Assembly (NCBI GenBank): GCA_016196755.1
Contig: JACPXC010000045.1
Span: 140,893 to 204,892 of the forward strand
DNA from: Elusimicrobiota bacterium
Lineage (GTDB): Bacteria; Elusimicrobiota; Elusimicrobia; UBA1565
DNA length: 64,000 bases
Direction of reading: 5' to 3'
Below are positions 1-64,000 of this stretch, one piece after another. Made by a program: the position numbers and the translations under genes. The first letter of the stretch is position 1. Every line of letters starts with the position of its first letter. The notes under the pieces are model-generated. The model ran no database searches. It saw only the letters and a program-made list of their open reading frames with translations, and was not told where the DNA came from.

Positions 1-477
1 TTCAAGCACGCCAACGCGTCGGACGCCCCGATGCCGGTCGTCCCGCAGTCCCTGGCCTCGATGCTCGCCCTGCCCGAACTCAAGGGCTTCATGGCGCTCG
101 ACGGGCCTCTGGAGCTCGAAGGGTCGGGCATGGCCTCCGATTTCAACATGCGCTCCTCGGCCGGCGTCCTGAGCTCGGCGCGCGCCGCCATGGCCCAGGG
201 CGGCTCTCTGTGGTCCGGCTTCTGGGTGGCGGCGCGGGCGTTGGGCGGGTCGGTCCTGTCGCTCTGGGACGAGCTCCGAGCCTTCCTCATCCGCGCGCTC
301 CAGTCCCTCGGCATCCTGCGCGCCGCATTGCCGGCGGGCCCCGAGGTCGAAGCTCCTTCCGCGCAGGTCCTGGCCGAACTGCGGGCCCTGCCCGCCGAGC
401 GCGCCGAGCGTCCCGCCCCGGCGGCCTCGGGCCTCGATGCCTTGGGCCTGGGCTATCGCGTCGTCTTGGCCCGTTGA
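1..477 (+). CDS. C-terminal part of an unrecognised protein (5' truncated by window edge)
   Basis: The frame is open from the first base of the window and runs to TGA at 475-477, so the start lies upstream. About 158 residues are visible. The central part alternates short hydrophobic helices with polar residues, and the last 50 residues are Ala/Pro/Glu-rich. I recognise no catalytic motif. The next gene starts inside its stop codon (TTGA), so the two are co-transcribed and probably work together. Function unknown. Confidence 0.6.
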   Translation, partial: FKHANASDAPMPVVPQSLASMLALPELKGFMALDGPLELEGSGMASDFNMRSSAGVLSSARAAMAQGGSLWSGFWVAARALGGSVLSLWDELRAFLIRALQSLGILRAALPAGPEVEAPSAQVLAELRALPAERAERPAPAASGLDALGLGYRVVLAR

Positions 478-2411
478 GGGCCCTGCTCGCCGGGACGCTC
501 CTCGTCCTGGCGTCCCCCGTCGGCTCCGAAGTCCTGCTCGTCCGCCGCGGCAAGCCCGCGCCCGAGGCGGTCCGCGCCTGGTACGCGGCCCTCGACGCAC
601 TGCTGAGCGAGGCCGACGCGCTGAGCGCGCGCGTCGCCGCGGCCGCGGCCGCCCCGCGCGGCCCGGACGCCGCCGAGGCCGCCCAGCGCCTCGAGCGGCT
701 GGCAGGCCACGCGGCCCTGGCGGTGGGGGCGTCGGCCGCCAAGGAAGCCTCGGCGCTGGCCGCGGCGCTGGTTGTGGCGGCAAGGTCCGCCGGTCCGCTC
801 CCCCCCGCCGACGCCGACCTGCTCTCCGACCCGCAAGGCAAGTCGGCCTTCCGCATGGCGGGGACTCTGCGCGAGCGCGCCCTCGAGGCGGCCGGCCCAA
901 AGGCCGCCGCCAACGCCCTGCTCTCCGAGGAGGGCGGCGCCTGGGAGCTGCCCTTTCTGGCCGTCGACGACCTCTCTGGTGCGCGCGCCACGCCGGTGCT
1001 CTCCGCGCTGGCCGCTGCGTCGCGCGCGGCCCCTCCCGAGCAAGCGGCGGCTTCCCTCCGCCGGGCCTGGCTGCGTTCGGCCGGGATCTCGGTCAGCCTC
1101 GACCTCTCGGCCCCGCCGGGCTCCCCCGCCGTGCGCCTGCGCGCCGAGCCGCCCGGCGCCGGGCCGCTCGACCAGGCGGCGTTCTATTTCCTGGCCCGCG
1201 CCCTCTTCGAGTGCGGCTTCGCGGTAGCCGCCGACGCCGGCGTGGTCCGGGCCTCGTTCGGGGCCGAACGCGGCGCCGGGCCCGAGGAGCGCGCGGAGAG
1301 CTTCGCGGCGGCCTGGGGCGCGGCGGCGGCGTCCCGCCGCCTGCCGGCCCTGCTCAAGTCCTATCTGTCCGACACGATGACCCGGCGCCAGAGCGAGGAA
1401 CGCCTCGAGGCCTTGGCGCGCGCCTTCGCGGCCGAGGGACGCCTGCCGCTGGCCGGCGACGGCCCCGACGCCCTGCGCCAGGGGATGGCGGCCTGGATCG
1501 CGAAGGCCGGCGCCCGCCAGACCCTGCGCGCCCAGTTTGACGCCGTCTTGGCCGGACTCGGCTTGGCGGCCTTCCCGCCCGGCCTCCAGGTCGGCCAGCG
1601 CACGATCGACATCCACTACAACGAGCCCATGGGCGCCGCCTTGGCACGCGGCCAGGCCCGGCGCGCCGGGGGACGCTTCCTGCTCGACCCGCGCTGGGAC
1701 GCGCTCGAGCGCGCCGGCGCGGCCGCGGCCATCCCTCCGGACTGGCGCGGCCGCCTCGTCCCCGCTCTGGCCTGGTCGACGCCCGCCGGTGTGGTCGGCG
1801 GCGCGCGCGTCGAGCGCGGACAATGGCGCGTCGGTCCGGACGCCTGGCTCATCGTGCTGTTGGTGCGCGGCCCCGATGGGCGGCCGGCCAGGCTGGCCGC
1901 CGAGTCGTCCGGCTCGACGGGAGGCCGTCGCGCGGTGAACGTCGAGACGGCCTTGAGCCGCCTCGACGAGCTCGGACTGGTCTCCCCGGTCTCGGCGGCC
2001 GCCCCTGGCGCTCCCGCCGAGCAGGCCTGGGCCGGCGTCCCGCTGGCTCCCGGGGGACCGGTGGAGGGCGAGCTGACTTTCGACGCGCGGCGGGCCGAGT
2101 CGGGGAAGATCTTCGTCACGCCGTATCTCGCGCCCAACGACGTGGCGCCGGCGGGCAAGGCCAAGGCCATCGTCTCGACCTCCGGCGGGCCGGCGGTGGC
2201 CGTGACGGCGGCGCGCGCGAAGGTGCCGGCCGTCGACCTGCCGCGCGCCTCATGGGGCGAGGGCGCGGGCCTGGCGCTCGAGCAGGCTCTGCTGGGGCCG
2301 GCCAAAGGCGGCAGACGAGCTGTCGCGGGGGCGCGCCGGGTCCTCCTGCGCGAAGGCGACCGGATCCGCGTTGATGGTACGCGCGGGACGCTAGAGCTGC
2401 TTCCTCAATAG
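474..2411 (+). CDS. Exported protein with degenerate PEP-utiliser swivelling (phosphohistidine) domain
   Basis: About 645 aa from a TTG start overlapping the previous stop. Residues 2-20 form a signal-peptide-like hydrophobic stretch (ALLAGTLLVLASPVG), which is why this start was chosen over upstream frame. The middle is Ala-rich and helical with no recognised domain. The last ~100 residues match the mobile domain of PEP synthase, PPDK and related enzymes in order: a VTPYLAP strand, AIVSTSGGPA, AARAKVPAVDL, then a DRIRVDGTRGTLELL ending. In that family GG is followed by (T/S)xH, the phosphorylated His; here the segment reads GGPAVAVTAAR with no His. The domain fold is therefore likely, but phosphotransfer is not. 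No ATP-grasp or PEP-binding domain is visible. It overlaps the convergent flippase gene by 21 bp. Confidence 0.65.
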   Translation: MRALLAGTLLVLASPVGSEVLLVRRGKPAPEAVRAWYAALDALLSEADALSARVAAAAAAPRGPDAAEAAQRLERLAGHAALAVGASAAKEASALAAALVVAARSAGPLPPADADLLSDPQGKSAFRMAGTLRERALEAAGPKAAANALLSEEGGAWELPFLAVDDLSGARATPVLSALAAASRAAPPEQAAASLRRAWLRSAGISVSLDLSAPPGSPAVRLRAEPPGAGPLDQAAFYFLARALFECGFAVAADAGVVRASFGAERGAGPEERAESFAAAWGAAAASRRLPALLKSYLSDTMTRRQSEERLEALARAFAAEGRLPLAGDGPDALRQGMAAWIAKAGARQTLRAQFDAVLAGLGLAAFPPGLQVGQRTIDIHYNEPMGAALARGQARRAGGRFLLDPRWDALERAGAAAAIPPDWRGRLVPALAWSTPAGVVGGARVERGQWRVGPDAWLIVLLVRGPDGRPARLAAESSGSTGGRRAVNVETALSRLDELGLVSPVSAAAPGAPAEQAWAGVPLAPGGPVEGELTFDARRAESGKIFVTPYLAPNDVAPAGKAKAIVSTSGGPAVAVTAARAKVPAVDLPRASWGEGAGLALEQALLGPAKGGRRAVAGARRVLLREGDRIRVDGTRGTLELLPQ

Positions 2412-3815
2412 AGGAAGCCAGGCGACGGGCACGGCGAGGACCAGGGCCAGTCGCAGGGCGAGCCAGTTGCCCGGCTCGAGCCGGCCTTCGAGGCCCAGCG
2501 CCACCGTCCCCGCGGCGGCGACCGGGAGCAGCGCGGCGCCCAGCGTCCCCCATTCGTAGGGTACCGGCCAGGCCCGGCGCGCGAAGAAGTGCATCTGCCA
2601 GGCCATGGCCGCGTAGGCGACCAAGGTGGCCCAGGCCGCTCCCACCATGCCGAAGCGCGGGATGAGCAGGAAGTTCGCCGCCACGTTCACGAAGGCGCCC
2701 AGCGCCGTCACCGCCGCCACGGAGGCGGTCTGCTTGGCGATGGTCACGGGCGCCAGGAAGTTTATGTAGGCGCCGTGGAAGACGTAGGCGAACAGGACGA
2801 TGGGGACGACCCCCAGCCCTTCCCAGTAAGCGCGATGGATCAGCGGCCGCCCCAGCAGCTCGAAGCGGACCAGGTCGGGGATGAAGAGCGAGAGGGCGAG
2901 CGCCGTCCAGGCCATGCCCGCCACCGACAGCGTCAGCACGCGGGCCAGGAGGGCGGGCGTCTCCGGCTTCTCGGCGCGCTCGAGGTAGAACGGCCGCCAG
3001 GCTTGGTCGAAAGTGCTGACCAGGAGCATCATGAAGATCCCCATGCGGTAGTTGGCCTGATAGATGCCCACCGTGGCGCTGTCGGTCAGCTTGAGCAGGA
3101 TGGGGCGGTCGATGACCTGGACCATCATGGCCCCGAGGCCCGCGGGGACCAGCGGCAGGCCGAACCGGAACATGGCCTCGGCCAGCGGGCGCTCGAAGCG
3201 GCCGCGCAGGCGCGAGGCGATGACCGGCGCCAGCAGGGCCAGCGAGGCCGCCGAGGACGCCACGCCGGCCAGGAATACCCCGCGCACGCCGAGCTTGAGC
3301 CCGCCCACGAAGGCGATGTTGAGGACCACCGAAAGGACGATGTTAAACGACTTGATGCCCGCGTAGGCCCAGGCCCGGTGGCGCAGGCGCAGCTCGGCGA
3401 AGGCCGGGGCCGCCAAGGAGTCGAGCAGGACGATGGCCGCCATGCAGCGGCCCACCGTACCGGCCGCCACCGATATGCCCCCCGCGGCGGCCAGCGGCGT
3501 GGCGAAGAAGGCCAGGGAGCCCGCGGCGACGGCGCCCCAGGCCGCCAGCGACCAGAACGCGGTGGAGAACGAGGCCTCGGCCCGGGCGTCGTCGGCGCCC
3601 GTCGCGAAGCGCAGGTAGGCCTGGTCGAGCCCCAGGAGCAGGAAGATGTTGAGGAAGGCCAGGTAGGAATAGGCGGTCGACACCGCGCCGTATTCCCCGG
3701 GGGCGAGGTAATGCGTGTAGAACGGCAGGAGCAGGAAGTTGAGCAGGCGCGCCACCACCGTCGAGAGGCCGTACACGACGGCTTCCTTGCCGAGGAGTCC
3801 GAGGTCTTTGCGCAC
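2391..3815 (-). CDS. Polysaccharide flippase, MATE/MOP superfamily (Wzx-like)
   Basis: About 474 aa with 12-14 hydrophobic segments. The N-terminus (GKEAVVYGLSTVVARLLNF, then PFYTHYLAPGEYGAVSTAY) is the pattern of lipid-linked oligosaccharide/polysaccharide flippases, including the EYG signature after TM1. These inner-membrane proteins move undecaprenyl- or lipid-linked glycans outward. A GTG at 3815 is favoured because a TAAACT -10-like hexamer ends 8 bases before it; a TTG at 3842 extends the frame by 9 residues. The nearby glycosyltransferases at 7.4-10.4 kb fit a role in surface glycan assembly. Substrate unknown. Confidence 0.8.
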   Translation of the reverse strand: MRKDLGLLGKEAVVYGLSTVVARLLNFLLLPFYTHYLAPGEYGAVSTAYSYLAFLNIFLLLGLDQAYLRFATGADDARAEASFSTAFWSLAAWGAVAAGSLAFFATPLAAAGGISVAAGTVGRCMAAIVLLDSLAAPAFAELRLRHRAWAYAGIKSFNIVLSVVLNIAFVGGLKLGVRGVFLAGVASSAASLALLAPVIASRLRGRFERPLAEAMFRFGLPLVPAGLGAMMVQVIDRPILLKLTDSATVGIYQANYRMGIFMMLLVSTFDQAWRPFYLERAEKPETPALLARVLTLSVAGMAWTALALSLFIPDLVRFELLGRPLIHRAYWEGLGVVPIVLFAYVFHGAYINFLAPVTIAKQTASVAAVTALGAFVNVAANFLLIPRFGMVGAAWATLVAYAAMAWQMHFFARRAWPVPYEWGTLGAALLPVAAAGTVALGLEGRLEPGNWLALRLALVLAVPVAWLPLLRKQL

Positions 3816-3860
3816 CGGGGCCGAGTTTATCAATTTGTACAATCTACGCAGGAGCTTCCC

Positions 3861-4388
3861 ATGATATTCCTGCTAGCCGCCGCCCTCTTGCTCGCCTCCG
3901 CCTGCAAGAAGGACGAGATCCAAGTCTATCGGGTCGCCAAGCCCGCCGACGCGGTTGGGGCCCCCGTCGCGGGCATGATGGGCTCCCTGAGCTGGCCCGC
4001 CCCGGCGGGCTGGACCGCGAAGCCCGGCTCGGGCATGCGCCGCGCCACGTTCGTGGTGCCGGGCGCGGCCGGCCCCGGCGACCTCTCGGTCGTGTCGCTG
4101 CCCGGAGACGCCGGGGGCCCGCTCGCCAACGTCAACCGCTGGCGCGGCCAGGTGGGCCTGCCGCCGTGGGACGAGGCGGCCTTGCGCGCCGCCGCCGAGC
4201 CGGTGAGCTCGCCCGCGGGGGCCTTCACCGTGGTCGACCTGCCCGGCGCCTCCCAGCGCATGCTGGCCGCCCTCCTGACCCGCGGCGGCGAGACCTGGTT
4301 CTTCAAGCTGGTCGGGCCCGACGCTACGGTCGGGGCCGCGAAGCCCGCCTTCAAGACCTTCCTCTCCGGCGTCAAGCCGGCCGGATGA
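3861..4388 (+). CDS. Small lipoprotein preceding CcsBA
   Basis: 175 aa. It begins with a lipoprotein signal (FLLAAALLLASAC, Cys at about residue 15) followed by KKDE. The rest has the look of a compact beta domain: SLSWPAPAGW early and ETWFFKLVGPD near the end, as seen in lipoproteins found beside cytochrome c biogenesis genes. An AGGAG ribosome site lies 7 bases before the ATG. Its ATGA stop overlaps the start of the CcsBA gene, so it is probably a periplasm-facing accessory to heme delivery or cytochrome assembly. That role is inferred from position only. Confidence 0.65.
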   Translation: MIFLLAAALLLASACKKDEIQVYRVAKPADAVGAPVAGMMGSLSWPAPAGWTAKPGSGMRRATFVVPGAAGPGDLSVVSLPGDAGGPLANVNRWRGQVGLPPWDEAALRAAAEPVSSPAGAFTVVDLPGASQRMLAALLTRGGETWFFKLVGPDATVGAAKPAFKTFLSGVKPAG

Positions 4389-7357
4389 GCCTAGTCGGCT
4401 GGCGCCGCGCCGCCTCCGGCCTCGGGCTGACCCTGACGGCGATGGGCCTGCTCGCGGCCCTGGTCGTCCTCTGTACCCTGGGCCAGGTCGAGATCGGCAC
4501 GTTCAACGCCATCGACCGCTACTTCCGCGCCTTCATGCTCTGGGGGCGCCTGCCCGGCACCGAGCTGAGCCTGCCGCTTTTCCCGGCCGGCGGGGCCGTG
4601 GGGCTGCTCTTCCTCGTCAACCTCACGGCCGTCATGCTCTGGCGCCTGCCCCGCACGCGCCGCAAGGCCGGGCTCTGGTTCGTGCACGTCGGCCTGGCGC
4701 TCTTCGTGGTCGGCGAGTTCGCCACCGGCATGCTGGCCGTCGAGTCCCAGATGGCGATCGAGGAGGGCGCCTCGATGAACTACTCCGAGGCCCCGCGCCG
4801 CGACGAGCTGGCCGTCGTCGACCTCTCCGACCCCGAGCTCGACACCGTCTATGCCGTCCGCCAGGAGGCCCTGCGCGAGGGCCGGGTGCTGACGCATCCC
4901 GCCTGGCCGTTCACGGTCAAGGTCGTCTCTTCTTTCGCCAACGTCGCGGCCGGCCGGCGGCCGCCGGGCGGGGCCCTCCCTCCCTCGTTGGCCGACCAAG
5001 GACTCGGGCCGTCCCTGGTGCTCCAGCCCCTGCCGCCGGTCTCGCTCGACGACCAGCGCAACCAGGCCGCGGCGTTTCTCGAGCTCAGCACGGGCGGCAA
5101 GCGGCTGGGGACCTGGCTGGCCTCGAGCTCCCTGGGCCTGGTCCAGGAGTTCACGGCCGGCGGCCGGCGCTGGGGCCTGGTCCTGCGCCCCGAGCGCCAC
5201 TACCTGCCGTTCACGGTGAGCTTGAAGGACTTCAGCCACGACCTCTACGCCGGCACCGACATCCCCAAGAACTTCTCCAGCCTCGTGCGCTTGAGCAACG
5301 CCGCCACCGGCGAGGACCGCGACGTCCTGATCTGGATGAACCATCCCCTGCGCTATTTGGGACGCACCTTCTACCAGGCCAGTTTCGGGAAGGGCGACAC
5401 GCTCTCGGTCCTGCAGGTGGTCGTGAACCCGGCCTGGCAGCTGCCTTATCTCTCCTTCGGGCTGGTGACGCTGGGGCTCCTGCTCCACTTCGGCCTCATG
5501 CTCTCGGAGGCCAAGCCTCCCGCGGCTGCCGAGCCGGGTCTTCCTGCGGCGGGCTTGGGAAGGGCCGGAGCGGCCGCCGCGGGCCTGGCCCTGCTCTACG
5601 CCGCGGCGGGCTTTCTCCCTCCGCGCGCGCGGCCGGTAGACGCGAGCCGCTTCGGCGGCTTGCCCGTCTTGGCCAACGGGCGGGTCAAGCCGCTCGATAC
5701 CATCGCCCGCAACTCGCTCTTGGTCATCGGCGGCAAGCAGACGCTCAAGGACGGCAAGGAGACCGTGGACGCGGCGTCCTGGCTCCTCGAGCTGGCGGCC
5801 GACCCGGCCAAGGCCGCGGAGCGGCCGCTCTTCGTCGTCCACGACCCCGATCTTCTCGGCCTGCTCGGCCGGCGCGAGGACGGCAAGGCGGTGATGTCCT
5901 GGACCCAGCTCGCACCCCACCTCGAGGAGGTCGACCGCCAGGCCGGGCGCGTGTCGCGCGTCGACGCCAAGCTCCGCACGCGCTTTGAGACCGCGGCGCA
6001 CACCCTGCACGGCCAGCTCATGCTCTTCCACCGCCTGCGCGCCACCCTCTATTCCGATGACGCGCCCTCGCGGCGCCAGGAAGCCGCCGAGTACGGCCTG
6101 GCGCTGGCCGAGGGCCTGTCCGACTTCACGGGCCGCGCCCGGCGCGGCGAGCGCCCCACGCCCGCCCTCCTGCGCCTCGGCCGCTTCTTCAACCGCTACC
6201 GCACCCTCGACGCGGCCGCCTATTACAAGCCCGTGCCTCCGGCGCCCGGGGCCTCGGAGGACGCCTGGCGCACCGTGCCCGACGACCTGCTGGCCGCGAT
6301 GCAGGCCGGCCGCCTGAGCGCCGAGGCGGAGGCCTGGGCGACGGCCTTGGACTCGGCCCGCGCCGGCGACGCGGCGGCCTACCGCGGCGCGCTCGAGACG
6401 CTCGAGGGCTCGGCCTTGGCCCGCGCCCCGCACGCGGCGCGGCGCGCGCGCTGGGAGGTCGTCTTCAACCGCGTCCAGCCGTTTACGCGCGGCATGGCGC
6501 TCTATCTGGCCTCCTTCCTCTGCGCGATGCTCTCCTACCTCGCCTGGGGCCCGCAGCTGCGCCGCGCGGCGCTGGCCCTCCTGGGCTCGGCCCTCGTCAT
6601 CCACACCGCGGGCCTGGCGGCGCGCATGGTCCTGCAGGGCCGCCCGCCGGTGACCAACCTCTACTCCTCGGCCGTCTTCGTGGGCTGGGTGGCCGTCCTG
6701 CTGGCTTTCCTGCTCGAGCGCTGGAGCCGCCGCGGCCTGGCGGCGGCGGTCGGCGCGGGCGCGGGCTTTGCCACCCTCCTCATCGCCCACCACCTCTCGG
6801 CCGCCGGCGACACGATGGAGATGATGCAGGCCGTGCTCGACTCGAACTTCTGGCTGGGCACCCACGTCGTGACGATCACGATAGGCTACGCCGCCACTTT
6901 CCTGGCGGGCCTCCTGGCGCACGTCTGGATCCTGCGCGAACGCTGGGGCACGCTCAAGCCCGAGGAAGGCAAGTCGCTCTACAAGATGACCTACGGGACG
7001 TTGGCCTTCGCCCTGCTGTTTAGCTTCGTCGGCACGGTCCTCGGCGGCATCTGGGCCGACCAGAGCTGGGGCCGCTTCTGGGGCTGGGACCCCAAGGAGA
7101 ACGGGGCCTTCCTTATCGTTCTCTGGTGCGCGATCGTCCTGCACGCGCGCATGGGCGGCTTCGTGCGCGAGCGCGGCTTCATGGCGCTGACCGTGGTGGG
7201 CTGCATCGTCACCGCGCTGTCGTGGTTCGGCGTCAACATGCTGGGCATCGGCCTGCACTCCTACGGCTTCATGGACAAGGCCGCCGGCTGGCTGGCGGCG
7301 TTCTGCGCCTCGCAGGTCCTGGTGGCCGCGGCGGCGGTGCTCCCGCGCCGAGCGTGA
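4385..7357 (+). CDS. ccsBA: Cytochrome c biogenesis protein CcsBA (ResB-CcsA fusion)
   Basis: 990 aa, the size of fused system II synthetases. Residues 1-390 are ResB/CcsB-like, with paired N-terminal membrane segments and a large periplasmic part (YLPFTVSLKDFSHDLY, then GRTFYQASF). A linker carries NGRVKPLDTIARN, typical of fused CcsBA proteins. The C-terminal third is CcsA: several membrane segments and the heme-presenting tryptophan-rich motif (WGRFWGWDPKENGAF), with conserved His in RPPVTNLYSS-flanking helices and HSYGFM near the end. It exports heme and ligates it to apocytochrome CXXCH motifs outside the membrane. It overlaps both neighbours by 4 bp. Confidence 0.93.
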   Translation: MSLVGWRRAASGLGLTLTAMGLLAALVVLCTLGQVEIGTFNAIDRYFRAFMLWGRLPGTELSLPLFPAGGAVGLLFLVNLTAVMLWRLPRTRRKAGLWFVHVGLALFVVGEFATGMLAVESQMAIEEGASMNYSEAPRRDELAVVDLSDPELDTVYAVRQEALREGRVLTHPAWPFTVKVVSSFANVAAGRRPPGGALPPSLADQGLGPSLVLQPLPPVSLDDQRNQAAAFLELSTGGKRLGTWLASSSLGLVQEFTAGGRRWGLVLRPERHYLPFTVSLKDFSHDLYAGTDIPKNFSSLVRLSNAATGEDRDVLIWMNHPLRYLGRTFYQASFGKGDTLSVLQVVVNPAWQLPYLSFGLVTLGLLLHFGLMLSEAKPPAAAEPGLPAAGLGRAGAAAAGLALLYAAAGFLPPRARPVDASRFGGLPVLANGRVKPLDTIARNSLLVIGGKQTLKDGKETVDAASWLLELAADPAKAAERPLFVVHDPDLLGLLGRREDGKAVMSWTQLAPHLEEVDRQAGRVSRVDAKLRTRFETAAHTLHGQLMLFHRLRATLYSDDAPSRRQEAAEYGLALAEGLSDFTGRARRGERPTPALLRLGRFFNRYRTLDAAAYYKPVPPAPGASEDAWRTVPDDLLAAMQAGRLSAEAEAWATALDSARAGDAAAYRGALETLEGSALARAPHAARRARWEVVFNRVQPFTRGMALYLASFLCAMLSYLAWGPQLRRAALALLGSALVIHTAGLAARMVLQGRPPVTNLYSSAVFVGWVAVLLAFLLERWSRRGLAAAVGAGAGFATLLIAHHLSAAGDTMEMMQAVLDSNFWLGTHVVTITIGYAATFLAGLLAHVWILRERWGTLKPEEGKSLYKMTYGTLAFALLFSFVGTVLGGIWADQSWGRFWGWDPKENGAFLIVLWCAIVLHARMGGFVRERGFMALTVVGCIVTALSWFGVNMLGIGLHSYGFMDKAAGWLAAFCASQVLVAAAAVLPRRA

Positions 7358-9003
7358 GCCGCAAGCGGCGGCGCGAGGAGGCCCCTCCGCTCCCCGAGGC
7401 CGCCGCCGAGTCGAAGACCCTCTGGGCGCTCTACGCCCTGGCCCTGGCGGTACGGTTCGCCCATCTGTTCTGGTACCGCGGCGACTTTTGGCTGACCGTC
7501 CCCCTGCTCGACGACTCCATCTTCGAGTCCTGGGCCGACCTCCTCGCCAAGGAAGGCTGGCGGGCGCCCAGCCTCGGGGCCTTCGACTTCAACCCCGCCT
7601 ACCCGTACTTCCTCGCCGCCTTCCGGGCCGTCTTCGGCCGCTCCCAACTCGTCCTCTTCGCCTTCCAGCACGCCCTGGGCGCCGCCACGGCCCCCCTGCT
7701 CTATCTCGTCGCGCGGCGGGCTTTCGCCGACCGCGGCGCCGGCCTGGCGGCCGGGGCGCTGGCCGCGCTCTATGGCCCCGCGCTGTTCTTCGAGTCGCGC
7801 CTGCTCGGCGAGTGCTGGATCTTCCTCGCCAACGCGGCGGCGCTGTGGCTGCTCGGCCGGGCCGCCGGGCGGCCGTGGCTGTCCTGGGGCCTGGGCGGAC
7901 TCTGCCTCGGCGTCTCGGCGGTGTTCCGCCCGACGGCGCTGGCCTTCGTCCCCGCCGTCGCGGTCTGGGGCTTGTGGACCCTGCGCGCCGAGCGCCGGGT
8001 GCTGGCGGGAGCGGCCGCGGCGTTCGCCGTCGGCCTGTGGCTGCCGCTCCTGCCGTTTCAGGTCCGCAACCGCCTGGTCGTCCCGCAGGCCGGCTGGGGC
8101 CTGACCACCTCGTCGGGCGGGGTCAACCTCTACCTCGGCAACAACCCCGAGGCCGACGGCTTGAACCAGGCCCCCTCCTTCGTGCGCTACGGTCCGGGCC
8201 ACGAATATCAGGACTTCGCCGACGAGGCCGGGCGGCGCCTCGGGCGCCCGCTCTCTCGCGCCGAAGTCTCCTCGTACTGGAGCGCCGAGGTCCGGCGCTT
8301 CTTCCGCGAGCGGCCGGCCGAGGCCGTGCGCCTCTTGGGACGCAAGGCGGCGTTCTTCTGGAACCACAAGGAGCCGCCCGACAATTTCTTCCTGGCGATA
8401 TTCGAGCGCTTCACGAAGCTGGGGCCGGTGCCTCTGGCGTCATGGGGCTTGGTCGGGCCGCTGGGCCTGGCGGGCTTCTTATGGAGCCTGGCCGGCGAAC
8501 GGCGGCATTGGCTGCTCCACGCCTACGCGCTGAGCGCGTTCGCGGTCTGCCTGGCCTTCTACGTGTTGGCCCGCTACCGCTTCCCGGCCGCCGCCGGGCT
8601 CATCCCGTTTGCGGGTCTGGCGCTCGCGCGCCTCGTGGAGCACGCGCGCGCCAAGGCCTGGGGCAAGTCCGCCGCGCTGGGCGGGCTCTGCGCGGCCGCA
8701 TTCGCGTTCTCTCGCCTGCCGCTCATCGGCGACGAGGACCCCGGCGTCTCCCACTACAGCATGGCCGTCATCTACGCCAACCGAGGTTGGAAGGATAAGG
8801 CGCTCGAGGAGTACCGCGCCTCGGTTGAGGCCGTCCCGACGTTCAAGGCCTCCTGGCTCAACATGGGCATCCTGCTCGCCGAGCTGGGACAAAACGCAGG
8901 CGCGGCCGAGGCGCTGGAGCGGGCCGCCGGTCTCGAGGCGGACCCGGCCAGGAAGGAGCTCCTGGCCGACAACGCGGCGCGCCTGCGGGGCGGGCGGCCG
9001 TGA
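7354..9003 (+). CDS. Membrane glycosyltransferase (GT39/ArnT-like) with C-terminal TPR tail
   Basis: 549 aa from a GTG overlapping the ccsBA stop. About ten membrane segments follow a basic N-terminus. The first loop contains DDSIFESWADLL, the acidic site region of polyprenyl-phosphate-dependent glycosyltransferases (PMT/ArnT clan). Long periplasmic loops contain the GVNLYLGNNPEADG segment common in this group. After the last membrane segment, residues ~465-549 resemble tetratricopeptide units (YANRGWKDKALEEYRASVE, then LLAELGQNAGAAEALERAA). The product probably transfers a sugar from a lipid carrier to a protein or glycan in the periplasm. It is translationally coupled to the next, related gene. 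Confidence 0.75.
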   Translation: MSRKRRREEAPPLPEAAAESKTLWALYALALAVRFAHLFWYRGDFWLTVPLLDDSIFESWADLLAKEGWRAPSLGAFDFNPAYPYFLAAFRAVFGRSQLVLFAFQHALGAATAPLLYLVARRAFADRGAGLAAGALAALYGPALFFESRLLGECWIFLANAAALWLLGRAAGRPWLSWGLGGLCLGVSAVFRPTALAFVPAVAVWGLWTLRAERRVLAGAAAAFAVGLWLPLLPFQVRNRLVVPQAGWGLTTSSGGVNLYLGNNPEADGLNQAPSFVRYGPGHEYQDFADEAGRRLGRPLSRAEVSSYWSAEVRRFFRERPAEAVRLLGRKAAFFWNHKEPPDNFFLAIFERFTKLGPVPLASWGLVGPLGLAGFLWSLAGERRHWLLHAYALSAFAVCLAFYVLARYRFPAAAGLIPFAGLALARLVEHARAKAWGKSAALGGLCAAAFAFSRLPLIGDEDPGVSHYSMAVIYANRGWKDKALEEYRASVEAVPTFKASWLNMGILLAELGQNAGAAEALERAAGLEADPARKELLADNAARLRGGRP

Positions 9004-10445
9004 AGGCGATGGTCTTCTGGACGCTGGTAGGCGCGCTGGGCCTGTTCACCCACCTGCGCGGCCTGGGCGCTTCGGCGCTCTGGCAGGACGAGGCCGAGAC
9101 CGCGGTGCTGGCGCGGCGCGTACAGAGCTACGGCGTCCCGCGCGTCGACGACGGGGTCAACCTCGTCAGCCAGAACCAGGGCCGCGACGCCGACGCCGCG
9201 GGGCGCTGGAACTATTCCCCATGGCTGGCGTTCTACCTGGCCGCGGCCTCGATGGCCGTCCTGGGGCCGACGGCGTTCGCGGCGCGCCTGCCGTTTTCGC
9301 TCTGCGCGCTGGCGGCGCTGGTCCTGCTCTTCCGGCTCTCACGGCGCTGGTCGGGTTCCGACGGCGTGGCCGCGGGGGCCGTGGCGCTGACCTCGCTCAG
9401 CGTCCCCTGGCTGCTCCATGCCCGGCAGTGCCGCTGGTATGGTCCCGGAGCCCTATTCTCCCTCTGCCTGTGGTGGGCCTACGAGGAGTGGCTGGCCCGC
9501 GCACCGCGTGCGCGCCTGAAGCTCGCGCTGGCGTCGGCGGCGCTCTTTTACACGAACTTCCTGGTGTTCTTCGCGGCGGCGGGCGGGCTCGCGCTGCATT
9601 TCCTTGCCGCGCGGGCCCGCCAAAGGCCGCCCGAGCGCGGCGACGTCCGCGCGGCCGCCCTCCTTTTCCTGCTCCTCCTCCCGGGGATGGCCTACTTCGA
9701 CGTCCTCGGTCGAGCCGACGGCAGCGGCGGGGTGCCGGTGTCGCGCCTGATGAACCTGCGCGAGATCCTGGCCGGCGCCGACGCGCACGTCTTCCCGTTC
9801 TGGGCCGCCGCGCTGGCGGCGGTCCTTGCTTGGCGCACGCCGCGCCTGCGCCGCCCCCTGGCCTTGCTGTCCGGCGGCCTCCTGACCCTGGTCCTGGCGC
9901 CGCACTTCTTCTTTCGCTATCTCATCATCTTCATCCCGTTGGCCGCGCATCTGTTGGCCGAGACGGCGGTCTTGAGCGGCTATCCCGCCGCGCTGGCGGC
10001 CGCCCTTCTGCTGACCAACGCCGCCAGCCTCGGCCCATGGCTGGGCCTCGGGCCGTTCCTGAAGCGCGACCTGCGCGGGTTCGCCGCCGAGCTGCGCGCG
10101 CCGGTCCAAGACCCGGTGCGCGCCGCCGCCGAGCTCATGGCCAAGACGGCCCGGCCGGGCGACGTCGCCCTGGTCAGCTATCCCGACCTCTCCTTCATGT
10201 TCCACGTCCCCGGCCTGCGCGTGGTCGGCGGCGGGCAGGGGCCGCGGCCGGTGCAAGCCGAGGCGGTACGCTTCGCCGTGGTGCGCGACGAGCGTGAGAA
10301 GTCGACGTTTCCCTTGGACTGGTCGCGCTATGACGCGGTCCCACTCGACGCCCCGAACGGCCCCTGGGGGAACCGCCCCGACCCCGGCCTCCACGTCTTC
10401 CGCACCCTGGGCGGCCCCCCGGCCGTGGTCTACGTCAAAAGGTAG
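9000..10445 (+). CDS. Second membrane glycosyltransferase (GT39/ArnT-like)
   Basis: 481 aa, GTG start overlapping the previous stop by 4 bp. The N-terminal helix is followed by LWQDEAETAVLARR, the DE motif of the catalytic loop in the PMT/ArnT clan. Multi-pass topology follows, and the C-terminal ~120 residues are soluble (DLRGFAAELRAPVQD, then RPGDVALVSYPD). It differs from the preceding gene in lacking TPR units. The two probably act on the same glycan or glycoprotein pathway as the upstream flippase. Acceptor and sugar are unknown. Confidence 0.75.
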   Translation: MKAMVFWTLVGALGLFTHLRGLGASALWQDEAETAVLARRVQSYGVPRVDDGVNLVSQNQGRDADAAGRWNYSPWLAFYLAAASMAVLGPTAFAARLPFSLCALAALVLLFRLSRRWSGSDGVAAGAVALTSLSVPWLLHARQCRWYGPGALFSLCLWWAYEEWLARAPRARLKLALASAALFYTNFLVFFAAAGGLALHFLAARARQRPPERGDVRAAALLFLLLLPGMAYFDVLGRADGSGGVPVSRLMNLREILAGADAHVFPFWAAALAAVLAWRTPRLRRPLALLSGGLLTLVLAPHFFFRYLIIFIPLAAHLLAETAVLSGYPAALAAALLLTNAASLGPWLGLGPFLKRDLRGFAAELRAPVQDPVRAAAELMAKTARPGDVALVSYPDLSFMFHVPGLRVVGGGQGPRPVQAEAVRFAVVRDEREKSTFPLDWSRYDAVPLDAPNGPWGNRPDPGLHVFRTLGGPPAVVYVKR

Positions 10446-10457
10446 ACCCGCCGCCCC

Positions 10458-10486
10458 TTGAATTGTAGGCACTAGGTGCCTATACT
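10458..10486 (+). promoter_or_regulatory. Sigma70-type promoter of the VapBC-like module
   Basis: TTGAAT at 10458-10463, a 17-bp spacer and TATACT at 10481-10486. The predicted start of transcription (about 7 bases on) falls within a base or two of the ATG at 10495, so the mRNA is probably leaderless. An operator palindrome fills the spacer. Confidence 0.75.
10466..10482. promoter_or_regulatory. Palindromic operator in the toxin-antitoxin promoter
   Basis: TAGGCAC-TAG-GTGCCTA is a perfect 7-3-7 palindrome lying between the -35 and -10 elements. A further half-site, TGTAGGCA, occurs at 10464-10471 and again at 10486-10493, 22 bp apart (two helical turns). This fits autorepression by the ribbon-helix-helix antitoxin encoded immediately downstream. 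Confidence 0.7.
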
Positions 10487-10494
10487 GTAGGCAT

Positions 10495-10749
10495 ATGAAG
10501 AAGGCGAGCGGGCAGTACACCATCCGCAAGGTCCCGGCGTCGGTCGACGCCGCTCTTCGGGCGAAGGCGCGGCGCCAGGGAAAGAGCCTCAATGCCGTCG
10601 CGCTCGAGGCTCTCCGGACCGGGGCCGGCGTCGCGGAGCAAGTCAGACATCGCGACCTGGACTCCTTCTTCGGTTCTTGGGTCCCCGACGAGGCGGCGGA
10701 CAAAGCGCTCAAGGACCAGCGCCGCATCGACCCGGACCTCTGGGCGTGA
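10495..10749 (+). CDS. vapB: VapB/FitA-type antitoxin (ribbon-helix-helix)
   Basis: 84 aa. Residues 7-45 form the ribbon-helix-helix pattern: strand YTIRKVP, helix VDAALRAKARRQ, GKSLNAVALEAL. The C-terminal half is acidic and ends in DPDLWA, the type of tail that binds the PIN toxin. It should bind the palindrome in its own promoter and neutralise the toxin. The stop overlaps the toxin start (GTGA). Confidence 0.85.
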   Translation: MKKASGQYTIRKVPASVDAALRAKARRQGKSLNAVALEALRTGAGVAEQVRHRDLDSFFGSWVPDEAADKALKDQRRIDPDLWA

Positions 10750-11129
10750 GGCTGGCCCTCGACACGAACGCCTATCGGGCCGCCGCGGATTCGGACCCTC
10801 GAACCATAGAAATACTCTCTCGGGCGGAAGAGATCTGGATTCCCTTCGTCGTTCTGGGCGAACTGCGGGGAGGATTCGCCGCCGGTGCGATTCCCTTGAA
10901 GAATGAGGCCGCTTTGACGTTCTTCTTGGGTTCGCCGCGCGTCCGCATCCTTCTCGCCGACGATCAGACGACGCATCATTACGCGTTCCTTTATGGCCAA
11001 CTTCGCCGTCAAGGGACTCCGATCCCCACCAACGACCTTTGGATCGCCGCCCTCGTCGTCCAACACGACCTCCCTCTTCTGAGCTCCGATTCCCACTTCA
11101 CCCACCTTCCCCAGATCGCCCGCCTCTGA
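10746..11129 (+). CDS. vapC: VapC-type PIN-domain toxin ribonuclease
   Basis: 127 aa, GTG start. The PIN acidic residues are in order: D in LALDTNAYRA, E in VVLGELRGG, D in PTNDLWIAA, and a fourth acidic D in LLSSDSHF. All four are intact, so the enzyme should be an active Mg-dependent endoribonuclease, typically cutting tRNA or rRNA. It is coupled to the antitoxin by a 4-bp overlap. Base composition is slightly lower in GC than its neighbours, consistent with a mobile module. Confidence 0.88.
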   Translation: MRLALDTNAYRAAADSDPRTIEILSRAEEIWIPFVVLGELRGGFAAGAIPLKNEAALTFFLGSPRVRILLADDQTTHHYAFLYGQLRRQGTPIPTNDLWIAALVVQHDLPLLSSDSHFTHLPQIARL

Positions 11130-11140
11130 GCTTCCCACTA

Positions 11141-11169
11141 TTGACGCGCTTGGGAGGGCTCTCTACACT
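11141..11169 (+). promoter_or_regulatory. Sigma70-type promoter with TSS at the start codon
   Basis: TTGACG at 11141-11146, 17-bp spacer, TACACT at 11164-11169. The GTG start codon at 11176 lies 6 bases after the -10 element, exactly where transcription should begin. No Shine-Dalgarno sequence can fit, so the mRNA is predicted to be leaderless. Confidence 0.75.
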
Positions 11170-11175
11170 TAGGAC

Positions 11176-11919
11176 GTGAAGCCGCCCGTTTGTCCCGTCT
11201 GCGAGACGCCGGTGGTCGGCGGGGCCACGGTCTGCGGTTACTGCAAGCGGGTCTTCCAGCCCGGGGACTTCTCGCCTACGGCCGGCCTGCACGCGCCGCC
11301 GCCGGAAGCGGAGGCTCCGCCTCCCGCGAAGGGGAAGGGCCCTTATCTCTATATCAGCTTCGGGGTCTTGGCTTTGGCCGCCGGGCTCTTTCTGCGCCGG
11401 GACGTTCCCATCGTGGAGCCGGTGGGAGGAGACCCCGGCGTCCCTGCCGCCGCGACGCCCGCACCGCCGCCGATCCCCGCGCCTCCGCCCGCTCTTCCCC
11501 CAGCGCCCGAGCTCCCGTCCCGCCCCGCCGACGGCAGCGCCATCCCGAAAGGGGCCAAGAGAGTCACCGTCGAGGGTCGGATCTTCGACGCCGCCAGCGG
11601 GAAGGCGTTGCCCGGGGTCGAGCTCGTCTTCAAGAGCGGCGGCGGCGGCGAGCGCTTCTTCACGCTCAGCGACGCGAAGGGCGGCTACCGCGCGCGCCTA
11701 GCCTGGGAGGCGTCGGGCTACGGCGTGGCGCTGCGCGTGCAGCGCAGCACGGTCAGCTTCATGGAGGACTCGATCCCGCCGGTGAGATCGCTCGACGCCG
11801 AGAAGCGCCGCGAGGCGGCCCGGGACCTCGAGGGCCGCATCGCCGAGCCCGAGGAGGTATTCGTCGAGCCCGGACAGCGCCTCAAGCGCGATTGGGTGGC
11901 GGTCTCCCCGCACAAATGA
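11176..11919 (+). CDS. Zinc-ribbon membrane protein with carboxypeptidase-regulatory-like domain
   Basis: 247 aa. Residues 5-24 hold a zinc ribbon (CPVC...CGYC). A membrane segment follows at about 56-72, then a Pro-rich stretch (~90-120). From about residue 130 comes a beta-sandwich of the CarboxypepD_reg type: VTVEGRIFDAASGKALPGV, later SDAKGGYRARL. The C-terminal ~60 residues are charged. The design is a cytoplasmic metal-binding tip, a single helix, and an extracytoplasmic sandwich. Partner and function are unknown. The gene has its own promoter and converges on ahcY across a hairpin. Confidence 0.7.
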   Translation: MKPPVCPVCETPVVGGATVCGYCKRVFQPGDFSPTAGLHAPPPEAEAPPPAKGKGPYLYISFGVLALAAGLFLRRDVPIVEPVGGDPGVPAAATPAPPPIPAPPPALPPAPELPSRPADGSAIPKGAKRVTVEGRIFDAASGKALPGVELVFKSGGGGERFFTLSDAKGGYRARLAWEASGYGVALRVQRSTVSFMEDSIPPVRSLDAEKRREAARDLEGRIAEPEEVFVEPGQRLKRDWVAVSPHK

Positions 11920-11922
11920 GAA

Positions 11923-11948
11923 GGGCCGCGCGGTTTCCCGCGCGGCCC
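11923..11948. terminator. Bidirectional hairpin between convergent genes
   Basis: GGGCCGCGCGG at 11923-11933 pairs perfectly with CCGCGCGGCCC at 11938-11948 around a 4-base loop. It sits between the zinc-ribbon gene (+) and ahcY (-). The 11-bp all-GC stem is strong but no long T tract follows on either strand. Confidence 0.65.
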
Positions 11949-11970
11949 TCGCTCTCCGTCAGGCCCGCTC

Positions 11971-13287
11971 TTAGTAGCGGTAAGTCTCGGGCTTGTACGG
12001 CCCCTCGACCTTGATGCCGAGGTACTTGGCCTGCTTGTCGTTGAGGCTGGTCAGCTTCACGCCGATCTTCTTTAAGTGCAGGCGAGCAACCTTCTCGTCG
12101 AGTTCCTTGGGCAGGATGTAGACCTTGTTCTTGTACTTGCCCGTGCCCTTGGCGTTCCAGAGCTCCATCTGGGCGAGCACCTGGTTGGTGAAGCTGTTGG
12201 ACATAACGAAGCTCGGGTGGCCGTTGGCGCAGCCCAGGTTGACCAGGCGTCCCTCGGCCAGGACGGTCAGGTGCTTGCCGTCGGGCCAGACGTACTGGTC
12301 GACCTGCGGCTTCACGTTGACCTTCTTGAGCTTCTTGTCGTTGTTGAGGCTGGCGATGTCGATCTCGAGGTCGAAGTGGCCGATGTTGCAGACGATGGCC
12401 TGATTCTTCATGGCGTCCATGTGCTCGCGGCGGATGATGTCGCAGCAGCCCGTGGTGGTCACGAAGATGTCGCCCAAGGGAGCGGCCTCCTCCATCGTGA
12501 CGACCTGGTAGCCTTCCATCGCGGCCTGGAGGGCGCAGATCGGGTCGATCTCGGTGATGAGGACCCGGGCGCCCTGCCCGCGCAGCGACTGGGCGCAGCC
12601 CTTGCCCACGTCGCCGTAGCCGGCGACGACCGCGGTCTTGCCCGCGATCATGACCGAGGTCGCGCGCTTGATGCCGTCTAGGAGCGACTCGCGGCAGCCG
12701 TAGAGGTTGTCGAACTTGGACTTGGTGCAGGAGTCGTTGACGTTGATGGCGGGCATCGGCAGCTTGCCGGCCTTCTCGCGCTCGTAGAGGCGATGGACGC
12801 CGGTGGTCGTCTCCTCGGAGAGGCCCACGATGTCCTTGACCATGGCGGGGTACTTGTCGATGACGATGTTGGTCAGGTCGCCGCCGTCGTCCAAGAGGAT
12901 GGTCGGGCCCGAGCCGTCGGGCCAGCGCAGGGTCTGCTCGATGCACCAGTCGTACTCGGCTTCCGTCTCGCCCTTCCAGGCGAAGACGGGCGTCTTGCCG
13001 GCCTTGGCGATGGCCGCCGCGGCGTGGTCCTGGGTCGAGAAGATGTTGCAGGAGGACCAGCGGACGCTGGCGCCGAGCGCCTCGAGGGTCTCGATGAGCA
13101 CCGCGGTCTGGATGGTCATGTGCAGGCAGCCGGCGATGCGGGCGCCCTTGAGGGGCTGCTTGGCGCCGTACTCCTCGCGCAGGGCCATGAGGCCCGGCAT
13201 CTCGGTCTCGGCGATCTCGATCTCCTTGCGGCCCCAGTCGGCGAGGGTAATGTCCTTAACCTTGTAGTCCATCGTGGCGGTGGTCAT
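11971..13287 (-). CDS. ahcY: Adenosylhomocysteinase (S-adenosylhomocysteine hydrolase)
   Basis: 438 aa, normal for the family. It hydrolyses S-adenosylhomocysteine to adenosine and homocysteine in the methyl cycle. Visible signatures are the substrate loop ([19 protein letters not shown]), [12 protein letters not shown], the NAD-binding glycine motif ([17 protein letters not shown]), and the C-terminal ETYRY that contacts NAD of the neighbouring subunit. Two ATG codons are possible (13287, or 15 bases downstream). The leader is too short (about 50 bp to the divergent rhomboid gene) for an SAH riboswitch, and none is seen. Confidence 0.97.
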
Positions 13288-13340
13288 CCTGTTTGGTCTC
13301 CGTCCGTCTTAGAATCGGGATATTATATCTTATCTCCGTC

Positions 13341-13967
13341 ATGTTTCCGTTACGCGACAATATCCGCGCGCGGTCGGTCCCGTTCTTCACCATAGGCCTC
13401 ATCCTGGCCAACGCGGCGGTCTTCTGGCACGAACTGAGCCTGGGGCCGCGCTTGGAGCCTTTCCTCAAAGCCCACGGCCTCATCCCGGCCCGCCCCTCGG
13501 CCGACGACCTGTTCACCTCGATGTTCCTCCACGGCGGCTGGACCCACGTCATCGGCAATCTCTGGACGCTATGGATATTCGGCGGAAACGTCGAGGACCG
13601 CATGGGGCATCTCCGCTTCCTGGCCTTCTATCTGCTCTGCGGGCTGGCGGCCGGGGCCGTGCAGGTCTTCGCCGCCCCCGCCTCGACGATCCCCGTCATC
13701 GGGGCGTCGGGCGCCATCGCCGGGGTGCTGGGCGCCTACATCCTGTTCTTCCCCACCGCGCGCGTGACGACGGTGGTGCCGGTCTTCATCTTCCTTCATT
13801 ACGCCGAGATCCCGGCGTTCATGTACCTGGGGGTCTGGTTCTTCACCCAGGTCTACTCGGGGACGCTCTCGCTGGGGGCCGACTTCGGCGGCGTGGCCTG
13901 GTGGGCGCACGTCGGGGGATTCCTCGCCGGGATGGTGTTCGGCTTCCGGCACCGCAAACGGCGCTAG
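13341..13967 (+). CDS. Rhomboid-family intramembrane serine protease
   Basis: 208 aa with six hydrophobic segments. The catalytic serine is in GASGAIAG (helix 4) and the catalytic His in WWAHVGGFLAG (helix 6); helix 2 carries HxxxN (GGWTHVIGNLW). All residues for proteolysis are present. It cleaves membrane-spanning substrates within the bilayer; the substrate is unknown. An upstream in-frame codon at 13293 lies within the divergent promoter region and was not used. The stop overlaps the convergent receiver gene by 4 bp. Confidence 0.92.
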   Translation: MFPLRDNIRARSVPFFTIGLILANAAVFWHELSLGPRLEPFLKAHGLIPARPSADDLFTSMFLHGGWTHVIGNLWTLWIFGGNVEDRMGHLRFLAFYLLCGLAAGAVQVFAAPASTIPVIGASGAIAGVLGAYILFFPTARVTTVVPVFIFLHYAEIPAFMYLGVWFFTQVYSGTLSLGADFGGVAWWAHVGGFLAGMVFGFRHRKRR

Positions 13968-14341
13968 GCGGGCGTCAGCGAGCGCATGAGCTCGCCGAGG
14001 CGGCGGGCGTCCGGCGGCTTGATGAGGTAGGAACTCGCCCCCAGCTCGACGGCCGTGGCATGCGTACTCTCCTGATGCGACGCCGAGAGCACCACGATGG
14101 CGACCCCGTCGAGCGCCCGTTGCCGGCGGGCCCAGACCAGGACCTCGAAGCCGCTCAAGTCGGGCAGGTTCAGGTCGAGGAACACCAGGGCCGGCGCGGG
14201 GGACCGCGCGAGGTAGTCCAGGGCCTCCTGGCCGCCCTTCGCCCAGTGCACGGGGTTCGGGATGCCCGCGCTGGTCAGGGTGTACCGGAACAGGCTGGCG
14301 TGCTCGGGGTCGTCCTCGACGAGCAGGATGGTCCCATCCAT
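13964..14341 (-). CDS. Single-domain response regulator (receiver)
   Basis: 125 aa consisting of one receiver domain. The acidic pair is in LLVEDD, the phosphorylated Asp in VFLDLNLPDLSG, the Thr/Ser position in VVLSAS, and the Lys in YLIKPP. There is no output domain, so it probably acts by protein contact, like the Rcp1/CheY class paired with hybrid kinases. The ATG at 14341 is preferred to one at 14401 because the upstream 20 codons are not domain-like and a TATCCT hexamer ends 6 bases before 14341. Confidence 0.85.
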   Translation of the reverse strand: MDGTILLVEDDPEHASLFRYTLTSAGIPNPVHWAKGGQEALDYLARSPAPALVFLDLNLPDLSGFEVLVWARRQRALDGVAIVVLSASHQESTHATAVELGASSYLIKPPDARRLGELMRSLTPA

Positions 14342-14510
14342 GCCATAAGGATAGGCGGGAAGCCGCGGCCGTGGTATTGTGGCCGTGTAGTCTAATGTCA
14401 AGAATCTAGGACTTTTGGCCCTTAATCTTTAAAGGCCGGCTCTGGCAGCATCTCCTCCTTTGTGGCTACGACATGGTCGCGTTCTAGCCGACACATCCTG
14501 CCTCTCCCCA

Positions 14511-14539
14511 TTGATGTCGAATTTTAATCATGCTATGAT
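14511..14539 (+). promoter_or_regulatory. Promoter of the siderophore/PepSY operon
   Basis: TTGATG at 14511-14516, 17-bp spacer and TATGAT at 14534-14539. Transcription should start near 14546, which is inside the 21-bp operator palindrome. It drives the run of overlapping genes from 14599 to 22891. Confidence 0.75.
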
Positions 14540-14544
14540 TTTTC

Positions 14545-14565
14545 TATTGAGACTTAGTCTCAATA
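14545..14565. promoter_or_regulatory. 21-bp palindromic operator (Fur/DtxR-like) at the transcription start
   Basis: A perfect 21-bp palindrome centred on 14555, with the core TTGAGAC-TTA-GTCTCAA. The TGAGA...TCTCA arms and 7-1-7 spacing resemble Fur boxes of the TGAGAATnATTCTCA type, with C replacing A in each arm. Its position over the transcription start of a siderophore synthetase operon strongly suggests repression by an iron-sensing regulator. Which regulator binds cannot be told from sequence alone. Confidence 0.7.
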
Positions 14566-14598
14566 AGAAATCGACGCATCGAGGCCGGAGAGGACGCG

Positions 14599-14823
14599 AT
14601 GAGGATTGAGTTGGCGGAGCAGGGCGAAGGAGCGGTCTGGCTGTGCGGGGAATGTGACGACGTCCATATGCGCTGGCAGAACTGGGTGCTAACGCTCACC
14701 CGGGAACAGTTCTCCGGCCTTTCCCGCATGGCCTCTGCGGCCGAACTGAAGCTCGCGGGCGCGCCGGGGCCCGATTCGAGCAAAACGGCCTGCGGCCATC
14801 GGGGGCGGACTTGGCTCCAATAG
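14599..14823 (+). CDS. Small Cys-containing protein, first gene of siderophore operon
   Basis: 74 aa with a good GGAGAGG ribosome site. The N-terminal half reads as a short beta-rich unit with CGEC at residues 16-19, then VHMRWQNWVLTLTREQF, a pattern of small conserved hypothetical proteins that begin with a CxxC pair. A third Cys lies in TACGHR near the end. It overlaps the start of the synthetase gene. It could bind a metal or act as an accessory factor; function is not known. Confidence 0.6.
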   Translation: MRIELAEQGEGAVWLCGECDDVHMRWQNWVLTLTREQFSGLSRMASAAELKLAGAPGPDSSKTACGHRGRTWLQ

Positions 14824-16583
14824 AAGAGAGCCGCGGCGAAGTCATGGGGCGCGTCTTCAACGCGCTCTGGCGCGAGAGCTTCGCCAGCAGCCGCCGCCGG
14901 GCGCGCGTCTGCGGCGAGGGCGGCGGGGACTTCGCGGTCGTGACCCTGGCCGGCGGGGTCGAGGTCATGGGACGGCTCGATGACGCCCGCTCGCTCGAGA
15001 CCCTGTCCACCTCCCCTCCTTATTATGTCCGCTTCCGGCAATCCGGGAGCATCGAGGAGCTCACCGACGCCGACCAGTTGGCGGCCCTCCTGCCGGCGGG
15101 CCCGGATTCGGTCTCTCGTCTCTGCGAGGAAGTCGGCCAGAGCGTCCGCAATATGGCGATCTTCCTTGAGCGCAGCGACGAGCGGCTCGGGGAGCTGCCG
15201 GGCCGCCCGGGTCAGGGCGCCCTGGCCCGGGCGTTCGGCCGCGCGCGCTTCCGCGGCTGCCGGCCCGAGGAGTACATCGAGAGCTGGGTCCTGCGCGGGC
15301 ATGCCCTGCACCCCGGCGCGAAGACCCGCCTGGGATTTTCCGCCGCCGACGTCGAGCGCTACTCGCCGGAGTTGGGCCGCCAGGTCGGCCTGCGCTTCAT
15401 GGCCGTGCGCAAGACCCATCTGGTCGACAGCCGTTCCGTCTCTGCCGACTCCTCCTACCCCGCGGCCTGGGCCGCTGCCTTCGAGGACTCCTTCCGGCGG
15501 CGTTCCCTCCCCTCATCGGACTTCGAGGTATTGCCGGTGCACCCGTGGCAGTGGAGCAACGTGCTCAAGGGGATGTTCAAGGCCGAGCTCGAGAGGGGCG
15601 TCCTCGTCCCGCTGGACGCCGTCGTCGAGGCCCAGCCGCTGGCGTCGCTGCGGACGCTGGCCCCCCTGGGCGACCTCCACGCCCCCCAGCTCAAACTGCC
15701 GCTGGCGATCCAGGCGACAAGCGTCCCCCGGACCATCACCCCCCCCACCGTCGAGAACAGCCCGCGGCTGGCCGACCTGCTGGGGCGGATCCTGGACCGG
15801 ACCCCGGACCTCGCCCGCCTGGTCTCGCTCTCCCCGGAGACGCGCGGCGCGCACTTCCAGGAGCCCGGGGCGCCTGCCGACGCCGAGAAGTCCCGCCACC
15901 TCACCATGCTCCTGCGCCGCCGTCCCGAGCGCCGTCCCGGCACGTGGCTGGTGCCGAACGTCGTCCTGGCCGAGCTGTCCCCGCTGGATGGGCGCCCGTT
16001 CGTGAGCGAGCTCGTCGAGCGGGCCGGCGGGGATGCCCTGTCCTATTTCCGTGACTATGTCCTGCTCTCATCGCGGGTCACGCTGGGCTTGCTGGCCCGC
16101 TTCGGCCTGGGGATCGAGGCGCACGCGCAGAACACCCTGACCTATCACCGCCGGGGGACGCCGGCCGACTGGGTGCTCCGCGACTTCGGGGGCATGCGCA
16201 TCGACCGGCGACGCCTGAGGGAGGCCGGCCTCGACGTCGAACTCCACCCCGGCACCTTGATGGAGACGCGCGACGACCTGGAGCTGGTCTCGAGCTTTCA
16301 CCATTGCCTGTTGCAGGGGAACCTCGCCCCGCTGGCCGGCGCGCTGGCGGGCGCCTTCGGGGTCCCCGAGGCGGAGCTCTGGCGCGCCGGCCGCGAGGCC
16401 GCGCGGGCGGCCTGGGAGGAGCAGCGCGCGTTTATCGGGGGTGAGCGCGGCGACGAGCTCGGAGGCCTTCTGTTCCGTCCCCGCGTCGTGGTCAAGGCGT
16501 TGACGCGCATGCGCCTGTCCGACGAGCCCTGGCGCGACGAGTTCTGCGAGGTCGAGAACCCGCTGGCGGACACGGTCTCTTGA
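14811..16583 (+). CDS. IucA/IucC-family NIS siderophore synthetase
   Basis: 590 aa, typical length. It joins citrate or another carboxylate to an amine or hydroxylamine using ATP. The family signatures are all present: GHALHPGAKTRLGF (ATP site), VLPVHPWQWSNVL, ATSVPRTITPP, HAQNTLTYHR and RDFGGMRID. The C-terminal region has the FhuF-like helical part. A TTG at 14811 overlaps the previous gene; an ATG at 14844 is an alternative. Only one synthetase is encoded, and no hydroxylase, decarboxylase or acyltransferase for a side arm lies nearby, so the substrates must come from elsewhere or the product is simple. Confidence 0.92.
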   Translation: MAPIEESRGEVMGRVFNALWRESFASSRRRARVCGEGGGDFAVVTLAGGVEVMGRLDDARSLETLSTSPPYYVRFRQSGSIEELTDADQLAALLPAGPDSVSRLCEEVGQSVRNMAIFLERSDERLGELPGRPGQGALARAFGRARFRGCRPEEYIESWVLRGHALHPGAKTRLGFSAADVERYSPELGRQVGLRFMAVRKTHLVDSRSVSADSSYPAAWAAAFEDSFRRRSLPSSDFEVLPVHPWQWSNVLKGMFKAELERGVLVPLDAVVEAQPLASLRTLAPLGDLHAPQLKLPLAIQATSVPRTITPPTVENSPRLADLLGRILDRTPDLARLVSLSPETRGAHFQEPGAPADAEKSRHLTMLLRRRPERRPGTWLVPNVVLAELSPLDGRPFVSELVERAGGDALSYFRDYVLLSSRVTLGLLARFGLGIEAHAQNTLTYHRRGTPADWVLRDFGGMRIDRRRLREAGLDVELHPGTLMETRDDLELVSSFHHCLLQGNLAPLAGALAGAFGVPEAELWRAGREAARAAWEEQRAFIGGERGDELGGLLFRPRVVVKALTRMRLSDEPWRDEFCEVENPLADTVS

Positions 16584-17710
16584 GCTTGCTCGCCCTCTGC
16601 CTCTGCCAGCTGGCCGCCATCTGCGCCTACGAGATGGGCACTCCGTTTATCCCCGCGCTGCTCGCTTCTATGGGCGTCTCGGAGACGGGCGCCTTGATGC
16701 GCTGGACCGGCTGGGCGGACGCCGCCGCGCTCGGCCTCGGCCTGTTCTCGACGCCCTTCTGGGCGCGGCTCGGGGACGCGCGCGGCCGGAAGCTCATGCT
16801 CCTGCGCGCGCACCTGGGGCTGGGCGCGGCGCTCTTCGCCGTCTCTCTGGCGCGCACCCCGCTCGAGGTCGTGCTGGCGCGGGCCCTGCAGGGGGCATTG
16901 GCCGGAGTCACCGCCGCCACGCTGGCGGCCGTGTCCGAGGAGGAGCGGGCCTCTTCCCGGATGGGGTGGGTGCAGTCGTCGTGCCTGGCCGGCGCCTTCA
17001 TCGGCCCTTTCCTCGGCGCCCTGGTCCTGCGCTTCGCCGCCCCCGCGGCGGTCTTTCGCGCCGGCGCCGTCCTCTGCCTGCTTTCTCTGCTCGCCACGGC
17101 GCTGTTCGTCGGAGAGCCGGCTCGGAAGGCGGCCGAGGTCGCGGAACCTCTCCCCCCAGCCCGCGGCTTCGGGGCGGCGGGCGCGCTGGCGGCCTGGATC
17201 TTCGCCTGGCGGGCGCTGGAGGACCCGGTACTCCCGGTCTACGCGCGTCAACTGGCCGGCGAGAGCTCCTGGGCGCTGTGGATGGCCGTCATCCTCGGGG
17301 CCTCGCGCCTGACGGCGATGCTCTCGGCCCCGGCCTGGGGGCGCTGGGCGGACCGCCTGGGTCCGGAGCGCGTCCTGCGCGCCGCGGTCTGCGGGACGGC
17401 CGCGCTGACCTTAGCCCAGCTCCTGGCCCGCGGGCCGCTGGAGCTGGCCTTGGTCCGGGCCGCGCTCGGGCTCTTCGCCGGGGCCATCGCCACCTGCGTC
17501 TACGCCGAGGCCGTCGGACGCGTCCCGGGCCGCCGTCGCGGCGAGGCCGTGGCGTTGGCGGTCACGGGCGGCCGCCTCGGCGATTGCGTGGGCAGCGCGG
17601 GCGGCGGCGTCCTCGCCGCGGCGGCCGGCGTGCCCGGCCTGTTCGCGGCGATGGGCGCGGGACTCCTGAGCTCGCTCCTCCTCATCCGGCGTCCCCCCGA
17701 GACGGCATGA
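16580..17710 (+). CDS. MFS exporter, probable siderophore efflux
   Basis: 376 aa with about 12 membrane helices, TTG start overlapping the synthetase stop. The loop-2 motif of major facilitator carriers is seen (FWARLGDARGRKLML) and repeated in weakened form (WGRWADRLGPERVL). Its coupling to an NIS synthetase matches known siderophore operons in which an MFS pump exports the product. Direction and substrate are inferred from context. Confidence 0.85.
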   Translation: MSLLALCLCQLAAICAYEMGTPFIPALLASMGVSETGALMRWTGWADAAALGLGLFSTPFWARLGDARGRKLMLLRAHLGLGAALFAVSLARTPLEVVLARALQGALAGVTAATLAAVSEEERASSRMGWVQSSCLAGAFIGPFLGALVLRFAAPAAVFRAGAVLCLLSLLATALFVGEPARKAAEVAEPLPPARGFGAAGALAAWIFAWRALEDPVLPVYARQLAGESSWALWMAVILGASRLTAMLSAPAWGRWADRLGPERVLRAAVCGTAALTLAQLLARGPLELALVRAALGLFAGAIATCVYAEAVGRVPGRRRGEAVALAVTGGRLGDCVGSAGGGVLAAAAGVPGLFAAMGAGLLSSLLLIRRPPETA

Positions 17711-20202
17711 CGCGCAAGCTGCTCTTCCGTTGGCACGTGGGGCTGGGCAAGTTCGGCGGCGCGCTGATCCTGATTTGGGCCCTCAGCGGCACCGTCATGA
17801 CGGTCCAGCCGATGCTCCTGCGCGCCCTCGACCCCGGCTTCCCGTCCCTGCGCGCCGAGCCCGCGGACCTGGGCGCCTTCTCGGTCCCCCCGGCGCGCCT
17901 GGGATCCAAGACGGCCTCCGCGTCCCTTCGGACCTTCCGCGGACGGAGCTGGTACGAGCTGACCTTGGCGGACGGCGCCGTCGAGGCTTACGACTCCCGC
18001 ACCGGCGCGCCGGTGGCCGCGCTGCTCAGCGAGGCCGAGGTCGTCGTGGGCTTGGCCGAGCGCCTGGCCGCCTCCCGATGGACGACCGGCGCCGCCGTCC
18101 TCATGGACCGGCACGACGACCAATACCGGAAGGGACGCCTCCCGGTCTACAAGGTCCGCATGAGCGGGCCCGGCGCGGTGGTGCTCTACATCTCGGCGCG
18201 CGACGGGGGCGTCGAGTCGGTGACGACGCGCTGGTCGCGGCTCATCCGCTGGCTGGGCCTCGGCGTCCACACATGGAACTTCGCCGCCGTCATGCGCCGC
18301 CACGACGATGAGCGTGGCTTGGCCCTGGCGGCCTTGGTCTCGGTGCCGCTGGCGGCGCTGGCTGCCATCGCCTACGCCTTGCTGGCCGCGCGCTCGCGCG
18401 GGAAGAAGGGGGCCGCCGCGGTCCTGGCGGGGCTGCTGGCTTTCCATGGCTCGGCCCCCCCGGCCCAGGCGGCCTTCATCGCCGTCAGGGCGGCCGGCCG
18501 CGCGGCGGCCGCGGCGCCGCCGGTCGCCCTGCCGCCCGTCGGCGTCGCCGCGGCTCCGCCTCTTGCTTCTCCCGCGGGACCTGCCGGCCTCCGGCTGCCG
18601 TCGCCGAGCCTGCCCGCTCTCTCGGTCCAGCCCGCGCTCGCCCTCGCCGCGGCCCGGGCCATTCCCGCCGCGGCCGAACCGGCGCGGGCCCTGCCGCGTT
18701 TGCCGGCGGAGGCCTCTCGCGCGGAGCCGGCCGGCGTTTTTGTCTCCGTGGAGCGTCTTTCTCCGGCGCGCGGTCCGGAGGGCCGGGGCCCCCGGGAAGG
18801 CTTCGCGGCGGCGTCGCGGATGTTCTTCGACGGGGCTCGTCGCCCGTCGGGCTCGACCGTCTCGCCCGTCGTCCCGGAACCCGGCCGGTCCGAGTCCCAG
18901 CCGCTCGGGCGGCCGCCCGTGGCGGCGGAGCCCCCCGCCGCCGCCGTGCCTCCGCCTGCCCCGGCGGGCGTCCCCGACGGCAAGGGGATCTGGGGGCTTT
19001 ACATCACCCACGCCGTCCACATAGCCAGCCTCGCCCTCGTGTGGCGGATCGCCTGGCCGCTGTTCGTGCTCGAGGTCGCCGGCAAGGGCGGGCTGGGCCT
19101 GCTCGGCACCGTCGACCAGTTCTCGGACCTGGCCCTCGGCGTGGCCGCGGGCGTCGTCATCGACCGCCTGCTGCCGTCGCGCTCGATGGCGGCGGCCGCG
19201 CTCGTGCGCGCCGGGGTCGGCGCGGCCCTGGCGGCGGCCGCCGCGTGGTGGTCCCCGGGGCTGCCCTTCCTGCTCGGCCTCTCGGCGGTCCATGCCTTCG
19301 CGATGACGGTCATCTATCTCGGCCAGGCGGCGGTGAGCCCCGCCGCGGCCGGCGGGGACGCCGAGCGCCTGCAGCGCCTCAACATAGTCTTGAAGCTCAT
19401 CACCGTCGCCGTCGCCATCCCGGGGTCCTATGCCGGCGGCTGGCTGGTGGCGCACATCGGCACTCCGGCCGCCTTCGCGGCCTATGCCCTGCTCAACGCG
19501 CTGGTCCTGGCCCCGCTCTACGCCAAGCTGCTGCCGAGGGACCAGGCTCCCGAGCGCGCCGAGGCCGCCGGCCCGCCGCCGGCCGGCCTCGGGGAGGTCC
19601 TGCGCTTCATCCTCGACGGCAGGGTCCTGCTCGGCCTCTTCGCCGCCACGGCCGCGGCCATGACCTTCGCGGAACCCTTCCGCAACACCGTCCTGCCGAT
19701 CGTCGCCAAGGAGCTCCTGCGCGGCGGTCCGGTCCTGCTCGGGCACCTGATGACGGCGCTCTACGTCGGGCAGTGCCTGGGCGTCCTGGCCCTGCTCCGG
19801 TGGTCGAAAGCCATTGCCCCGCGCTGGTGGATCGCGCTGGCGGGGCTCGGGATGGCAGCGTCCTGGCTGCTGGTCCTGGTCCCGGCCTATCCGCCGATGA
19901 TCTACGCCGCGGTCTTCCTCATGAGCCTGCTCACCCAGCCCGCCGCGACGATGATCAAGACCCTGCTCCAAAAAGAGACGGCGGAGCGGCGGCCCGAGCT
20001 CCTGGGGCGCGTCCTCGGCGTCCACCTGATGTTCTACGCGCTGGTGGCCGGCGGCGAGACCGCGCTCCTGGCATGGGGATTCTCCGCCTTCACCGGAGGG
20101 TTCTTGGCGCCTATCGTGCCGTTGGCCGTCGCGTACACCGGGCTGGCCGCCGTCGTCCTCGTCCTGGTCCTGACCGTCCTCAAGAAAGGAGACCTACGAT
20201 GA
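17707..20202 (+). CDS. PepSY-TM protein fused to an MFS carrier through an embedded signal peptide and FDGA linker
   Basis: 831 aa. Residues 1-230 form one PepSY-TM unit: helix with WHVGLGKFGG, soluble domain with QYRKGRLPVYKVRMSGPG, and closing GVHTWNF before a second helix. Residues ~231-256 look exactly like a bacterial signal peptide (RGKKGAAAVLAGLLAF, then APPAQA). Residues ~257-430 are Ala/Pro-rich with RMFFDGARR near 373. From ~430 a complete MFS carrier with 10-12 helices follows. No stop or frameshift separates the parts. PepSY-TM proteins accompany ferric-siderophore uptake and reduction; the MFS half may import or re-export the chelate. It overlaps both neighbours. Confidence 0.8.
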   Translation: MTRKLLFRWHVGLGKFGGALILIWALSGTVMTVQPMLLRALDPGFPSLRAEPADLGAFSVPPARLGSKTASASLRTFRGRSWYELTLADGAVEAYDSRTGAPVAALLSEAEVVVGLAERLAASRWTTGAAVLMDRHDDQYRKGRLPVYKVRMSGPGAVVLYISARDGGVESVTTRWSRLIRWLGLGVHTWNFAAVMRRHDDERGLALAALVSVPLAALAAIAYALLAARSRGKKGAAAVLAGLLAFHGSAPPAQAAFIAVRAAGRAAAAAPPVALPPVGVAAAPPLASPAGPAGLRLPSPSLPALSVQPALALAAARAIPAAAEPARALPRLPAEASRAEPAGVFVSVERLSPARGPEGRGPREGFAAASRMFFDGARRPSGSTVSPVVPEPGRSESQPLGRPPVAAEPPAAAVPPPAPAGVPDGKGIWGLYITHAVHIASLALVWRIAWPLFVLEVAGKGGLGLLGTVDQFSDLALGVAAGVVIDRLLPSRSMAAAALVRAGVGAALAAAAAWWSPGLPFLLGLSAVHAFAMTVIYLGQAAVSPAAAGGDAERLQRLNIVLKLITVAVAIPGSYAGGWLVAHIGTPAAFAAYALLNALVLAPLYAKLLPRDQAPERAEAAGPPPAGLGEVLRFILDGRVLLGLFAATAAAMTFAEPFRNTVLPIVAKELLRGGPVLLGHLMTALYVGQCLGVLALLRWSKAIAPRWWIALAGLGMAASWLLVLVPAYPPMIYAAVFLMSLLTQPAATMIKTLLQKETAERRPELLGRVLGVHLMFYALVAGGETALLAWGFSAFTGGFLAPIVPLAVAYTGLAAVVLVLVLTVLKKGDLR

Positions 20203-22268
20203 CCGTTCTGAAGAACGCCGTCCGCCGCTCCCTGGCCGCGCTTTTGTGCGCCCTCTTCGCGCTGGCTGACTGCCCGCGGGCGTTCGCGCAGGCGCGCGCG
20301 GCCGTCCGGGCCGGCGCGTCCGCGCCGTCGGCCCTGCCGGCGCTGGCGCCGGCCGTCGGCGCGCGAACCGGGGCGGCCATGCTCCGCTATGCGGGCCTGC
20401 CCGGACCCTCCCTCGTCGTTCCCTCGTCGCCGATCCCGGCCGCCGCCGCGCCCCAAGCCGCCATCTCCGCCTTCACCGCGGCGGCCGCGGCTCTTCCTCC
20501 CGCGGCCGCCGCGGTCCGGGCGGCGCGGTCCTTGGCCGTGCCAAGGGAGCGCGCGGCGGTCCCCGTCGCGGACAGGGAGCCGCGCGCCGAGAAGTCCGCG
20601 GACGCCTCCCTGCGCGCGGCGGCCGAGGGCTCGAAGGGACCCTCCGCTTCCGCGGCCCTCCAGGGCGCCCTCTTCGACGGCGCTCGTCCGCGCCGGGACA
20701 CGGACACGGTCCTGGTATCCGTGGCGCCAAGCGTTCCCGCGAGGAGCCTGCTCGGGCCGGCGGCCGCGGCGGCCGGGCTCGGCGCCGCCGGGCTGACGGC
20801 GGCCTGGGGGCTGAGCCATCTCTCGGCATCCGAGCTGCACGTTGGGTTCGGTTTGACCTTCGGCTGGATGGCGATGTGGCAGGCCGTCACGGGGACCTTG
20901 AGCCTCCTGCGCCCGGTCTTGCTCGAGAGCCTGGACCCCGCGCTGCCGGAGCAGGTCATGGCGGATTTCGAGTCCACCGCGTTCAGCGCGTCGCCCGCCG
21001 CGGCCGCGCGCGCCGCACTCGAGGCGTCCGGACCGGGGGCCAAGATCCGGACGATGACCCTCAGGACGGCGCCCACCTCGGGGCGCAAGCGCTGGTACGA
21101 GTTCGAGCTCGAGGACGGCCGGGTCGTCAATGTCCATGGGCGCACGGGGAAGGTCATCCGTTCGCCCCGCAGCCGGGCCTTCATCCTCGGCCAGGCCGAA
21201 CGCTGGCTGGGGGGCAGCGCCTGGAAGGTCGAGGGCCGCCCCGAGCTTCTGACTGAGGACGGCGAGTATTACCGCAAGGGCGAGACCCCGCATTACCGGG
21301 TCCGGCTCTCCGGCCCCGGGGACCACGAGGCCTTCTTCTCGGCGCGAGATGGACGCCTGCTCGCCGTCCACTCCCGGCTCTCCCGCGTCCTGCGCTGGGT
21401 CGGGATGGGGCCGCATGCCTGGGGGATCAAGCTCCTGCGCCCGTACGACGCCTTGAAGCGCCTGGTCGCGCCGCTCCTGATGGGGGCTCCGCTCGTCATC
21501 ATCGCGGCCACGGCGCTCTGGATGCGCGTCAGCGGCGGCTTCGCGCTCGACCTGCCGTCCTTGTCCTGGTCGGCCTACGAGTGGCACCGCTTCTTCGGCT
21601 CCTACGCGCTCTTCGCGCTGCTCACGGCCGCCACGACCGGGCCGCTGTCGATGCTCATTCCGCTGGTCAACAAGCATGTGACCCCGGCCCTGCCGCCCCT
21701 TCCGGCGGCCGACCCGGCCGGCTTCGTCCTGTCGCCCGCCGAGGCGGCCGAGGCGCTGGGGCCCGGCGCCGCGGTCAAGAGGATGGAGGCACGCTGGGGC
21801 GGCGGCGAGGCCTGGTACGCCTTCGTCCTGGCCGACGGCTCCGAGGCCGCGGTATCGGCGGCCGACGGAAAGCCTCTCCCTCCGGTGCGCGACGGCGCCT
21901 GGGTCTCGGCCGCCGCGGCGCGCTGGCTGGAGGGCTCCCCCTGGTCCCCGAAGGGCGCGGCGGTACCGGTGACGGAGTTCGACGACCTGTTCCGCAAGGG
22001 CGAGTTGCCCGCCTACCGCCTCGAGCTCGACGGTCCGGGAGGGTTCGTCGTGTACCTCTCGGCGCGCGACGGACGCCTCATCCCGACGTATGGGGAGTTC
22101 TCGCGCCTCGAGCGCTTCCTCGAGCGGCGGATCTACGGCGTACACGCCCTCGACTTCGGGTTCTTCAGCCGGCATGAGACCCTGCGCCGGGCGCTCCTCA
22201 TCGCCTTCGTGACGGCTCCGGTGTTCCTGACCGTCCTCGCCGCCTTCGCGGCGCGGTGGGGGTTCTGA
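20199..22268 (+). CDS. Exported double PepSY-TM protein with FDGA leader
   Basis: 689 aa with an AAAGGAG ribosome site. Signal peptide 1-30 (ALLCALFALADCPRAFA), Ala/Pro-rich leader to ~155, then LQGALFDGARP. Two PepSY-TM units follow. Unit 1 has a helix at ELHVGFGLTFGW, YYRKGETPHYRVRLSGPG and GMGPHAWG; unit 2 has YEWHRFFGSYALF, LFRKGELPAYRLELDGPG and IYGVHALDFG. Both share SARDGRL with the upstream fusion protein, so three homologous units lie in tandem. The paired His at the helices could ligate heme or metal, as proposed for PiuB/FpvG-like ferrisiderophore reductases. Role in reductive iron release is inferred. Confidence 0.8.
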   Translation: MTVLKNAVRRSLAALLCALFALADCPRAFAQARAAVRAGASAPSALPALAPAVGARTGAAMLRYAGLPGPSLVVPSSPIPAAAAPQAAISAFTAAAAALPPAAAAVRAARSLAVPRERAAVPVADREPRAEKSADASLRAAAEGSKGPSASAALQGALFDGARPRRDTDTVLVSVAPSVPARSLLGPAAAAAGLGAAGLTAAWGLSHLSASELHVGFGLTFGWMAMWQAVTGTLSLLRPVLLESLDPALPEQVMADFESTAFSASPAAAARAALEASGPGAKIRTMTLRTAPTSGRKRWYEFELEDGRVVNVHGRTGKVIRSPRSRAFILGQAERWLGGSAWKVEGRPELLTEDGEYYRKGETPHYRVRLSGPGDHEAFFSARDGRLLAVHSRLSRVLRWVGMGPHAWGIKLLRPYDALKRLVAPLLMGAPLVIIAATALWMRVSGGFALDLPSLSWSAYEWHRFFGSYALFALLTAATTGPLSMLIPLVNKHVTPALPPLPAADPAGFVLSPAEAAEALGPGAAVKRMEARWGGGEAWYAFVLADGSEAAVSAADGKPLPPVRDGAWVSAAAARWLEGSPWSPKGAAVPVTEFDDLFRKGELPAYRLELDGPGGFVVYLSARDGRLIPTYGEFSRLERFLERRIYGVHALDFGFFSRHETLRRALLIAFVTAPVFLTVLAAFAARWGF

Positions 22269-22891
22269 TGAAGGCCCTCCTCTTCCTGTCCGCGTCGCTG
22301 GCGCAGGCCCAGATGCGGGCGTCCGTTGTGAGGCCGGCGCCCGCGCCGGCGGCTCCGGTCGTCGCGGCGCCGCTCTCCATCGTCTCGGTGCCCGCATCGG
22401 TGGCCGCGCCGCGCCTGACGCTCCCGGTCCTGACGGTGCCTATCCCGCTTTCGGCGGCGGGCTCCGCGGTGGCCCCTGAAGTCCGCGCAAGCGCCGAAGA
22501 ATCCGCGTTAGCCAAGCTTGACGCGGCGGGCTTCGACCGAGAGTTGGCCGACCGCGGCCTGATCCTTTGGCGGCTGCTTCGCGCGAGCAAGCGCAGCGGG
22601 GAGCGGGCCTATCTCACCATCGGTCTGCCGCCCGACGGCCGTCCTTACGACCGCAAGGAGCCGGACCCCAGGCGCGAGAAAGAGCTCAAGACGCGCCTCG
22701 AGGCCTCGGAGAAAGACATCGCCGCGCTGGCGGCGCGCATCCTCGGCCTGCCCGAGGAGAATGTATCCGTCCGAGGCGACCTGGCGGAGTCCTGCTGCGG
22801 GGCGGGCTGCCAGGGCTGCCTGCGCGCCGACCCGGAGCAGTCCGAGAAGTGGACGGACTCCGCCCCGTTTCGCCGGGGCAAGCGGCGCTAG
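22268..22891 (+). CDS. Exported Cys-cluster protein, last gene of siderophore operon
   Basis: 207 aa, start overlapping the previous stop (TGATG). Signal peptide of ~15 residues (ALLFLSASLAQAQ), Pro/Val/Ala-rich leader to ~70, then a helical region. Near the C-terminus a cluster of four cysteines, CCGAGCQGC (about 175-183), resembles the CCxxGCxxC motif of oxidoreductase-like small domains and could hold a metal or Fe-S centre. No enzyme domain is recognised. Its place at the end of an iron operon suggests electron transfer or metal binding outside the inner membrane. Confidence 0.65.
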   Translation: MKALLFLSASLAQAQMRASVVRPAPAPAAPVVAAPLSIVSVPASVAAPRLTLPVLTVPIPLSAAGSAVAPEVRASAEESALAKLDAAGFDRELADRGLILWRLLRASKRSGERAYLTIGLPPDGRPYDRKEPDPRREKELKTRLEASEKDIAALAARILGLPEENVSVRGDLAESCCGAGCQGCLRADPEQSEKWTDSAPFRRGKRR

Positions 22892-22897
22892 ACAAGA

Positions 22898-22912
22898 GGG
22901 GCCTTTAGGCCC
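22898..22912 (+). terminator. Short hairpin after the siderophore operon
   Basis: GGGCC-TTTA-GGCCC, a 5-bp GC stem 8 bases after the operon stop. No T tract follows, so it is at best a weak terminator. Confidence 0.3.
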
Positions 22913-22973
22913 AGCCGACGTTGCCCCATCCAGTCCTTAATCATTTAAGGCCGGTCAAGTAACATCCCTTCCT

Positions 22974-24941
22974 ATGTGGGAGGTGGTCCGCGCCTTATGG
23001 GCGTTGGCGGCGGCCGTCGCTGTGGCGGCCGGTCCGGTCTCCCCGCGCGCCCAACTGGAGCGCCTCTCCGGCGGGCGCCTCCCCGAGGCGGTCTTCGACG
23101 GTTCCGGCCTCAAGTCCTCCCCCTATTGGCTGCCCGACGCCAAGGACGTCCTCTCGCGCGGGACCAAGGCTCCCGACGGCCGCGCCATCCTGCCGTTCAC
23201 GTTCCACATGAGCGACGGCGGCGCCGTGACGGCTCCCGCGGCGGGCCTGGAGGGCTTCGTCTGGGCCGAGGGCGAGATCCGCAAGTACAAAGGCCGCGAG
23301 GCCGTCCTCCACCACCTGGGCGACTACTTCAAGTATCTCGACGCCCTGCTGGCCCCGGTATCGTGGTCGGGCGAGGCGCGCGCGGCCATCCGCGCCATCG
23401 AGGCCGACAACCCCGACCCGGGAGCCCGCTACGACACGCTGATGGAGTTCGTGGCCGCCTACACCGAAAAGCTCCGCAAGGCCACGGCCGCGGCCGACAA
23501 GGCCGGCTGGTCGCGGTCGGCGCGCATCTACGAGCTCTTCCCGCGCGCCTACAACTTGGAAGGCAAGCGCCGCGCCGGCGCGAAGGAATTCCCCTCCGGA
23601 AAGTTCTTCGCCGACTTCAGGGAAGACGACCTGCGCGAGATCCAGGAGAAGGGCTTCGACGCCATCTGGGTCATGGGCATCATGCCGATCGGCGAGCGCG
23701 GCCGCGGCGGCTCGGGCGGCGGCTCGCCGTACTCGGTCTCCGACCACGCGGCCATCCACCCCGACCTGGGCTCGAAGCAGGACTTCCGCGCCTTCGTCGG
23801 CCGCGCGCATGCCCTCGGCCTTCGCATCGTCATCGACTTCATCCCCAACCACACCTCGATGGACTCGAAGATGCTCAAGGAGCATCCGGACTGGTTCATC
23901 CACCGCCCGGCCGGCGCCGGCAAGCCGCCGCGCGGCTACTTCACGCAGACCGCGCCCGACGGCCGCGAGCTCTGGGTGCGCCACGGCGGCTACGACTCCT
24001 ACGGCCAGCGCGACTACTGGGAGGACACCGCCCAGGTCGACTACTCGAGCCCGGGCCTGCGCCGCAGCATGGTCAACGTCGTCGCGGCCTGGGTCGCCGA
24101 GACCGGCGTCGACGGCTTCCGCGTCGACATGGCCTACCAGGTCACCAACGCCTACTTCGGCCGCAACTGGTCCGGAGAGCTGGGCGGAGCCCTGCCCAAG
24201 CGCGAGTTCTTGGAGGAGCTCATCACCGAGGTGAAGGCCCGCTATCCCGGGGTGGCTTTCCTCTGCGAGGCCTACGACCGCTTCGACGACCTCTCGTCGG
24301 CGGGCTTCGACCTCATCTACGCCAAGAACAACATGGACCGCCCGGGCGGCCACGCCGGGATGTACGACGCCCTGACCAGCAAGGACCCGGGCTGGATCCG
24401 CGAGGCCCTGCGCCGGCAGTCCTTCCTCGACTGGCAGCAGGGCGGGATGGCCCAGGTGGTCTTCGCCGGCAACCACGACGAGGTCTCCCCGCGCCGCGCC
24501 TTCGGCCCGTGGATGGGCGGGGCCTCTTTCCTGACCCTCATGATGCCGGGGGCTCAGCTCTTCTACGGCTCCGCCGAGGTCGGGTTCGACGCGGCCGTCC
24601 CCCACGAGCACAAGCCGATCCCCTTCAGCGTGCCGGTGCAGATCGACTGGGCCAACGCCGACCAGTCGACCAAGCGCTTCTACGACGAGACCTTCAAGCT
24701 CCAGCGCTCGGTGGCGGCCCGCCTGGGCCGGGCGTCGATGGAGGTCCTGCCGCCCGAGGGCTGGCCCAAGTGGGTGGGCTACCTGCTCTGGCCCGAGGCC
24801 GGGCGCCCGGGCGCGCCGCGCGCGGTGGCGGTGCTGGCCAATCCCACCGACCGCTCGGTGAGCGTGGAGTTCGACCATCCCAAGCTCGGGCGCCACCGCT
24901 CCACGCTGGCGCCCTACGGCTACGACCTGGTCTCGTTCTAG
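22974..24941 (+). CDS. Exported GH13 alpha-amylase-family enzyme
   Basis: 655 aa with a signal peptide (residues 4-20). The GH13 regions are visible: region I DFIPNHTS, region II GFRVDMAY (nucleophile Asp), region III FLCEAYDRF (acid/base Glu), region IV FAGNHDEVSP (transition-state Asp). The N-terminal ~180 residues are an extra domain containing AVFDGSG at about 40-44. The region around YELFPRAYN and GFDAIWVMGIMPIGE resembles maltosyltransferase or trehalose-type members more than secreted liquefying amylases. It should act on alpha-glucans in the periplasm or outside. A TAACAT hexamer ends 8 bases before the ATG. Confidence 0.88.
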   Translation: MWEVVRALWALAAAVAVAAGPVSPRAQLERLSGGRLPEAVFDGSGLKSSPYWLPDAKDVLSRGTKAPDGRAILPFTFHMSDGGAVTAPAAGLEGFVWAEGEIRKYKGREAVLHHLGDYFKYLDALLAPVSWSGEARAAIRAIEADNPDPGARYDTLMEFVAAYTEKLRKATAAADKAGWSRSARIYELFPRAYNLEGKRRAGAKEFPSGKFFADFREDDLREIQEKGFDAIWVMGIMPIGERGRGGSGGGSPYSVSDHAAIHPDLGSKQDFRAFVGRAHALGLRIVIDFIPNHTSMDSKMLKEHPDWFIHRPAGAGKPPRGYFTQTAPDGRELWVRHGGYDSYGQRDYWEDTAQVDYSSPGLRRSMVNVVAAWVAETGVDGFRVDMAYQVTNAYFGRNWSGELGGALPKREFLEELITEVKARYPGVAFLCEAYDRFDDLSSAGFDLIYAKNNMDRPGGHAGMYDALTSKDPGWIREALRRQSFLDWQQGGMAQVVFAGNHDEVSPRRAFGPWMGGASFLTLMMPGAQLFYGSAEVGFDAAVPHEHKPIPFSVPVQIDWANADQSTKRFYDETFKLQRSVAARLGRASMEVLPPEGWPKWVGYLLWPEAGRPGAPRAVAVLANPTDRSVSVEFDHPKLGRHRSTLAPYGYDLVSF

Positions 24942-24957
24942 CGGGGCGGAGCCCCGC
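24941..24957 (+). terminator. Hairpin at the end of the amylase gene
   Basis: GCGGGGC-GGA-GCCCCGC, a perfect 7-bp stem starting at the last base of the stop codon. No T-run follows, so termination is plausible but not certain. Confidence 0.45.
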
Positions 24958-25015
24958 TGGTGCGCCTGAAAGCGTGCACAACCCAGAGAGGTGTAAGAGA
25001 CGCCGGATTTCAAGC

Positions 25016-25441
25016 CTAGAGCGCGGCCAGCAGCTCCTCGACCTTGCGGGCCACGGCGGCGAAGGAGTCGAAGCTGATGGGCTTCTGGATGTAGAGGTTG
25101 GTCCCGAGCTCGGCCGCGCGATTGCGGTCCTTGTCCTCGCTAGACGAGGTCAGGACGACGACCAGGACGTGCTTGAGCAGCGCGTCGGCCTTGAGCCGCC
25201 TCAGGACCTCGAGGCCGTGGACCTTGGGGAGGTTCAAGTCGAGCAGGATGAGGGCCGGGGTGTCTCCCTTGTCGCGGCCCTCGTGCTTGCCGGTGGCGAA
25301 TAGGAAGTCGAGCGCCGCGGCGCCGTCGTTGACCACGACGACCTTGTGCGGGAAGCCCGCCTCCTTGAAGGCGATGCGGGTCAGCTCGACGTCGTCGGGG
25401 TTGTCCTCGACGTGGAGGACGTAGATGGCGTCCTTGCTCAC
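25016..25441 (-). CDS. Single-domain response regulator (Rcp1-like)
   Basis: 141 aa, one receiver domain: LHVEDNPDD, phosphorylated Asp in LILLDLNLPKVHG, VVLTSS and IQKPISF. The long loop after helix 2 and the DLNLPKxxG motif are typical of receivers partnered with phytochrome or PAS kinases. Its GTG start overlaps the stop of the large CheB-CheR-PAS kinase by 4 bp, so it is the obvious phosphoacceptor of that kinase. No DNA-binding output is present. Confidence 0.9.
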   Translation of the reverse strand: MSKDAIYVLHVEDNPDDVELTRIAFKEAGFPHKVVVVNDGAAALDFLFATGKHEGRDKGDTPALILLDLNLPKVHGLEVLRRLKADALLKHVLVVVLTSSSEDKDRNRAAELGTNLYIQKPISFDSFAAVARKVEELLAAL

Positions 25442-28400
25442 GGCTTGTCCGTGGCGCGCCGCCCGTAGTTGCGCGGGACGGGGGGCTCGTCGGGCCGGAT
25501 CAGCGAGAAGAAGAAGGTCGCGCCGCGCTCGACGCCGCCGTCGGCCCAGATGCGCCCTCCGTGGCGCTTGATGATGCGCTGGACGATGGTCAGCCCGACA
25601 CCCGTGCCGGGGAACTCGTCGACCGTGTGCAGGCGCTGGAAGGTCTGGAAGAGCTTGTCGGCGTAGACCATGTCGAAGCCCGCCCCGTCGTCTCTGACGA
25701 AATAGACCGTCTCGCCGCCGCGCTCGGCGGCGCCGAACTCGATCCGGGCCTTCTCGTGCTTGCTCGTGAACTTCCAGGCGTTCTCGAACAGGTTGGACAG
25801 CGCTATGCGGAGGAGGCGGTCGTCGCCGCCGGTCTTAAGGCCCGGGGCGACGACCAGCTCGACCTTGCGGCCGGGCTGGCGGGCGGCCAGCTCCTCGAGG
25901 ATCGAGCGCGCCAGGCCGCTCAGGTCGACGGGCACATGGCGCATCTCGGCGCGGGTCAGGCGGGCCAGGTCGAGCAGGCTGTCGATGAGGTGGGACATCT
26001 TGGTCGTGGCCGCGGCGATGCGCTCGCAGTAGTTCTTGGCCTGCTCGTCGAGGCTGGCGGCGTGGTTCTTGGAGAGGATCCGGCTGAATCCCTCGATGCC
26101 GCGCAGCGGGGTGCGCAGGTCGTGGGCGACGGAGTAGCAGAACGCCTCGAGCTCCTCGTTGGAGGCGGTCAGCTCCAGGGTGCGCTGGCGGACCCGGCGC
26201 TCGAGCTCGACGTTCTGGCGCTCGACCTCCTTGACCGCGATCTTGCGGTCGGTGATGTCGAGCAGCGAGAGGACGATCATCCGGTCCTCGTCCCCCCACT
26301 CGAGCTCGCGCGCGTTGACGAGGATCGTGCGCGTGCCGAGGTCCTTGAAGGCGTGCTCGAACTCGAAGTCGGCCACGCCCTTGTCGCGCGGCAAAGCGCC
26401 CTGCAGGAGCTTGCGGAGCTTGGGGATGTCCCACTGGCCGCCCCCCATCTCGAAGAGCGGGCGGTTCTCGATCTCGCCCAGGGAGAGGCGGAACGCCTCG
26501 CAGAAGGTGCGGTTGGCCTTGCGCACGAAGAGGCCGGTGTCGAGCAGGAGCATCGGCGGCCCGACCTCGACGACCGCCTTGGTCTTCTCCAGGGAGCGCT
26601 TGAGGTCGGTGATGTCGACGATCGTCAGGACGGCGCCGTCGACCTTGTTGTCGACCGCCAGGTAGGGCCGGGCGCGCAGGGAGAACCAGCGGCCGGCGCG
26701 GTCCCGGACCTCGGTGGCGCGCTGGCCGACCGTCGAGACCACCTCGGAGACGTACTTCTCGAGCTCGGGGAAGTCGATGTTGCTCTTGACCGCGCGCAGC
26801 GGCCGGCCTACGTCGGTGGCCATCAGGTTGAAGAGCGCCTGGGCGGGCGGCGTGAAGCGCTCGATGCGCAGGTCGCGCCCGAGGAGCAGGATCGCCGCGT
26901 CGACGTTGGCCAGGAGGTTGTTTAAGTCGCCCGTCATCCGGGTCAGCTCGGCGTTGCGCGTCCCCATCTCCTCGTTGACGGTGGTCAACTCCTCGTTGGA
27001 GGACTCGAGCTCCTCCTTCGAGGTCTCGAGCTCCTCGTTGATGCTCTGGAGCTCCTCGTTGGAAGACTGGACCTCTTCGCTGGAGGCCTGGAGCTCCTCG
27101 TGGGCGGCCTCGTATTGCTCCTGGAACGACTGCAGGTAGTCGCGGGTCTCCGAGAGCTCCGTGGCGAGCCGCTCGACCTCGCGGGCCTCGCCGCGCGCGG
27201 TGAGCGGGCGGCCTTTGGGCGCCGCGGCCGGCGGCGGCGGTTCGGCGGGCCGCGTCCCGGTGTCGAAGAAGACCAGGAAGCAGCGCTCCTTGAGGTTCTT
27301 GAGCGGCATGACCTCGAGATTCAGCTTGCGCGTGCGGCCTCCGAGCTCGAGGGGCACGTCGGCGCGGCGCACGCGCCGGTTGTCGCGCTTGGCGGCGTTG
27401 ACGGCCGTGCGCAGGGGCAGGAGCAGGCCCTCGCGGGCCATCTTGAGCAGGTTGAAGCTGGCCTTGCCGCGCGGCGGCTGCAGGAAGGGGCCGGTGGCGC
27501 CGCGGAACTGGAGCACCTCGAAGGCGTCGTTGATGAGCACGCTGGGCGGGGCGTACTTGCTGAGCGTCACCCGGTCGGCCTCGCGCTGGATGTCGAGCTC
27601 TCTGTACTCCGGCGCTCTCGACTGCTCGGGCGCCGCCGGCTTCTCGCCGTGGGCGCGGTGGAGCGCGAAGGAGAAGTGCAGGGGGCGGCTCGGCCCCGGG
27701 ATCTTCGCGTAGATCCGCTGCTTCTTGTCGACGCTGGTGAAGAGCTCCGCGAAGCCGCCCACCGTCTCCGACGCCCCGAGGAAGAGCGCTCCGGAGGGCT
27801 TCAAGGCGTAGTGGAACGACGGGATGACCTTCTTCTGGACCTCGGGGTCGAGGTAGATGAGGAGGTTCCGGCAGCTGATCAAGTCCATGCGCGAGAACGG
27901 CGGGTCGGAGATGAGGTCGTGCTTGGCGAACACGCACATGTCGCGGATCGACTTGTTGACCCGGTAGCCGCCCTTCTCCTCGGTGAAGAAGCGGCGCAGG
28001 CGCTCCGGCGAGACGTCCTGGAGCAGGCCGGGCGGATAGAAGCCGGCCCGGGCCTTCTCGAGCACGGCCTCGTTGAGGTCGGTCGCGTAGATCTGCAGGG
28101 CGGCCCTGCGCGGGTCGCCCATGAACTCGAGCAGGAGCATGGCTATCGAGTAGACCTCCTGCCCTGCGGCGCAGCCGGCCACCCAGACCCGGACGGGGTC
28201 CTCGGCGCCGCGGCCCTTGAAGAGCTTGGGGAAGACCTCCTGCGACAGGGCCCGGAACGCGTCCGGGTTGCGGAAGAACCCGGTGACGCTGATGAGGACG
28301 TCCTGATAGAGGGCGTCGCGCTCGGCCGCGTCGGAGCGCAGGCGCTGGACGTAGGCGTCGAGTTCGCCTAGCTTGAGCAGGATCATGCGCCGGTTGATGC

Positions 28401-29112
28401 GGCGCTGGAGCGTGGCGGGCTTGTAGCGCGAGAAATCGACGCCGGTGTGGTTGCGCAGGAGCAGCACGATCTTCTCGTAGTGTCCGGGCTTGCCGGGCTT
28501 GCCGGGCTTGCCGGGAGCTTGGGGCGCGTCCTCGGCCGACACCTCGAGGAAGGGATGGCGGGCGATGCGGACGAGCTCGGCGGCGATGGCCTTGGGCGAG
28601 AGCACGACGTCGACGCAGCCCGCGTTGACCGCGCTGGTCGGCATCCCGTCGTACTTGGCGCTGGCGTCCTGGGCGATCGTGATCCCGCCCTCGGCCTTGA
28701 TGGCCTCCAAGCCGAAGGTCCCGTCGGTGGCCGTGCCCGAGAGGATGACGCCGACGGCGCGTTCGCCGCAGTCCTTGGCCAGCGACTCGAAGAAGGCGTC
28801 GACCGAGCGCCGCGGGACGTTCTCCACGCGGCGGCGCAGCTTGAGGATGCCCGCCTCGATGGAGATCTCGGCGTTTGGCGGGATGATGTAGACGTTGTTG
28901 GGCTCGACCGTCATGCCGCCGACGGCCTCGCGCACTTTCATCGGCGTGGCCTTGGCGAGGAGGGCGGCCAGGGCGCTCTTGTGCGAGGGGTCCAGGTGCT
29001 GGACGAACACGAAGCCCAGGCCGGTGTCGCCGGGCAGGTGCTCGAGGAGCTGTCGGAACGCCTCCAGCCCGCCGGCCGAGGCGCCGATGCCTACGATAGT
29101 GAAGCCGCTCAC
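25438..29112 (-). CDS. CheB-CheR-PAS hybrid sensor histidine kinase
   Basis: About 1224 aa. Order: CheB methylesterase (GIGASAGGLEAF with catalytic Ser, QHLDPSHKS, SGTATDGTFGL), a GKPGKPGKPG linker, CheR methyltransferase (NHTGVDFSRYK onward), a heptad-rich coiled coil around 660-740 (SSEEVQSSNEELQS type repeats), two PAS domains, HisKA (YSVAHDLRTPLRGIEGFSR, phosphorylated His) and an ATPase domain (NLFENAWKF, DDGAGFDM, GTGVGLTIV). This architecture occurs in signalling not linked to flagella, and no chemotaxis or flagellar genes lie here. GTG 29112 is preferred as it opens the CheB fold; the frame extends to 29223. A TATACA hexamer lies 11 bases upstream. Confidence 0.9.
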   Translation of the reverse strand: MSGFTIVGIGASAGGLEAFRQLLEHLPGDTGLGFVFVQHLDPSHKSALAALLAKATPMKVREAVGGMTVEPNNVYIIPPNAEISIEAGILKLRRRVENVPRRSVDAFFESLAKDCGERAVGVILSGTATDGTFGLEAIKAEGGITIAQDASAKYDGMPTSAVNAGCVDVVLSPKAIAAELVRIARHPFLEVSAEDAPQAPGKPGKPGKPGHYEKIVLLLRNHTGVDFSRYKPATLQRRINRRMILLKLGELDAYVQRLRSDAAERDALYQDVLISVTGFFRNPDAFRALSQEVFPKLFKGRGAEDPVRVWVAGCAAGQEVYSIAMLLLEFMGDPRRAALQIYATDLNEAVLEKARAGFYPPGLLQDVSPERLRRFFTEEKGGYRVNKSIRDMCVFAKHDLISDPPFSRMDLISCRNLLIYLDPEVQKKVIPSFHYALKPSGALFLGASETVGGFAELFTSVDKKQRIYAKIPGPSRPLHFSFALHRAHGEKPAAPEQSRAPEYRELDIQREADRVTLSKYAPPSVLINDAFEVLQFRGATGPFLQPPRGKASFNLLKMAREGLLLPLRTAVNAAKRDNRRVRRADVPLELGGRTRKLNLEVMPLKNLKERCFLVFFDTGTRPAEPPPPAAAPKGRPLTARGEAREVERLATELSETRDYLQSFQEQYEAAHEELQASSEEVQSSNEELQSINEELETSKEELESSNEELTTVNEEMGTRNAELTRMTGDLNNLLANVDAAILLLGRDLRIERFTPPAQALFNLMATDVGRPLRAVKSNIDFPELEKYVSEVVSTVGQRATEVRDRAGRWFSLRARPYLAVDNKVDGAVLTIVDITDLKRSLEKTKAVVEVGPPMLLLDTGLFVRKANRTFCEAFRLSLGEIENRPLFEMGGGQWDIPKLRKLLQGALPRDKGVADFEFEHAFKDLGTRTILVNARELEWGDEDRMIVLSLLDITDRKIAVKEVERQNVELERRVRQRTLELTASNEELEAFCYSVAHDLRTPLRGIEGFSRILSKNHAASLDEQAKNYCERIAAATTKMSHLIDSLLDLARLTRAEMRHVPVDLSGLARSILEELAARQPGRKVELVVAPGLKTGGDDRLLRIALSNLFENAWKFTSKHEKARIEFGAAERGGETVYFVRDDGAGFDMVYADKLFQTFQRLHTVDEFPGTGVGLTIVQRIIKRHGGRIWADGGVERGATFFFSLIRPDEPPVPRNYGRRATDKP

Positions 29113-29281
29113 CAGGCTCGGACTGTATAAATTGTGGGGTCGAATTAATATGACGGCGAGTAAATATTCCCGATGGATTTGTGACGGCCTATCGCGTCGG
29201 CGCCCAATCAAGATCGGCCTCAACCCTATCCGCAGCGGCGCCCTGAGCGGCCTGGCCGGCTCGTTGCATTAGACATGAAGG

Positions 29282-29632
29282 ATGAAGGTCCTTCTGGTCG
29301 ATGACGACAGGAGTACGGTGGTCCTCCTCCGCCTCCTGCTGACGGGGGCGGGCTGGGAGGTCGACGCGGCGCTCGATGTCCGCTCAGCGCTGGGCTTTCT
29401 TAAGGAGAAGGCCTACGACTGGCTGGTCGTCGACGGACAGCTCCGGCCGATGGACGGTTTCGAGCTGGCCGAGCGGGCCAAGGTCATCCAGCCGAGGCTC
29501 AGGATAGCGATGATCAGCGGGGTTTATGAGGCGGTCGACGTCAGGGACCGCCCCATCGCCGCGTTCTTCCCCAAGCCCGTGGACGTCGACGCCCTCATCG
29601 CCCGCCTAAGGCAGGCCGAGCCCGCTGTATAA
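29282..29632 (+). CDS. Single-domain response regulator
   Basis: 116 aa receiver: VLLVDDD, phosphorylated Asp in WLVVDGQLRPMDG, MISG and FFPKPVDVD. Divergently placed from the large hybrid kinase and may be a second target for it. The stop overlaps a convergent membrane-protein frame by 27 bp. No output domain. Confidence 0.85.
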   Translation: MKVLLVDDDRSTVVLLRLLLTGAGWEVDAALDVRSALGFLKEKAYDWLVVDGQLRPMDGFELAERAKVIQPRLRIAMISGVYEAVDVRDRPIAAFFPKPVDVDALIARLRQAEPAV

Positions 29633-29839
29633 AAGGAAGATGCCTAGGGCCGTAAACAGCGACCCTCCCCACCGGCGCAGCCGCGCGGGTCCGGCCTTGA
29701 GCGCCAGGCGCTCGGCCGCCGGCAGAGTCAGGAGGACGAGGGCCGCCAGCGTCCCGAAAAACACCGGCCAGGGCCGGCCGGACTCCGCCGCCAGCGCGGC
29801 GGCCGCCAGGCCCGGCGGCCCCACGGCCGCGCGGCCCAT
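29606..29839 (-). CDS. Gdt1/UPF0016-like membrane protein remnant (coding-like frame extends to 30061)
   Basis: From ATG 29839 only 77 aa are encoded, but the same frame reads as membrane protein all the way from 30061, directly after the gltA stop. The longer reading has two halves: one with ALILLAGLGDD then ALAARVVLAAVAALAG, the other ending RRWGGSLFTALGIFLLYSG. This is the two-fold layout of TMEM165/Gdt1 cation transporters, but both ExGDKT motifs are degraded (GLGDD in half one, none in half two). No ATG, GTG or TTG occurs in the first 74 codons. It may be a decayed gene or use an unusual start. Confidence 0.4.
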   Translation of the reverse strand: MGRAAVGPPGLAAAALAAESGRPWPVFFGTLAALVLLTLPAAERLALKAGPARLRRWGGSLFTALGIFLLYSGLGLP

Positions 29840-30061
29840 GAGCGCCGCGGCCCCGAGCCCGGCCAGGAGCGCTCCGCAGCCGAGGATCGCCAGGCGCGGC
29901 GGCAGGGAGGCGTGGACCCAGCTTCCGGCCAGCGCGGCGACGGCGGCCAGGACGACGCGGGCGGCCAGAGCCGAGACCTTGGAGGCCGGCGGGCTAGGGT
30001 CATCGCCTAGGCCGGCAAGCAGGATCAGCGCGAAGGCCGAGACCGAGAGCGGCGTGGAGGC

Positions 30062-31352
<1,291 letters not shown>

Positions 31353-31360
<8 letters not shown>

Positions 31361-31778
31361 TGGGAGCCCCTTTGCCCGGGACGGCCGGCGGCAGGAGGCG
31401 GTCGCCGGTCAGGTCCCTGATCGTCTGCATCAAAGTGGCCATCCGCACCGGCTTGTGGAGCAGGCGGGTGAACGGGTCGCCGAGCGGCACCAAGCGCTTG
31501 GCCTGCTCGATCTGCATCCCGGTCAGGAAGATGACGGGGGTCTTCTGGAATCCCTTGCTCGCGCGAAGACGCTTGTAGGCGTCGAGGCCCGAGCCCCAGA
31601 TCGGCATCATGATGTCCATGATCAGCAGGGCGGGCTTCAAGGCCTCGAGCTGGATGACGGCCTGGGCGGCGTCGTTGCAGTGCGTGGCGCGCAAGCCTTG
31701 GCGCTCGAGGAACTCGCAGATCATCTCCGCGACCACGTTCTCGTCGTCGACGACCAGGACCTTGCGGGGGGCGGACAC
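31353..31778 (-). CDS. Single-domain response regulator upstream of gltA
   Basis: 141 aa receiver: VLVVDDENV, phosphorylated Asp in LLIMDIMMPIWGSG, VIFLTGM and LLHKPVRM. The C-terminal ~20 residues are Pro-rich and unstructured. GTG start 6 bases after a TAACAT hexamer. It overlaps gltA by 8 bp, so both are translated from one message; whether it affects citrate synthase is unknown. Confidence 0.85.
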
Positions 31779-31784
31779 GACGAC

Positions 31785-31814
31785 ATGTTACTCGTTTCCC
31801 GAGCGGGCTTTCAA
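31785..31814 (-). promoter_or_regulatory. Promoter of the receiver-gltA operon
   Basis: On the minus strand TTGAAA (31814-31809), 18-bp spacer, TAACAT (31790-31785). The GTG start is 6 bases on, so the transcript is predicted to be leaderless. The -35 begins 4 bases after the stop codon of the M23 peptidase gene. Confidence 0.65.
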
Positions 31815-31818
31815 CCGC

Positions 31819-32454
31819 TCAGAAACGGGTCCTGGGCAGGAGCTTGCGGGGGTCGAGGGCCTTCTTCTCGCGCCGGACCTCGAAGTGGACGTGCGGCCCG
31901 GTGGAGCGTCCGGTCGAGCCCACCGTGGCGATGAGGTCTCCCCCCTTGAGGCGGGCGCCCTTGCGCACGCGCAGGGCCGAGTTATGGGCGTAGAGCGAGG
32001 TGGTCTTCTCGTCGTGGCGCACGATGAGGACGTTGCCGTAGCCGCGCAGGGTGTTCCCCGCGTAGATGACATCGCCCGGGGCCGCGGCGTAGACCAGGTC
32101 GCCCTCGTCGGCGGCGATGTCGATGCCGTCGTGGCGCTTGCCCCAGCGTCGGCCGTATTCGGAGCTGACCACGCCGGCCTTCAGCGGCCAGCGCCACATC
32201 CCGCCGTAGACCCGCACCTTGAACGGCCGGAAGCCCGCCGCAAACGAGCCCCCGGCCTTTGGATCGAGCTGGATGCCGGCCTCGCGCAGGACCTGGAGCA
32301 GGGCCTTCTCGTCGTGGGCGCCCTTGTCGCGGTACTTGCGCAGGGCCTCGGCGCGCTTGGTGTAGCGGTCCCAGTCGACGTCGCCCTGTCCCACCGACGG
32401 CGCGGCGGCCCAGGCGGCGCAGAGGACCGCGGCGAAGAGCCGGAGCACGCTCAT
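31819..32454 (-). CDS. M23 family metallopeptidase (exported)
   Basis: 211 aa. Signal peptide (LRLFAAVLCAAWAAAPSVG), a short helical region, then a lysostaphin-like M23 domain: KRHDGIDIAADEGD (metal His and Asp), RGYGNVLIVRHDE, LYAHNS, and GPHVHFEV (metal and catalytic His). All zinc ligands are present, so it should cut peptidoglycan cross-bridges in the periplasm. ATG 32454 was chosen because the signal peptide begins there; the frame extends upstream to 32523 across the divergent promoter. Confidence 0.88.
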   Translation of the reverse strand: MSVLRLFAAVLCAAWAAAPSVGQGDVDWDRYTKRAEALRKYRDKGAHDEKALLQVLREAGIQLDPKAGGSFAAGFRPFKVRVYGGMWRWPLKAGVVSSEYGRRWGKRHDGIDIAADEGDLVYAAAPGDVIYAGNTLRGYGNVLIVRHDEKTTSLYAHNSALRVRKGARLKGGDLIATVGSTGRSTGPHVHFEVRREKKALDPRKLLPRTRF

Positions 32455-32484
32455 CGCGATAGTGTGGCGGGCGCCCGCGCTCCC

Positions 32485-32514
32485 GTCAAGTACGCCGTCC
32501 AATTCGGCTATAAT
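32485..32514 (+). promoter_or_regulatory. Promoter of the folate dehydrogenase gene, divergent from M23 gene
   Basis: A perfect TATAAT at 32509-32514 with a poor -35 (GTCAAG, 32485-32490, 18-bp spacer). ATG follows 7 bases after the -10, so the message is probably leaderless. The same GTCAA bases form TTGACG on the other strand, suited to the divergent M23 gene. Confidence 0.6.
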
Positions 32515-32521
32515 CGACGCC

Positions 32522-33400
32522 ATGACCGCCGTGCTCGACTGCCGGGGGCTGGCCGACGGGTTCTTCGCCTGGGTCCGCGAGCGCCGCGCCGAGCTGCCCT
32601 ACACGCCCGGCGTGGCGACCTTGCTCCTGCGCGGCCACACCGACGCCGCCTCGACCCAGTACCGCGACCTCATCCTCAAGGACGCGCGCTCGCTCGGGAT
32701 GATGGCGCGCTCGGTGGAGGCGCGCGACGAGGCCGAACTCCTGGCCGCGCTCGAGAACCTCAACGCCGACCACGAGGTCCAGGGCATCGTCATCATGTAC
32801 CCCCTGCGCGCGCGCCGGCCCGACCACGAGGTGATGGACCTGGTCTCGCCGGGCAAGGACATCGAGGGCCTGCACTCGGTCAACCTCGGCTACCTGCTCA
32901 AGTTCCGGCGCTACTTAGACGAGTCGCGCGGCCTCAAGTGCGTCGTCCCGGCCACCGCGAAGGCCGTGCTCAAGGCCCTGGTCTCGCGTCCCGAGGCGCC
33001 CATCGAGGGCGCGTTCTGCACCATCGTCAACAACTCCATGCGGGTGGGCAAGCCGCTCGGCCTCATGCTCGAGAATCTCGGGGCCACCGTCGTAAAATGC
33101 TATGACAAGACGCCGCGCGAGGCGCTCGAGGCCTGCGTGCGCCGCTCGGACATCGTGGTCACCGCGGTGCCCGGCACGGCGTTCCGCCTCGACCCCTCCT
33201 GGGTGAAGCCCGGGGCGGCGGTGGTGGACGTGTCGTTTGAGGGGAACGTGGACGCCTCGGCGCTGATGGGGCGGGCGGGCCTGGTCACCGCGCCCGAGAA
33301 CCGCATCGGCCGCCTCACGCGCGCGATGATGTTCGTCAACCTGATCTACTGCTGCGCCGCCGCCTCCGGGGTTCCGGAGTCGGCCGGGAGGGGAGCTTGA
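32522..33400 (+). CDS. Methylenetetrahydrofolate dehydrogenase, Mtd1/FolD-like
   Basis: 292 aa. FolD-family layout: catalytic Tyr and Lys in QYRDLILKDARSLGM, GIVIMYPLRAR where FolD has a VQLP motif, KDIEGLHSVNLGYLL, then NNSMRVGKPLGLMLENLGA (dinucleotide site) and a final domain with VTAVPG. The missing Gln of VQLP, the KDIEGL sequence, the RYLDESRGLKCVVPAT stretch and the Asn-Asn replacing GRS are closer to the monofunctional NAD-dependent yeast Mtd1 type than to bifunctional FolD. It should oxidise methylene-THF; cyclohydrolase activity is doubtful. It overlaps the next gene (TTGA). Confidence 0.78.
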   Translation: MTAVLDCRGLADGFFAWVRERRAELPYTPGVATLLLRGHTDAASTQYRDLILKDARSLGMMARSVEARDEAELLAALENLNADHEVQGIVIMYPLRARRPDHEVMDLVSPGKDIEGLHSVNLGYLLKFRRYLDESRGLKCVVPATAKAVLKALVSRPEAPIEGAFCTIVNNSMRVGKPLGLMLENLGATVVKCYDKTPREALEACVRRSDIVVTAVPGTAFRLDPSWVKPGAAVVDVSFEGNVDASALMGRAGLVTAPENRIGRLTRAMMFVNLIYCCAAASGVPESAGRGA

Positions 33401-34068
33401 AGCGGGCGAAAGCGAAGGGCCTCAAGGTCATGCTGTGCGACGACGAGATGCTGTTCCGGGACATCCTCAAGGACCGGCTCAAATCGGAGCGCGACATCAC
33501 CGTCATCGGCGAGGCCAACAGCGGCGTCGAGGCCCTGCGCCTGGTCAAGGAGCTCAAACCCGACGTCGTGCTGATGGACATCAGCATGGCCGGCGGCAGC
33601 GGCATCGAGGCCACGCGCCAGATCACCAAGGCCGTCCCCGGCACCAAGGTCCTGATGCTGTCCTCCTACACCGACGAGTCCCATGTGATGGAGGCCGTGC
33701 AGGCCGGCGCCTACGGCTATATCTCCAAGAAGCTCCCCACCCAGGAGCTCGTGCGCGCCCTGCGCGCCTTCGCCGAGCAGGGCACCCTCCTGCCGTCGCC
33801 GCTCATGCAGCGCATGGTCAGCCGGCTCAATTCGGTCAACCGCGTCTCGGCCTCGAGCCCGCTGGGCGACCTCACCCAGACCCAGATGAAGGTCCTGGCC
33901 CTGCTCGGGGAAGGCAAGGCCAACAAGGAGATCGCCGAAGAGCTGGGCTGCAACGTCAAGACGATCAAGAACCACCTCAACGTCCTGTTCCAGAAGTTCG
34001 ACGTCAAGAACCGGACCGAGGCCGTCGTGAAGGGCATCCGCACCGGCCTCATCTCCGGCCGCTTCTAA
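33397..34068 (+). CDS. NarL/FixJ-type response regulator with LuxR HTH
   Basis: 223 aa, TTG start overlapping the previous stop. Receiver: VMLCDDEMLF, phosphorylated Asp in VVLMDISMAGGSG, MLSSYTD, ISKKL. LuxR-type helix-turn-helix at ~155-215: LTQTQMKVLALLGEGKANKE, IAEELGCNVKTIKNHL. It should bind DNA when phosphorylated by one of the orphan kinases in the region. Targets are unknown. Confidence 0.92.
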   Translation: MKRAKAKGLKVMLCDDEMLFRDILKDRLKSERDITVIGEANSGVEALRLVKELKPDVVLMDISMAGGSGIEATRQITKAVPGTKVLMLSSYTDESHVMEAVQAGAYGYISKKLPTQELVRALRAFAEQGTLLPSPLMQRMVSRLNSVNRVSASSPLGDLTQTQMKVLALLGEGKANKEIAEELGCNVKTIKNHLNVLFQKFDVKNRTEAVVKGIRTGLISGRF

Positions 34069-34151
34069 CGGTGCCAGTTGTTTAACGGTGCCAGTTGTTG
34101 ACTTGTTGACTTTCGTCTGCGACGAAAGTCAACAAGTCAACAACTGGCACC
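34067..34151. repeat. 65-bp near-perfect palindrome with flanking 16-bp direct repeat
   Basis: A 31-base arm at 34087-34117 (starting GGTGCCAGTTGTTGAC) is exactly complementary to 34121-34151, with only TGC between. The first 16 bases (AACGGTGCCAGTTGTT) also occur directly upstream at 34067-34082 and again at 34084-34099. It starts within the stop codon of the regulator gene. It lacks a T tract and looks like a MITE- or REP-type element or its remnant rather than a normal terminator. Confidence 0.85.
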
Positions 34152-34175
34152 GATGTAACATTTCGTGTAGGACTC

Positions 34176-34204
34176 TTGACGTTCCGGGGGGCGTCCGATA
34201 CACT
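34176..34204 (+). promoter_or_regulatory. Promoter of the metallophosphoesterase gene
   Basis: TTGACG at 34176-34181, 17-bp spacer, TACACT at 34199-34204. This is nearly the same as the promoter at 11141-11169. Transcription should start about 34211, leaving a leader of only about 7 bases before the GTG at 34218. Confidence 0.75.
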
Positions 34205-34217
34205 TAAGGTACCCTCC

Positions 34218-35153
34218 GTGGACGAGACATCCTTAGCCCCCGCCGAGCTCCTAGAGGCTCTCCCGGCCGTCGTTGAGACCCCGGAATCCCTGCTGGCCGA
34301 GATCTCCGCGCCGTTCCGCACGCGGCGCCAGCTGGCCCGCCTGGAGTCCTCCTCTCGCACGGCTTCCGACACCTTTCGGTTCGCGGTCCTCGGCGACGCC
34401 GAGCCGGGGCGCTTCTGGATCTTCCGGCGGCTCTTCAACAAGCCCGGGGTATTCGAGACCCAGGTGCGGCGCGTCCAGGACGAGGCCTGCGACTTCACGA
34501 TGCAGCTCGGCGACATGGTCAGCCGCGGGACGGTCGGCAACTACCTGGCCTTTTTCGAGAACCTTTCGGCCTGGGGCGTAACGACCCCCTACTTGACGAC
34601 GATCGGCAACCACGACCGGCGTTTCCCGCACGGGGTCACCGACGCCCGCTTGTACCGCTCCTGCTTCGGGTCGACCAACTACTCCTACGACCGAGGAGGC
34701 TGGCGCTTCGTCTCGCTCGACTCGAGCGCCATGCGCGTGACGCCCAGCCAGCTGCGCTGGCTCGACCGCGTGCTGGACACCCCTCTCAAGACCGCGGTAT
34801 TCACCCACATCCCCCCGGCCGTCCTGCGCGAGTGGACCGACTATCACGGCGCGCGCGGGGTCGGGGGCTTCAAGGAAGGCGCCGCCGAGTTCACCGACCT
34901 CCTCTCGCGCCGGGCGGTGCGGCGCGTCTACATGGGGCACATCCACGCCTTCGGCGTGCAGGACTACAAGGGCGTGCGCTACGTGCTGACCGGCGGCGGC
35001 GGCTCGCCGCTGTTCCCCTGCGGCGTCTCCGACCGGTTCCATCACTACCTCGTGGTGACGGCCGGCCCCGACGGCCTGCGCGAGACCGTGCGCTGCGCCG
35101 ACGGGCGCGACCTGACGATCCCTCAGGCCCGCGTCGTGCTCTCCCGGGCCTGA
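34218..35153 (+). CDS. Calcineurin-like metallophosphoesterase
   Basis: 311 aa from a GTG at 34218; an earlier in-frame codon is inside the promoter and was rejected. Metal-binding motifs run in order: AVLGDAEPG (first Asp), QLGDMVSRG (GDxxxxG), TIGNHDRR (GNHD), FTHIPP, and GHIHAFG. The fold is that of purple-acid-type phosphatases and phosphodiesterases. No signal peptide is seen, so it is cytoplasmic. Substrate unknown. It overlaps the convergent DMT gene by 31 bp. Confidence 0.88.
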   Translation: MDETSLAPAELLEALPAVVETPESLLAEISAPFRTRRQLARLESSSRTASDTFRFAVLGDAEPGRFWIFRRLFNKPGVFETQVRRVQDEACDFTMQLGDMVSRGTVGNYLAFFENLSAWGVTTPYLTTIGNHDRRFPHGVTDARLYRSCFGSTNYSYDRGGWRFVSLDSSAMRVTPSQLRWLDRVLDTPLKTAVFTHIPPAVLREWTDYHGARGVGGFKEGAAEFTDLLSRRAVRRVYMGHIHAFGVQDYKGVRYVLTGGGGSPLFPCGVSDRFHHYLVVTAGPDGLRETVRCADGRDLTIPQARVVLSRA

Positions 35154-35983
35154 GACAGGCTCCCCAGCGCCATCGCGGCGAGGATGATCGTCCCCCCCAG
35201 CGCCTGACGCGCCGTGAAGGCCTCCCCCCCCAGCGTCCAGGCCGTCAATGCCGCGAACACGGGCTCCAGCGTGAAGATCAAGGACACCTTGAGCGGCGGG
35301 ACCTCCTTCTGCGCCTTCATCTGGATGAGGAAGGCCGAGAGGTTCGGGATAAGGGCTAGGAACCAGACCGCGGCCCAGGCCCGCGGGGTAGGAACGCCGA
35401 GCGCGGCCCCTTGGAAGCTCGCCAGGGCGAACGCCCCCGCCGCGCAGACCCAGAACTGGTGGAAGGCCAGCAGGACCGGGTCGCTGCCCTTGACGTAGGC
35501 GTCGGTGGCCAGGAGGTGCGCGGCGTAGGCCATCGCAGAGACCAAAGTCAGCGCGTCGCCCTTGTTGAAACCCTCCGCCCCCCCGGTCAGGACCCAAAGG
35601 CCGGCCAGCGCCAGCGCCGTCTCCAGCCATTGAGCCTTGGTCGGCGGGCGGCGCAGGACGGCCAGCAATCCAAGAGGCACGAAAAGCACGAAGAGCCCGG
35701 TGATGAAGCCCGAATTCGAGGCCGTCGTGTAGGCCAGGCCGGCGGTCTGGGTCCAGTACAGGACGAGCAGGATGGCGCCGAGGACGGCCCCCTGCTTGAG
35801 CTGGGCCGCGGGCCGCGCCCGCCGCAGCACCCAAGGCAGGAGGCAGAGCGCCGAGAGCGCGAAGCGCCAGCCTACCATCGAGGCCGGCGCGACGGACGCC
35901 AAGGTGTCCTTGACGAGGACGAAGGTCGAGCCCCAGACGACGCAGCAGTAGACCAGCCCGAGGTCGAGCCAGGTGAACCTCAC
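35123..35983 (-). CDS. EamA/DMT-family transporter
   Basis: 286 aa with ten membrane helices in two homologous halves, as in EamA exporters. The first half has VYCCVVWGSTFVLVKDTL, the second ends LEPVFAALTAWTLGGEAFTA, both standard for the drug/metabolite superfamily. GTG start overlaps the stop of the dipeptide epimerase gene (GTGA). It may move an amino acid or peptide-related metabolite connected with that enzyme. Confidence 0.88.
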   Translation of the reverse strand: MRFTWLDLGLVYCCVVWGSTFVLVKDTLASVAPASMVGWRFALSALCLLPWVLRRARPAAQLKQGAVLGAILLVLYWTQTAGLAYTTASNSGFITGLFVLFVPLGLLAVLRRPPTKAQWLETALALAGLWVLTGGAEGFNKGDALTLVSAMAYAAHLLATDAYVKGSDPVLLAFHQFWVCAAGAFALASFQGAALGVPTPRAWAAVWFLALIPNLSAFLIQMKAQKEVPPLKVSLIFTLEPVFAALTAWTLGGEAFTARQALGGTIILAAMALGSLSQARESTTRA

Positions 35984-37032
35984 GCGGCGCTCAGCCAGGG
36001 CCCCGCGCGCGTGAAGTCGCCGGCGGGCTGATCGGCCTCGAGCAGCCAGTCCGAGTCCAGGTCGACGAAGCCAAAGGCTCCCGTCCCCAGCGCCAGTCCG
36101 ACGCTGGGCGAGAGGCCCAGCGCGGACTCCTGCATGCAGCCGATCATGAGCCCGGCGCCCGCCGCGCGCGCGGCCGCTACGGTCTCGACGGCGCCGATGA
36201 GGCCCATCTTCGCCACCTTCACGTTGACGACGGCGGCCGCCCCGGCGGCGAGGACCCGCACGGCGTCCTCCGGTCCCTGCACGCTTTCGTCGGCGGCCAC
36301 CGGCACGGGACAGCGCCGGCTTACCCAGGCCAGGCCGCCCAGGTCCGCGGCCGGCACCGGCTGCTCGACGAGGACCGCCCGCAGCCCGCGCCTCAGGCAG
36401 GCCTCGCTCAGGCGCACGGCGCCGGCCCGGCCCAGGCGCTGGTTGCCGTCGAGGATGAGGGCAGGGCGCCGGCCGCCGCGCCGTCCCGCGGCGTCGGCGG
36501 CCTCGGCGCGGGCCAGGTCCGCGGCGTAGCCCGTGCCGACCTTGACCTTGAGGACGCGGAAGCCCTCGGCGGCCGCGCGCTGGGCCGCGGCGGCGGTCTC
36601 GGCGGGCGGCGCGGCGGAGAGGGTGAGATCGGTCTCGACGCGCGCCTTGGCGCCGCCGAACCAGGCCGCCCAGCCGAGGCCCAGGGAACGGCGGACCGCG
36701 TCGGTCAGCGCGCACTCGAGCGCCGCGGCGGCGGGCAGGACGGTCCGGCCCGCCGCCCGGGTCGCTCGGGTCAGCGCGGCCAGGGCGCGGGCGTCGCGCC
36801 CCCGGCAGGAGGCCGCCATGCGGCGAAGGGCGGCCGCGAGCATGGTCGGGCGCAGGCGCGCGTTGACGACCGAGCCGGAGGCCTCCCCCCAGCCCTCGAC
36901 GCCGGAGCGCAGGCGCACGCCGACCAGGACGTTCTCCGTCGAATCCTTGCGGCCCAGGGCGGTGATGAAGGGAGTCTTGAGGCGGATGGTTCGCCGCTCG
37001 ACGGTGAACGCGGCGACGGCGAATGGATTCAC
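35980..37032 (-). CDS. Enolase-superfamily dipeptide epimerase (Ala-Glu epimerase-like)
   Basis: 350 aa. Key residues: RVLKVKVG (KxK, catalytic Lys), LILDGNQRL (metal Asp), VLVEQPVP (metal Glu), VAADESV (metal Asp), NVKVAKMG (second catalytic Lys), IGCMQES and FVDLDSDWLL. The last two are characteristic of L-Ala-D/L-Glu and related dipeptide epimerases, which recycle murein peptides. This matches the murein enzymes elsewhere in the window. GTG 37032 is chosen because upstream residues do not align and a promoter (37046-37074) lies there. Confidence 0.8.
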   Translation of the reverse strand: MNPFAVAAFTVERRTIRLKTPFITALGRKDSTENVLVGVRLRSGVEGWGEASGSVVNARLRPTMLAAALRRMAASCRGRDARALAALTRATRAAGRTVLPAAAALECALTDAVRRSLGLGWAAWFGGAKARVETDLTLSAAPPAETAAAAQRAAAEGFRVLKVKVGTGYAADLARAEAADAAGRRGGRRPALILDGNQRLGRAGAVRLSEACLRRGLRAVLVEQPVPAADLGGLAWVSRRCPVPVAADESVQGPEDAVRVLAAGAAAVVNVKVAKMGLIGAVETVAAARAAGAGLMIGCMQESALGLSPSVGLALGTGAFGFVDLDSDWLLEADQPAGDFTRAGPWLSAA

Positions 37033-37045
37033 CGTCGGAAATATA

Positions 37046-37074
37046 CTATAAATCGCCGACCATGAAGCTGTCAC
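37046..37074 (-). promoter_or_regulatory. Promoter of the epimerase-DMT operon
   Basis: Minus strand GTGACA (37074-37069), 17-bp spacer, TTATAG (37051-37046). It overlaps the first codons of the divergent HEAT-like gene, so the two promoters are likely to interfere. Confidence 0.5.
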
Positions 37075-38135
37075 TGACGGCGCTCTGCGTCCTCCTCCTG
37101 GCCCCGTCCGTCCGGGCCAAAGGCGAGCGTTGGGAGCTCGGCGGCGTGGAGTTCTACGGCAGCGACCGCGTCGACGCGGACCGCTTCGCCGCCAAGCACG
37201 CCGCGGACATCCGCCACATGCTCAATCGCTGGGGGGCCGCCGCCAAGCCCGCTCAGGCCCAGGCCGAGGCCCTGCGCGTCAAGCTCGAGGCCGCGGCCAA
37301 GGAGATGGGCGGCTTCGGCTGGGCCGGCCTCGAGGTCGTGGAACTCGGGGACTCCGAGGGCGGCTCGAGCAAGGTCCTCCTGATGGTGGATGTCGTCGAG
37401 AAGGACCAGATGTCCCAGCGCTACCCTTTCCGCCCGCCGCCGACCAAGGACGTGCCGGACCCGGCCGGCCTCATCGCCAAATGGGCGGGCTACGAGGACG
37501 CCGGGCGCCAGGCGGCGCTCGCCAGCGGCGCCGATCTCAAGCGCACGGCCTGTCCCGCCTTTTATTGCCCGGAGGGCACCGGGACCCCGGAGATGAACGC
37601 GGTCGAGAGCCTGTTCCTCGACAAGGTGGCCGCCAACAAGAAGGCGCTGGCCGAGGTCCTGCGCGAGGACAAGGACGGCCGGAAGCGCGCTCGGGCGCTG
37701 TTCCTGCTCACCTACCTGCGCGACGCCGACGAGGTCATCGGCCACGTGCTCGCCGCCCTGCTCGACCCCGACACCAGGGTCCGCGAGGCCGGGGTGACCA
37801 TCCTCAACGACATCGCCATCCATCACAAGGACGTCGTCTTGCCGATCAAGGAGGCGGCGCGGATGCTCGACTATCCGACGTCGACCGACCGCCAGCGTGC
37901 GCTGGCCCTGTTCCTGAGCGTGGGCGACAACCCCGATCAGCGCTCGCTGGTCTACGGCCCCCCCGCCGACCAGTTCCTGCGCCTCTTGCGCACCAAGCAC
38001 CCGGGCGTGCGCGACATGGCCCACACCCTCCTGAGCATCCTCTCCAAGGAGAGCCACGCCGTCGACGACTACGAGGCCTGGGACAAATGGCTCTGGCGCG
38101 CGCGTCAGGCGCAGATACGCAAGGGCGGCGAGTAG
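37062..38135 (+). CDS. Exported HEAT-like repeat protein
   Basis: 357 aa. Signal peptide (SLTALCVLLLAPSVRA), a mixed region containing two Cys (TACPAFYCPEG, possible disulphide), then four or so helical pairs resembling HEAT repeats from ~210: KRARALFLLTYLRDADEV, TRVREAGVTILNDIAI, VRDMAHTLLSIL. Such proteins act as scaffolds. A TATAAA hexamer ends 9 bases before ATG. Function unknown. Confidence 0.65.
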   Translation: MKLSLTALCVLLLAPSVRAKGERWELGGVEFYGSDRVDADRFAAKHAADIRHMLNRWGAAAKPAQAQAEALRVKLEAAAKEMGGFGWAGLEVVELGDSEGGSSKVLLMVDVVEKDQMSQRYPFRPPPTKDVPDPAGLIAKWAGYEDAGRQAALASGADLKRTACPAFYCPEGTGTPEMNAVESLFLDKVAANKKALAEVLREDKDGRKRARALFLLTYLRDADEVIGHVLAALLDPDTRVREAGVTILNDIAIHHKDVVLPIKEAARMLDYPTSTDRQRALALFLSVGDNPDQRSLVYGPPADQFLRLLRTKHPGVRDMAHTLLSILSKESHAVDDYEAWDKWLWRARQAQIRKGGE

Positions 38136-38140
38136 GCTCC

Positions 38141-38380
38141 TTGTTCGCGGCGGCCGCCCCGGTCGTCCATAAGATCACCGAGGCCGACCTCAACCGGCCC
38201 GACGCCTCCAAGCTCGGCATGCAGTTGTCGCAGGCCGTGGTGGGCAAGGCGGTCCTTTCCATGCTCTTTGCGACGATGGCGTTCTATTACCTGCACACCG
38301 GGCGGCGCCACAACGACCCCGGCCGGCTCGTCTGGGCGGCGGCGTTCGGTATCCTGACCGTCCTGGTCTGGTGCGTGTGA
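38141..38380 (+). CDS. Small two-helix membrane protein
   Basis: 79 aa, TTG start 6 bases after the HEAT-like gene stop. Two hydrophobic segments, one at AVLSMLFATMAFYYL and one at the C-terminus (VWAAAFGILTVLVWCV), joined by a basic polar loop (HTGRRHNDPGR). The same strand and short gap suggest an operon with the HEAT-like gene. No family recognised. Confidence 0.55.
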   Translation: MFAAAAPVVHKITEADLNRPDASKLGMQLSQAVVGKAVLSMLFATMAFYYLHTGRRHNDPGRLVWAAAFGILTVLVWCV

Positions 38381-38395
38381 GCCGGAAATAGGGAG

Positions 38396-38467
38396 TGTCC
38401 CCACCAGGAATCGAACCTGGATTCCCTGCTTAGAAGGCAGGTGCTCTATCCATTGAGCTATGGGGAC
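38396..38467 (-). tRNA. tRNA-Arg (anticodon UCU)
   Basis: The minus strand folds as a 72-base cloverleaf: acceptor GTCCCCA/TGGGGAC, D stem GCTC/GAGC, anticodon stem CCTGC/GCAGG with loop CTTCTAA (anticodon TCT), T arm CCAGG-TTCGATT-CCTGG, discriminator A. The CCA end is not encoded. It reads AGA codons, rare in this GC-rich genome. Confidence 0.97.
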
Positions 38468-38506
38468 GCGACGCTGATTCTACCAACAATATCCAGCGTC
38501 GGCTGT

Positions 38507-41086
38507 TTATCGGCGGGCAGTGGAAGGAAACGACGGCAGCAGCATGTGGAAGGCGGAGCCTTTCCCGAGCTCGCTCTCCGCCCAGATGCTGCCGCCGTGC
38601 GCCTCGACGATCTTCTTGACGAGGTGCAGGCCCAGTCCGATGTTGCCCTTCGAGTCGCCCTTCTCGACGCGGAAGAAGCGGTCGAAGACTCGGCGCAGGT
38701 GCTCCGGGGCGATCCCTACCCCCTCGTCGCGCACGCTCAGCCGGACATGGTCCTCGAGCCGGTGGGCCGACACCCAGACGCGGCCGCCGGGCGTATTGAA
38801 GCGCAGCGCGTTGGTGACGAGGTTCTCGAGGGCCAGCGCCAGATAGCGCCGGTCGACGTCGGCCCATAGCCCGCGAGGCACCTTGTTGAGGACGCGGACA
38901 CGGCGCTTGCGGCAGAGCGGCGCGATCCCGCTCAGGTACTCCGCGACCAGCCGGCCCAGGTCGAGCGCCTCGCGCTTGAGCTCCCTGCCGGCCTCCAGGC
39001 TCGAGAGGGTCAGCACGTCCTCCACCAGCCAGGCCAGCCGGTCGGCGTGGCTGCGGATGATGCGCACGAAGCGCTTGCGGTGGGCCTTGTCCTCGAGCGC
39101 GCCGCCCAGGAGCGTGTCGGTGAAGCCCTTGATCGCCGCCACCGGCGTCCGGAACTCGTGCGAGACGTTCGAGACGAAGTCCTTCTGGGTGCGCTCGCTC
39201 TCGCGCAGCGTCTCCTCGGCCTCCTTGATCTCGGTGATGTCGACGGCGAGGATGATCACACCCGCGGGACGGCCGGAGGCTCCCGCGGTCGGTACCAGGT
39301 CCCGCCGGAGCCACCGTCTGCCTCCTTTAGGCGAGTCGACCTGCTCGATGACGCCGAGCTTGGGCACGCCGGAGCCGATGACGGCCAGGTCCTCCTCGTG
39401 ATAGCGGTCCGCGTCCTGCGGGAACAGCTCGTAGGCCGAGCGTCCCTCGACGCGGGAGGTCGGCAGGCCGAACCAATCGGCCGCGGAGCGGTTGCAGCGC
39501 AGGATACGGTTCTCCGCGTCCTTGAACCAGATCATCGCGTTGACCGAGTCCAGGATGAGCTGCTGCTCGGCGCGCTTGCGCTGGAGGGCGTCCTCCGTCT
39601 GCCGGCGCTCGAGGAACTGCCCGACCTGCTTGCCGACGCCGTCGAAGAGCTCGAGCACCTTGGGAGGCGGCCTGCGGCTGGTCCCGCTCAAGAACTCGAC
39701 GGTGCCGAGCGGGCCCGCGCGGCCCATGATGGGGACCAGGAACGCCCCGCGCAGACCCGCCTCCCGGGCGGCCTTGGCGCGCGGGAAGTTGGCGTAGCCC
39801 TCCAGGTTCCCGATCCACACGGCCTTGCCGCCCGTCCACGTCAGACCCGGTAGGTCGGCGCCGCGGCGGATCTCAGACCAGGCCTTGAGCGCCCGGAGCC
39901 GGCCGCGCGGGACCTCGGCCGCCCGCCAGGAGGCGATGGGCTTGAGCGCGCCCGCGTCCGGTTCGGCCTGCCAGACGAAGCCCGCGTGCCAGTCGAACGT
40001 CTCGCAGACGGTCTTCAAGAACCCGCGCAGGGCCTCGGGGACCGTCTGCGCGCTCCAAAGGATGCGCGCCGCGGCCGCTTGGACGCTCAGGATGTCCTCG
40101 CCGGCCTTCTTCTCGGTCACGTCCATCACCACCCCGCAGACCCTCGCGGCCTTGCCGGACTCGTCGCGTATCACGCTGCCATGGTCCTCCATCGACAGCA
40201 GGAGGCCGTCGTGGCGGACCATGCGGAAGCGGACCGTATAGTCGCCGCAGCGGGCGATGGCGTCGCGCACCGTGGCCTCGTAGCGCGCTTGGTCGGCCGG
40301 GTGGATGCGGTCGAGGTTCAGGCCGGGGGCGAGCTCGGCGCCGGGTTCGAGGCCGTAGATCTCCCGCGCGTTGGCCGAGCGGTCGATGAGGCCGGTCTTG
40401 AGGTCCCAGTTCCAGGCGACCATGCGCGTCGCCGAGAGGGCGCGCGTGAGCGTCTCGTCGCTCCGGCGCGAGAGCGCGTAGAGCCGCGAGCTCTCGATGG
40501 CCGCGCCCACCCGGAGGCCGAGCTCCTCGCCCAACTGCATGTCGGCCGCGCTGGGGGCGCGGCCGCCGGCGTTATGCCCGAAGCTGAGGGCCCCGATCGC
40601 GCGCCCGTTGGCCTTCAAGGGCACGCAGACGAAATGCCCGGCGCCGAGCCGGCGGAGCAGCCGCGGGAGGGCGGACTCCCCGGGGGGCGCGCGGAAGCAG
40701 TCCGGCCCGACGGAGGTCACGAACTCCGGGCGGCCGGTGCGCACGACGCGGAGGATCGGGTGCGAGGCGGGGTCCGGCGGGAAGCGCCGCCGCAAATCGC
40801 GCAGCAGCTCGAGCCTGCCGTGCTTGACGTCGGCTAGCGCTATCGGCTCGAGCGCTCCGGCTTGGTCGACTAAGTCGATCAAGCACCACTGCCCTATCCT
40901 GGGCACGGCCAGCGCGGCGAGGTTGGAGAGCACCTTCGGCAGCTCGAGGCTTTCCGAGAGCATGCGGCTGGCCTCGCTCAGGAAGCTCAGCCGCTGGTGC
41001 GCGGCGACGGTCTGGTGCCAGAGCTTGGCCTCGCGCTCGGGGGCGCGGCGGCGGCGCTCGACGCTGAGGGACTGTCGCGTGATCAA
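38507..41086 (-). CDS. GAF/PAS multi-sensor histidine kinase
   Basis: 859 aa, no membrane segments, so cytoplasmic. Domain order: GAF (~35-200, FVCVPLKANGRAIGALSF), PAS (~210-330, MVAWNWDLKTGLIDRSANA), second GAF (~345-500), PAS (~520-625, ILDSVNAMIWFKDAENRIL), HisKA (~640-705, VSNVSHEFRTPVAAIKGF, phosphorylated His), ATPase (~745-855, NLVTNALRFNTPGG, VRDEGVGIAP, GNIGLGLHLVKKI). TTG start 7 bases after a TATACT hexamer. It is an orphan; its receiver could be any of the single-domain regulators here. Confidence 0.9.
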   Translation of the reverse strand: MITRQSLSVERRRRAPEREAKLWHQTVAAHQRLSFLSEASRMLSESLELPKVLSNLAALAVPRIGQWCLIDLVDQAGALEPIALADVKHGRLELLRDLRRRFPPDPASHPILRVVRTGRPEFVTSVGPDCFRAPPGESALPRLLRRLGAGHFVCVPLKANGRAIGALSFGHNAGGRAPSAADMQLGEELGLRVGAAIESSRLYALSRRSDETLTRALSATRMVAWNWDLKTGLIDRSANAREIYGLEPGAELAPGLNLDRIHPADQARYEATVRDAIARCGDYTVRFRMVRHDGLLLSMEDHGSVIRDESGKAARVCGVVMDVTEKKAGEDILSVQAAAARILWSAQTVPEALRGFLKTVCETFDWHAGFVWQAEPDAGALKPIASWRAAEVPRGRLRALKAWSEIRRGADLPGLTWTGGKAVWIGNLEGYANFPRAKAAREAGLRGAFLVPIMGRAGPLGTVEFLSGTSRRPPPKVLELFDGVGKQVGQFLERRQTEDALQRKRAEQQLILDSVNAMIWFKDAENRILRCNRSAADWFGLPTSRVEGRSAYELFPQDADRYHEEDLAVIGSGVPKLGVIEQVDSPKGGRRWLRRDLVPTAGASGRPAGVIILAVDITEIKEAEETLRESERTQKDFVSNVSHEFRTPVAAIKGFTDTLLGGALEDKAHRKRFVRIIRSHADRLAWLVEDVLTLSSLEAGRELKREALDLGRLVAEYLSGIAPLCRKRRVRVLNKVPRGLWADVDRRYLALALENLVTNALRFNTPGGRVWVSAHRLEDHVRLSVRDEGVGIAPEHLRRVFDRFFRVEKGDSKGNIGLGLHLVKKIVEAHGGSIWAESELGKGSAFHMLLPSFPSTARR

Positions 41087-41177
41087 GACCGGAAGTATAC
41101 GAGGAATTCATTGCCGCCTCGTCGCATCCACGTCAATTAGTCGTGACATGGGGTCCTAGGAAACCGTCCACGTGCAG

Positions 41178-41207
41178 TTGAGGCGCAGGCCGCAAATCGG
41201 CTTTAAT
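41178..41207 (+). promoter_or_regulatory. Promoter of tpx
   Basis: TTGAGG at 41178-41183, 18-bp spacer, TTTAAT at 41202-41207, then a normal leader with an AGGAGAG ribosome site before ATG 41237. This is one of the few genes here with a standard leader. Confidence 0.55.
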
Positions 41208-41236
41208 CCCGTATCGCGTCGTACCCAGGAGAGACC

Positions 41237-41731
41237 ATGGCCACGATCACCTTGAAGGGCAATCCGATCAACACCTCCGGCACCCTGCCGGCCGTCGGCA
41301 GCCAAGCCCCCGATTTCAGCGTCGTCAAGGAGGACTTGAGCGAGGCCCCCCTCTCCTCGTTCTCGGGCCGCAAAGTCCTCAACGTCTTCCCGAGCGTCGA
41401 CACCGGCGTCTGCGCCAACAGCGTGCGCCAGTTCAACACGCGCGCCGCGGCTTTGAAGGACACCGTCGTCCTCAACCTCTCCAAGGACCTGCCCTTCGCC
41501 TTGAAGCGCTTCTGCGGCGCGGAGGGGATCAAGAACGCCCAGGCCGCCTCGGTCTGGCGCTCCGACTTCGCCCGGAAGTACGGCCTCGAGATCGTCGACG
41601 GGCCGCTCAAGGGCCTGTGCTCGCGGGTCGTCCTCGTCCTCGACGGCTCCAACAAGGTCGTCTACGCCCAGCAGGTGGCCGAGATCGCCGCCGAGCCGGA
41701 CTACGACGCGGCGCTCAAGACGCTGGCCTGA
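41237..41731 (+). CDS. tpx: Thiol peroxidase
   Basis: 164 aa, standard Tpx size. Peroxidatic Cys in FPSVDTGVCANSVRQF and resolving Cys in LKRFCGAEGI, the atypical 2-Cys layout. It reduces hydroperoxides using thioredoxin in the cytoplasm. Strong AGGAGAG ribosome site. Downstream lies the tetranucleotide repeat locus. Confidence 0.96.
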   Translation: MATITLKGNPINTSGTLPAVGSQAPDFSVVKEDLSEAPLSSFSGRKVLNVFPSVDTGVCANSVRQFNTRAAALKDTVVLNLSKDLPFALKRFCGAEGIKNAQAASVWRSDFARKYGLEIVDGPLKGLCSRVVLVLDGSNKVVYAQQVAEIAAEPDYDAALKTLA

Positions 41732-41762
41732 GTATCCGCCCTTTCTGTTAGAATGTTCCGTC

Positions 41763-41861
<99 letters not shown>

Positions 41862-42167
41862 ATGCCTTCTTTGCCTGACGGCGGCAGTCTTTCCGGCGCT
41901 CACCTGGTCACCGTTTTCGAGGCGGTGAACACCGACCTAAAGGAGGTCTACGTCGCGACGACCCAGTTGCTCAGCGACGCTCTCGGCAAGGACTTCCTGG
42001 CGCGCCCCCCGAAGGCCGTCGCGCACTGGATGCCGGAGCATCGCGTTCTGTTCCGCTGCATCGAATATTCGATCGCCGTCAGCGACGCCGAGGCCTTCAT
42101 CGACCATTACTCGAAGAGCGATATCCTGGTCGGCTGGAAGGTGTTCCAGGGTTCCCGGACGCCATGA
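41862..42167 (+). CDS. Unrecognised 101-residue protein downstream of GGCA array
   Basis: 101 aa; the ATG follows the TAG of the repeat ORF without a gap. The sequence looks like a real compact protein, with KEVYVATTQLLSDALG, then AVAHWMPEHRVLFRCIEY and DILVGWKVFQG. The EVYVATT start faintly recalls GIY-YIG-like proteins, but no catalytic residues confirm this. The lack of its own ribosome site suggests it depends on translation through the repeat ORF. Confidence 0.55.
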   Translation: MPSLPDGGSLSGAHLVTVFEAVNTDLKEVYVATTQLLSDALGKDFLARPPKAVAHWMPEHRVLFRCIEYSIAVSDAEAFIDHYSKSDILVGWKVFQGSRTP

Positions 42168-42188
42168 CGGTCCTCGCGGAAGGCTGAG

Positions 42189-42713
42189 CTAGATCGGCCG
42201 GTGGCGGACGTCGGGCGGCGGGGGCACCCCGTCTTCGGGCGCCGTCATCCCCAGCGTCGTCACCAGCAGCGCGCCGAAGCCCCACCAGCTGAGCCAGGGT
42301 AGGACGAACTTGTTGACCAGGGGGACGAAGGCCAAGGCCGCCTGCGCCGCGAAGCCCGCGTTGAAGGCCTTAAACGGGTTCTTGGCCGGGTCGATCTTAA
42401 AGAACGTCGCCGCCAGGTTCACGCAGCCCTGCGCGCAGCCCGCCAGCGCGGCCAGCACGCCGAAGCCGAAGACGGTCATGAGCATGCTCGTGGGCGTGTC
42501 CTTGAGCAGGCGGACGCCCACGAGATAGACGACCAGGAACACGGCGGGATAGACGATGGCATGCCAGCGGTGGGTGGCGGCCGCCCGGAAGGCCCGGTCC
42601 GGCCGCTCGGGGGCTAGCGCGGCGAGCAGGTTCCCGATAACGAATTGAGCCCCGAAGATGGCGAGGACCACGAGCCAGGCTCCTTTCCCGCCTTCCAGGA
42701 GACCGGGTTTCAA
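42189..42713 (-). CDS. Membrane protein of unknown function
   Basis: 174 aa, TTG start overlapping the stop of the symporter gene (TTGA). Four to five hydrophobic segments: AWLVVLAIFGAQFVIGNLL, IVYPAVFLVVYLVGV, MLMTVFGFGVLAALAGCAQG, and near the end LPWLSWWGFGALLVTTLG. Ends with a Pro-rich tail. The pairing suggests an accessory to the dicarboxylate carrier, but this is inference. Confidence 0.6.
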   Translation of the reverse strand: MKPGLLEGGKGAWLVVLAIFGAQFVIGNLLAALAPERPDRAFRAAATHRWHAIVYPAVFLVVYLVGVRLLKDTPTSMLMTVFGFGVLAALAGCAQGCVNLAATFFKIDPAKNPFKAFNAGFAAQAALAFVPLVNKFVLPWLSWWGFGALLVTTLGMTAPEDGVPPPPDVRHRPI

Positions 42714-43999
42714 GCCGGCGCCTTCTCCTCGGCCGCGCCGACGCAGGCCGCTATGGCCAGGTCGCCGCCCACGTTGACCACGGTGCGGCTCATGTCGAGC
42801 AGGCGGTCGACGCCGAGGATGATGCCGATGGCCTCGCCGGGCACGCCGATGTTGACGAGGACGACGACGATGAGCGGCAAAGAGCCCCCCGGCACGCCGG
42901 CCGTCCCCACCCCGGCCATGACCGACCATAGGACGACCATGACCTGCTGGCCGAAGCTCAGCGGCACGCCGAAGAACTGGGCCAAAAAGAGCACGGTCAC
43001 GCCCTCGTAGAGGGCCGTGCCGTTCTGGTTGGCGGTGGCGCCGATCGTCAGGACGAAGTCCCCCACTGCGCGCGGGATCTTGAGGTCCTCGCGCGCCGCG
43101 CGCAGGGTCAGCGGCAGGGTGGCGCTAGACGAGCTCGTTGCGAAAGCGGTCAGGAGCACCGACGAGGAGGCCTTGAGGAACGGCCACGGCTCGCGGCGCG
43201 CGATGAACTTGAGAGCGAGGCCGTAGACCACGACGGAATGGAGCGTCAGGGCGCCGAGCACCAGGGCCATGTATTTGGCCAGCAGGCCCACCACCTCGAT
43301 GCCCGCCGTGGCGGTCACCGAGAACACCAGGGCGGCCACGCCGGCGGGGGCCAGCCGCATGGCAAATCCGATGATCTTGAGCATGGCGGCCTGCAGGGTC
43401 CGCAGGAGGTCCTTGAGCGGCTTCGACTCCGAATCCGGCATCGAGGACAAGGCGGCCCCCAGGGCCAGGCTGAAGACCATCAGCGGGATGAGGCCGCCCT
43501 CGAAGGCGTTGACCGCCTCGGCCAGCGGGTTCTTGGGGATGAGCTCGGTCAGGGTCTGGACGGCGCTCTTGGATCTCTTGGCGTTCTCGATCGAGCGGTC
43601 CACGGTGGCGCTGCCCGAGAACGAGGCGATGAGCTTGGCGCGCGAGGCCTCGGGCAGGCCCACCCCGGGCTTTACGACGTTCGTCAAGACGACGCCGAGC
43701 AGGACCGCCGCCCCGGAGAACAGCACGGTGAACACCAGGGTCCGCAGGCCGATACGGCCGACCTTGCCCACGTCGCCGATCTCGGCTACGCCGAGGATCA
43801 GGGCCGAAGGGACCAGCGGCACCACGGCCATGAAGACCAGGCGCAGGAAGAGCTGGCCGACGGGCTGGGCGACGCTGGCGATGAACCAGTCGAGCGTGCC
43901 GGTGCCGCCGATCGTGGCGCGGGCGATGAGGCCGAGGACGACGCCGGCGGCCAGACCGATGAGGATCGGTACGTGCGAACTGCGTTTGGCCGCGGACAT
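42710..43999 (-). CDS. Dicarboxylate/amino acid:cation symporter (DAACS family)
   Basis: 429 aa with eight helices and two re-entrant loops. Signatures: the serine-rich loop TAFATSSSSATLPLT, GATANQNGTALYEG, and GVPGGSLPLIVVV. These form the Na+- or H+-coupled substrate site of GltP/DctA/SstT carriers for glutamate, aspartate or C4-dicarboxylates. ATG 43999 lies 7 bases after TACGAT; another ATG is at 44008. The Arg/Asp positions that separate glutamate from succinate carriers cannot be assigned with certainty here. Confidence 0.88.
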   Translation of the reverse strand: MSAAKRSSHVPILIGLAAGVVLGLIARATIGGTGTLDWFIASVAQPVGQLFLRLVFMAVVPLVPSALILGVAEIGDVGKVGRIGLRTLVFTVLFSGAAVLLGVVLTNVVKPGVGLPEASRAKLIASFSGSATVDRSIENAKRSKSAVQTLTELIPKNPLAEAVNAFEGGLIPLMVFSLALGAALSSMPDSESKPLKDLLRTLQAAMLKIIGFAMRLAPAGVAALVFSVTATAGIEVVGLLAKYMALVLGALTLHSVVVYGLALKFIARREPWPFLKASSSVLLTAFATSSSSATLPLTLRAAREDLKIPRAVGDFVLTIGATANQNGTALYEGVTVLFLAQFFGVPLSFGQQVMVVLWSVMAGVGTAGVPGGSLPLIVVVLVNIGVPGEAIGIILGVDRLLDMSRTVVNVGGDLAIAACVGAAEEKAPA

Positions 44000-44039
44000 C
44001 GCCGACATCGTAGCAAGGAATGCGCTTGTGACGCGCGAG

Positions 44040-44819
44040 CTAGCGGCCGAGCAGCAGCAGGATGACGGCCGCAAGCCCGACGCGGTAGACGGCGAAGCTC
44101 CCCATCCCGCGCTCCCCCAGCAGCTTGAGCAGACCGCGGATCGCGGCGATCCCCACCAGCCCCGAGGCGGCGATCCCGGCCCAGAACGCCGGCTCGCCCA
44201 GGAGCGGCAAGGCGTCCTTGGCCTTATGCAGGCCGGCCGCCGCGGTGATCGGCATGGCGAGCAAGAACGACAGCCGCGCCGCGCTGACCCGGTCAAATCC
44301 CAGGCCCAGGCCGGCCGTCATCGTGATCCCCGAACGCGACACGCCGGGGACCAGGGCCAGGGTCTGAGCCAAGCCGATGAGGAGGACGTCCTTGAGGGAG
44401 GCCGAGCCCACGCCGCGCTCCTTGCGCCCCGTCCGGTCCGCCCACCACAACAGCACGCCGAAGGCGGCCAAGGCGACGGCGATGCGGGCCGGGTCGCGGA
44501 AGACGGTCTCGATCCGGTGCTCGAGGATGAGGCCGGCCACGCCGGCCGGGAGCGTGCCGACCACCATGGCGTCGAACAGGCGCCGGCTCTCGGTGTCGGC
44601 GCGCCTCAGGCCGTCCTTGGCCAGGCTCCACCAGTCCCGCCAGAAGCAGGCGATGAGGGCGGCCAGGGTGCCCATGTGCAGGGCCACGTCGTAGGCCAGG
44701 CCCTGGTCGGCCCAGCCGAACAGGCGGGGGGCCAGCACCAGGTGGGCCGAGCTCGAGATCGGCAGGAACTCGGCCAGGCCTTGGATGGTCCCTAGGATGA
44801 CGGCTTGGGCTACGGTCAT
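44040..44819 (-). CDS. uppP: Undecaprenyl-diphosphate phosphatase
   Basis: 259 aa, seven or eight helices. BacA/UppP motifs: GLAEFLPISSSAHL with the catalytic-site Glu and Ser residues, and VPGVSRSGITM with the phosphate-binding SRSG. It recycles the lipid carrier for peptidoglycan and other glycans. Overlaps the upstream nagZ-like gene by 4 bp (ATGA), forming a cell-wall operon with M23 and NagZ. Confidence 0.95.
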   Translation of the reverse strand: MTVAQAVILGTIQGLAEFLPISSSAHLVLAPRLFGWADQGLAYDVALHMGTLAALIACFWRDWWSLAKDGLRRADTESRRLFDAMVVGTLPAGVAGLILEHRIETVFRDPARIAVALAAFGVLLWWADRTGRKERGVGSASLKDVLLIGLAQTLALVPGVSRSGITMTAGLGLGFDRVSAARLSFLLAMPITAAAGLHKAKDALPLLGEPAFWAGIAASGLVGIAAIRGLLKLLGERGMGSFAVYRVGLAAVILLLLGR

Positions 44820-45964
44820 GGGTCTTCCTCCGGCTCGTCGGGGTCGACGCCGCGCAGGCGCGACTTAAAGTGTTGGATGCGCAGGTTGGCCTCGACGAGC
44901 CGGCGGCGCGGCAGGCGGCCGCTCCGCACCGCCGAGACCAGGGCGGCGACTACGCGGCCGGCGGGCGAGGCGCGGCGCGAGCCTTGGACGTTGGAGAGGA
45001 TCAGCATGTCGGCGCCGGCGCCCACGGCGCGCACCGCGGCATCCTCGAGGGTGTAGGATGCCGAGACGGCCCCCATCTGCAGGTCGTCGGTCAGGACCAA
45101 GCCGTCGAAGCCCAGGTCCTCGCGCAGGAGGCCGGTGATCACCGCGCTCGAGACCGTGGCGATGTCGTCGGGGTCGAGGTTCGCGTTGTAGAGGTGGCCG
45201 AGCATCACGCAGTCGGCGACGTCGGCCTCGATGAGGATGCGGTAGGGCGCCAGCTCGAGGTCGGGCCGGGCGGTCTCGGTGACGTCGACGGCGCCTTTAT
45301 GGGAGTCGTCGCGGCTCGAGCCGTGCCCCGGGAAATGCTTGAGGCAGCTCAAGACCCCGGCGTCATAGAGTCCCTCGGCGAAGGCCCGGGCCTGGCGCGC
45401 GACGACGGCGGGGTCGTCCGAGAAGGCGCGCTTCCAGCGTCCTATGGCGGGGCTGTCGGGGTCTAAGGCCAGGTCGACGACCGGGGCCAGGTCCCAGTTG
45501 AGGCCGGTCTCGGCCATGGCCTCCCCGATGCGCCGGCCCGCGGCGCGCGCCCGCTCGGGCGAGCCGCGCCCGAGCTCGGCGGCGCTGGGCAGGTCCTCGA
45601 GGCCGGCCAGAGGGGCCAGGCGGTTGACGACGCCGCCCTCGACGTCGGCGGCCAGGAGCAAGGGCGGCGCCCCGCAGCGCCGGGCCAACTCCTGCAGGTC
45701 GCGGGTGAAGCGCGTCAGTTGGCTCCGCGAGCGGATGTTGCGCGGCCGTGCGCGGCCGCCGGTGTCGCGGTCGAAGAGGACTAGGCCGCCGACCTTGAGG
45801 CCGCAGACCAGCTTCTCGAAGGGCCCGCCCGGGACGGCGGCGTCGCCGGGGGCGCCGACCAGGAGCAGCGCGGCGGCCTGGCGCGAGAGCTCATCGGGGA
45901 CGGCGGTCAGGGTCCCGGTCGAGGCGAGGGCGGCGGCGGCGGCGGCTGAGACGATGAAGCTCAC
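44816..45964 (-). CDS. nagZ: Beta-N-acetylhexosaminidase, GH3 (NagZ-like)
   Basis: 382 aa, GTG start overlapping the M23 gene stop. GH3 motifs: ADVEGGVVNRL near the start of the barrel, CLKHFPGHGSSRDDSHKG (the KHFPGHG signature with the general acid/base His loop) and LVLTDDLQMGAVS (nucleophile Asp). NagZ removes N-acetylglucosamine from anhydromuropeptides in murein recycling. The short Ala-rich N-terminus could be an export signal, so location is uncertain. Genes around it support a murein role. Confidence 0.9.
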   Translation of the reverse strand: MSFIVSAAAAAALASTGTLTAVPDELSRQAAALLLVGAPGDAAVPGGPFEKLVCGLKVGGLVLFDRDTGGRARPRNIRSRSQLTRFTRDLQELARRCGAPPLLLAADVEGGVVNRLAPLAGLEDLPSAAELGRGSPERARAAGRRIGEAMAETGLNWDLAPVVDLALDPDSPAIGRWKRAFSDDPAVVARQARAFAEGLYDAGVLSCLKHFPGHGSSRDDSHKGAVDVTETARPDLELAPYRILIEADVADCVMLGHLYNANLDPDDIATVSSAVITGLLREDLGFDGLVLTDDLQMGAVSASYTLEDAAVRAVGAGADMLILSNVQGSRRASPAGRVVAALVSAVRSGRLPRRRLVEANLRIQHFKSRLRGVDPDEPEEDP

Positions 45965-47217
45965 CGCTTGGCCGCGGTGGTCGTCTCCAAGGCGGCCAGA
46001 CGCTTGGCCAACAGGGCCTGAAAGAGCGCGTTCTTGGCCCGGGGCACGGTCCGGGCGCGCTGGATCTTGAGGCCGAGGAAGTTGATGAACTTCCCGTCGC
46101 GCTCGATCTGGAAGTGCAGGTGCGGGCCGGTGGAGAGCCCGGTCGAGCCCACCGTGCCGATGACCTGGCCCTGGCGGACGTTCGCGCCGCGCCGCACGCC
46201 GATCGAGTTGAGGTGCCCGTAGAGCGTCTCGAAGGCGCCCGCGTGGCGGATCTCGACCACGTTGCCGTAGCCGCCCTTGCGGCCGGCGAAGACGACCCGG
46301 CCGGCCCCGATGCTGACCACCGGCGTGCCGCGGGGCGCGGCGTAGTCGATGCCGTGGTGCGGGCGCACGCGGCGCAGGATGGGGTGCCAGCGGCCCTTCG
46401 TGAAGGTGGAGGAGATGCGCCGGTAGTTGAGCGGGGCGCGCAGGAACATGCTCTCGAGCGCGTCGCCCTTGTGGTTGAAGAAGTCGCCCTCGAAGAGCAC
46501 CCCCACCTCGCGCCCGGCGACCTTGCCGTCGTAGAGCCCCGCCACCACCTCGCGGCCCCAGACCCGGCCGTCCGGCGTGCGTTCCTCCGCCCAGGACGCG
46601 GCGTAGCGGTCGCCGTCGCGAACCTCGGTCAGGAAATCGACGCTCCACTGGAAGACGTCGGCGAACTCGCTGATGACCTCGGCCGGCACGCCGTCGCGGC
46701 TCATCGACAGCCAGAGGTTTCCGCGGATGGCGCCGCGGACGCTGTGGAGCCGCGCGACGACCATCGGGTCGACGACCTTGCCCTCGTACTTCGTCCCGAC
46801 CTGCTTGATGACGATGCGCTTCTTGCCGCGGCGTATGGTCAGGTGCATGAAGGCGCCGGCGCTCGTCTTCTCGACGCGGAAGGAGTCTCCGCGGTGCTCG
46901 CGCCCCGTGCCGCCCAAGGGCTTGAGCGCGGCGAAGAGGGCGGCGGTCTCCTTGGCGTCGGAGCCCGACTCCTTGAGGGCCTCGCGCAGGGAGTCGGCGC
47001 CGAGGTCGTCCTCGAACACCGTGACCTGCTGGTAGGGCTGGTCGTAGAGCGCCGCGCGGATCTGGAGCGCGGCCTTGATCTTGAGGCCGGCCGAGAGCAG
47101 CAGGGCCGCGCAGCCGTAGAGCGCCAGGCGCCGCAAGACGGTCTGCCGCTCGGACGCTAGGTCCTGGAGGCGCCGCAAGGCCCTGTCGATATGGCGCTTC
47201 TCGATCACTGCTGACAT
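45961..47217 (-). CDS. Membrane-anchored M23 metallopeptidase
   Basis: 418 aa. One N-terminal membrane helix (LALYGCAALLLSAGLKI), an extended periplasmic region (~60-260), and a C-terminal M23 domain: HHGIDYAAPRGTPV, KGGYGNVVEIRH, YGHLNSI, GPHLHFQI. All metal ligands are present. It resembles MepM-type endopeptidases that open peptidoglycan for growth. A perfect TATAAT overlaps the ATG at 47217, and an in-frame GTG at 47208 lies 7 bases after it, so translation may in fact begin at 47208. First gene of the M23-nagZ-uppP operon. Confidence 0.88.
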   Translation of the reverse strand: MSAVIEKRHIDRALRRLQDLASERQTVLRRLALYGCAALLLSAGLKIKAALQIRAALYDQPYQQVTVFEDDLGADSLREALKESGSDAKETAALFAALKPLGGTGREHRGDSFRVEKTSAGAFMHLTIRRGKKRIVIKQVGTKYEGKVVDPMVVARLHSVRGAIRGNLWLSMSRDGVPAEVISEFADVFQWSVDFLTEVRDGDRYAASWAEERTPDGRVWGREVVAGLYDGKVAGREVGVLFEGDFFNHKGDALESMFLRAPLNYRRISSTFTKGRWHPILRRVRPHHGIDYAAPRGTPVVSIGAGRVVFAGRKGGYGNVVEIRHAGAFETLYGHLNSIGVRRGANVRQGQVIGTVGSTGLSTGPHLHFQIERDGKFINFLGLKIQRARTVPRAKNALFQALLAKRLAALETTTAAKR

Positions 47218-47368
47218 TATAGTGAATCGGGCCTCGGGTGAGAGTCTTACGGTCGGGAGCCGAGGATCCTTACAGGAACTAGGGCCCAACCCGGCGTAGG
47301 CCCAATGCCGCGACGCGGAGGGTCCTCCGGCGCAAGTCGCCGAGGAGCCATGCGGCTAACCTGTGCTC

Positions 47369-48564
47369 ATGCGCCGCGCGCTCTGCATAGTGGTCACGGC
47401 CGCCGCCACGGCTTCCGCCCAGCGGGTCGTCACGGCTCCCGTCGCTCCGGTTTCCGTCCTCCCCCTCCCGGGCCTGGCCATGCCCGTGGCGCCGACGCTG
47501 ACCTCTCCCGTGGCGCCGGCGGGCGTCTTGCCGGCCCTGCCGACCCTCGCTCCGGCGCTGGCGCTCCCCGCCGCGCTGTCGCTCGCTCAGCCCGCGGCCC
47601 GCGCTTTGGCGTTGCCGACGCCCGCCGTGCCCATGGCCGGCCCGGCCGGGGTCCCGAACGCCGTCGCCGAGCCCCTCTCGCCCGAGAGCCGTCACGCTCC
47701 GACGGCCAAGGCGGTGGCGGCGGCGGCGGCCCAGGCGGCGCCCGCGCTCGACCTCTCCGGCGGCGCGGCCGAACTGACGGCCCGGACCGCGTCGTTCTTC
47801 GACGGCTCGCAGGTCTTCCCGTCCCTGGTCGAGGCCGACGGCGTGGCCGGGTTCGTCCGCGAGCTCCAGGAGCCCTCTCGCCAGCTCCAGGCCATGGGAG
47901 TCAAGGGAACGGTCACCATCTACGGCTCGGCGCGCATCCCCTCGCGCGAGACCGCCCAGGCCCAGCTCTCCGCCGCGGTCGCGCTTCACGGCCGCCGCCC
48001 CAAGGACACGGTCGGCCGCGAGGCGGTCGCCGCGGGGCATGCCGCGCTGCGCGCTTCGCACTGGTATGAGGAAGCGCGCCGATTCGGACGGCTGGTCGCC
48101 AAGAACAGCGGCGGCGAGCTGGCCGTCGTCACCGGCGGCGGGCCGGGGATCATGGAAGGCGCCAACCGCGGCGCGTTCGAGGCCGGCGGCAAGAGCGTCG
48201 GCTACAACATCACTCTGCCGTTCGAGCAGAGCGCCAACCCGTGGATCACCCCGGGCCTGGGCTTCGAGTTCGAGTCCTTCGCCACGCGAAAGATGAACCT
48301 GCGCCACGGGGCGGTCGGGCTCGCCTATTTTCCCGGGGGCTACGGGACCTTCGACGAGCTCTTCGAGGTGCTGACGCTGATGCAGACCGGGAAGATGCCG
48401 CGCGTGCCGATCGTCCTCGTCGGGCAGAAGTCGTACTGGAAGAAGATCATCCAGTTCCGCGAGTTCGCCCACCAGGGGCTGATCTCGAAGGCCGACCTCG
48501 ACCTGTTCGTGTTCGCGGAGAACGCCGAGCAGGCTTGGGCGGCGATCGAAGCGGGCGCGAAGCG

Positions 48565-48568
<4 letters not shown>
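47369..48568 (+). CDS. Exported LOG-family protein with Ala/Pro leader and FDGS motif
   Basis: 399 aa. Signal peptide (ALCIVVTAAATASAQ), then about 120 residues of Ala/Pro/Val-rich leader, TARTASFFDGSQV at ~138-149, and a LOG/lysine-decarboxylase-like domain to the end. Catalytic motifs are GGGPGIMEGANRGA and FPGGYGTFDELFEV, the latter with the Glu and Arg-region of cytokinin/nucleotide 5'-monophosphate phosphoribohydrolases. Family members are normally cytoplasmic and 180-250 aa, so export is unusual. A TAACCT hexamer ends 6 bases before ATG. Its substrate outside the inner membrane is unknown. Confidence 0.82.
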
Positions 48569-49530
<962 letters not shown>

Positions 49531-49669
49531 GTTCCTAGTATGACCGCGGGCCGTTAAGCCCGTATTACGGCCCTGTTACCAGGTTGTTAACTACATAGAC
49601 GTCTACCCCCCCGGAAAAGTTCCATCCCGGGAGGAGCCTAATGCGATTGCTTATTGTTTTTTCAGCGTT

Positions 49670-50224
49670 TTAACGGAGGGGGCCGACGCCGATCTCGCGT
49701 AGGAGGTCGACCTCGGGGAGGGTCTGGGGAGCGTCGACTTCCTCGACCAGGACGACGGTCTCGTTGGACGCATCGCCGAGGCTGCCGTCGAAGATCGACT
49801 GGAGGCGGTTGGCGTCGGGCTTCTTGCCGTCGAGGCCGAAGCCCTTGCGGGCGCCGTCGATGGTCTTGGTGGGGGCCGAGGCCTGGATCCTGCTGGCCTC
49901 GCCTTCCACGCGCACGCGGCCGGAGAGGGTCGACTGTCCGGCGGCCAACGGCAGGGCGACGCCCGGAAGGGCGACGGCCACGGGCGCGGGCTGGGCCGCC
50001 ACCGCGACCGGGACGGCGTAGCGGTAGACCGGCAGGCCGGGCAGGCTGGGGACGGGCAGGGTGTAGACGTCGGGGCGCGGGAGGACCGACATCGGGGCAG
50101 GGACGCCGAGGACCGGAGTCCGCAGGATCGGCACGGTGACGCGGACCGGGGTGACGAACTGGGCCTGGGCGGAGACGGCAAAGAGGGTCAGGGCGGCGGC
50201 GGCGGCGATGATGCTCGTGTTCAT
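49670..50224 (-). CDS. Small exported protein with FDGS motif
   Basis: 184 aa. Signal peptide (IIAAAAALTLFAVSAQA), long Pro/Val-rich region to ~95, a segment KTIDGARKGFGLDG, then RLQSIFDGSLGD at ~141-150 and an acidic C-terminus. It carries the same leader style and FDG(S/A) motif as the LOG, PepSY and other exported proteins but has no catalytic domain after it. TACACT ends 9 bases before ATG. It may be the minimal form of this module. Confidence 0.6.
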   Translation of the reverse strand: MNTSIIAAAAALTLFAVSAQAQFVTPVRVTVPILRTPVLGVPAPMSVLPRPDVYTLPVPSLPGLPVYRYAVPVAVAAQPAPVAVALPGVALPLAAGQSTLSGRVRVEGEASRIQASAPTKTIDGARKGFGLDGKKPDANRLQSIFDGSLGDASNETVVLVEEVDAPQTLPEVDLLREIGVGPLR

Positions 50225-50307
50225 GATGGTGACAGTGTAGCTCTCGGCGCGGAAACCGCCGATGAGTCCCATCAACATCGCAGGTTGATAGCGGTCAAAG
50301 ACCCCGG

Positions 50308-53300
50308 TCAAGGCCTCCAGCGTGCCAAGAGCGAGCGGAAGATCACATGAGCGCCGTTGATGAGGGCGACCCACCAGATGCTCCCCGTCGCGAAATACAC
50401 GAAGGCCAAGACGTTGCCGAGCAGGAAGCGGTCCAGGAAGCCCTCGACGCCGGGGATCTTGGCATAACGCGCGAAGATGAAGGCGCTCGCCAGGGCCGCC
50501 GCGGTCACGGCGATCGGCGCCTGGAGAGGCAGCAGGCTCAACCACCACAAAAGACCGGTGAAGAGCCCCCACCGGAACAACTGCTCTTCAACGAAAGCGT
50601 TGAAAAGGCTGGCGGGCGCGGCGGCAAGCGCCGGACTCGTCGGCGCGTCTTTCGTCGCCGGGGAGCGCCGGCCGAGGGCGTAGGCGATGCCGGTCGCCGA
50701 GATCAAGGACACCACGCTCGTCAGGAGCGCGGTCCCCGCGCTCAAGCCCACGCCGCTCCAGCGGTCCAGGTTCTCCGTGAACCTGCCGAGCAGATAGGCG
50801 AACGCGGGCCAGCTGGCGGCCAGCGTCCCGATGGAGGCGCCCAGAACGACGGCCCGGCTCAGCCAGCCGGGCGCCGCGGCTGGGACGGGCTCGGATTCCG
50901 GTTCCGCGGCCGTCGCGGCCTCGGGCGCCGGTTTCTTGGCCGGCTTGAACCACTGATAGATCGAATAGCCGAGATAACCGACCACGCCGACGGGTGCCGC
51001 CGCCGTTTGGAGCTCCGCGCCGTAGGCGACGGTGAGCCATTGGACGGCAAAGAACGCCGGGACCAGGCCGGCCAGTCCCGCTAGCGCCCAGAAGACCTTG
51101 CTCCTCAAGAGCGTGCCGGCTTGCGCGAGGCTGCCCTTGATCGACCAGGCCGGCCGGGAGGACGCCACGCGGTCGCGGAGCAGGCGGCCGTCGCCGCTCC
51201 GAGCGCGTGCGCGGGCCCTGGAGCGGGCCCCGCTGAAGAACGCCGACACGTCGCTGAGCGCGCCAAGCGCCGTGTACTTAAGCCAGCGCAGAGGGAACAT
51301 CCCGAGCTGGACGGCGATCGCCCCGGCCATCCCCGCCACCGGGCTGTCCGCCTTCGCGGACGGCTTGGGTGCCGCCGGTTCCGAGCGGGCTTCCTCCGCC
51401 TTCGCGGGAACCGGCTTCTCGACGCGCTTCTTTTCTTCGGCTTTCGCGGCTTTAGCGGTCGCGGGCCGCTTCGCGAAGAGCGAGCTGGCAAGGCCGAGCC
51501 AAGTCTGCGACGGGATCCGATGCGCATCGAAGGCCTTTTGGATGCTGGCCACGACGTCGGCCTGCTGGGTCTTCGAGTCGAAGCCCCCCAGCCGCTCCAG
51601 CGCCTTCGCGGTGCCGGCCGCGTCCCCTTTGGCGGCCATCAGAAGGAGCTTGATGGGCCGCCAGACCAGTCCCCGCGTCTTGACCACGTTCCCGAGGTCG
51701 ATGAGGTGGAGGCCGGCGGCGTTGTGGAGGACGTTCTGGGGCTGCATGTCGGCGTGGGCTTCGCCGAAGAACATGAACTGGTTCACGTAGGCCTGGTTGT
51801 AGGCGGCGAGGTTCGCCTTGACCTGCTTGAAGCGGCTTCGCTGCGCGTCGTCAAGGGCGCCTTCGTCGACGCCGGCGACCTCTTTGGAGGATGTAAACGA
51901 GATCGCCAGGTACGGGAGCAGGGAGCGCAATATCTGCATGTACTGGGGACCGACGCGATACCGATACTCCTGCATGAGGGCGACCAGGATGTCCTTGACG
52001 GCGCCCAGCATCCGGCCCGCGCCGTCTTCGTCGGCCGCGTCGGATGCGTCGGCCGCCGAAGGCGCGGAAGGCCGCTCGGCCGAAGTCTTCGGCGCGGCGG
52101 TCTCCGTGTCGGGAGCCGTCTCCGGGGCCGCCGCGGCCGGCTCGGCGGCTTTCTTGGGGAACGCCGCCACCTGCGCGGCGAAGTTCGAGCCGCTGGCGTC
52201 GAGCACCTCGTCCATCGTTATGATCCTGGGACCCGAGAGCCGGCGGTAGGCGCGCGGCGCCGAGACGCCGCGATCGAACCGGAGGAGCGTGCGCCAGCGG
52301 ACCAGCCGGTCGAGCTCGGCCGGGAAGTCCGTCTCGGCTTGGAAGGTCTTACCCAGCTCCTCCAATTGATCGGAGAGGACATCCATGAGGAACGAGCCCT
52401 TCATCATCGACTTGACGAACCCGAGCAGGGCCCGGTTCACGCGCAGGTTCCAGGCCAACTCGTCTACGACGCTGCTCTTCTGGACCTTGATCACCACGGA
52501 CCGCAGCTTCCCGGAGCGCAGGCGGATCTTGGCGCGGTGGACCTGGGCCATCGAGGCCGACGCGAAGGGAGCGGGCTCGATCTCCACGAAGGCTTGGTCG
52601 GCCGGCATCCCGAGGTCTTCCGAGATGATGTCGTGGACCTGCTGGATCGGCATGTTCTTGGCAAGCTGGTCGTTGAGATGCTTGAAGGCCTCGGCGGTGC
52701 CTTTGCCGAAGAAATAGGAGAACGTGCTCACCGTCTGCAGGACCTTCGTATAGAACACTCCGAGGCGGTCGACCGACTTGAGCACCTGCGGGATGTAATC
52801 CTCGAAGAACGCCTTCTTGAGCGTGTCCAGGTCGATCCGCTCGCCGGCCTCGGAGGGAGCGGCGCCCGGTTCGATCGCGTCGGCGATCGGGAGGTTGAGA
52901 GACCCTATCTTGATCTCTTTGAGCTTGAGGACGTTCTTGGCCAGGGCCACGGTGGCGGCCGTGAGGGTGATGATGCCGATCACCTGGGAGGCCGCGTAGG
53001 TCATGTCCTTGGCCAGTTCCCCGGCCGTCGTGACCCTGGGCGCCAGCCCGTCGGTCGGAGTCGCCAGCGCGAAGATCTTTCCCTGCTCGACCTCCACCAG
53101 TTGGCGCACCAAGCCGAAGATCAGGCGCGCCTCGTCGGCGTCCGACTCCCCCTTGCTCGCGGCCTCAGCTCCCTCGGCCGGCGCTTCCTTGCGGAGCTCC
53201 GCAAGGCTCCCCGTCACCTTGTCCAAGACCGCTCCGCCGTGGTTCCCGATCATCCCTTTGAGGGAGCTCAGCACGGCCCCGGGGTCGCTGGCGATCAGGT

Positions 53301-54066
53301 CCTCGACTCGATCGAAGAACGTCGCCACGGCCGCCGATTTCTCGGAGTCGAGCAGCCGGGGGTCGCTGACAGTCTGGAACAGCTCCTTGGCCGCTAGCCC
53401 GAGCGGGGCCGGCTGGAGCGTGCTCCCCGTCGGCGCGGCTTTGGCCGCCGCCGAGTGGTCCGGAGCCACGGCGTCTGGCGCGGAGGCGGAGGAGGCGTCC
53501 TGCCAAGACTGCGCGCTCCGAACCATGGCTTCGACCTTGGCGAATTCCCGCTCGGAGACCCGCTCTCGGTATTGCCGCGACAGGGCCTCGATCCTAGGCT
53601 GCTGGTCCTCGGTCAAGTAGGCTTGGAACACGGACTGGAGCACCGCCAGCTTTTGAGCGTCCGCCAGGCTCCCTGGGTCGACGGCTCCGGACCGGGCTTC
53701 CGGCGGGGGCTCCTTGGCCAGAAGGACGGCGGCCGCGGCTTGGACCTGCTCGGCGATCAGGGCCTTGGCCCGCTGAGCGGCGGGGTCGCCGTTGTCGAGG
53801 CGGCTCAGGTCCGAAGGCAGCTCGTTTAGAGACGTCAGATCGGGGAGGCTGGAGCTAAAGAAGTCTCCCACCTTGGAAGCCCAGCTAGCGCCGAGCCCGG
53901 GGTTGGTCGGGATGCCCGGGGCGACGCCGACGCCGGGGCTCATCGGCACGCCGGCCGCCCGCATATTGGCGCCTATGACCTGCGCCGTCCCCGAGGCGGG
54001 CGCGACTACCATGCTAAGGCATAACGTCAGCCGGAAGATCTTTGAGGGGAGCGCGGGCTTGTTCAT
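50308..54066 (-). CDS. Exported ABC1/UbiB-like atypical kinase fused to CPBP (CAAX protease-like) membrane domain
   Basis: 1252 aa. Signal-like N-terminus (FRLTLCLSMVVAPASG), a helical region (~60-370), then an ABC1/UbiB domain (~400-850): FYTKVLQTVS where the family has KxGQ, FASASMAQVHRAKI (Ala-rich loop position), VVIKVQ (ATP-binding Lys), GEAHADMQPQNVL (HxDxxxxN catalytic motif) and LIDLGNV (metal Asp). An Ala-rich spacer leads to 6-8 membrane helices with FVEEQLFRWG, the EExxxR motif of CPBP intramembrane proteases, and ALINGAHVIF at the end. The combination in one exported chain is unusual. Roles may include lipid quinone handling or membrane-protein processing; not established. Confidence 0.8.
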   Translation of the reverse strand: MNKPALPSKIFRLTLCLSMVVAPASGTAQVIGANMRAAGVPMSPGVGVAPGIPTNPGLGASWASKVGDFFSSSLPDLTSLNELPSDLSRLDNGDPAAQRAKALIAEQVQAAAAVLLAKEPPPEARSGAVDPGSLADAQKLAVLQSVFQAYLTEDQQPRIEALSRQYRERVSEREFAKVEAMVRSAQSWQDASSASAPDAVAPDHSAAAKAAPTGSTLQPAPLGLAAKELFQTVSDPRLLDSEKSAAVATFFDRVEDLIASDPGAVLSSLKGMIGNHGGAVLDKVTGSLAELRKEAPAEGAEAASKGESDADEARLIFGLVRQLVEVEQGKIFALATPTDGLAPRVTTAGELAKDMTYAASQVIGIITLTAATVALAKNVLKLKEIKIGSLNLPIADAIEPGAAPSEAGERIDLDTLKKAFFEDYIPQVLKSVDRLGVFYTKVLQTVSTFSYFFGKGTAEAFKHLNDQLAKNMPIQQVHDIISEDLGMPADQAFVEIEPAPFASASMAQVHRAKIRLRSGKLRSVVIKVQKSSVVDELAWNLRVNRALLGFVKSMMKGSFLMDVLSDQLEELGKTFQAETDFPAELDRLVRWRTLLRFDRGVSAPRAYRRLSGPRIITMDEVLDASGSNFAAQVAAFPKKAAEPAAAAPETAPDTETAAPKTSAERPSAPSAADASDAADEDGAGRMLGAVKDILVALMQEYRYRVGPQYMQILRSLLPYLAISFTSSKEVAGVDEGALDDAQRSRFKQVKANLAAYNQAYVNQFMFFGEAHADMQPQNVLHNAAGLHLIDLGNVVKTRGLVWRPIKLLLMAAKGDAAGTAKALERLGGFDSKTQQADVVASIQKAFDAHRIPSQTWLGLASSLFAKRPATAKAAKAEEKKRVEKPVPAKAEEARSEPAAPKPSAKADSPVAGMAGAIAVQLGMFPLRWLKYTALGALSDVSAFFSGARSRARARARSGDGRLLRDRVASSRPAWSIKGSLAQAGTLLRSKVFWALAGLAGLVPAFFAVQWLTVAYGAELQTAAAPVGVVGYLGYSIYQWFKPAKKPAPEAATAAEPESEPVPAAAPGWLSRAVVLGASIGTLAASWPAFAYLLGRFTENLDRWSGVGLSAGTALLTSVVSLISATGIAYALGRRSPATKDAPTSPALAAAPASLFNAFVEEQLFRWGLFTGLLWWLSLLPLQAPIAVTAAALASAFIFARYAKIPGVEGFLDRFLLGNVLAFVYFATGSIWWVALINGAHVIFRSLLARWRP

Positions 54067-54203
54067 CTTTAAAGTATGACACCGACGCCCGTTCGATTCC
54101 TTGAGCCCTTAAGGCCTACGCGGGCTGAAAGAGGACCCACGCGGTCCCATGTCTTCGGCTCTGCATGTTGGAATCGCCGCCCGTTTTTTATAGCGTGACT
54201 TCC

Positions 54204-55835
<1,632 letters not shown>

Positions 55836-55842
55836 CACCCTC

Positions 55843-56730
55843 GTGCGCATCCTGCTGACCGGGGCCACCGGCATGCTCGGCCGGGCCGCCGCGCGCCGTC
55901 TCGGCGCGGTCCATGAGGTCATCGGGGCGGCGCGCGGAGCCGGGCCGGTGGCGGGCCTCTCCCGTCTCGAGCCCTTGGACCTGGCCGACGCGGCGGCCGG
56001 CGCGGCGCTGCTCGAGCGGGTCCGTCCCGACGCCGTCATCCACGCCGGCGCCCTGGCCAAGCCCGACCACTGCGAGCGCGAGCCCGCCGCCACCGCGGCG
56101 GTCAACGTCACGGCCACCGGCGCGCTGGCGCGCGCGGCCGCGAAGGCCGGCGCGCGCTTCTACTTCCTATCCACCGAGCAGATCATGAAGGGCGACGCCC
56201 CGCCCTACGGCGACGACGCCGTGCCCGCGCCGCTACATGCCTACGGCCGCCAGAAGGCCGCCGCCGAGGACGAGGTCCGGGCCTCGGGGGCGGACCATCT
56301 CATCCTGCGCGTCTCGCTCTGCTACGGCTTTGCCGAGCCGGGGACCGTCCCCGGCTTCTGCGACGAGCTGCGCGCGGCGCTCTCGGCCGGCAAGCCGGTC
56401 AAGGCCTTCAGCGACCAGTACCGTTCGATGCTGCTCGTGGAGGACGCCGTCGAGCTTCTTTGCCGGGCCGTCGAGAAGGGCCTGCCGCCGGACGGGCGCC
56501 GGGTCTTGAACCTCGCCGGTCCCGGGCCGGTCAGGCGCAGCGACTTCGCGGCGGCCTTCGCCGAGACCTTCGGCTTCGAGGGCTCCCTCGTCGTCCCTAC
56601 GCCGTCGGCGCAGAGCGGCCTCGCCGCCCCGCGCCCCGCTGACTGCTCGCTTGACGGCGCCCGGCTCTGGGCTTGGACGGGATTTACGCCGCGCGGCACC
56701 CGTGAGGGCTTGGCGCGCTTGAAAGGCTAG
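55843..56730 (+). CDS. RmlD-like dTDP-4-dehydrorhamnose reductase / SDR-family protein
   Basis: 295 aa, GTG start 7 bases after the pruA stop. Rossmann motif RILLTGATGMLGRAAAR, DAVIHAGALAKPDHCE, FLSTEQIMKGDAPPY and catalytic Tyr/Lys in AYGRQKAAAE, followed by an RmlD-type substrate domain. RmlD makes dTDP-rhamnose, but no rmlA, B or C is near and the family also includes MAT2B-like members, so the substrate is uncertain. Confidence 0.8.
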   Translation: MRILLTGATGMLGRAAARRLGAVHEVIGAARGAGPVAGLSRLEPLDLADAAAGAALLERVRPDAVIHAGALAKPDHCEREPAATAAVNVTATGALARAAAKAGARFYFLSTEQIMKGDAPPYGDDAVPAPLHAYGRQKAAAEDEVRASGADHLILRVSLCYGFAEPGTVPGFCDELRAALSAGKPVKAFSDQYRSMLLVEDAVELLCRAVEKGLPPDGRRVLNLAGPGPVRRSDFAAAFAETFGFEGSLVVPTPSAQSGLAAPRPADCSLDGARLWAWTGFTPRGTREGLARLKG

Positions 56731-56738
56731 AATAGGGC

Positions 56739-57353
56739 ATGGAGCCGGACTTCGAGCTGCTCTCCGAGAAGAACCTCCTCGAGGACCCTTTCGCCCAGTT
56801 CGCGGCCTGGCTGGGCGACGCGCGGCGCTGGGCCGAGATGGACTATCCGGAGGCCGCCGTCCTCTCCACCGTCTCGCCCGAGGGGCTGCCTGAGGGGCGC
56901 GTCGTGCTCCTCAAGGCCGCCGACGAGCGCGGGCTGGTCTTCTACACGAACATGCTCTCGCCCAAGGGCCTGGCGCTCAAGGCCCGCCCCGAGGCCGCGG
57001 TGACGCTCTATTGGCCGAAGCTGATGCGCCAGGTGCGGGCCGCCGGGCCGGTCCTCCCGGTCTCCGACTCGGAGGCCGACGTCTATTGGAAAAGCCGCCC
57101 GCGCGAGGCCCAGCTCGGGGCCTGGGCCTCGGAGCAGAGCGCCGTCCTCGAGAGCCGCGCCGTCCTCGAAGAGCGCGTCGCCGCCGCCGCGGCGAGCTTT
57201 ACGGGCGAGGTGCCCCGCCCTCGGCATTGGACCGGGCTGCGCCTGGAGCCGCGCTTCATCGAGTTCTGGCAGGACGGCCGGCACCGGCTCCACGACCGCT
57301 TCCGCTTCACGCGCGGTCCTGCGGGCTGGGGCGCCGTCCGGCTCTATCCGTGA
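56739..57353 (+). CDS. pdxH: Pyridoxamine 5'-phosphate oxidase
   Basis: 204 aa. Typical PdxH sequence: VVLLKAADERGLVFYTNMLS, LYWPKLMRQVRAAGPV, SRPREAQLGAWASEQS, and the C-terminal FIEFWQDGRHRLHDRFRF (FMN and PLP site). It makes pyridoxal phosphate in the cytoplasm using FMN and oxygen, so the organism meets oxygen at least at times. TAGAAT ends 5 bases before ATG. Confidence 0.96.
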   Translation: MEPDFELLSEKNLLEDPFAQFAAWLGDARRWAEMDYPEAAVLSTVSPEGLPEGRVVLLKAADERGLVFYTNMLSPKGLALKARPEAAVTLYWPKLMRQVRAAGPVLPVSDSEADVYWKSRPREAQLGAWASEQSAVLESRAVLEERVAAAAASFTGEVPRPRHWTGLRLEPRFIEFWQDGRHRLHDRFRFTRGPAGWGAVRLYP

Positions 57354-57357
57354 GCGC

Positions 57358-58029
57358 GTGAGGCGCCTGGCGGCGGCCCTCCTCTGCGGCCTGGCGGCCT
57401 GCGCGGCGCCGGCCGCCCGCCGCTTTCGCGACGACTTCAGCGTCCGGCGCCCGGCGCGCTGCGTCCGCGACGGCGGCCGCCTCGGGCGCTGGGCCGTCCT
57501 CTCTACCGGCTTCGGCTGCGTGCGCCAAGCCCCGGAAGGCTGGCTCGAGGCCAGCGTCATGCCCAGCGTCAAGTCCGGCGAGACCCACGCCTTCCTGCTG
57601 ACCGGCCCGCGCGCCGCGGCGCCCTTCACGCTGACGGCGCGCCTGAGCACCGTCGAGCGCACGCGCGCGGTGACGGCGGCCAACGACTGGGAAGCGGCCT
57701 GGCTGGTCTGGGACTTCGCGGACAGCCGGCATTTCTACTATTTCGTCGCCCGGCCCGGCGGCTGGGAGCTAGGCAAGCGCGACCCCGCCTACCTCGGCGG
57801 CCAGCGCTTCCTCGCCAGCGGGACCGATCCGGTCTTCCCGGTGGGCTCCTGGGCGAGGGTGTCGGTCCGCCAGGAGAGCGACGGCCGGCTCATCGTGAAC
57901 GTCGACGGCCGCGTGGTGGCCGAGTTCCTCGATACGGAACGCCCCTACCGGGCGGGCCGGATCGGGCTTTACGGCGAGGACTGCACGGCGCGCTTCGACG
58001 ACGTCGAGCTCAATAGCCCAGGGACTTGA
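57358..58029 (+). CDS. Lipoprotein with LamG/DUF1080-like beta-sandwich
   Basis: 223 aa, GTG start 4 bases after pdxH. Lipoprotein signal (ALLCGLAACA, Cys at ~15). The mature part has the concanavalin-type layout of LamG or 3-keto-disaccharide hydrolase domains: RFRDDFSVRR, WEAAWLVWDFADSRHFYYFV, WARVSVRQESDGRLIVNVDG and RIGLYGEDCTARFDDVEL at the end. Probably binds or processes a carbohydrate at the membrane. It overlaps the convergent SpoIID gene by 20 bp. Confidence 0.7.
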   Translation: MRRLAAALLCGLAACAAPAARRFRDDFSVRRPARCVRDGGRLGRWAVLSTGFGCVRQAPEGWLEASVMPSVKSGETHAFLLTGPRAAAPFTLTARLSTVERTRAVTAANDWEAAWLVWDFADSRHFYYFVARPGGWELGKRDPAYLGGQRFLASGTDPVFPVGSWARVSVRQESDGRLIVNVDGRVVAEFLDTERPYRAGRIGLYGEDCTARFDDVELNSPGT

Positions 58030-60067
58030 CCTCGGTCCCGCGGTAGTAGTGCTCCAGGATCTTCCGGTGGTCGTGGCCGGCCAGCGCCCGGCCCAGGGCC
58101 CCGTACTGGCAGAGCCCCACGTTGTGGCCCCAGCCGCCGCCGTACATGAGCAGCTCCGACGGCCGGCCGTCGGCCCCGCGCTCGAGTTCCAGGATCATCA
58201 TCGTGTCGCGCACGGAGGAGACGGAGAACACCCCGCGGATGGACGCCTCGCGGTCGATGATGACCCGGCCCTTGGTCCCCTCGAAGAGCACCTTGTTGAT
58301 GTTCCCCGAGGCGCTGCGCTTGAGCACCCGCAGGCGACGGAGCTCCCCGAAGCCGCGCACACGCCGGCGCAGGCGCTCGGAGAGCTCGGCTGCGCTCACC
58401 CCGCGGCTCCAGCGGAAATGAGCGGGGTGCATGATGCCGGGGAGGTTGCAGTAGACCTGCGGGGAGCGCTTGAGCCAGAGCTCGAGCTCCCAAGGGCTCT
58501 TGCGCTCGGACTCCCCGCCGTCGACGTCCTTGACGCCGCGCAGGTAGGGCGCCGCGAACCAGCCGCCGGTCTCGCCGGAGTCCTGGGTATGCCCGCCGCA
58601 GTTAGACGAATAGGGGGCCTGGGCCAGGCGGTCTTTGTACATGAGCGCCTGGCCCCGGGTCTCGTCGACGGCGCGGCGGCCCTTGGCGGTCTCCGCCGCG
58701 ATGCCTCCGAAGACCTGGCAGTGCTGGCCGTCGCAGACGTCGTAGCCGCGCTTGCGGTGCGGCTTCCAGAGGTCCTTGACGATGAGGGCGTGGTTGCGCG
58801 CGATGACGGCCTGGGCCTTCAGCGCCTCCGGGTGGAAGCGTTCCGGCATCTCTTCGTTGACGACGCCGTAGACGTAGTCCTCCAGCGCGAGGACGGAGAC
58901 TAAGTAGAGCCCGCGCTTCCCCCCCGCGCGCAACTCGAGCGAGCCCTTGAGCTGGCGGTCGCCCTGCGCCGCCCAGGCCGTGCCGGCCCCGATGTCGAGG
59001 CGCTGGACGATGAGGGAGTGGGCGGCGGGGTTCTTGGGGCGGACGGCCAGGACCTTGGAGAAACGGGCGCGGCGCCGGCCCGAGGAGTCGACGAGTTCAT
59101 AGCCGGGGAGGCCGGGGACCGCGCGCGCGCGCCAGGCCTCGCGGGCGGGGCCGTCGGTGACGCGCTTGCCGTTCTCCGGATCGTAGACCTCGAAGGGCCC
59201 GTCGCTCAGGAACGCCACCTCGGGCTTGGGAGCGGGCTGGCCGGAGGCGGTCGTGCCGACCGCCACGCGGATGACCGGCATGCGTCCCCGCTTCGGGGCG
59301 GCGAAGAGGCGCGCGAAGGCCTTGAGGACGCGCGCGGGGATTATGGCGTCGGGCTCCTTGGTGATCAGCGGCCGGAGCTCGGCGGCTTGGCGTCGCGCGT
59401 CGGGGTGGCGCGAGTCGGCGGACAGGACTTTGACGTACTGGCGCCAGGCCTCGTCGGTCTTGCCGAGGCGCTTGTACGCGGCGCCGAGGTCGTGGCGCGC
59501 CTCGACGAAGGTGGGGTCGGACTCGTAGGCGCGGGTCCAGGCCTGGGCGGCGGCGGCGGTGTCTCCCAGGGCGCCGCGGGCCTTGGCCAGGACGGCCCAG
59601 CCCAGGGTGTCGGAGGGGCGCGCGGCCAGCAGGCGCTCGGCCGCGGCCGCGGCGGGCTGGGGCTTCCCCTGGGCGAGCTCCAGGCGGGCCAGGCCCAGCA
59701 GGGCCTGGGAGCAGTCCTTCTCGAGCGCCAGGGTCTCGGCGAAGGAGCGCCGGGCCTCCTTGGGCGCCCCCGAGCGCAGTTCGGCCCAGCCCAGGGCGGC
59801 CAGCGCGTCGGCGTCGTCGCCCTTGAGCTTGAGCGCGGCCTCGAGCATCTTGCGGGCGCGCCTGTGCTCCTCGGCGTCGCGCCAGGCCGCGGCGGCGTCG
59901 AGGGCGGAGAGCCGGTCGCGCGGATCGTCGCGGAAGACGGCCTCGAACTCGCGCGCCGCGCGCTCGGGCTCTCCGCGGTGCCAGAGCGCCACGGCCTGGA
60001 CCGCCCGGGCCGAGCGCGCCTCGGCATAGGGGGCGGAGAGCAGGAGGAGTCCGAGCAGGGCGTTCAT
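58010..60067 (-). CDS. TPR-SpoIID/LytB domain exported protein
   Basis: 685 aa. Signal peptide (LLGLLLLSAPYAEA), about five tetratricopeptide repeats (residues ~20-220), a linker, and a SpoIID/LytB domain: LEDYVYGVVNEEMPERFHPE (catalytic-region Glu), ALKAQAVIARNHAL, SSNCGGHTQ and the end GWGHNVGLCQYGALG. SpoIID is a lytic transglycosylase acting on stripped glycan strands in spore formers; in non-sporulating bacteria such proteins act in wall remodelling. No other sporulation genes are present. ATG 60067 was chosen because the signal peptide begins there. Confidence 0.88.
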   Translation of the reverse strand: MNALLGLLLLSAPYAEARSARAVQAVALWHRGEPERAAREFEAVFRDDPRDRLSALDAAAAWRDAEEHRRARKMLEAALKLKGDDADALAALGWAELRSGAPKEARRSFAETLALEKDCSQALLGLARLELAQGKPQPAAAAAERLLAARPSDTLGWAVLAKARGALGDTAAAAQAWTRAYESDPTFVEARHDLGAAYKRLGKTDEAWRQYVKVLSADSRHPDARRQAAELRPLITKEPDAIIPARVLKAFARLFAAPKRGRMPVIRVAVGTTASGQPAPKPEVAFLSDGPFEVYDPENGKRVTDGPAREAWRARAVPGLPGYELVDSSGRRRARFSKVLAVRPKNPAAHSLIVQRLDIGAGTAWAAQGDRQLKGSLELRAGGKRGLYLVSVLALEDYVYGVVNEEMPERFHPEALKAQAVIARNHALIVKDLWKPHRKRGYDVCDGQHCQVFGGIAAETAKGRRAVDETRGQALMYKDRLAQAPYSSNCGGHTQDSGETGGWFAAPYLRGVKDVDGGESERKSPWELELWLKRSPQVYCNLPGIMHPAHFRWSRGVSAAELSERLRRRVRGFGELRRLRVLKRSASGNINKVLFEGTKGRVIIDREASIRGVFSVSSVRDTMMILELERGADGRPSELLMYGGGWGHNVGLCQYGALGRALAGHDHRKILEHYYRGTEVKSLGY

Positions 60068-60110
60068 CCGGGAGACATTCCGGTCATGGGGAGGCATTCT
60101 AGGAAAAGAA

Positions 60111-60140
60111 GGCGCCGGCGTCCTTCAGGACGCCGGCGCC
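60111..60140 (-). terminator. Intrinsic terminator of glnN
   Basis: A 13-bp perfect stem (GGCGCCGGCGTCC, 60111-60123, with 60128-60140) around a 4-base loop. On the minus strand it is followed by TTCTTTTCC, a reasonable T-rich tail, 17 bases after the glnN stop. Confidence 0.85.
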
Positions 60141-60157
60141 TCTTGGGCCTTCCCGCT

Positions 60158-62347
60158 CTAGAGCAGGAACAGCATCTCGCGGTACTTGGGGTACGGCCAC
60201 TGGCGGTTGTCGACGACGACTTCCGCCTCGTCGCAGGCCGCGCGCAGCCCGTCGAGCGCGGCGACGCCCCGCTCGGCCAGGACCTCGGCCTTGTGGTGGG
60301 CGTCGAGGCTGTGGACCTTCTCGAGCACGGCGTCGACGGCGTCCACGCCCGCGTAGAGCCCGGACAGTACGTCGCCGAGGGCCTGCAGGCGCCCTTCGAG
60401 CGCCTTGGTCCCCGCCTTGGCCGAGGCCAGCGCCTCGCGGGCCGTCCCGAACTCGGCTATCTGGCGCGTCAGCGCCGGGATGACGCCGGTCTGCGCCATG
60501 TCCTTGAGGAGCTTGAGCTCGATCTCCTTGGTCTTGGCGTAGGTCTCGAGCCGGATCTCCTTCTTGGCCGCGAGCTCGGCCTTGTTGAGGACCTTGTAGG
60601 TCTCGTAGAGCTCGACGACGGCCTTGTCGGACAGGATCTCGAGCGCGGCCGGGGTGTTCTTGGCGTTGGGAAGCCCGCGCTTGGCGGCTTCCTTGTGCCA
60701 CTCGACCGAGTAGCCGTTGCCCTCGAAGCGCACGCGGGCGGTCTCCTTGAAGACCTCGCGCACGACGGTCAGGGCCTTGTCGGTGATGTCGGCGCCTTTG
60801 GCCTTCTCGAGCTTCTCGAGGATGCGGTCGATGCCGTAGGCCATGATGACGCCCCAGGCCGCGGCGGCCTCGGAGGTGTTCTGCGACGCGCCCACGGCGC
60901 GGAACTCGAACTTGTTCCCCGTGAACGCGATCGGGGAGGTGCGGTTCCGGTCGGAGGCGTCGCGCGCCACGGTGGGCAGGCGGCGCAGGCCGTGGTCGAT
61001 GGCGTTGCGGACCTCGGTGTCGTCCTTGCCGCCCTTGACGATGCGGTCGATGAGCCCGCTTAAGTGCTCGCCGAGGTACACCGACATGATCGCCGGCGGC
61101 GCCTCGTTGGCGCCCAGGCGGTGGTCGTTGCCCGCGTCGGCCACCGAGGCGCGCAGCAGCGCCCCGAACTTGTCGACACCGGCCATGAGGGCGGCCGTGA
61201 AGGTCAGAAACAGGATGTTCTTCTTGGGCGCCGCCCCGGGCTCGAAGACGTTGTTGCCGTCGGAGTCCATCAGCGACCAGTTGAGGTGCTTGCCCGAGCC
61301 GTTGATCCCCAGGAAGGGCTTCTCGTGGAACAGGATCGTCAGGCCGTGCTCGTCGGCCACGCGGCGCATGATCTCCATGGCCTGGACGTTGTGGTCGATG
61401 GCGAGGTTGGCCTCCTCATATAAGGGCGCCAGCTCGAACTGGTTGGGGGCCACCTCGTTGTGGCGGGTCTTCGATGGGATGCCGCGCTCGAAAAGTGCTG
61501 AGTCCAAGTCGCTCATAAAGGACATGACCTTGGGCTTGATCGACCCGAAGTAATGGTCCTCCATCTGCTGGTGCTTGGCCGAGGCCGCCCCGAAGAGCGT
61601 GCGCCCGGCGCAGAGCAGGTCGGGCCGGGTGTTGGCGTACTCCTTGGTGACGAGGAAGTACTCCTGCTCCGGCCCGACGCTCATGCGCACATGGCGCGCG
61701 GTGCGGTTGCCGAAGAGCTTGATGAGCTTGAGGGCCCGGTCCTCGACGGCGCGCAAGCTTCGCAGCAAGGGCATCTTCATGTCGAGCGCCTCGCCGGTCC
61801 AGGACAGGAACACGGACGGGACGACCAGCGTGGCGGCGTTGCCGTTCTTGAGCAGGAAGGCCGGGGACGTGGGGTCCCAGGCGGTGTAGCCGCGGGCCTC
61901 GAAGGTCGAGCGCATGCCGCCCGAGGGGAACGAGGAGGCGTCGGGCTCGCCCTGGATGAGCTGGCGGCCCGAGAAGCGGACGATGGGGTTGCCTTCGGCG
62001 TCGAGGCTCAGGAAGGTGTCATGCTTCTCGGCGGTCTCGCCGCGCATGGGCTGGAACCAGTGGGTGAAGTGGGTGGCGCCCTGTCCGAGGGCCCATTCCT
62101 TCATCCCGTGGGCGACCTCGTCGGTGATCTCGGGGTCGAGGGTCTCGCCGCGCTCGATGACGCTGAGGAGCTTCTCGTAGACGGCCTTGCTCAGGAAGCG
62201 CGCCATCGCGGCCTTGTTGAAGGTGAGGGAGCCGAAGCGGTCCATGGCCGTCTTCGCGCTGTCTTTCTTGTCGTGTTCCATTCCGTTCCCCGGGTAGGAT
62301 AAGGTGCGGATCGTGTCTTCCACGAAGCGTCTCTCGGCTGAGCCCAT
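60158..62347 (-). CDS. glnN: Type III glutamine synthetase
   Basis: 729 aa, the large GSIII class. Signatures: MSVGPEQEYFLVTKE, FGAASAKHQQMEDHYFGSI (diagnostic GSIII stretch), KTRHNEVAPNQFELAP, FHEKPFLGINGSGKHLNWS and NRTSPIAFTGNKFEFRA. It makes glutamine from glutamate, ammonia and ATP. Start chosen at 62347 by an AAGGAGGGGG ribosome site 5 bases upstream. No other nitrogen genes adjoin it. Confidence 0.97.
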   Translation of the reverse strand: MGSAERRFVEDTIRTLSYPGNGMEHDKKDSAKTAMDRFGSLTFNKAAMARFLSKAVYEKLLSVIERGETLDPEITDEVAHGMKEWALGQGATHFTHWFQPMRGETAEKHDTFLSLDAEGNPIVRFSGRQLIQGEPDASSFPSGGMRSTFEARGYTAWDPTSPAFLLKNGNAATLVVPSVFLSWTGEALDMKMPLLRSLRAVEDRALKLIKLFGNRTARHVRMSVGPEQEYFLVTKEYANTRPDLLCAGRTLFGAASAKHQQMEDHYFGSIKPKVMSFMSDLDSALFERGIPSKTRHNEVAPNQFELAPLYEEANLAIDHNVQAMEIMRRVADEHGLTILFHEKPFLGINGSGKHLNWSLMDSDGNNVFEPGAAPKKNILFLTFTAALMAGVDKFGALLRASVADAGNDHRLGANEAPPAIMSVYLGEHLSGLIDRIVKGGKDDTEVRNAIDHGLRRLPTVARDASDRNRTSPIAFTGNKFEFRAVGASQNTSEAAAAWGVIMAYGIDRILEKLEKAKGADITDKALTVVREVFKETARVRFEGNGYSVEWHKEAAKRGLPNAKNTPAALEILSDKAVVELYETYKVLNKAELAAKKEIRLETYAKTKEIELKLLKDMAQTGVIPALTRQIAEFGTAREALASAKAGTKALEGRLQALGDVLSGLYAGVDAVDAVLEKVHSLDAHHKAEVLAERGVAALDGLRAACDEAEVVVDNRQWPYPKYREMLFLL

Positions 62348-62398
62348 CGGTCCCCCTCCTTGCGGCGCGGCCGGGGTTGCCCCTCGGCCTTGAGTGCA

Positions 62399-62427
62399 AA
62401 AATAGCAAAAACGGGCCGGTTATGCAA
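62399..62427 (-). promoter_or_regulatory. Promoter of glnN
   Basis: Minus strand TTGCAT (62427-62422), exact 17-bp spacer, TATTTT (62404-62399). This leaves a leader of about 45 bases with a strong ribosome site, in contrast to the leaderless genes. Confidence 0.65.
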
Positions 62428-62585
62428 TCCGAGCGGCCTAAAAACCGCCAAATCGTGCCCTTGAGGTTGCGAAAATATGACACTCGGCGCGGTGAGGCAA
62501 TAATACGTTTTCTCGTCTGAGAATGCGCCGTCTGGGCCTTTCGGGTATACTGCCTGGGCCGTTGGGCTCAGGGAAGGAGGTAGTC

Positions 62586-62714
62586 ATGCCGAACACGATC
62601 AACGTCACGCAGGAAGGCGTGCCCGACGTCATCCCGGTCGAGGCCTGCTACCTGGGCTGGCCGGAGTCGCTGGCCCAGTTGGCGACGCTCGTCGAGCCGG
62701 AGATTCCGGACTAG
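62586..62714 (+). CDS. 42-residue peptide with very strong ribosome site
   Basis: GGAAGGAGG lies 6 bases before the ATG, and TATACT (62546-62551) provides a -10. The peptide begins MPNTINVTQEGVPDVIP and ends LVEPEIPD; it is acidic with one Cys (EACYLGWPE). It stands alone between glnN and the cassette region. It could be a regulatory small protein or a modified-peptide precursor, but no modifying enzyme is adjacent. Family unknown. Confidence 0.5.
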   Translation: MPNTINVTQEGVPDVIPVEACYLGWPESLAQLATLVEPEIPD

Positions 62715-62786
62715 CGACTATCCTTAAGTCATTCAGACCTAGCGAGCCCTGATGCGCGTGGAGTAAAGGCGCTCCGCAAGTCGACG

Positions 62787-63039
62787 ATGGAGATTCCGGA
62801 ACCCGCTAGACCATGGCGCGAGGAGCAGATCGCACAGCTTAGGAAGAGGCGATTCGGCATGAGTCAGCCGGTTTTCGCGTCACTTCTAAAGCGTGACGGC
62901 ATCAACAGTCCGTGCCTGGGAACAGGGGCTGAAGTCCCCCTCTGGTCCGGCCCGGAGACTCCTGGAACTCGCGGATATCGAACCGGAAGTTTTTCAGCGT
63001 CTCGTTCGAGCCCTTCACGCACATGGACGCCATCCTTGA
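62787..63039 (+). pseudogene. XRE/HigA-type antitoxin broken by a single-base insertion
   Basis: The frame starts EIPEPARPWREEQIAQLRKR and RFGMSQPVFASLL, the first part of an HTH-XRE antitoxin. At about 62891 the frame is lost; removing one base from CTAAAGCGTGACG restores NVTASTVRAWEQGLKSPSG, then ARRLLELADIEPEVF, the rest of the same family, ending at TGA 63037-63039. So one inserted base splits an otherwise recognisable gene. The upstream intergenic 62715-62786 holds nothing I can recognise. Confidence 0.75.
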
Positions 63040-63202
63040 CGACGAGCTTTCAAGAATGGACAAAGAGATTAAAGAAGCGCTGTCCCGGATAGAAAGAGCC
63101 GAAGGGATTTAGGTCCTGTATGCGGTCGAATCCGGCAGCAGGGCTTGGGGCTTCGCGGCTCGGACGAGATCAGGAGGCGAAGCAGTATGCTGCGGAGTTT
63201 AA
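63023..63202 (+). pseudogene. Truncated RlaP-like nucleotidyltransferase
   Basis: ATG 63023 overlaps the end of the antitoxin remnant. The frame reads DDELSRMDKEIKEALSR, meets an in-frame TAG at 63110, then continues LYAVESGSRAWGFAAR, the nucleotide-binding GSRAWG motif of the RlaP/MNT-like nucleotidyltransferases. It breaks off soon after, before the SDxD metal site, and ends at TAA 63200-63202 at the attC site. It is clearly non-functional. Confidence 0.7.
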
Positions 63203-63203
63203 C

Positions 63204-63282
63204 GCCTAACAAAGCGCTACAGCCGCCTCCGGCCAAGTAGAGGAGCGCCCTATAGCCGCCGCGGCTGAGCGCGACGTTAGGC
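63204..63282. other. Integron attC recombination site
   Basis: R'' GCCTAAC (63204-63210) and R' GTTAGGC (63276-63282) are exact complements. Inside them are a 3-base unpaired spacer (AAA against GAC), L box GCGCT (63214-63218) against AGCGC (63268-63272), one extrahelical A (63219), and a further stem CAGCCGC (63220-63226) against GCGGCTG (63261-63267). This is the full set of attC hallmarks, in 79 bp. It ends the cassette with the broken genes and precedes the DUF4160/DUF2442 cassette. Confidence 0.88.
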
Positions 63283-63396
63283 ATATCGCAGTTTAGTCAG
63301 AACGGACTTGCGGTATGTACGGAGCGGCGGGACGGATAACGACAAACGGCGAACCGCTCTGGCACGGCCGTTGTCTTGCCTCTATAATGATAGGGA

Positions 63397-63636
63397 ATGA
63401 GCCCGACCGTCTTTCGCTATAAGAGTTTCCGCTTCTTCTTTTTCTCACGCGAAGAAACCCGGATGCACGTCCATATCTCTTGTCCGGACGGAGAAGCGAA
63501 ATTCTGGCTGGAACCGACAATTGCCTTGTGCGATAACTATGGGCTGTCTCCCCGGGTGCTAAGAGAACTGCAGGGAGTGATTGAGCAGAGGAAAGATGAA
63601 ATCATCGCTGCTTGGAAAAAACACTTCGCGAGTTGA
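63397..63636 (+). CDS. DUF4160 protein
   Basis: 79 aa. Matches the DUF4160 pattern throughout: SPTVFRYKSFRFFFFSREE, RMHVHISCPDGEAKFWLEP, then NYGLSPRVLRELQGVIE and AAWKKHF. This family usually sits immediately before a DUF2442 gene, as here, and the pair is suspected to be a toxin-antitoxin type module. GC content is markedly lower than the chromosome, fitting a cassette. The stop lies 40 bases inside the next gene. Confidence 0.85.
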   Translation: MSPTVFRYKSFRFFFFSREETRMHVHISCPDGEAKFWLEPTIALCDNYGLSPRVLRELQGVIEQRKDEIIAAWKKHFAS

Positions 63637-63862
63637 AGTCCAGAATATCTCAGCCCATGGCATCTGGCTGTACGCCAGAGGCAGAGAGTACTTGTTGCCG
63701 TTTAAGCAGTTCCCGTGGTTCAAGAGCGCGAAGGTCTCGGAGATCTATAACGTCAAGCTCGTTCATAAATCCCACCTTCATTGGCCCGACTTGGATGTCG
63801 ACCTCGATATAGAATCACTCGAGCATCCAGAGCACTTTCCCCTCGTTGCAAAGAATGCCTAA
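63596..63862 (+). CDS. DUF2442 protein
   Basis: 88 aa, ATG 63596 with an AGAGG ribosome site, overlapping the DUF4160 gene by 41 bp. The DUF2442 features are seen: GIWLYARGREYLLPFKQFPW, then LHWPDLDVDLDIESL near the end. Its stop codon falls inside a GCCTAAC sequence (63857-63863), the expected first element of the next attC site, as in other cassettes. Confidence 0.82.
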   Translation: MKSSLLGKNTSRVEVQNISAHGIWLYARGREYLLPFKQFPWFKSAKVSEIYNVKLVHKSHLHWPDLDVDLDIESLEHPEHFPLVAKNA

Positions 63863-64000
63863 CTTCAGGACTCCTGACCCGTTGCAGAAATCGGTGCAAC
63901 ATTCGAGGCCTCGTAGCGTAGGCGCAGCCGTGTTCCGGGATAGCTGATTTTAGTCTCGTTGAGGGCCTCGCATAGATGCCTGACAGCTATGTTGCTTCGC
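63857..64000. other. Possible start of a second attC site (incomplete)
   Basis: GCCTAAC at 63857-63863 equals the R'' element of the attC at 63204 and overlaps the cassette stop codon, as is usual. I find no matching GTTAGGC before the window ends, so the site is either long, degenerate or cut off. No other gene is seen in 63863-64000. Confidence 0.35.

Follow-up and report, generated by a model that had tools for sequence, protein, structure and literature searches.

A block of six genes in the 64,000-nucleotide stretch of Elusimicrobiota DNA analysed here (the window; G+C 70%, from a source genome of 4.59 Mb) probably constitutes a Fur-controlled operon that makes and exports a citrate-type siderophore and, in the periplasm, strips it of its iron by means of PepSY units, one of them fused to an MFS carrier. 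The same gene set is found in two other Elusimicrobiota, the genome G189 (same order, other family) and the locus L006 (an Elusimicrobia MAG, JACRDP010000010.1). No siderophore operon of Elusimicrobiota was found among literature titles and the beginnings of abstracts, and the block offers a concrete siderophore candidate for the phylum, together with a likely Fur box and regulon and a small clade of NIS synthetases.

Organization of the operon

The six ORFs run in one direction from 14599 to 22891 (Table 1), and g2 to g6 each overlap the preceding gene, by 13, 4, 4, 4 and 1 (or 13) nt respectively. Between 13900 and 23100 two promoter-like matches were found against 0.2 expected from shuffles; the second is on the minus strand and uses the palindrome. 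With up to three mismatches allowed, the palindrome had no match in 100 shuffles. The arrangement described in the initial annotation, a promoter and a 21-bp palindrome ahead of six co-directional, overlapping genes, is thus borne out by the ORFs, the promoter scan and the shuffles, and the six genes likely form one operon with one transcript. A Pfam domain search found no integrase or transposase among the six proteins.

The best family match of g1, DUF6686, reaches 15.2 bits, below the cut-off of 23.9. The homologue search with g6 gave two proteins, one of them the window's own, and no fold match was obtained at E 0.001, the weak rows being the MamM C-terminal domain and tautomerase-like proteins; the CCGxGC of g6 may resemble the motifs of OXLD1 and DUF5522. 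Ala/Pro leaders are recognizable by eye on three proteins, g4 (where the leader is internal), g5 and g6, rather than on two as first counted, nor are they special to this operon, since other proteins of this genome and of a relative have them.

Table 1. Positions of the operon, its control elements and its flanking repeats in the window, and of the rhomboid and amylase genes in two loci of relatives
Feature	Position	Strand	Remarks
Direct repeat, left copy, 20 bp	14420-14439	+	18/20 identical to 22935-22954
Promoter, sigma-70-type	14511-14539	+	TTGATG-17-TATGAT, TG before the -10 hexamer
21-bp palindrome	14545-14565	.	lies where transcription is expected to start; Fur box (very probable)
g1, 74-aa CxxC protein	14599-14823	+	kept in L004 and L006
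g2, NIS siderophore synthetase (predicted), own clade	14811(TTG)-16583	+	IucA/IucC and FhuF domains
g3, MFS protein, predicted siderophore exporter	16580-17710	+	like MdtG and the rhizoferrin exporter FslB
g4, PepSY half-unit - Ala/Pro leader - 12-helix MFS (TIGR00900-like)	17707-20202	+	
g5, leader and two PepSY units	20199-22268	+	four conserved membrane histidines
g6, leader, alpha/beta domain and CCGAGCQGC tail	22268(ATG; or GTG 22256)-22891	+	model; counterparts in L006 and in the G189 fusion
Direct repeat, right copy, CCTTAATCATTTAAGGCCGG	22935-22954	+	upstream of the amylase gene
Rhomboid and amylase genes, L062	9214-9834 and 10025-11920		
Rhomboid and amylase genes, L063	9220-9864 and 9961-11946		

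The operator and its regulon

In the palindrome, TGAGACT-T-AGTCTCA shows the 7-1-7 arrangement of sites for the Fur family, and Fur-family genes are present in all seven genomes tested. The strict pattern TTGARAYTNARTYTCAA, scanned with at most one mismatch, has one site in the source genome (G000) and two in the genome of L006, all at the operon; in G189 two sites are at the operon and one is 1.5 kb downstream of it, the latter lying, with a weaker copy after it, between an ORF like the ferritin-like gene of L006 and a putative porin-like ORF. Two boxes are found upstream of the operon in L006, and G189 has the same 17-mer and a second box directly upstream. A single site in G126 precedes an ORF read as ApbE-like, and at this stringency there is no site in G223, G272, G088 or G112. 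The finding that the strict pattern matched the operon's own site alone in G000 seemed to speak against a regulon.

A looser, own-family form of the box was seen at the fur loci and was then used as the general pattern TTGANACNNNGTNTCAA. In G000, G223, G272 and G088 near-copies of the box flank fur, at its promoter and on the opposite side. These are four of the eight fur loci fetched, and all belong to the window's family; the four fur loci from the other family have none. The weight matrix of the box was trained on eight sites and is circular for those, but the fur-locus matches lie outside the training set. With at most one mismatch, TTGANACNNNGTNTCAA has 25 sites in six genomes of the family, whereas its reversed form has 2. 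Five of the 25 are in G000. One is at this operon, a second precedes the gene of an FTR1 permease that includes a cytochrome c domain and has a BFD ferredoxin gene after it, and a third precedes fur. The fourth is at the 5' end of an ORF adjacent to fur that is ApbE-like (51.9 bits in NCBIfam, well short of the 498 required), and the fifth precedes a TonB gene with a 544-aa receptor ORF after it. FeoB stands behind a box in G223 and likewise in G088, there with one small ORF between, and the C485 box of G272 precedes an ORF resembling the FTR1 protein of G000. Few of the remaining neighbourhoods were read, and no tie to iron genes was seen for the sites on C18 (two boxes, with a Phenol_MetA_deg-type protein alongside), C77 and C136 of G223, on C578 of G272, on C103 (at 30360) and C123 of G088, and two each in G227 and G282.

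The position of the five copies in G000, next to this operon, the FTR1 gene, fur, the ApbE-like gene and the TonB-receptor pair, makes it very probable that the palindrome is a Fur box. A chance palindrome is rejected on the shuffles together with the distribution of the motif beside iron genes. The iron-type operator proposed at the outset is in this way supported by comparative genomics as a member of an iron regulon, the motif being shared with the other iron genes of the genome.

Synthetase, exporter and receptor

Both Pfam domains of g2 are well over their cut-offs (IucA_IucC 176.6 bits against 25, FhuF 67.2 bits against 25.2), and 40 columns that are invariant over 20 NIS rows are kept in it, in agreement with its earlier assignment as a predicted NIS synthetase. 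The first Met of P0002 falls at the TTG codon taken as the start of g2, which supports this start. Its best NCBIfam model is FslA (NF041038), with 169.5 bits against a cut-off of 1000 that is not reached; since the NIS scores lie far below all product-specific cut-offs, the product of g2 is not predictable. In the tree g2 belongs to a separate clade of 18 rows (100/100), whose members are 15 rows of the homologue list (40-69% identity) and the sequences from L004, L006 and the window; one member is named Candidatus Eremiobacterota. The FslA-like proteobacterial rows, including the named rhizoferrin synthetase P0023, fall outside it. The g3 protein matches MFS_1 (Pfam) and scores 92.9 bits with MdtG and 89.4 bits with FslB, both far under the cut-off, and is predicted to be a siderophore exporter. 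No amine-making gene is found in the operon; SpeA is present in G000 and G294, and agmatine deiminase in none of three genomes.

Fifteen NIS loci were compared, 13 of them outside Elusimicrobiota and CPR1. Among these 13 the synthetase is followed by a g3-like MFS gene in six (tblastn), and a PepSY_TM gene (Pfam) occurs in two, L008 of Methylophaga (229.8 bits) and L019 of Riemerella (194.6 bits). The figure of two is to be read with the fact that the other 11 loci were checked for PepSY by tblastn and a regular expression only, that several of their contigs end near the gene, and that the regular expression is insensitive, having missed the known units of L006 and L007.

TonB-receptor matches number three in the source genome and 13 in G189, and there are none in G112 and G126, which are of the genus of G189. 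The receptor ORF beside TonB is short (544 aa); it matched 297/436 of the barrel model and has its stop 102 bases before the contig end. The statement that a TonB receptor is missing therefore holds for the operon but not for the genome, where one of the three matches stands behind a TonB gene and a Fur-type box.

PepSY units and their fusion to an MFS carrier

The PepSY_TM score of g5, 28.0 bits, is just under the Pfam cut-off of 28.8, and its two counterparts are over it with 34.9 and 33.2 bits. The N-terminal unit of g4 has no Pfam match of its own; it is assigned as PepSY because it is homologous to both halves of g5 (E 1e-28 at 35% identity and E 2e-27 at 34%), and the C-terminal part of g4 matches MFS_1 (Pfam). 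A PepSY unit consists of a membrane stretch with WH or LH and (S/T)G, the PepSY domain, and a second membrane stretch that is led by GVHTW, GPHAW or GVHAL. The membrane histidines His214, 406, 463 and 649 of g5 are invariant in seven of seven sequences, and the half-unit of g4 has the same pair as His10 and His188. These paired histidines kept in the units are candidate heme or metal ligands of the kind for which structure prediction had been proposed in the initial annotation; their pattern matches that of FoxB-type reductases, whose membrane histidines hold two hemes according to PMC13038864 and PMC10866019. The three PepSY units counted earlier correspond to one half-unit in g4 and two units in g5. 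The view that PepSY beside a NIS gene is unusual is not supported, given the loci of Methylophaga (L008) and Riemerella (L019). FoxB is not among the matches listed for sequence, profile or fold searches; with the Methylophaga PepSY_TM protein, FoxB (7abw) is listed. Of the genomes checked for ferrochelatase, G000 and G189 have it; none was found in G294, whose completeness is probably only about 72%.

At least six relatives of g5 besides itself were found in a set of 5.8 billion proteins, in which the best 7993 word-sharing candidates were scored. The three operons and P0093 have a PepSY unit covalently joined in front of the MFS part, while P0086, P0088 (MFS, then two PepSY units) and P0093 (PepSY-MFS-PepSY) have PepSY units C-terminal to it, three fusions having three layouts. 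A joint action of g4 and g5 is most strongly supported by this recurrence of PepSY-MFS fusions in several layouts, which argues for one reductase-transporter machine. From the helix count, the C-terminal PepSY units of the fusions would be inside the cell if every hydrophobic stretch spans the membrane; either one of the stretches fails to span or the leaders alter the topology.

Conservation and probable insertion

In G189 g1, g2 and g3 are in order, with 36, 43 and 43% identity, and are followed by one ORF of 1477 aa that reads PepSY - leader - MFS - g6 domain - PepSY - PepSY, without the leaders of g6 and g5. L006 has all genes separate, in the order g1, g2, g3, g4, a DUF6607 gene (277.3 bits), g6 and g5, so that g6 precedes g5 whereas it follows g5 in the window; a literature search for DUF6607 returned nothing. 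Conservation of the gene order in relatives, named earlier as a check on the operon, thus proved to be real for the set in both, with the g6/g5 order differing in L006 and g4, g6 and g5 fused in G189. In L007 ("bacterium CPR1", unclassified) NIS, MFS and a PepSY stretch occur in the operon's order, the PepSY stretch being interrupted by stops before the contig end. A first contig scan with g5 confirmed no relative, and a separate g5 search of 294 genomes of the phylum gave two; synthetase and g5 mark the same two of the 294. The synthetase is found in three of 56 genomes of the order. One genome of the order that has it, G300, is probably the MAG of L006, since its synthetase is on the contig of the same number and lies about 0.5 kb from the boxes there.

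A rhomboid gene is followed directly by an amylase gene in G223 (same genus) and G088 (same family, other genus), at the loci L062 and L063 of Table 1, and G282, the third relative fetched, has the amylase only. Between the rhomboid and amylase genes of the window lie a response-regulator-like ORF (13964-14401) and the operon. Since the two flanking genes are adjacent in two relatives, the block was probably inserted between them. The direct repeats of Table 1 bracket the operon alone, and no further site in the window is above 14/20. Both gain here and loss in both relatives are possible, gain being favoured by the patchy presence in the phylum sample and the order.

Alternative readings

The operon might make rhizoferrin, being of the lbtAB/fslAB type with incidental PepSY genes. 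Among NCBIfam models FslA does rank first for g2 and FslB second for g3, the six outside loci mentioned likewise have a g3-like MFS gene after the NIS gene, and SpeA is present in G000. This reading is nevertheless unlikely, for FslB, like FslA, falls far short of its cut-off (89.4 bits against 600), g2 sits in its own clade apart from the rhizoferrin-type rows, agmatine deiminase is missing from all three genomes, and the operon has no FslC-like decarboxylase, a protein that scores 337 bits in L008. A function of the PepSY units in respiration or with another metal, as for CrpH and the copper oxidases, with a non-iron metallophore as the product of the synthetase, is very improbable: PepSY_TM proteins do include CrpH, which PMC13038864 links to heme-copper oxidases, but the operator motif runs with fur, FTR1, BFD, FeoB and TonB genes.

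The third alternative concerns the 1477-aa ORF of G189, which could be an assembly error, so that g4, g5 and g6 would not be one machine. G189 is a draft of about 60 contigs, its fusion is missing just the low-complexity leaders of g6 and g5, and L006, with 82-84% DNA identity in the fusion region, keeps the genes separate. The frame is nonetheless open through both joins, P0088 and P0093 on other contigs have the same MFS joined to PepSY units in other layouts, and the PepSY-MFS fusion itself is common to all three operons; an error of assembly appears quite improbable. The reading of the block as a Fur-controlled siderophore operon with PepSY units for stripping the iron is thus preferred.

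Proposed mechanism

When iron is plentiful, Fur would occupy the palindrome that covers the transcription start, as the regulon suggests. Once expressed, g2 would join citrate to an amine from general metabolism, as is to be expected from its NIS family, and g3, by its likeness to FslB, would export the product. The ferric siderophore would return via a TonB receptor whose gene is outside the operon. In g4 and g5 the PepSY units may then carry electrons by way of membrane heme, so that the iron is reduced and released, a step proposed from FoxB and the conserved histidines; for the Fe(II), permeases of the regulon such as FTR1 would be the entry route. The MFS half of g4 might move the emptied siderophore, in either direction, and as a guess the cysteine tail of g6 may hold iron or an Fe-S cluster. 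According to the initial annotation the set could make, export, re-import and reductively open a siderophore; the opening is better put as reduction of the bound iron.

It is possible, though tentative, that FoxB-like heme half-reductases are arranged around an MFS carrier as one covalent or tightly bound machine, that iron stripping is there coupled to inner-membrane transport of the siderophore or the iron, and that the synthetase represents an uncharted NIS clade. If true, this would be a reductase-recycling transporter combining two iron-uptake steps that are usually done by separate proteins. For most bacteria the link between periplasmic reduction of ferric siderophores and their transport and recycling is an open question, and the natural PepSY-MFS fusions name a carrier and make the coupling testable.

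Comparison with known systems

The rhizoferrin and legiobactin operons are fslABC and lbtABC. In these, as here, a NIS synthetase is followed by an FslB-like MFS protein; here, however, the synthetase belongs to another clade, FslC is lacking, and PepSY units, g1 and g6 are added. NIS, MFS and PepSY_TM genes occur together, as in the window, in Methylophaga L008 and Riemerella columbina L019. Unlike the operon, these two loci each have a single PepSY_TM gene standing by itself and include a TonB receptor, and both are without the MFS fusion and without g6; L008 has the FslC-like decarboxylase and L019 an ATP-grasp gene.

The PepSY_TM reductases of the FoxB/FpvG/FhuB type are like g5 in having two PepSY domains, each between membrane stretches with histidine, and share with it an iron-regulated setting, as set out in PMC13038864 and PMC10866019. 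In distinction to the FoxB type, g5 has the (S/T)G motif on two of its four membrane stretches (by eye), and an extra half-unit is here fused to MFS; FoxB is absent among the profile and fold matches listed. PepSY beside NIS is thus an existing pattern, whereas the half-units, their fusion to MFS, and g6 are new here.

Further genes at and near the related operons

The related operon in L006, a locus of an Elusimicrobia MAG, holds an additional gene and a small additional ORF; a ferritin-like gene lies downstream there, and a look-alike of it downstream in G189, a genome of the window's order but of another family. A literature search found no paper naming the DUF6607 family, and the 36-residue tail of the small Cys-rich ORF gave no Pfam match. 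TonB-receptor matches number 13 in the G189 genome versus none in two genomes of the same genus (G112 and G126).

Additional and downstream genes at the related operons
Feature	Locus	Coordinates	Position	Match or remark
DUF6607 gene	L006	14328-15221	between g4 and g6	277.3 bits
Small Cys-rich ORF	L006	8456-8656	between two boxes and g1	zinc-ribbon-like by eye
Ferritin-like gene	L006	17936-18391	directly downstream of operon	Pfam Ferritin, 59.4 bits
Look-alike of L006 ferritin-like gene	L047 (G189)	962-1492	1.5 kb downstream of operon	two Fur-type boxes with gene

Operon edges and leader sequences

In the window the operon is flanked by near-identical 20 bp direct repeats, one on each side (14420-14439 and 22935-22954), and no mobile-element gene lies between them. 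A response-regulator-like ORF (13964-14401) adjoins the operon; the gap between the rhomboid and amylase genes is too small to hold this ORF in both the same-genus relative G223 and G088, of the same family but another genus.

A signal-like start followed by a long Ala/Pro-rich leader is also found on proteins outside the operon (window 47363-48568, L087 407-1225 and L084 4030-5274), and the leader region of the first of these carries an F(F)DG motif, as do those of g4 and g5. Such leaders look like a habit of the lineage.
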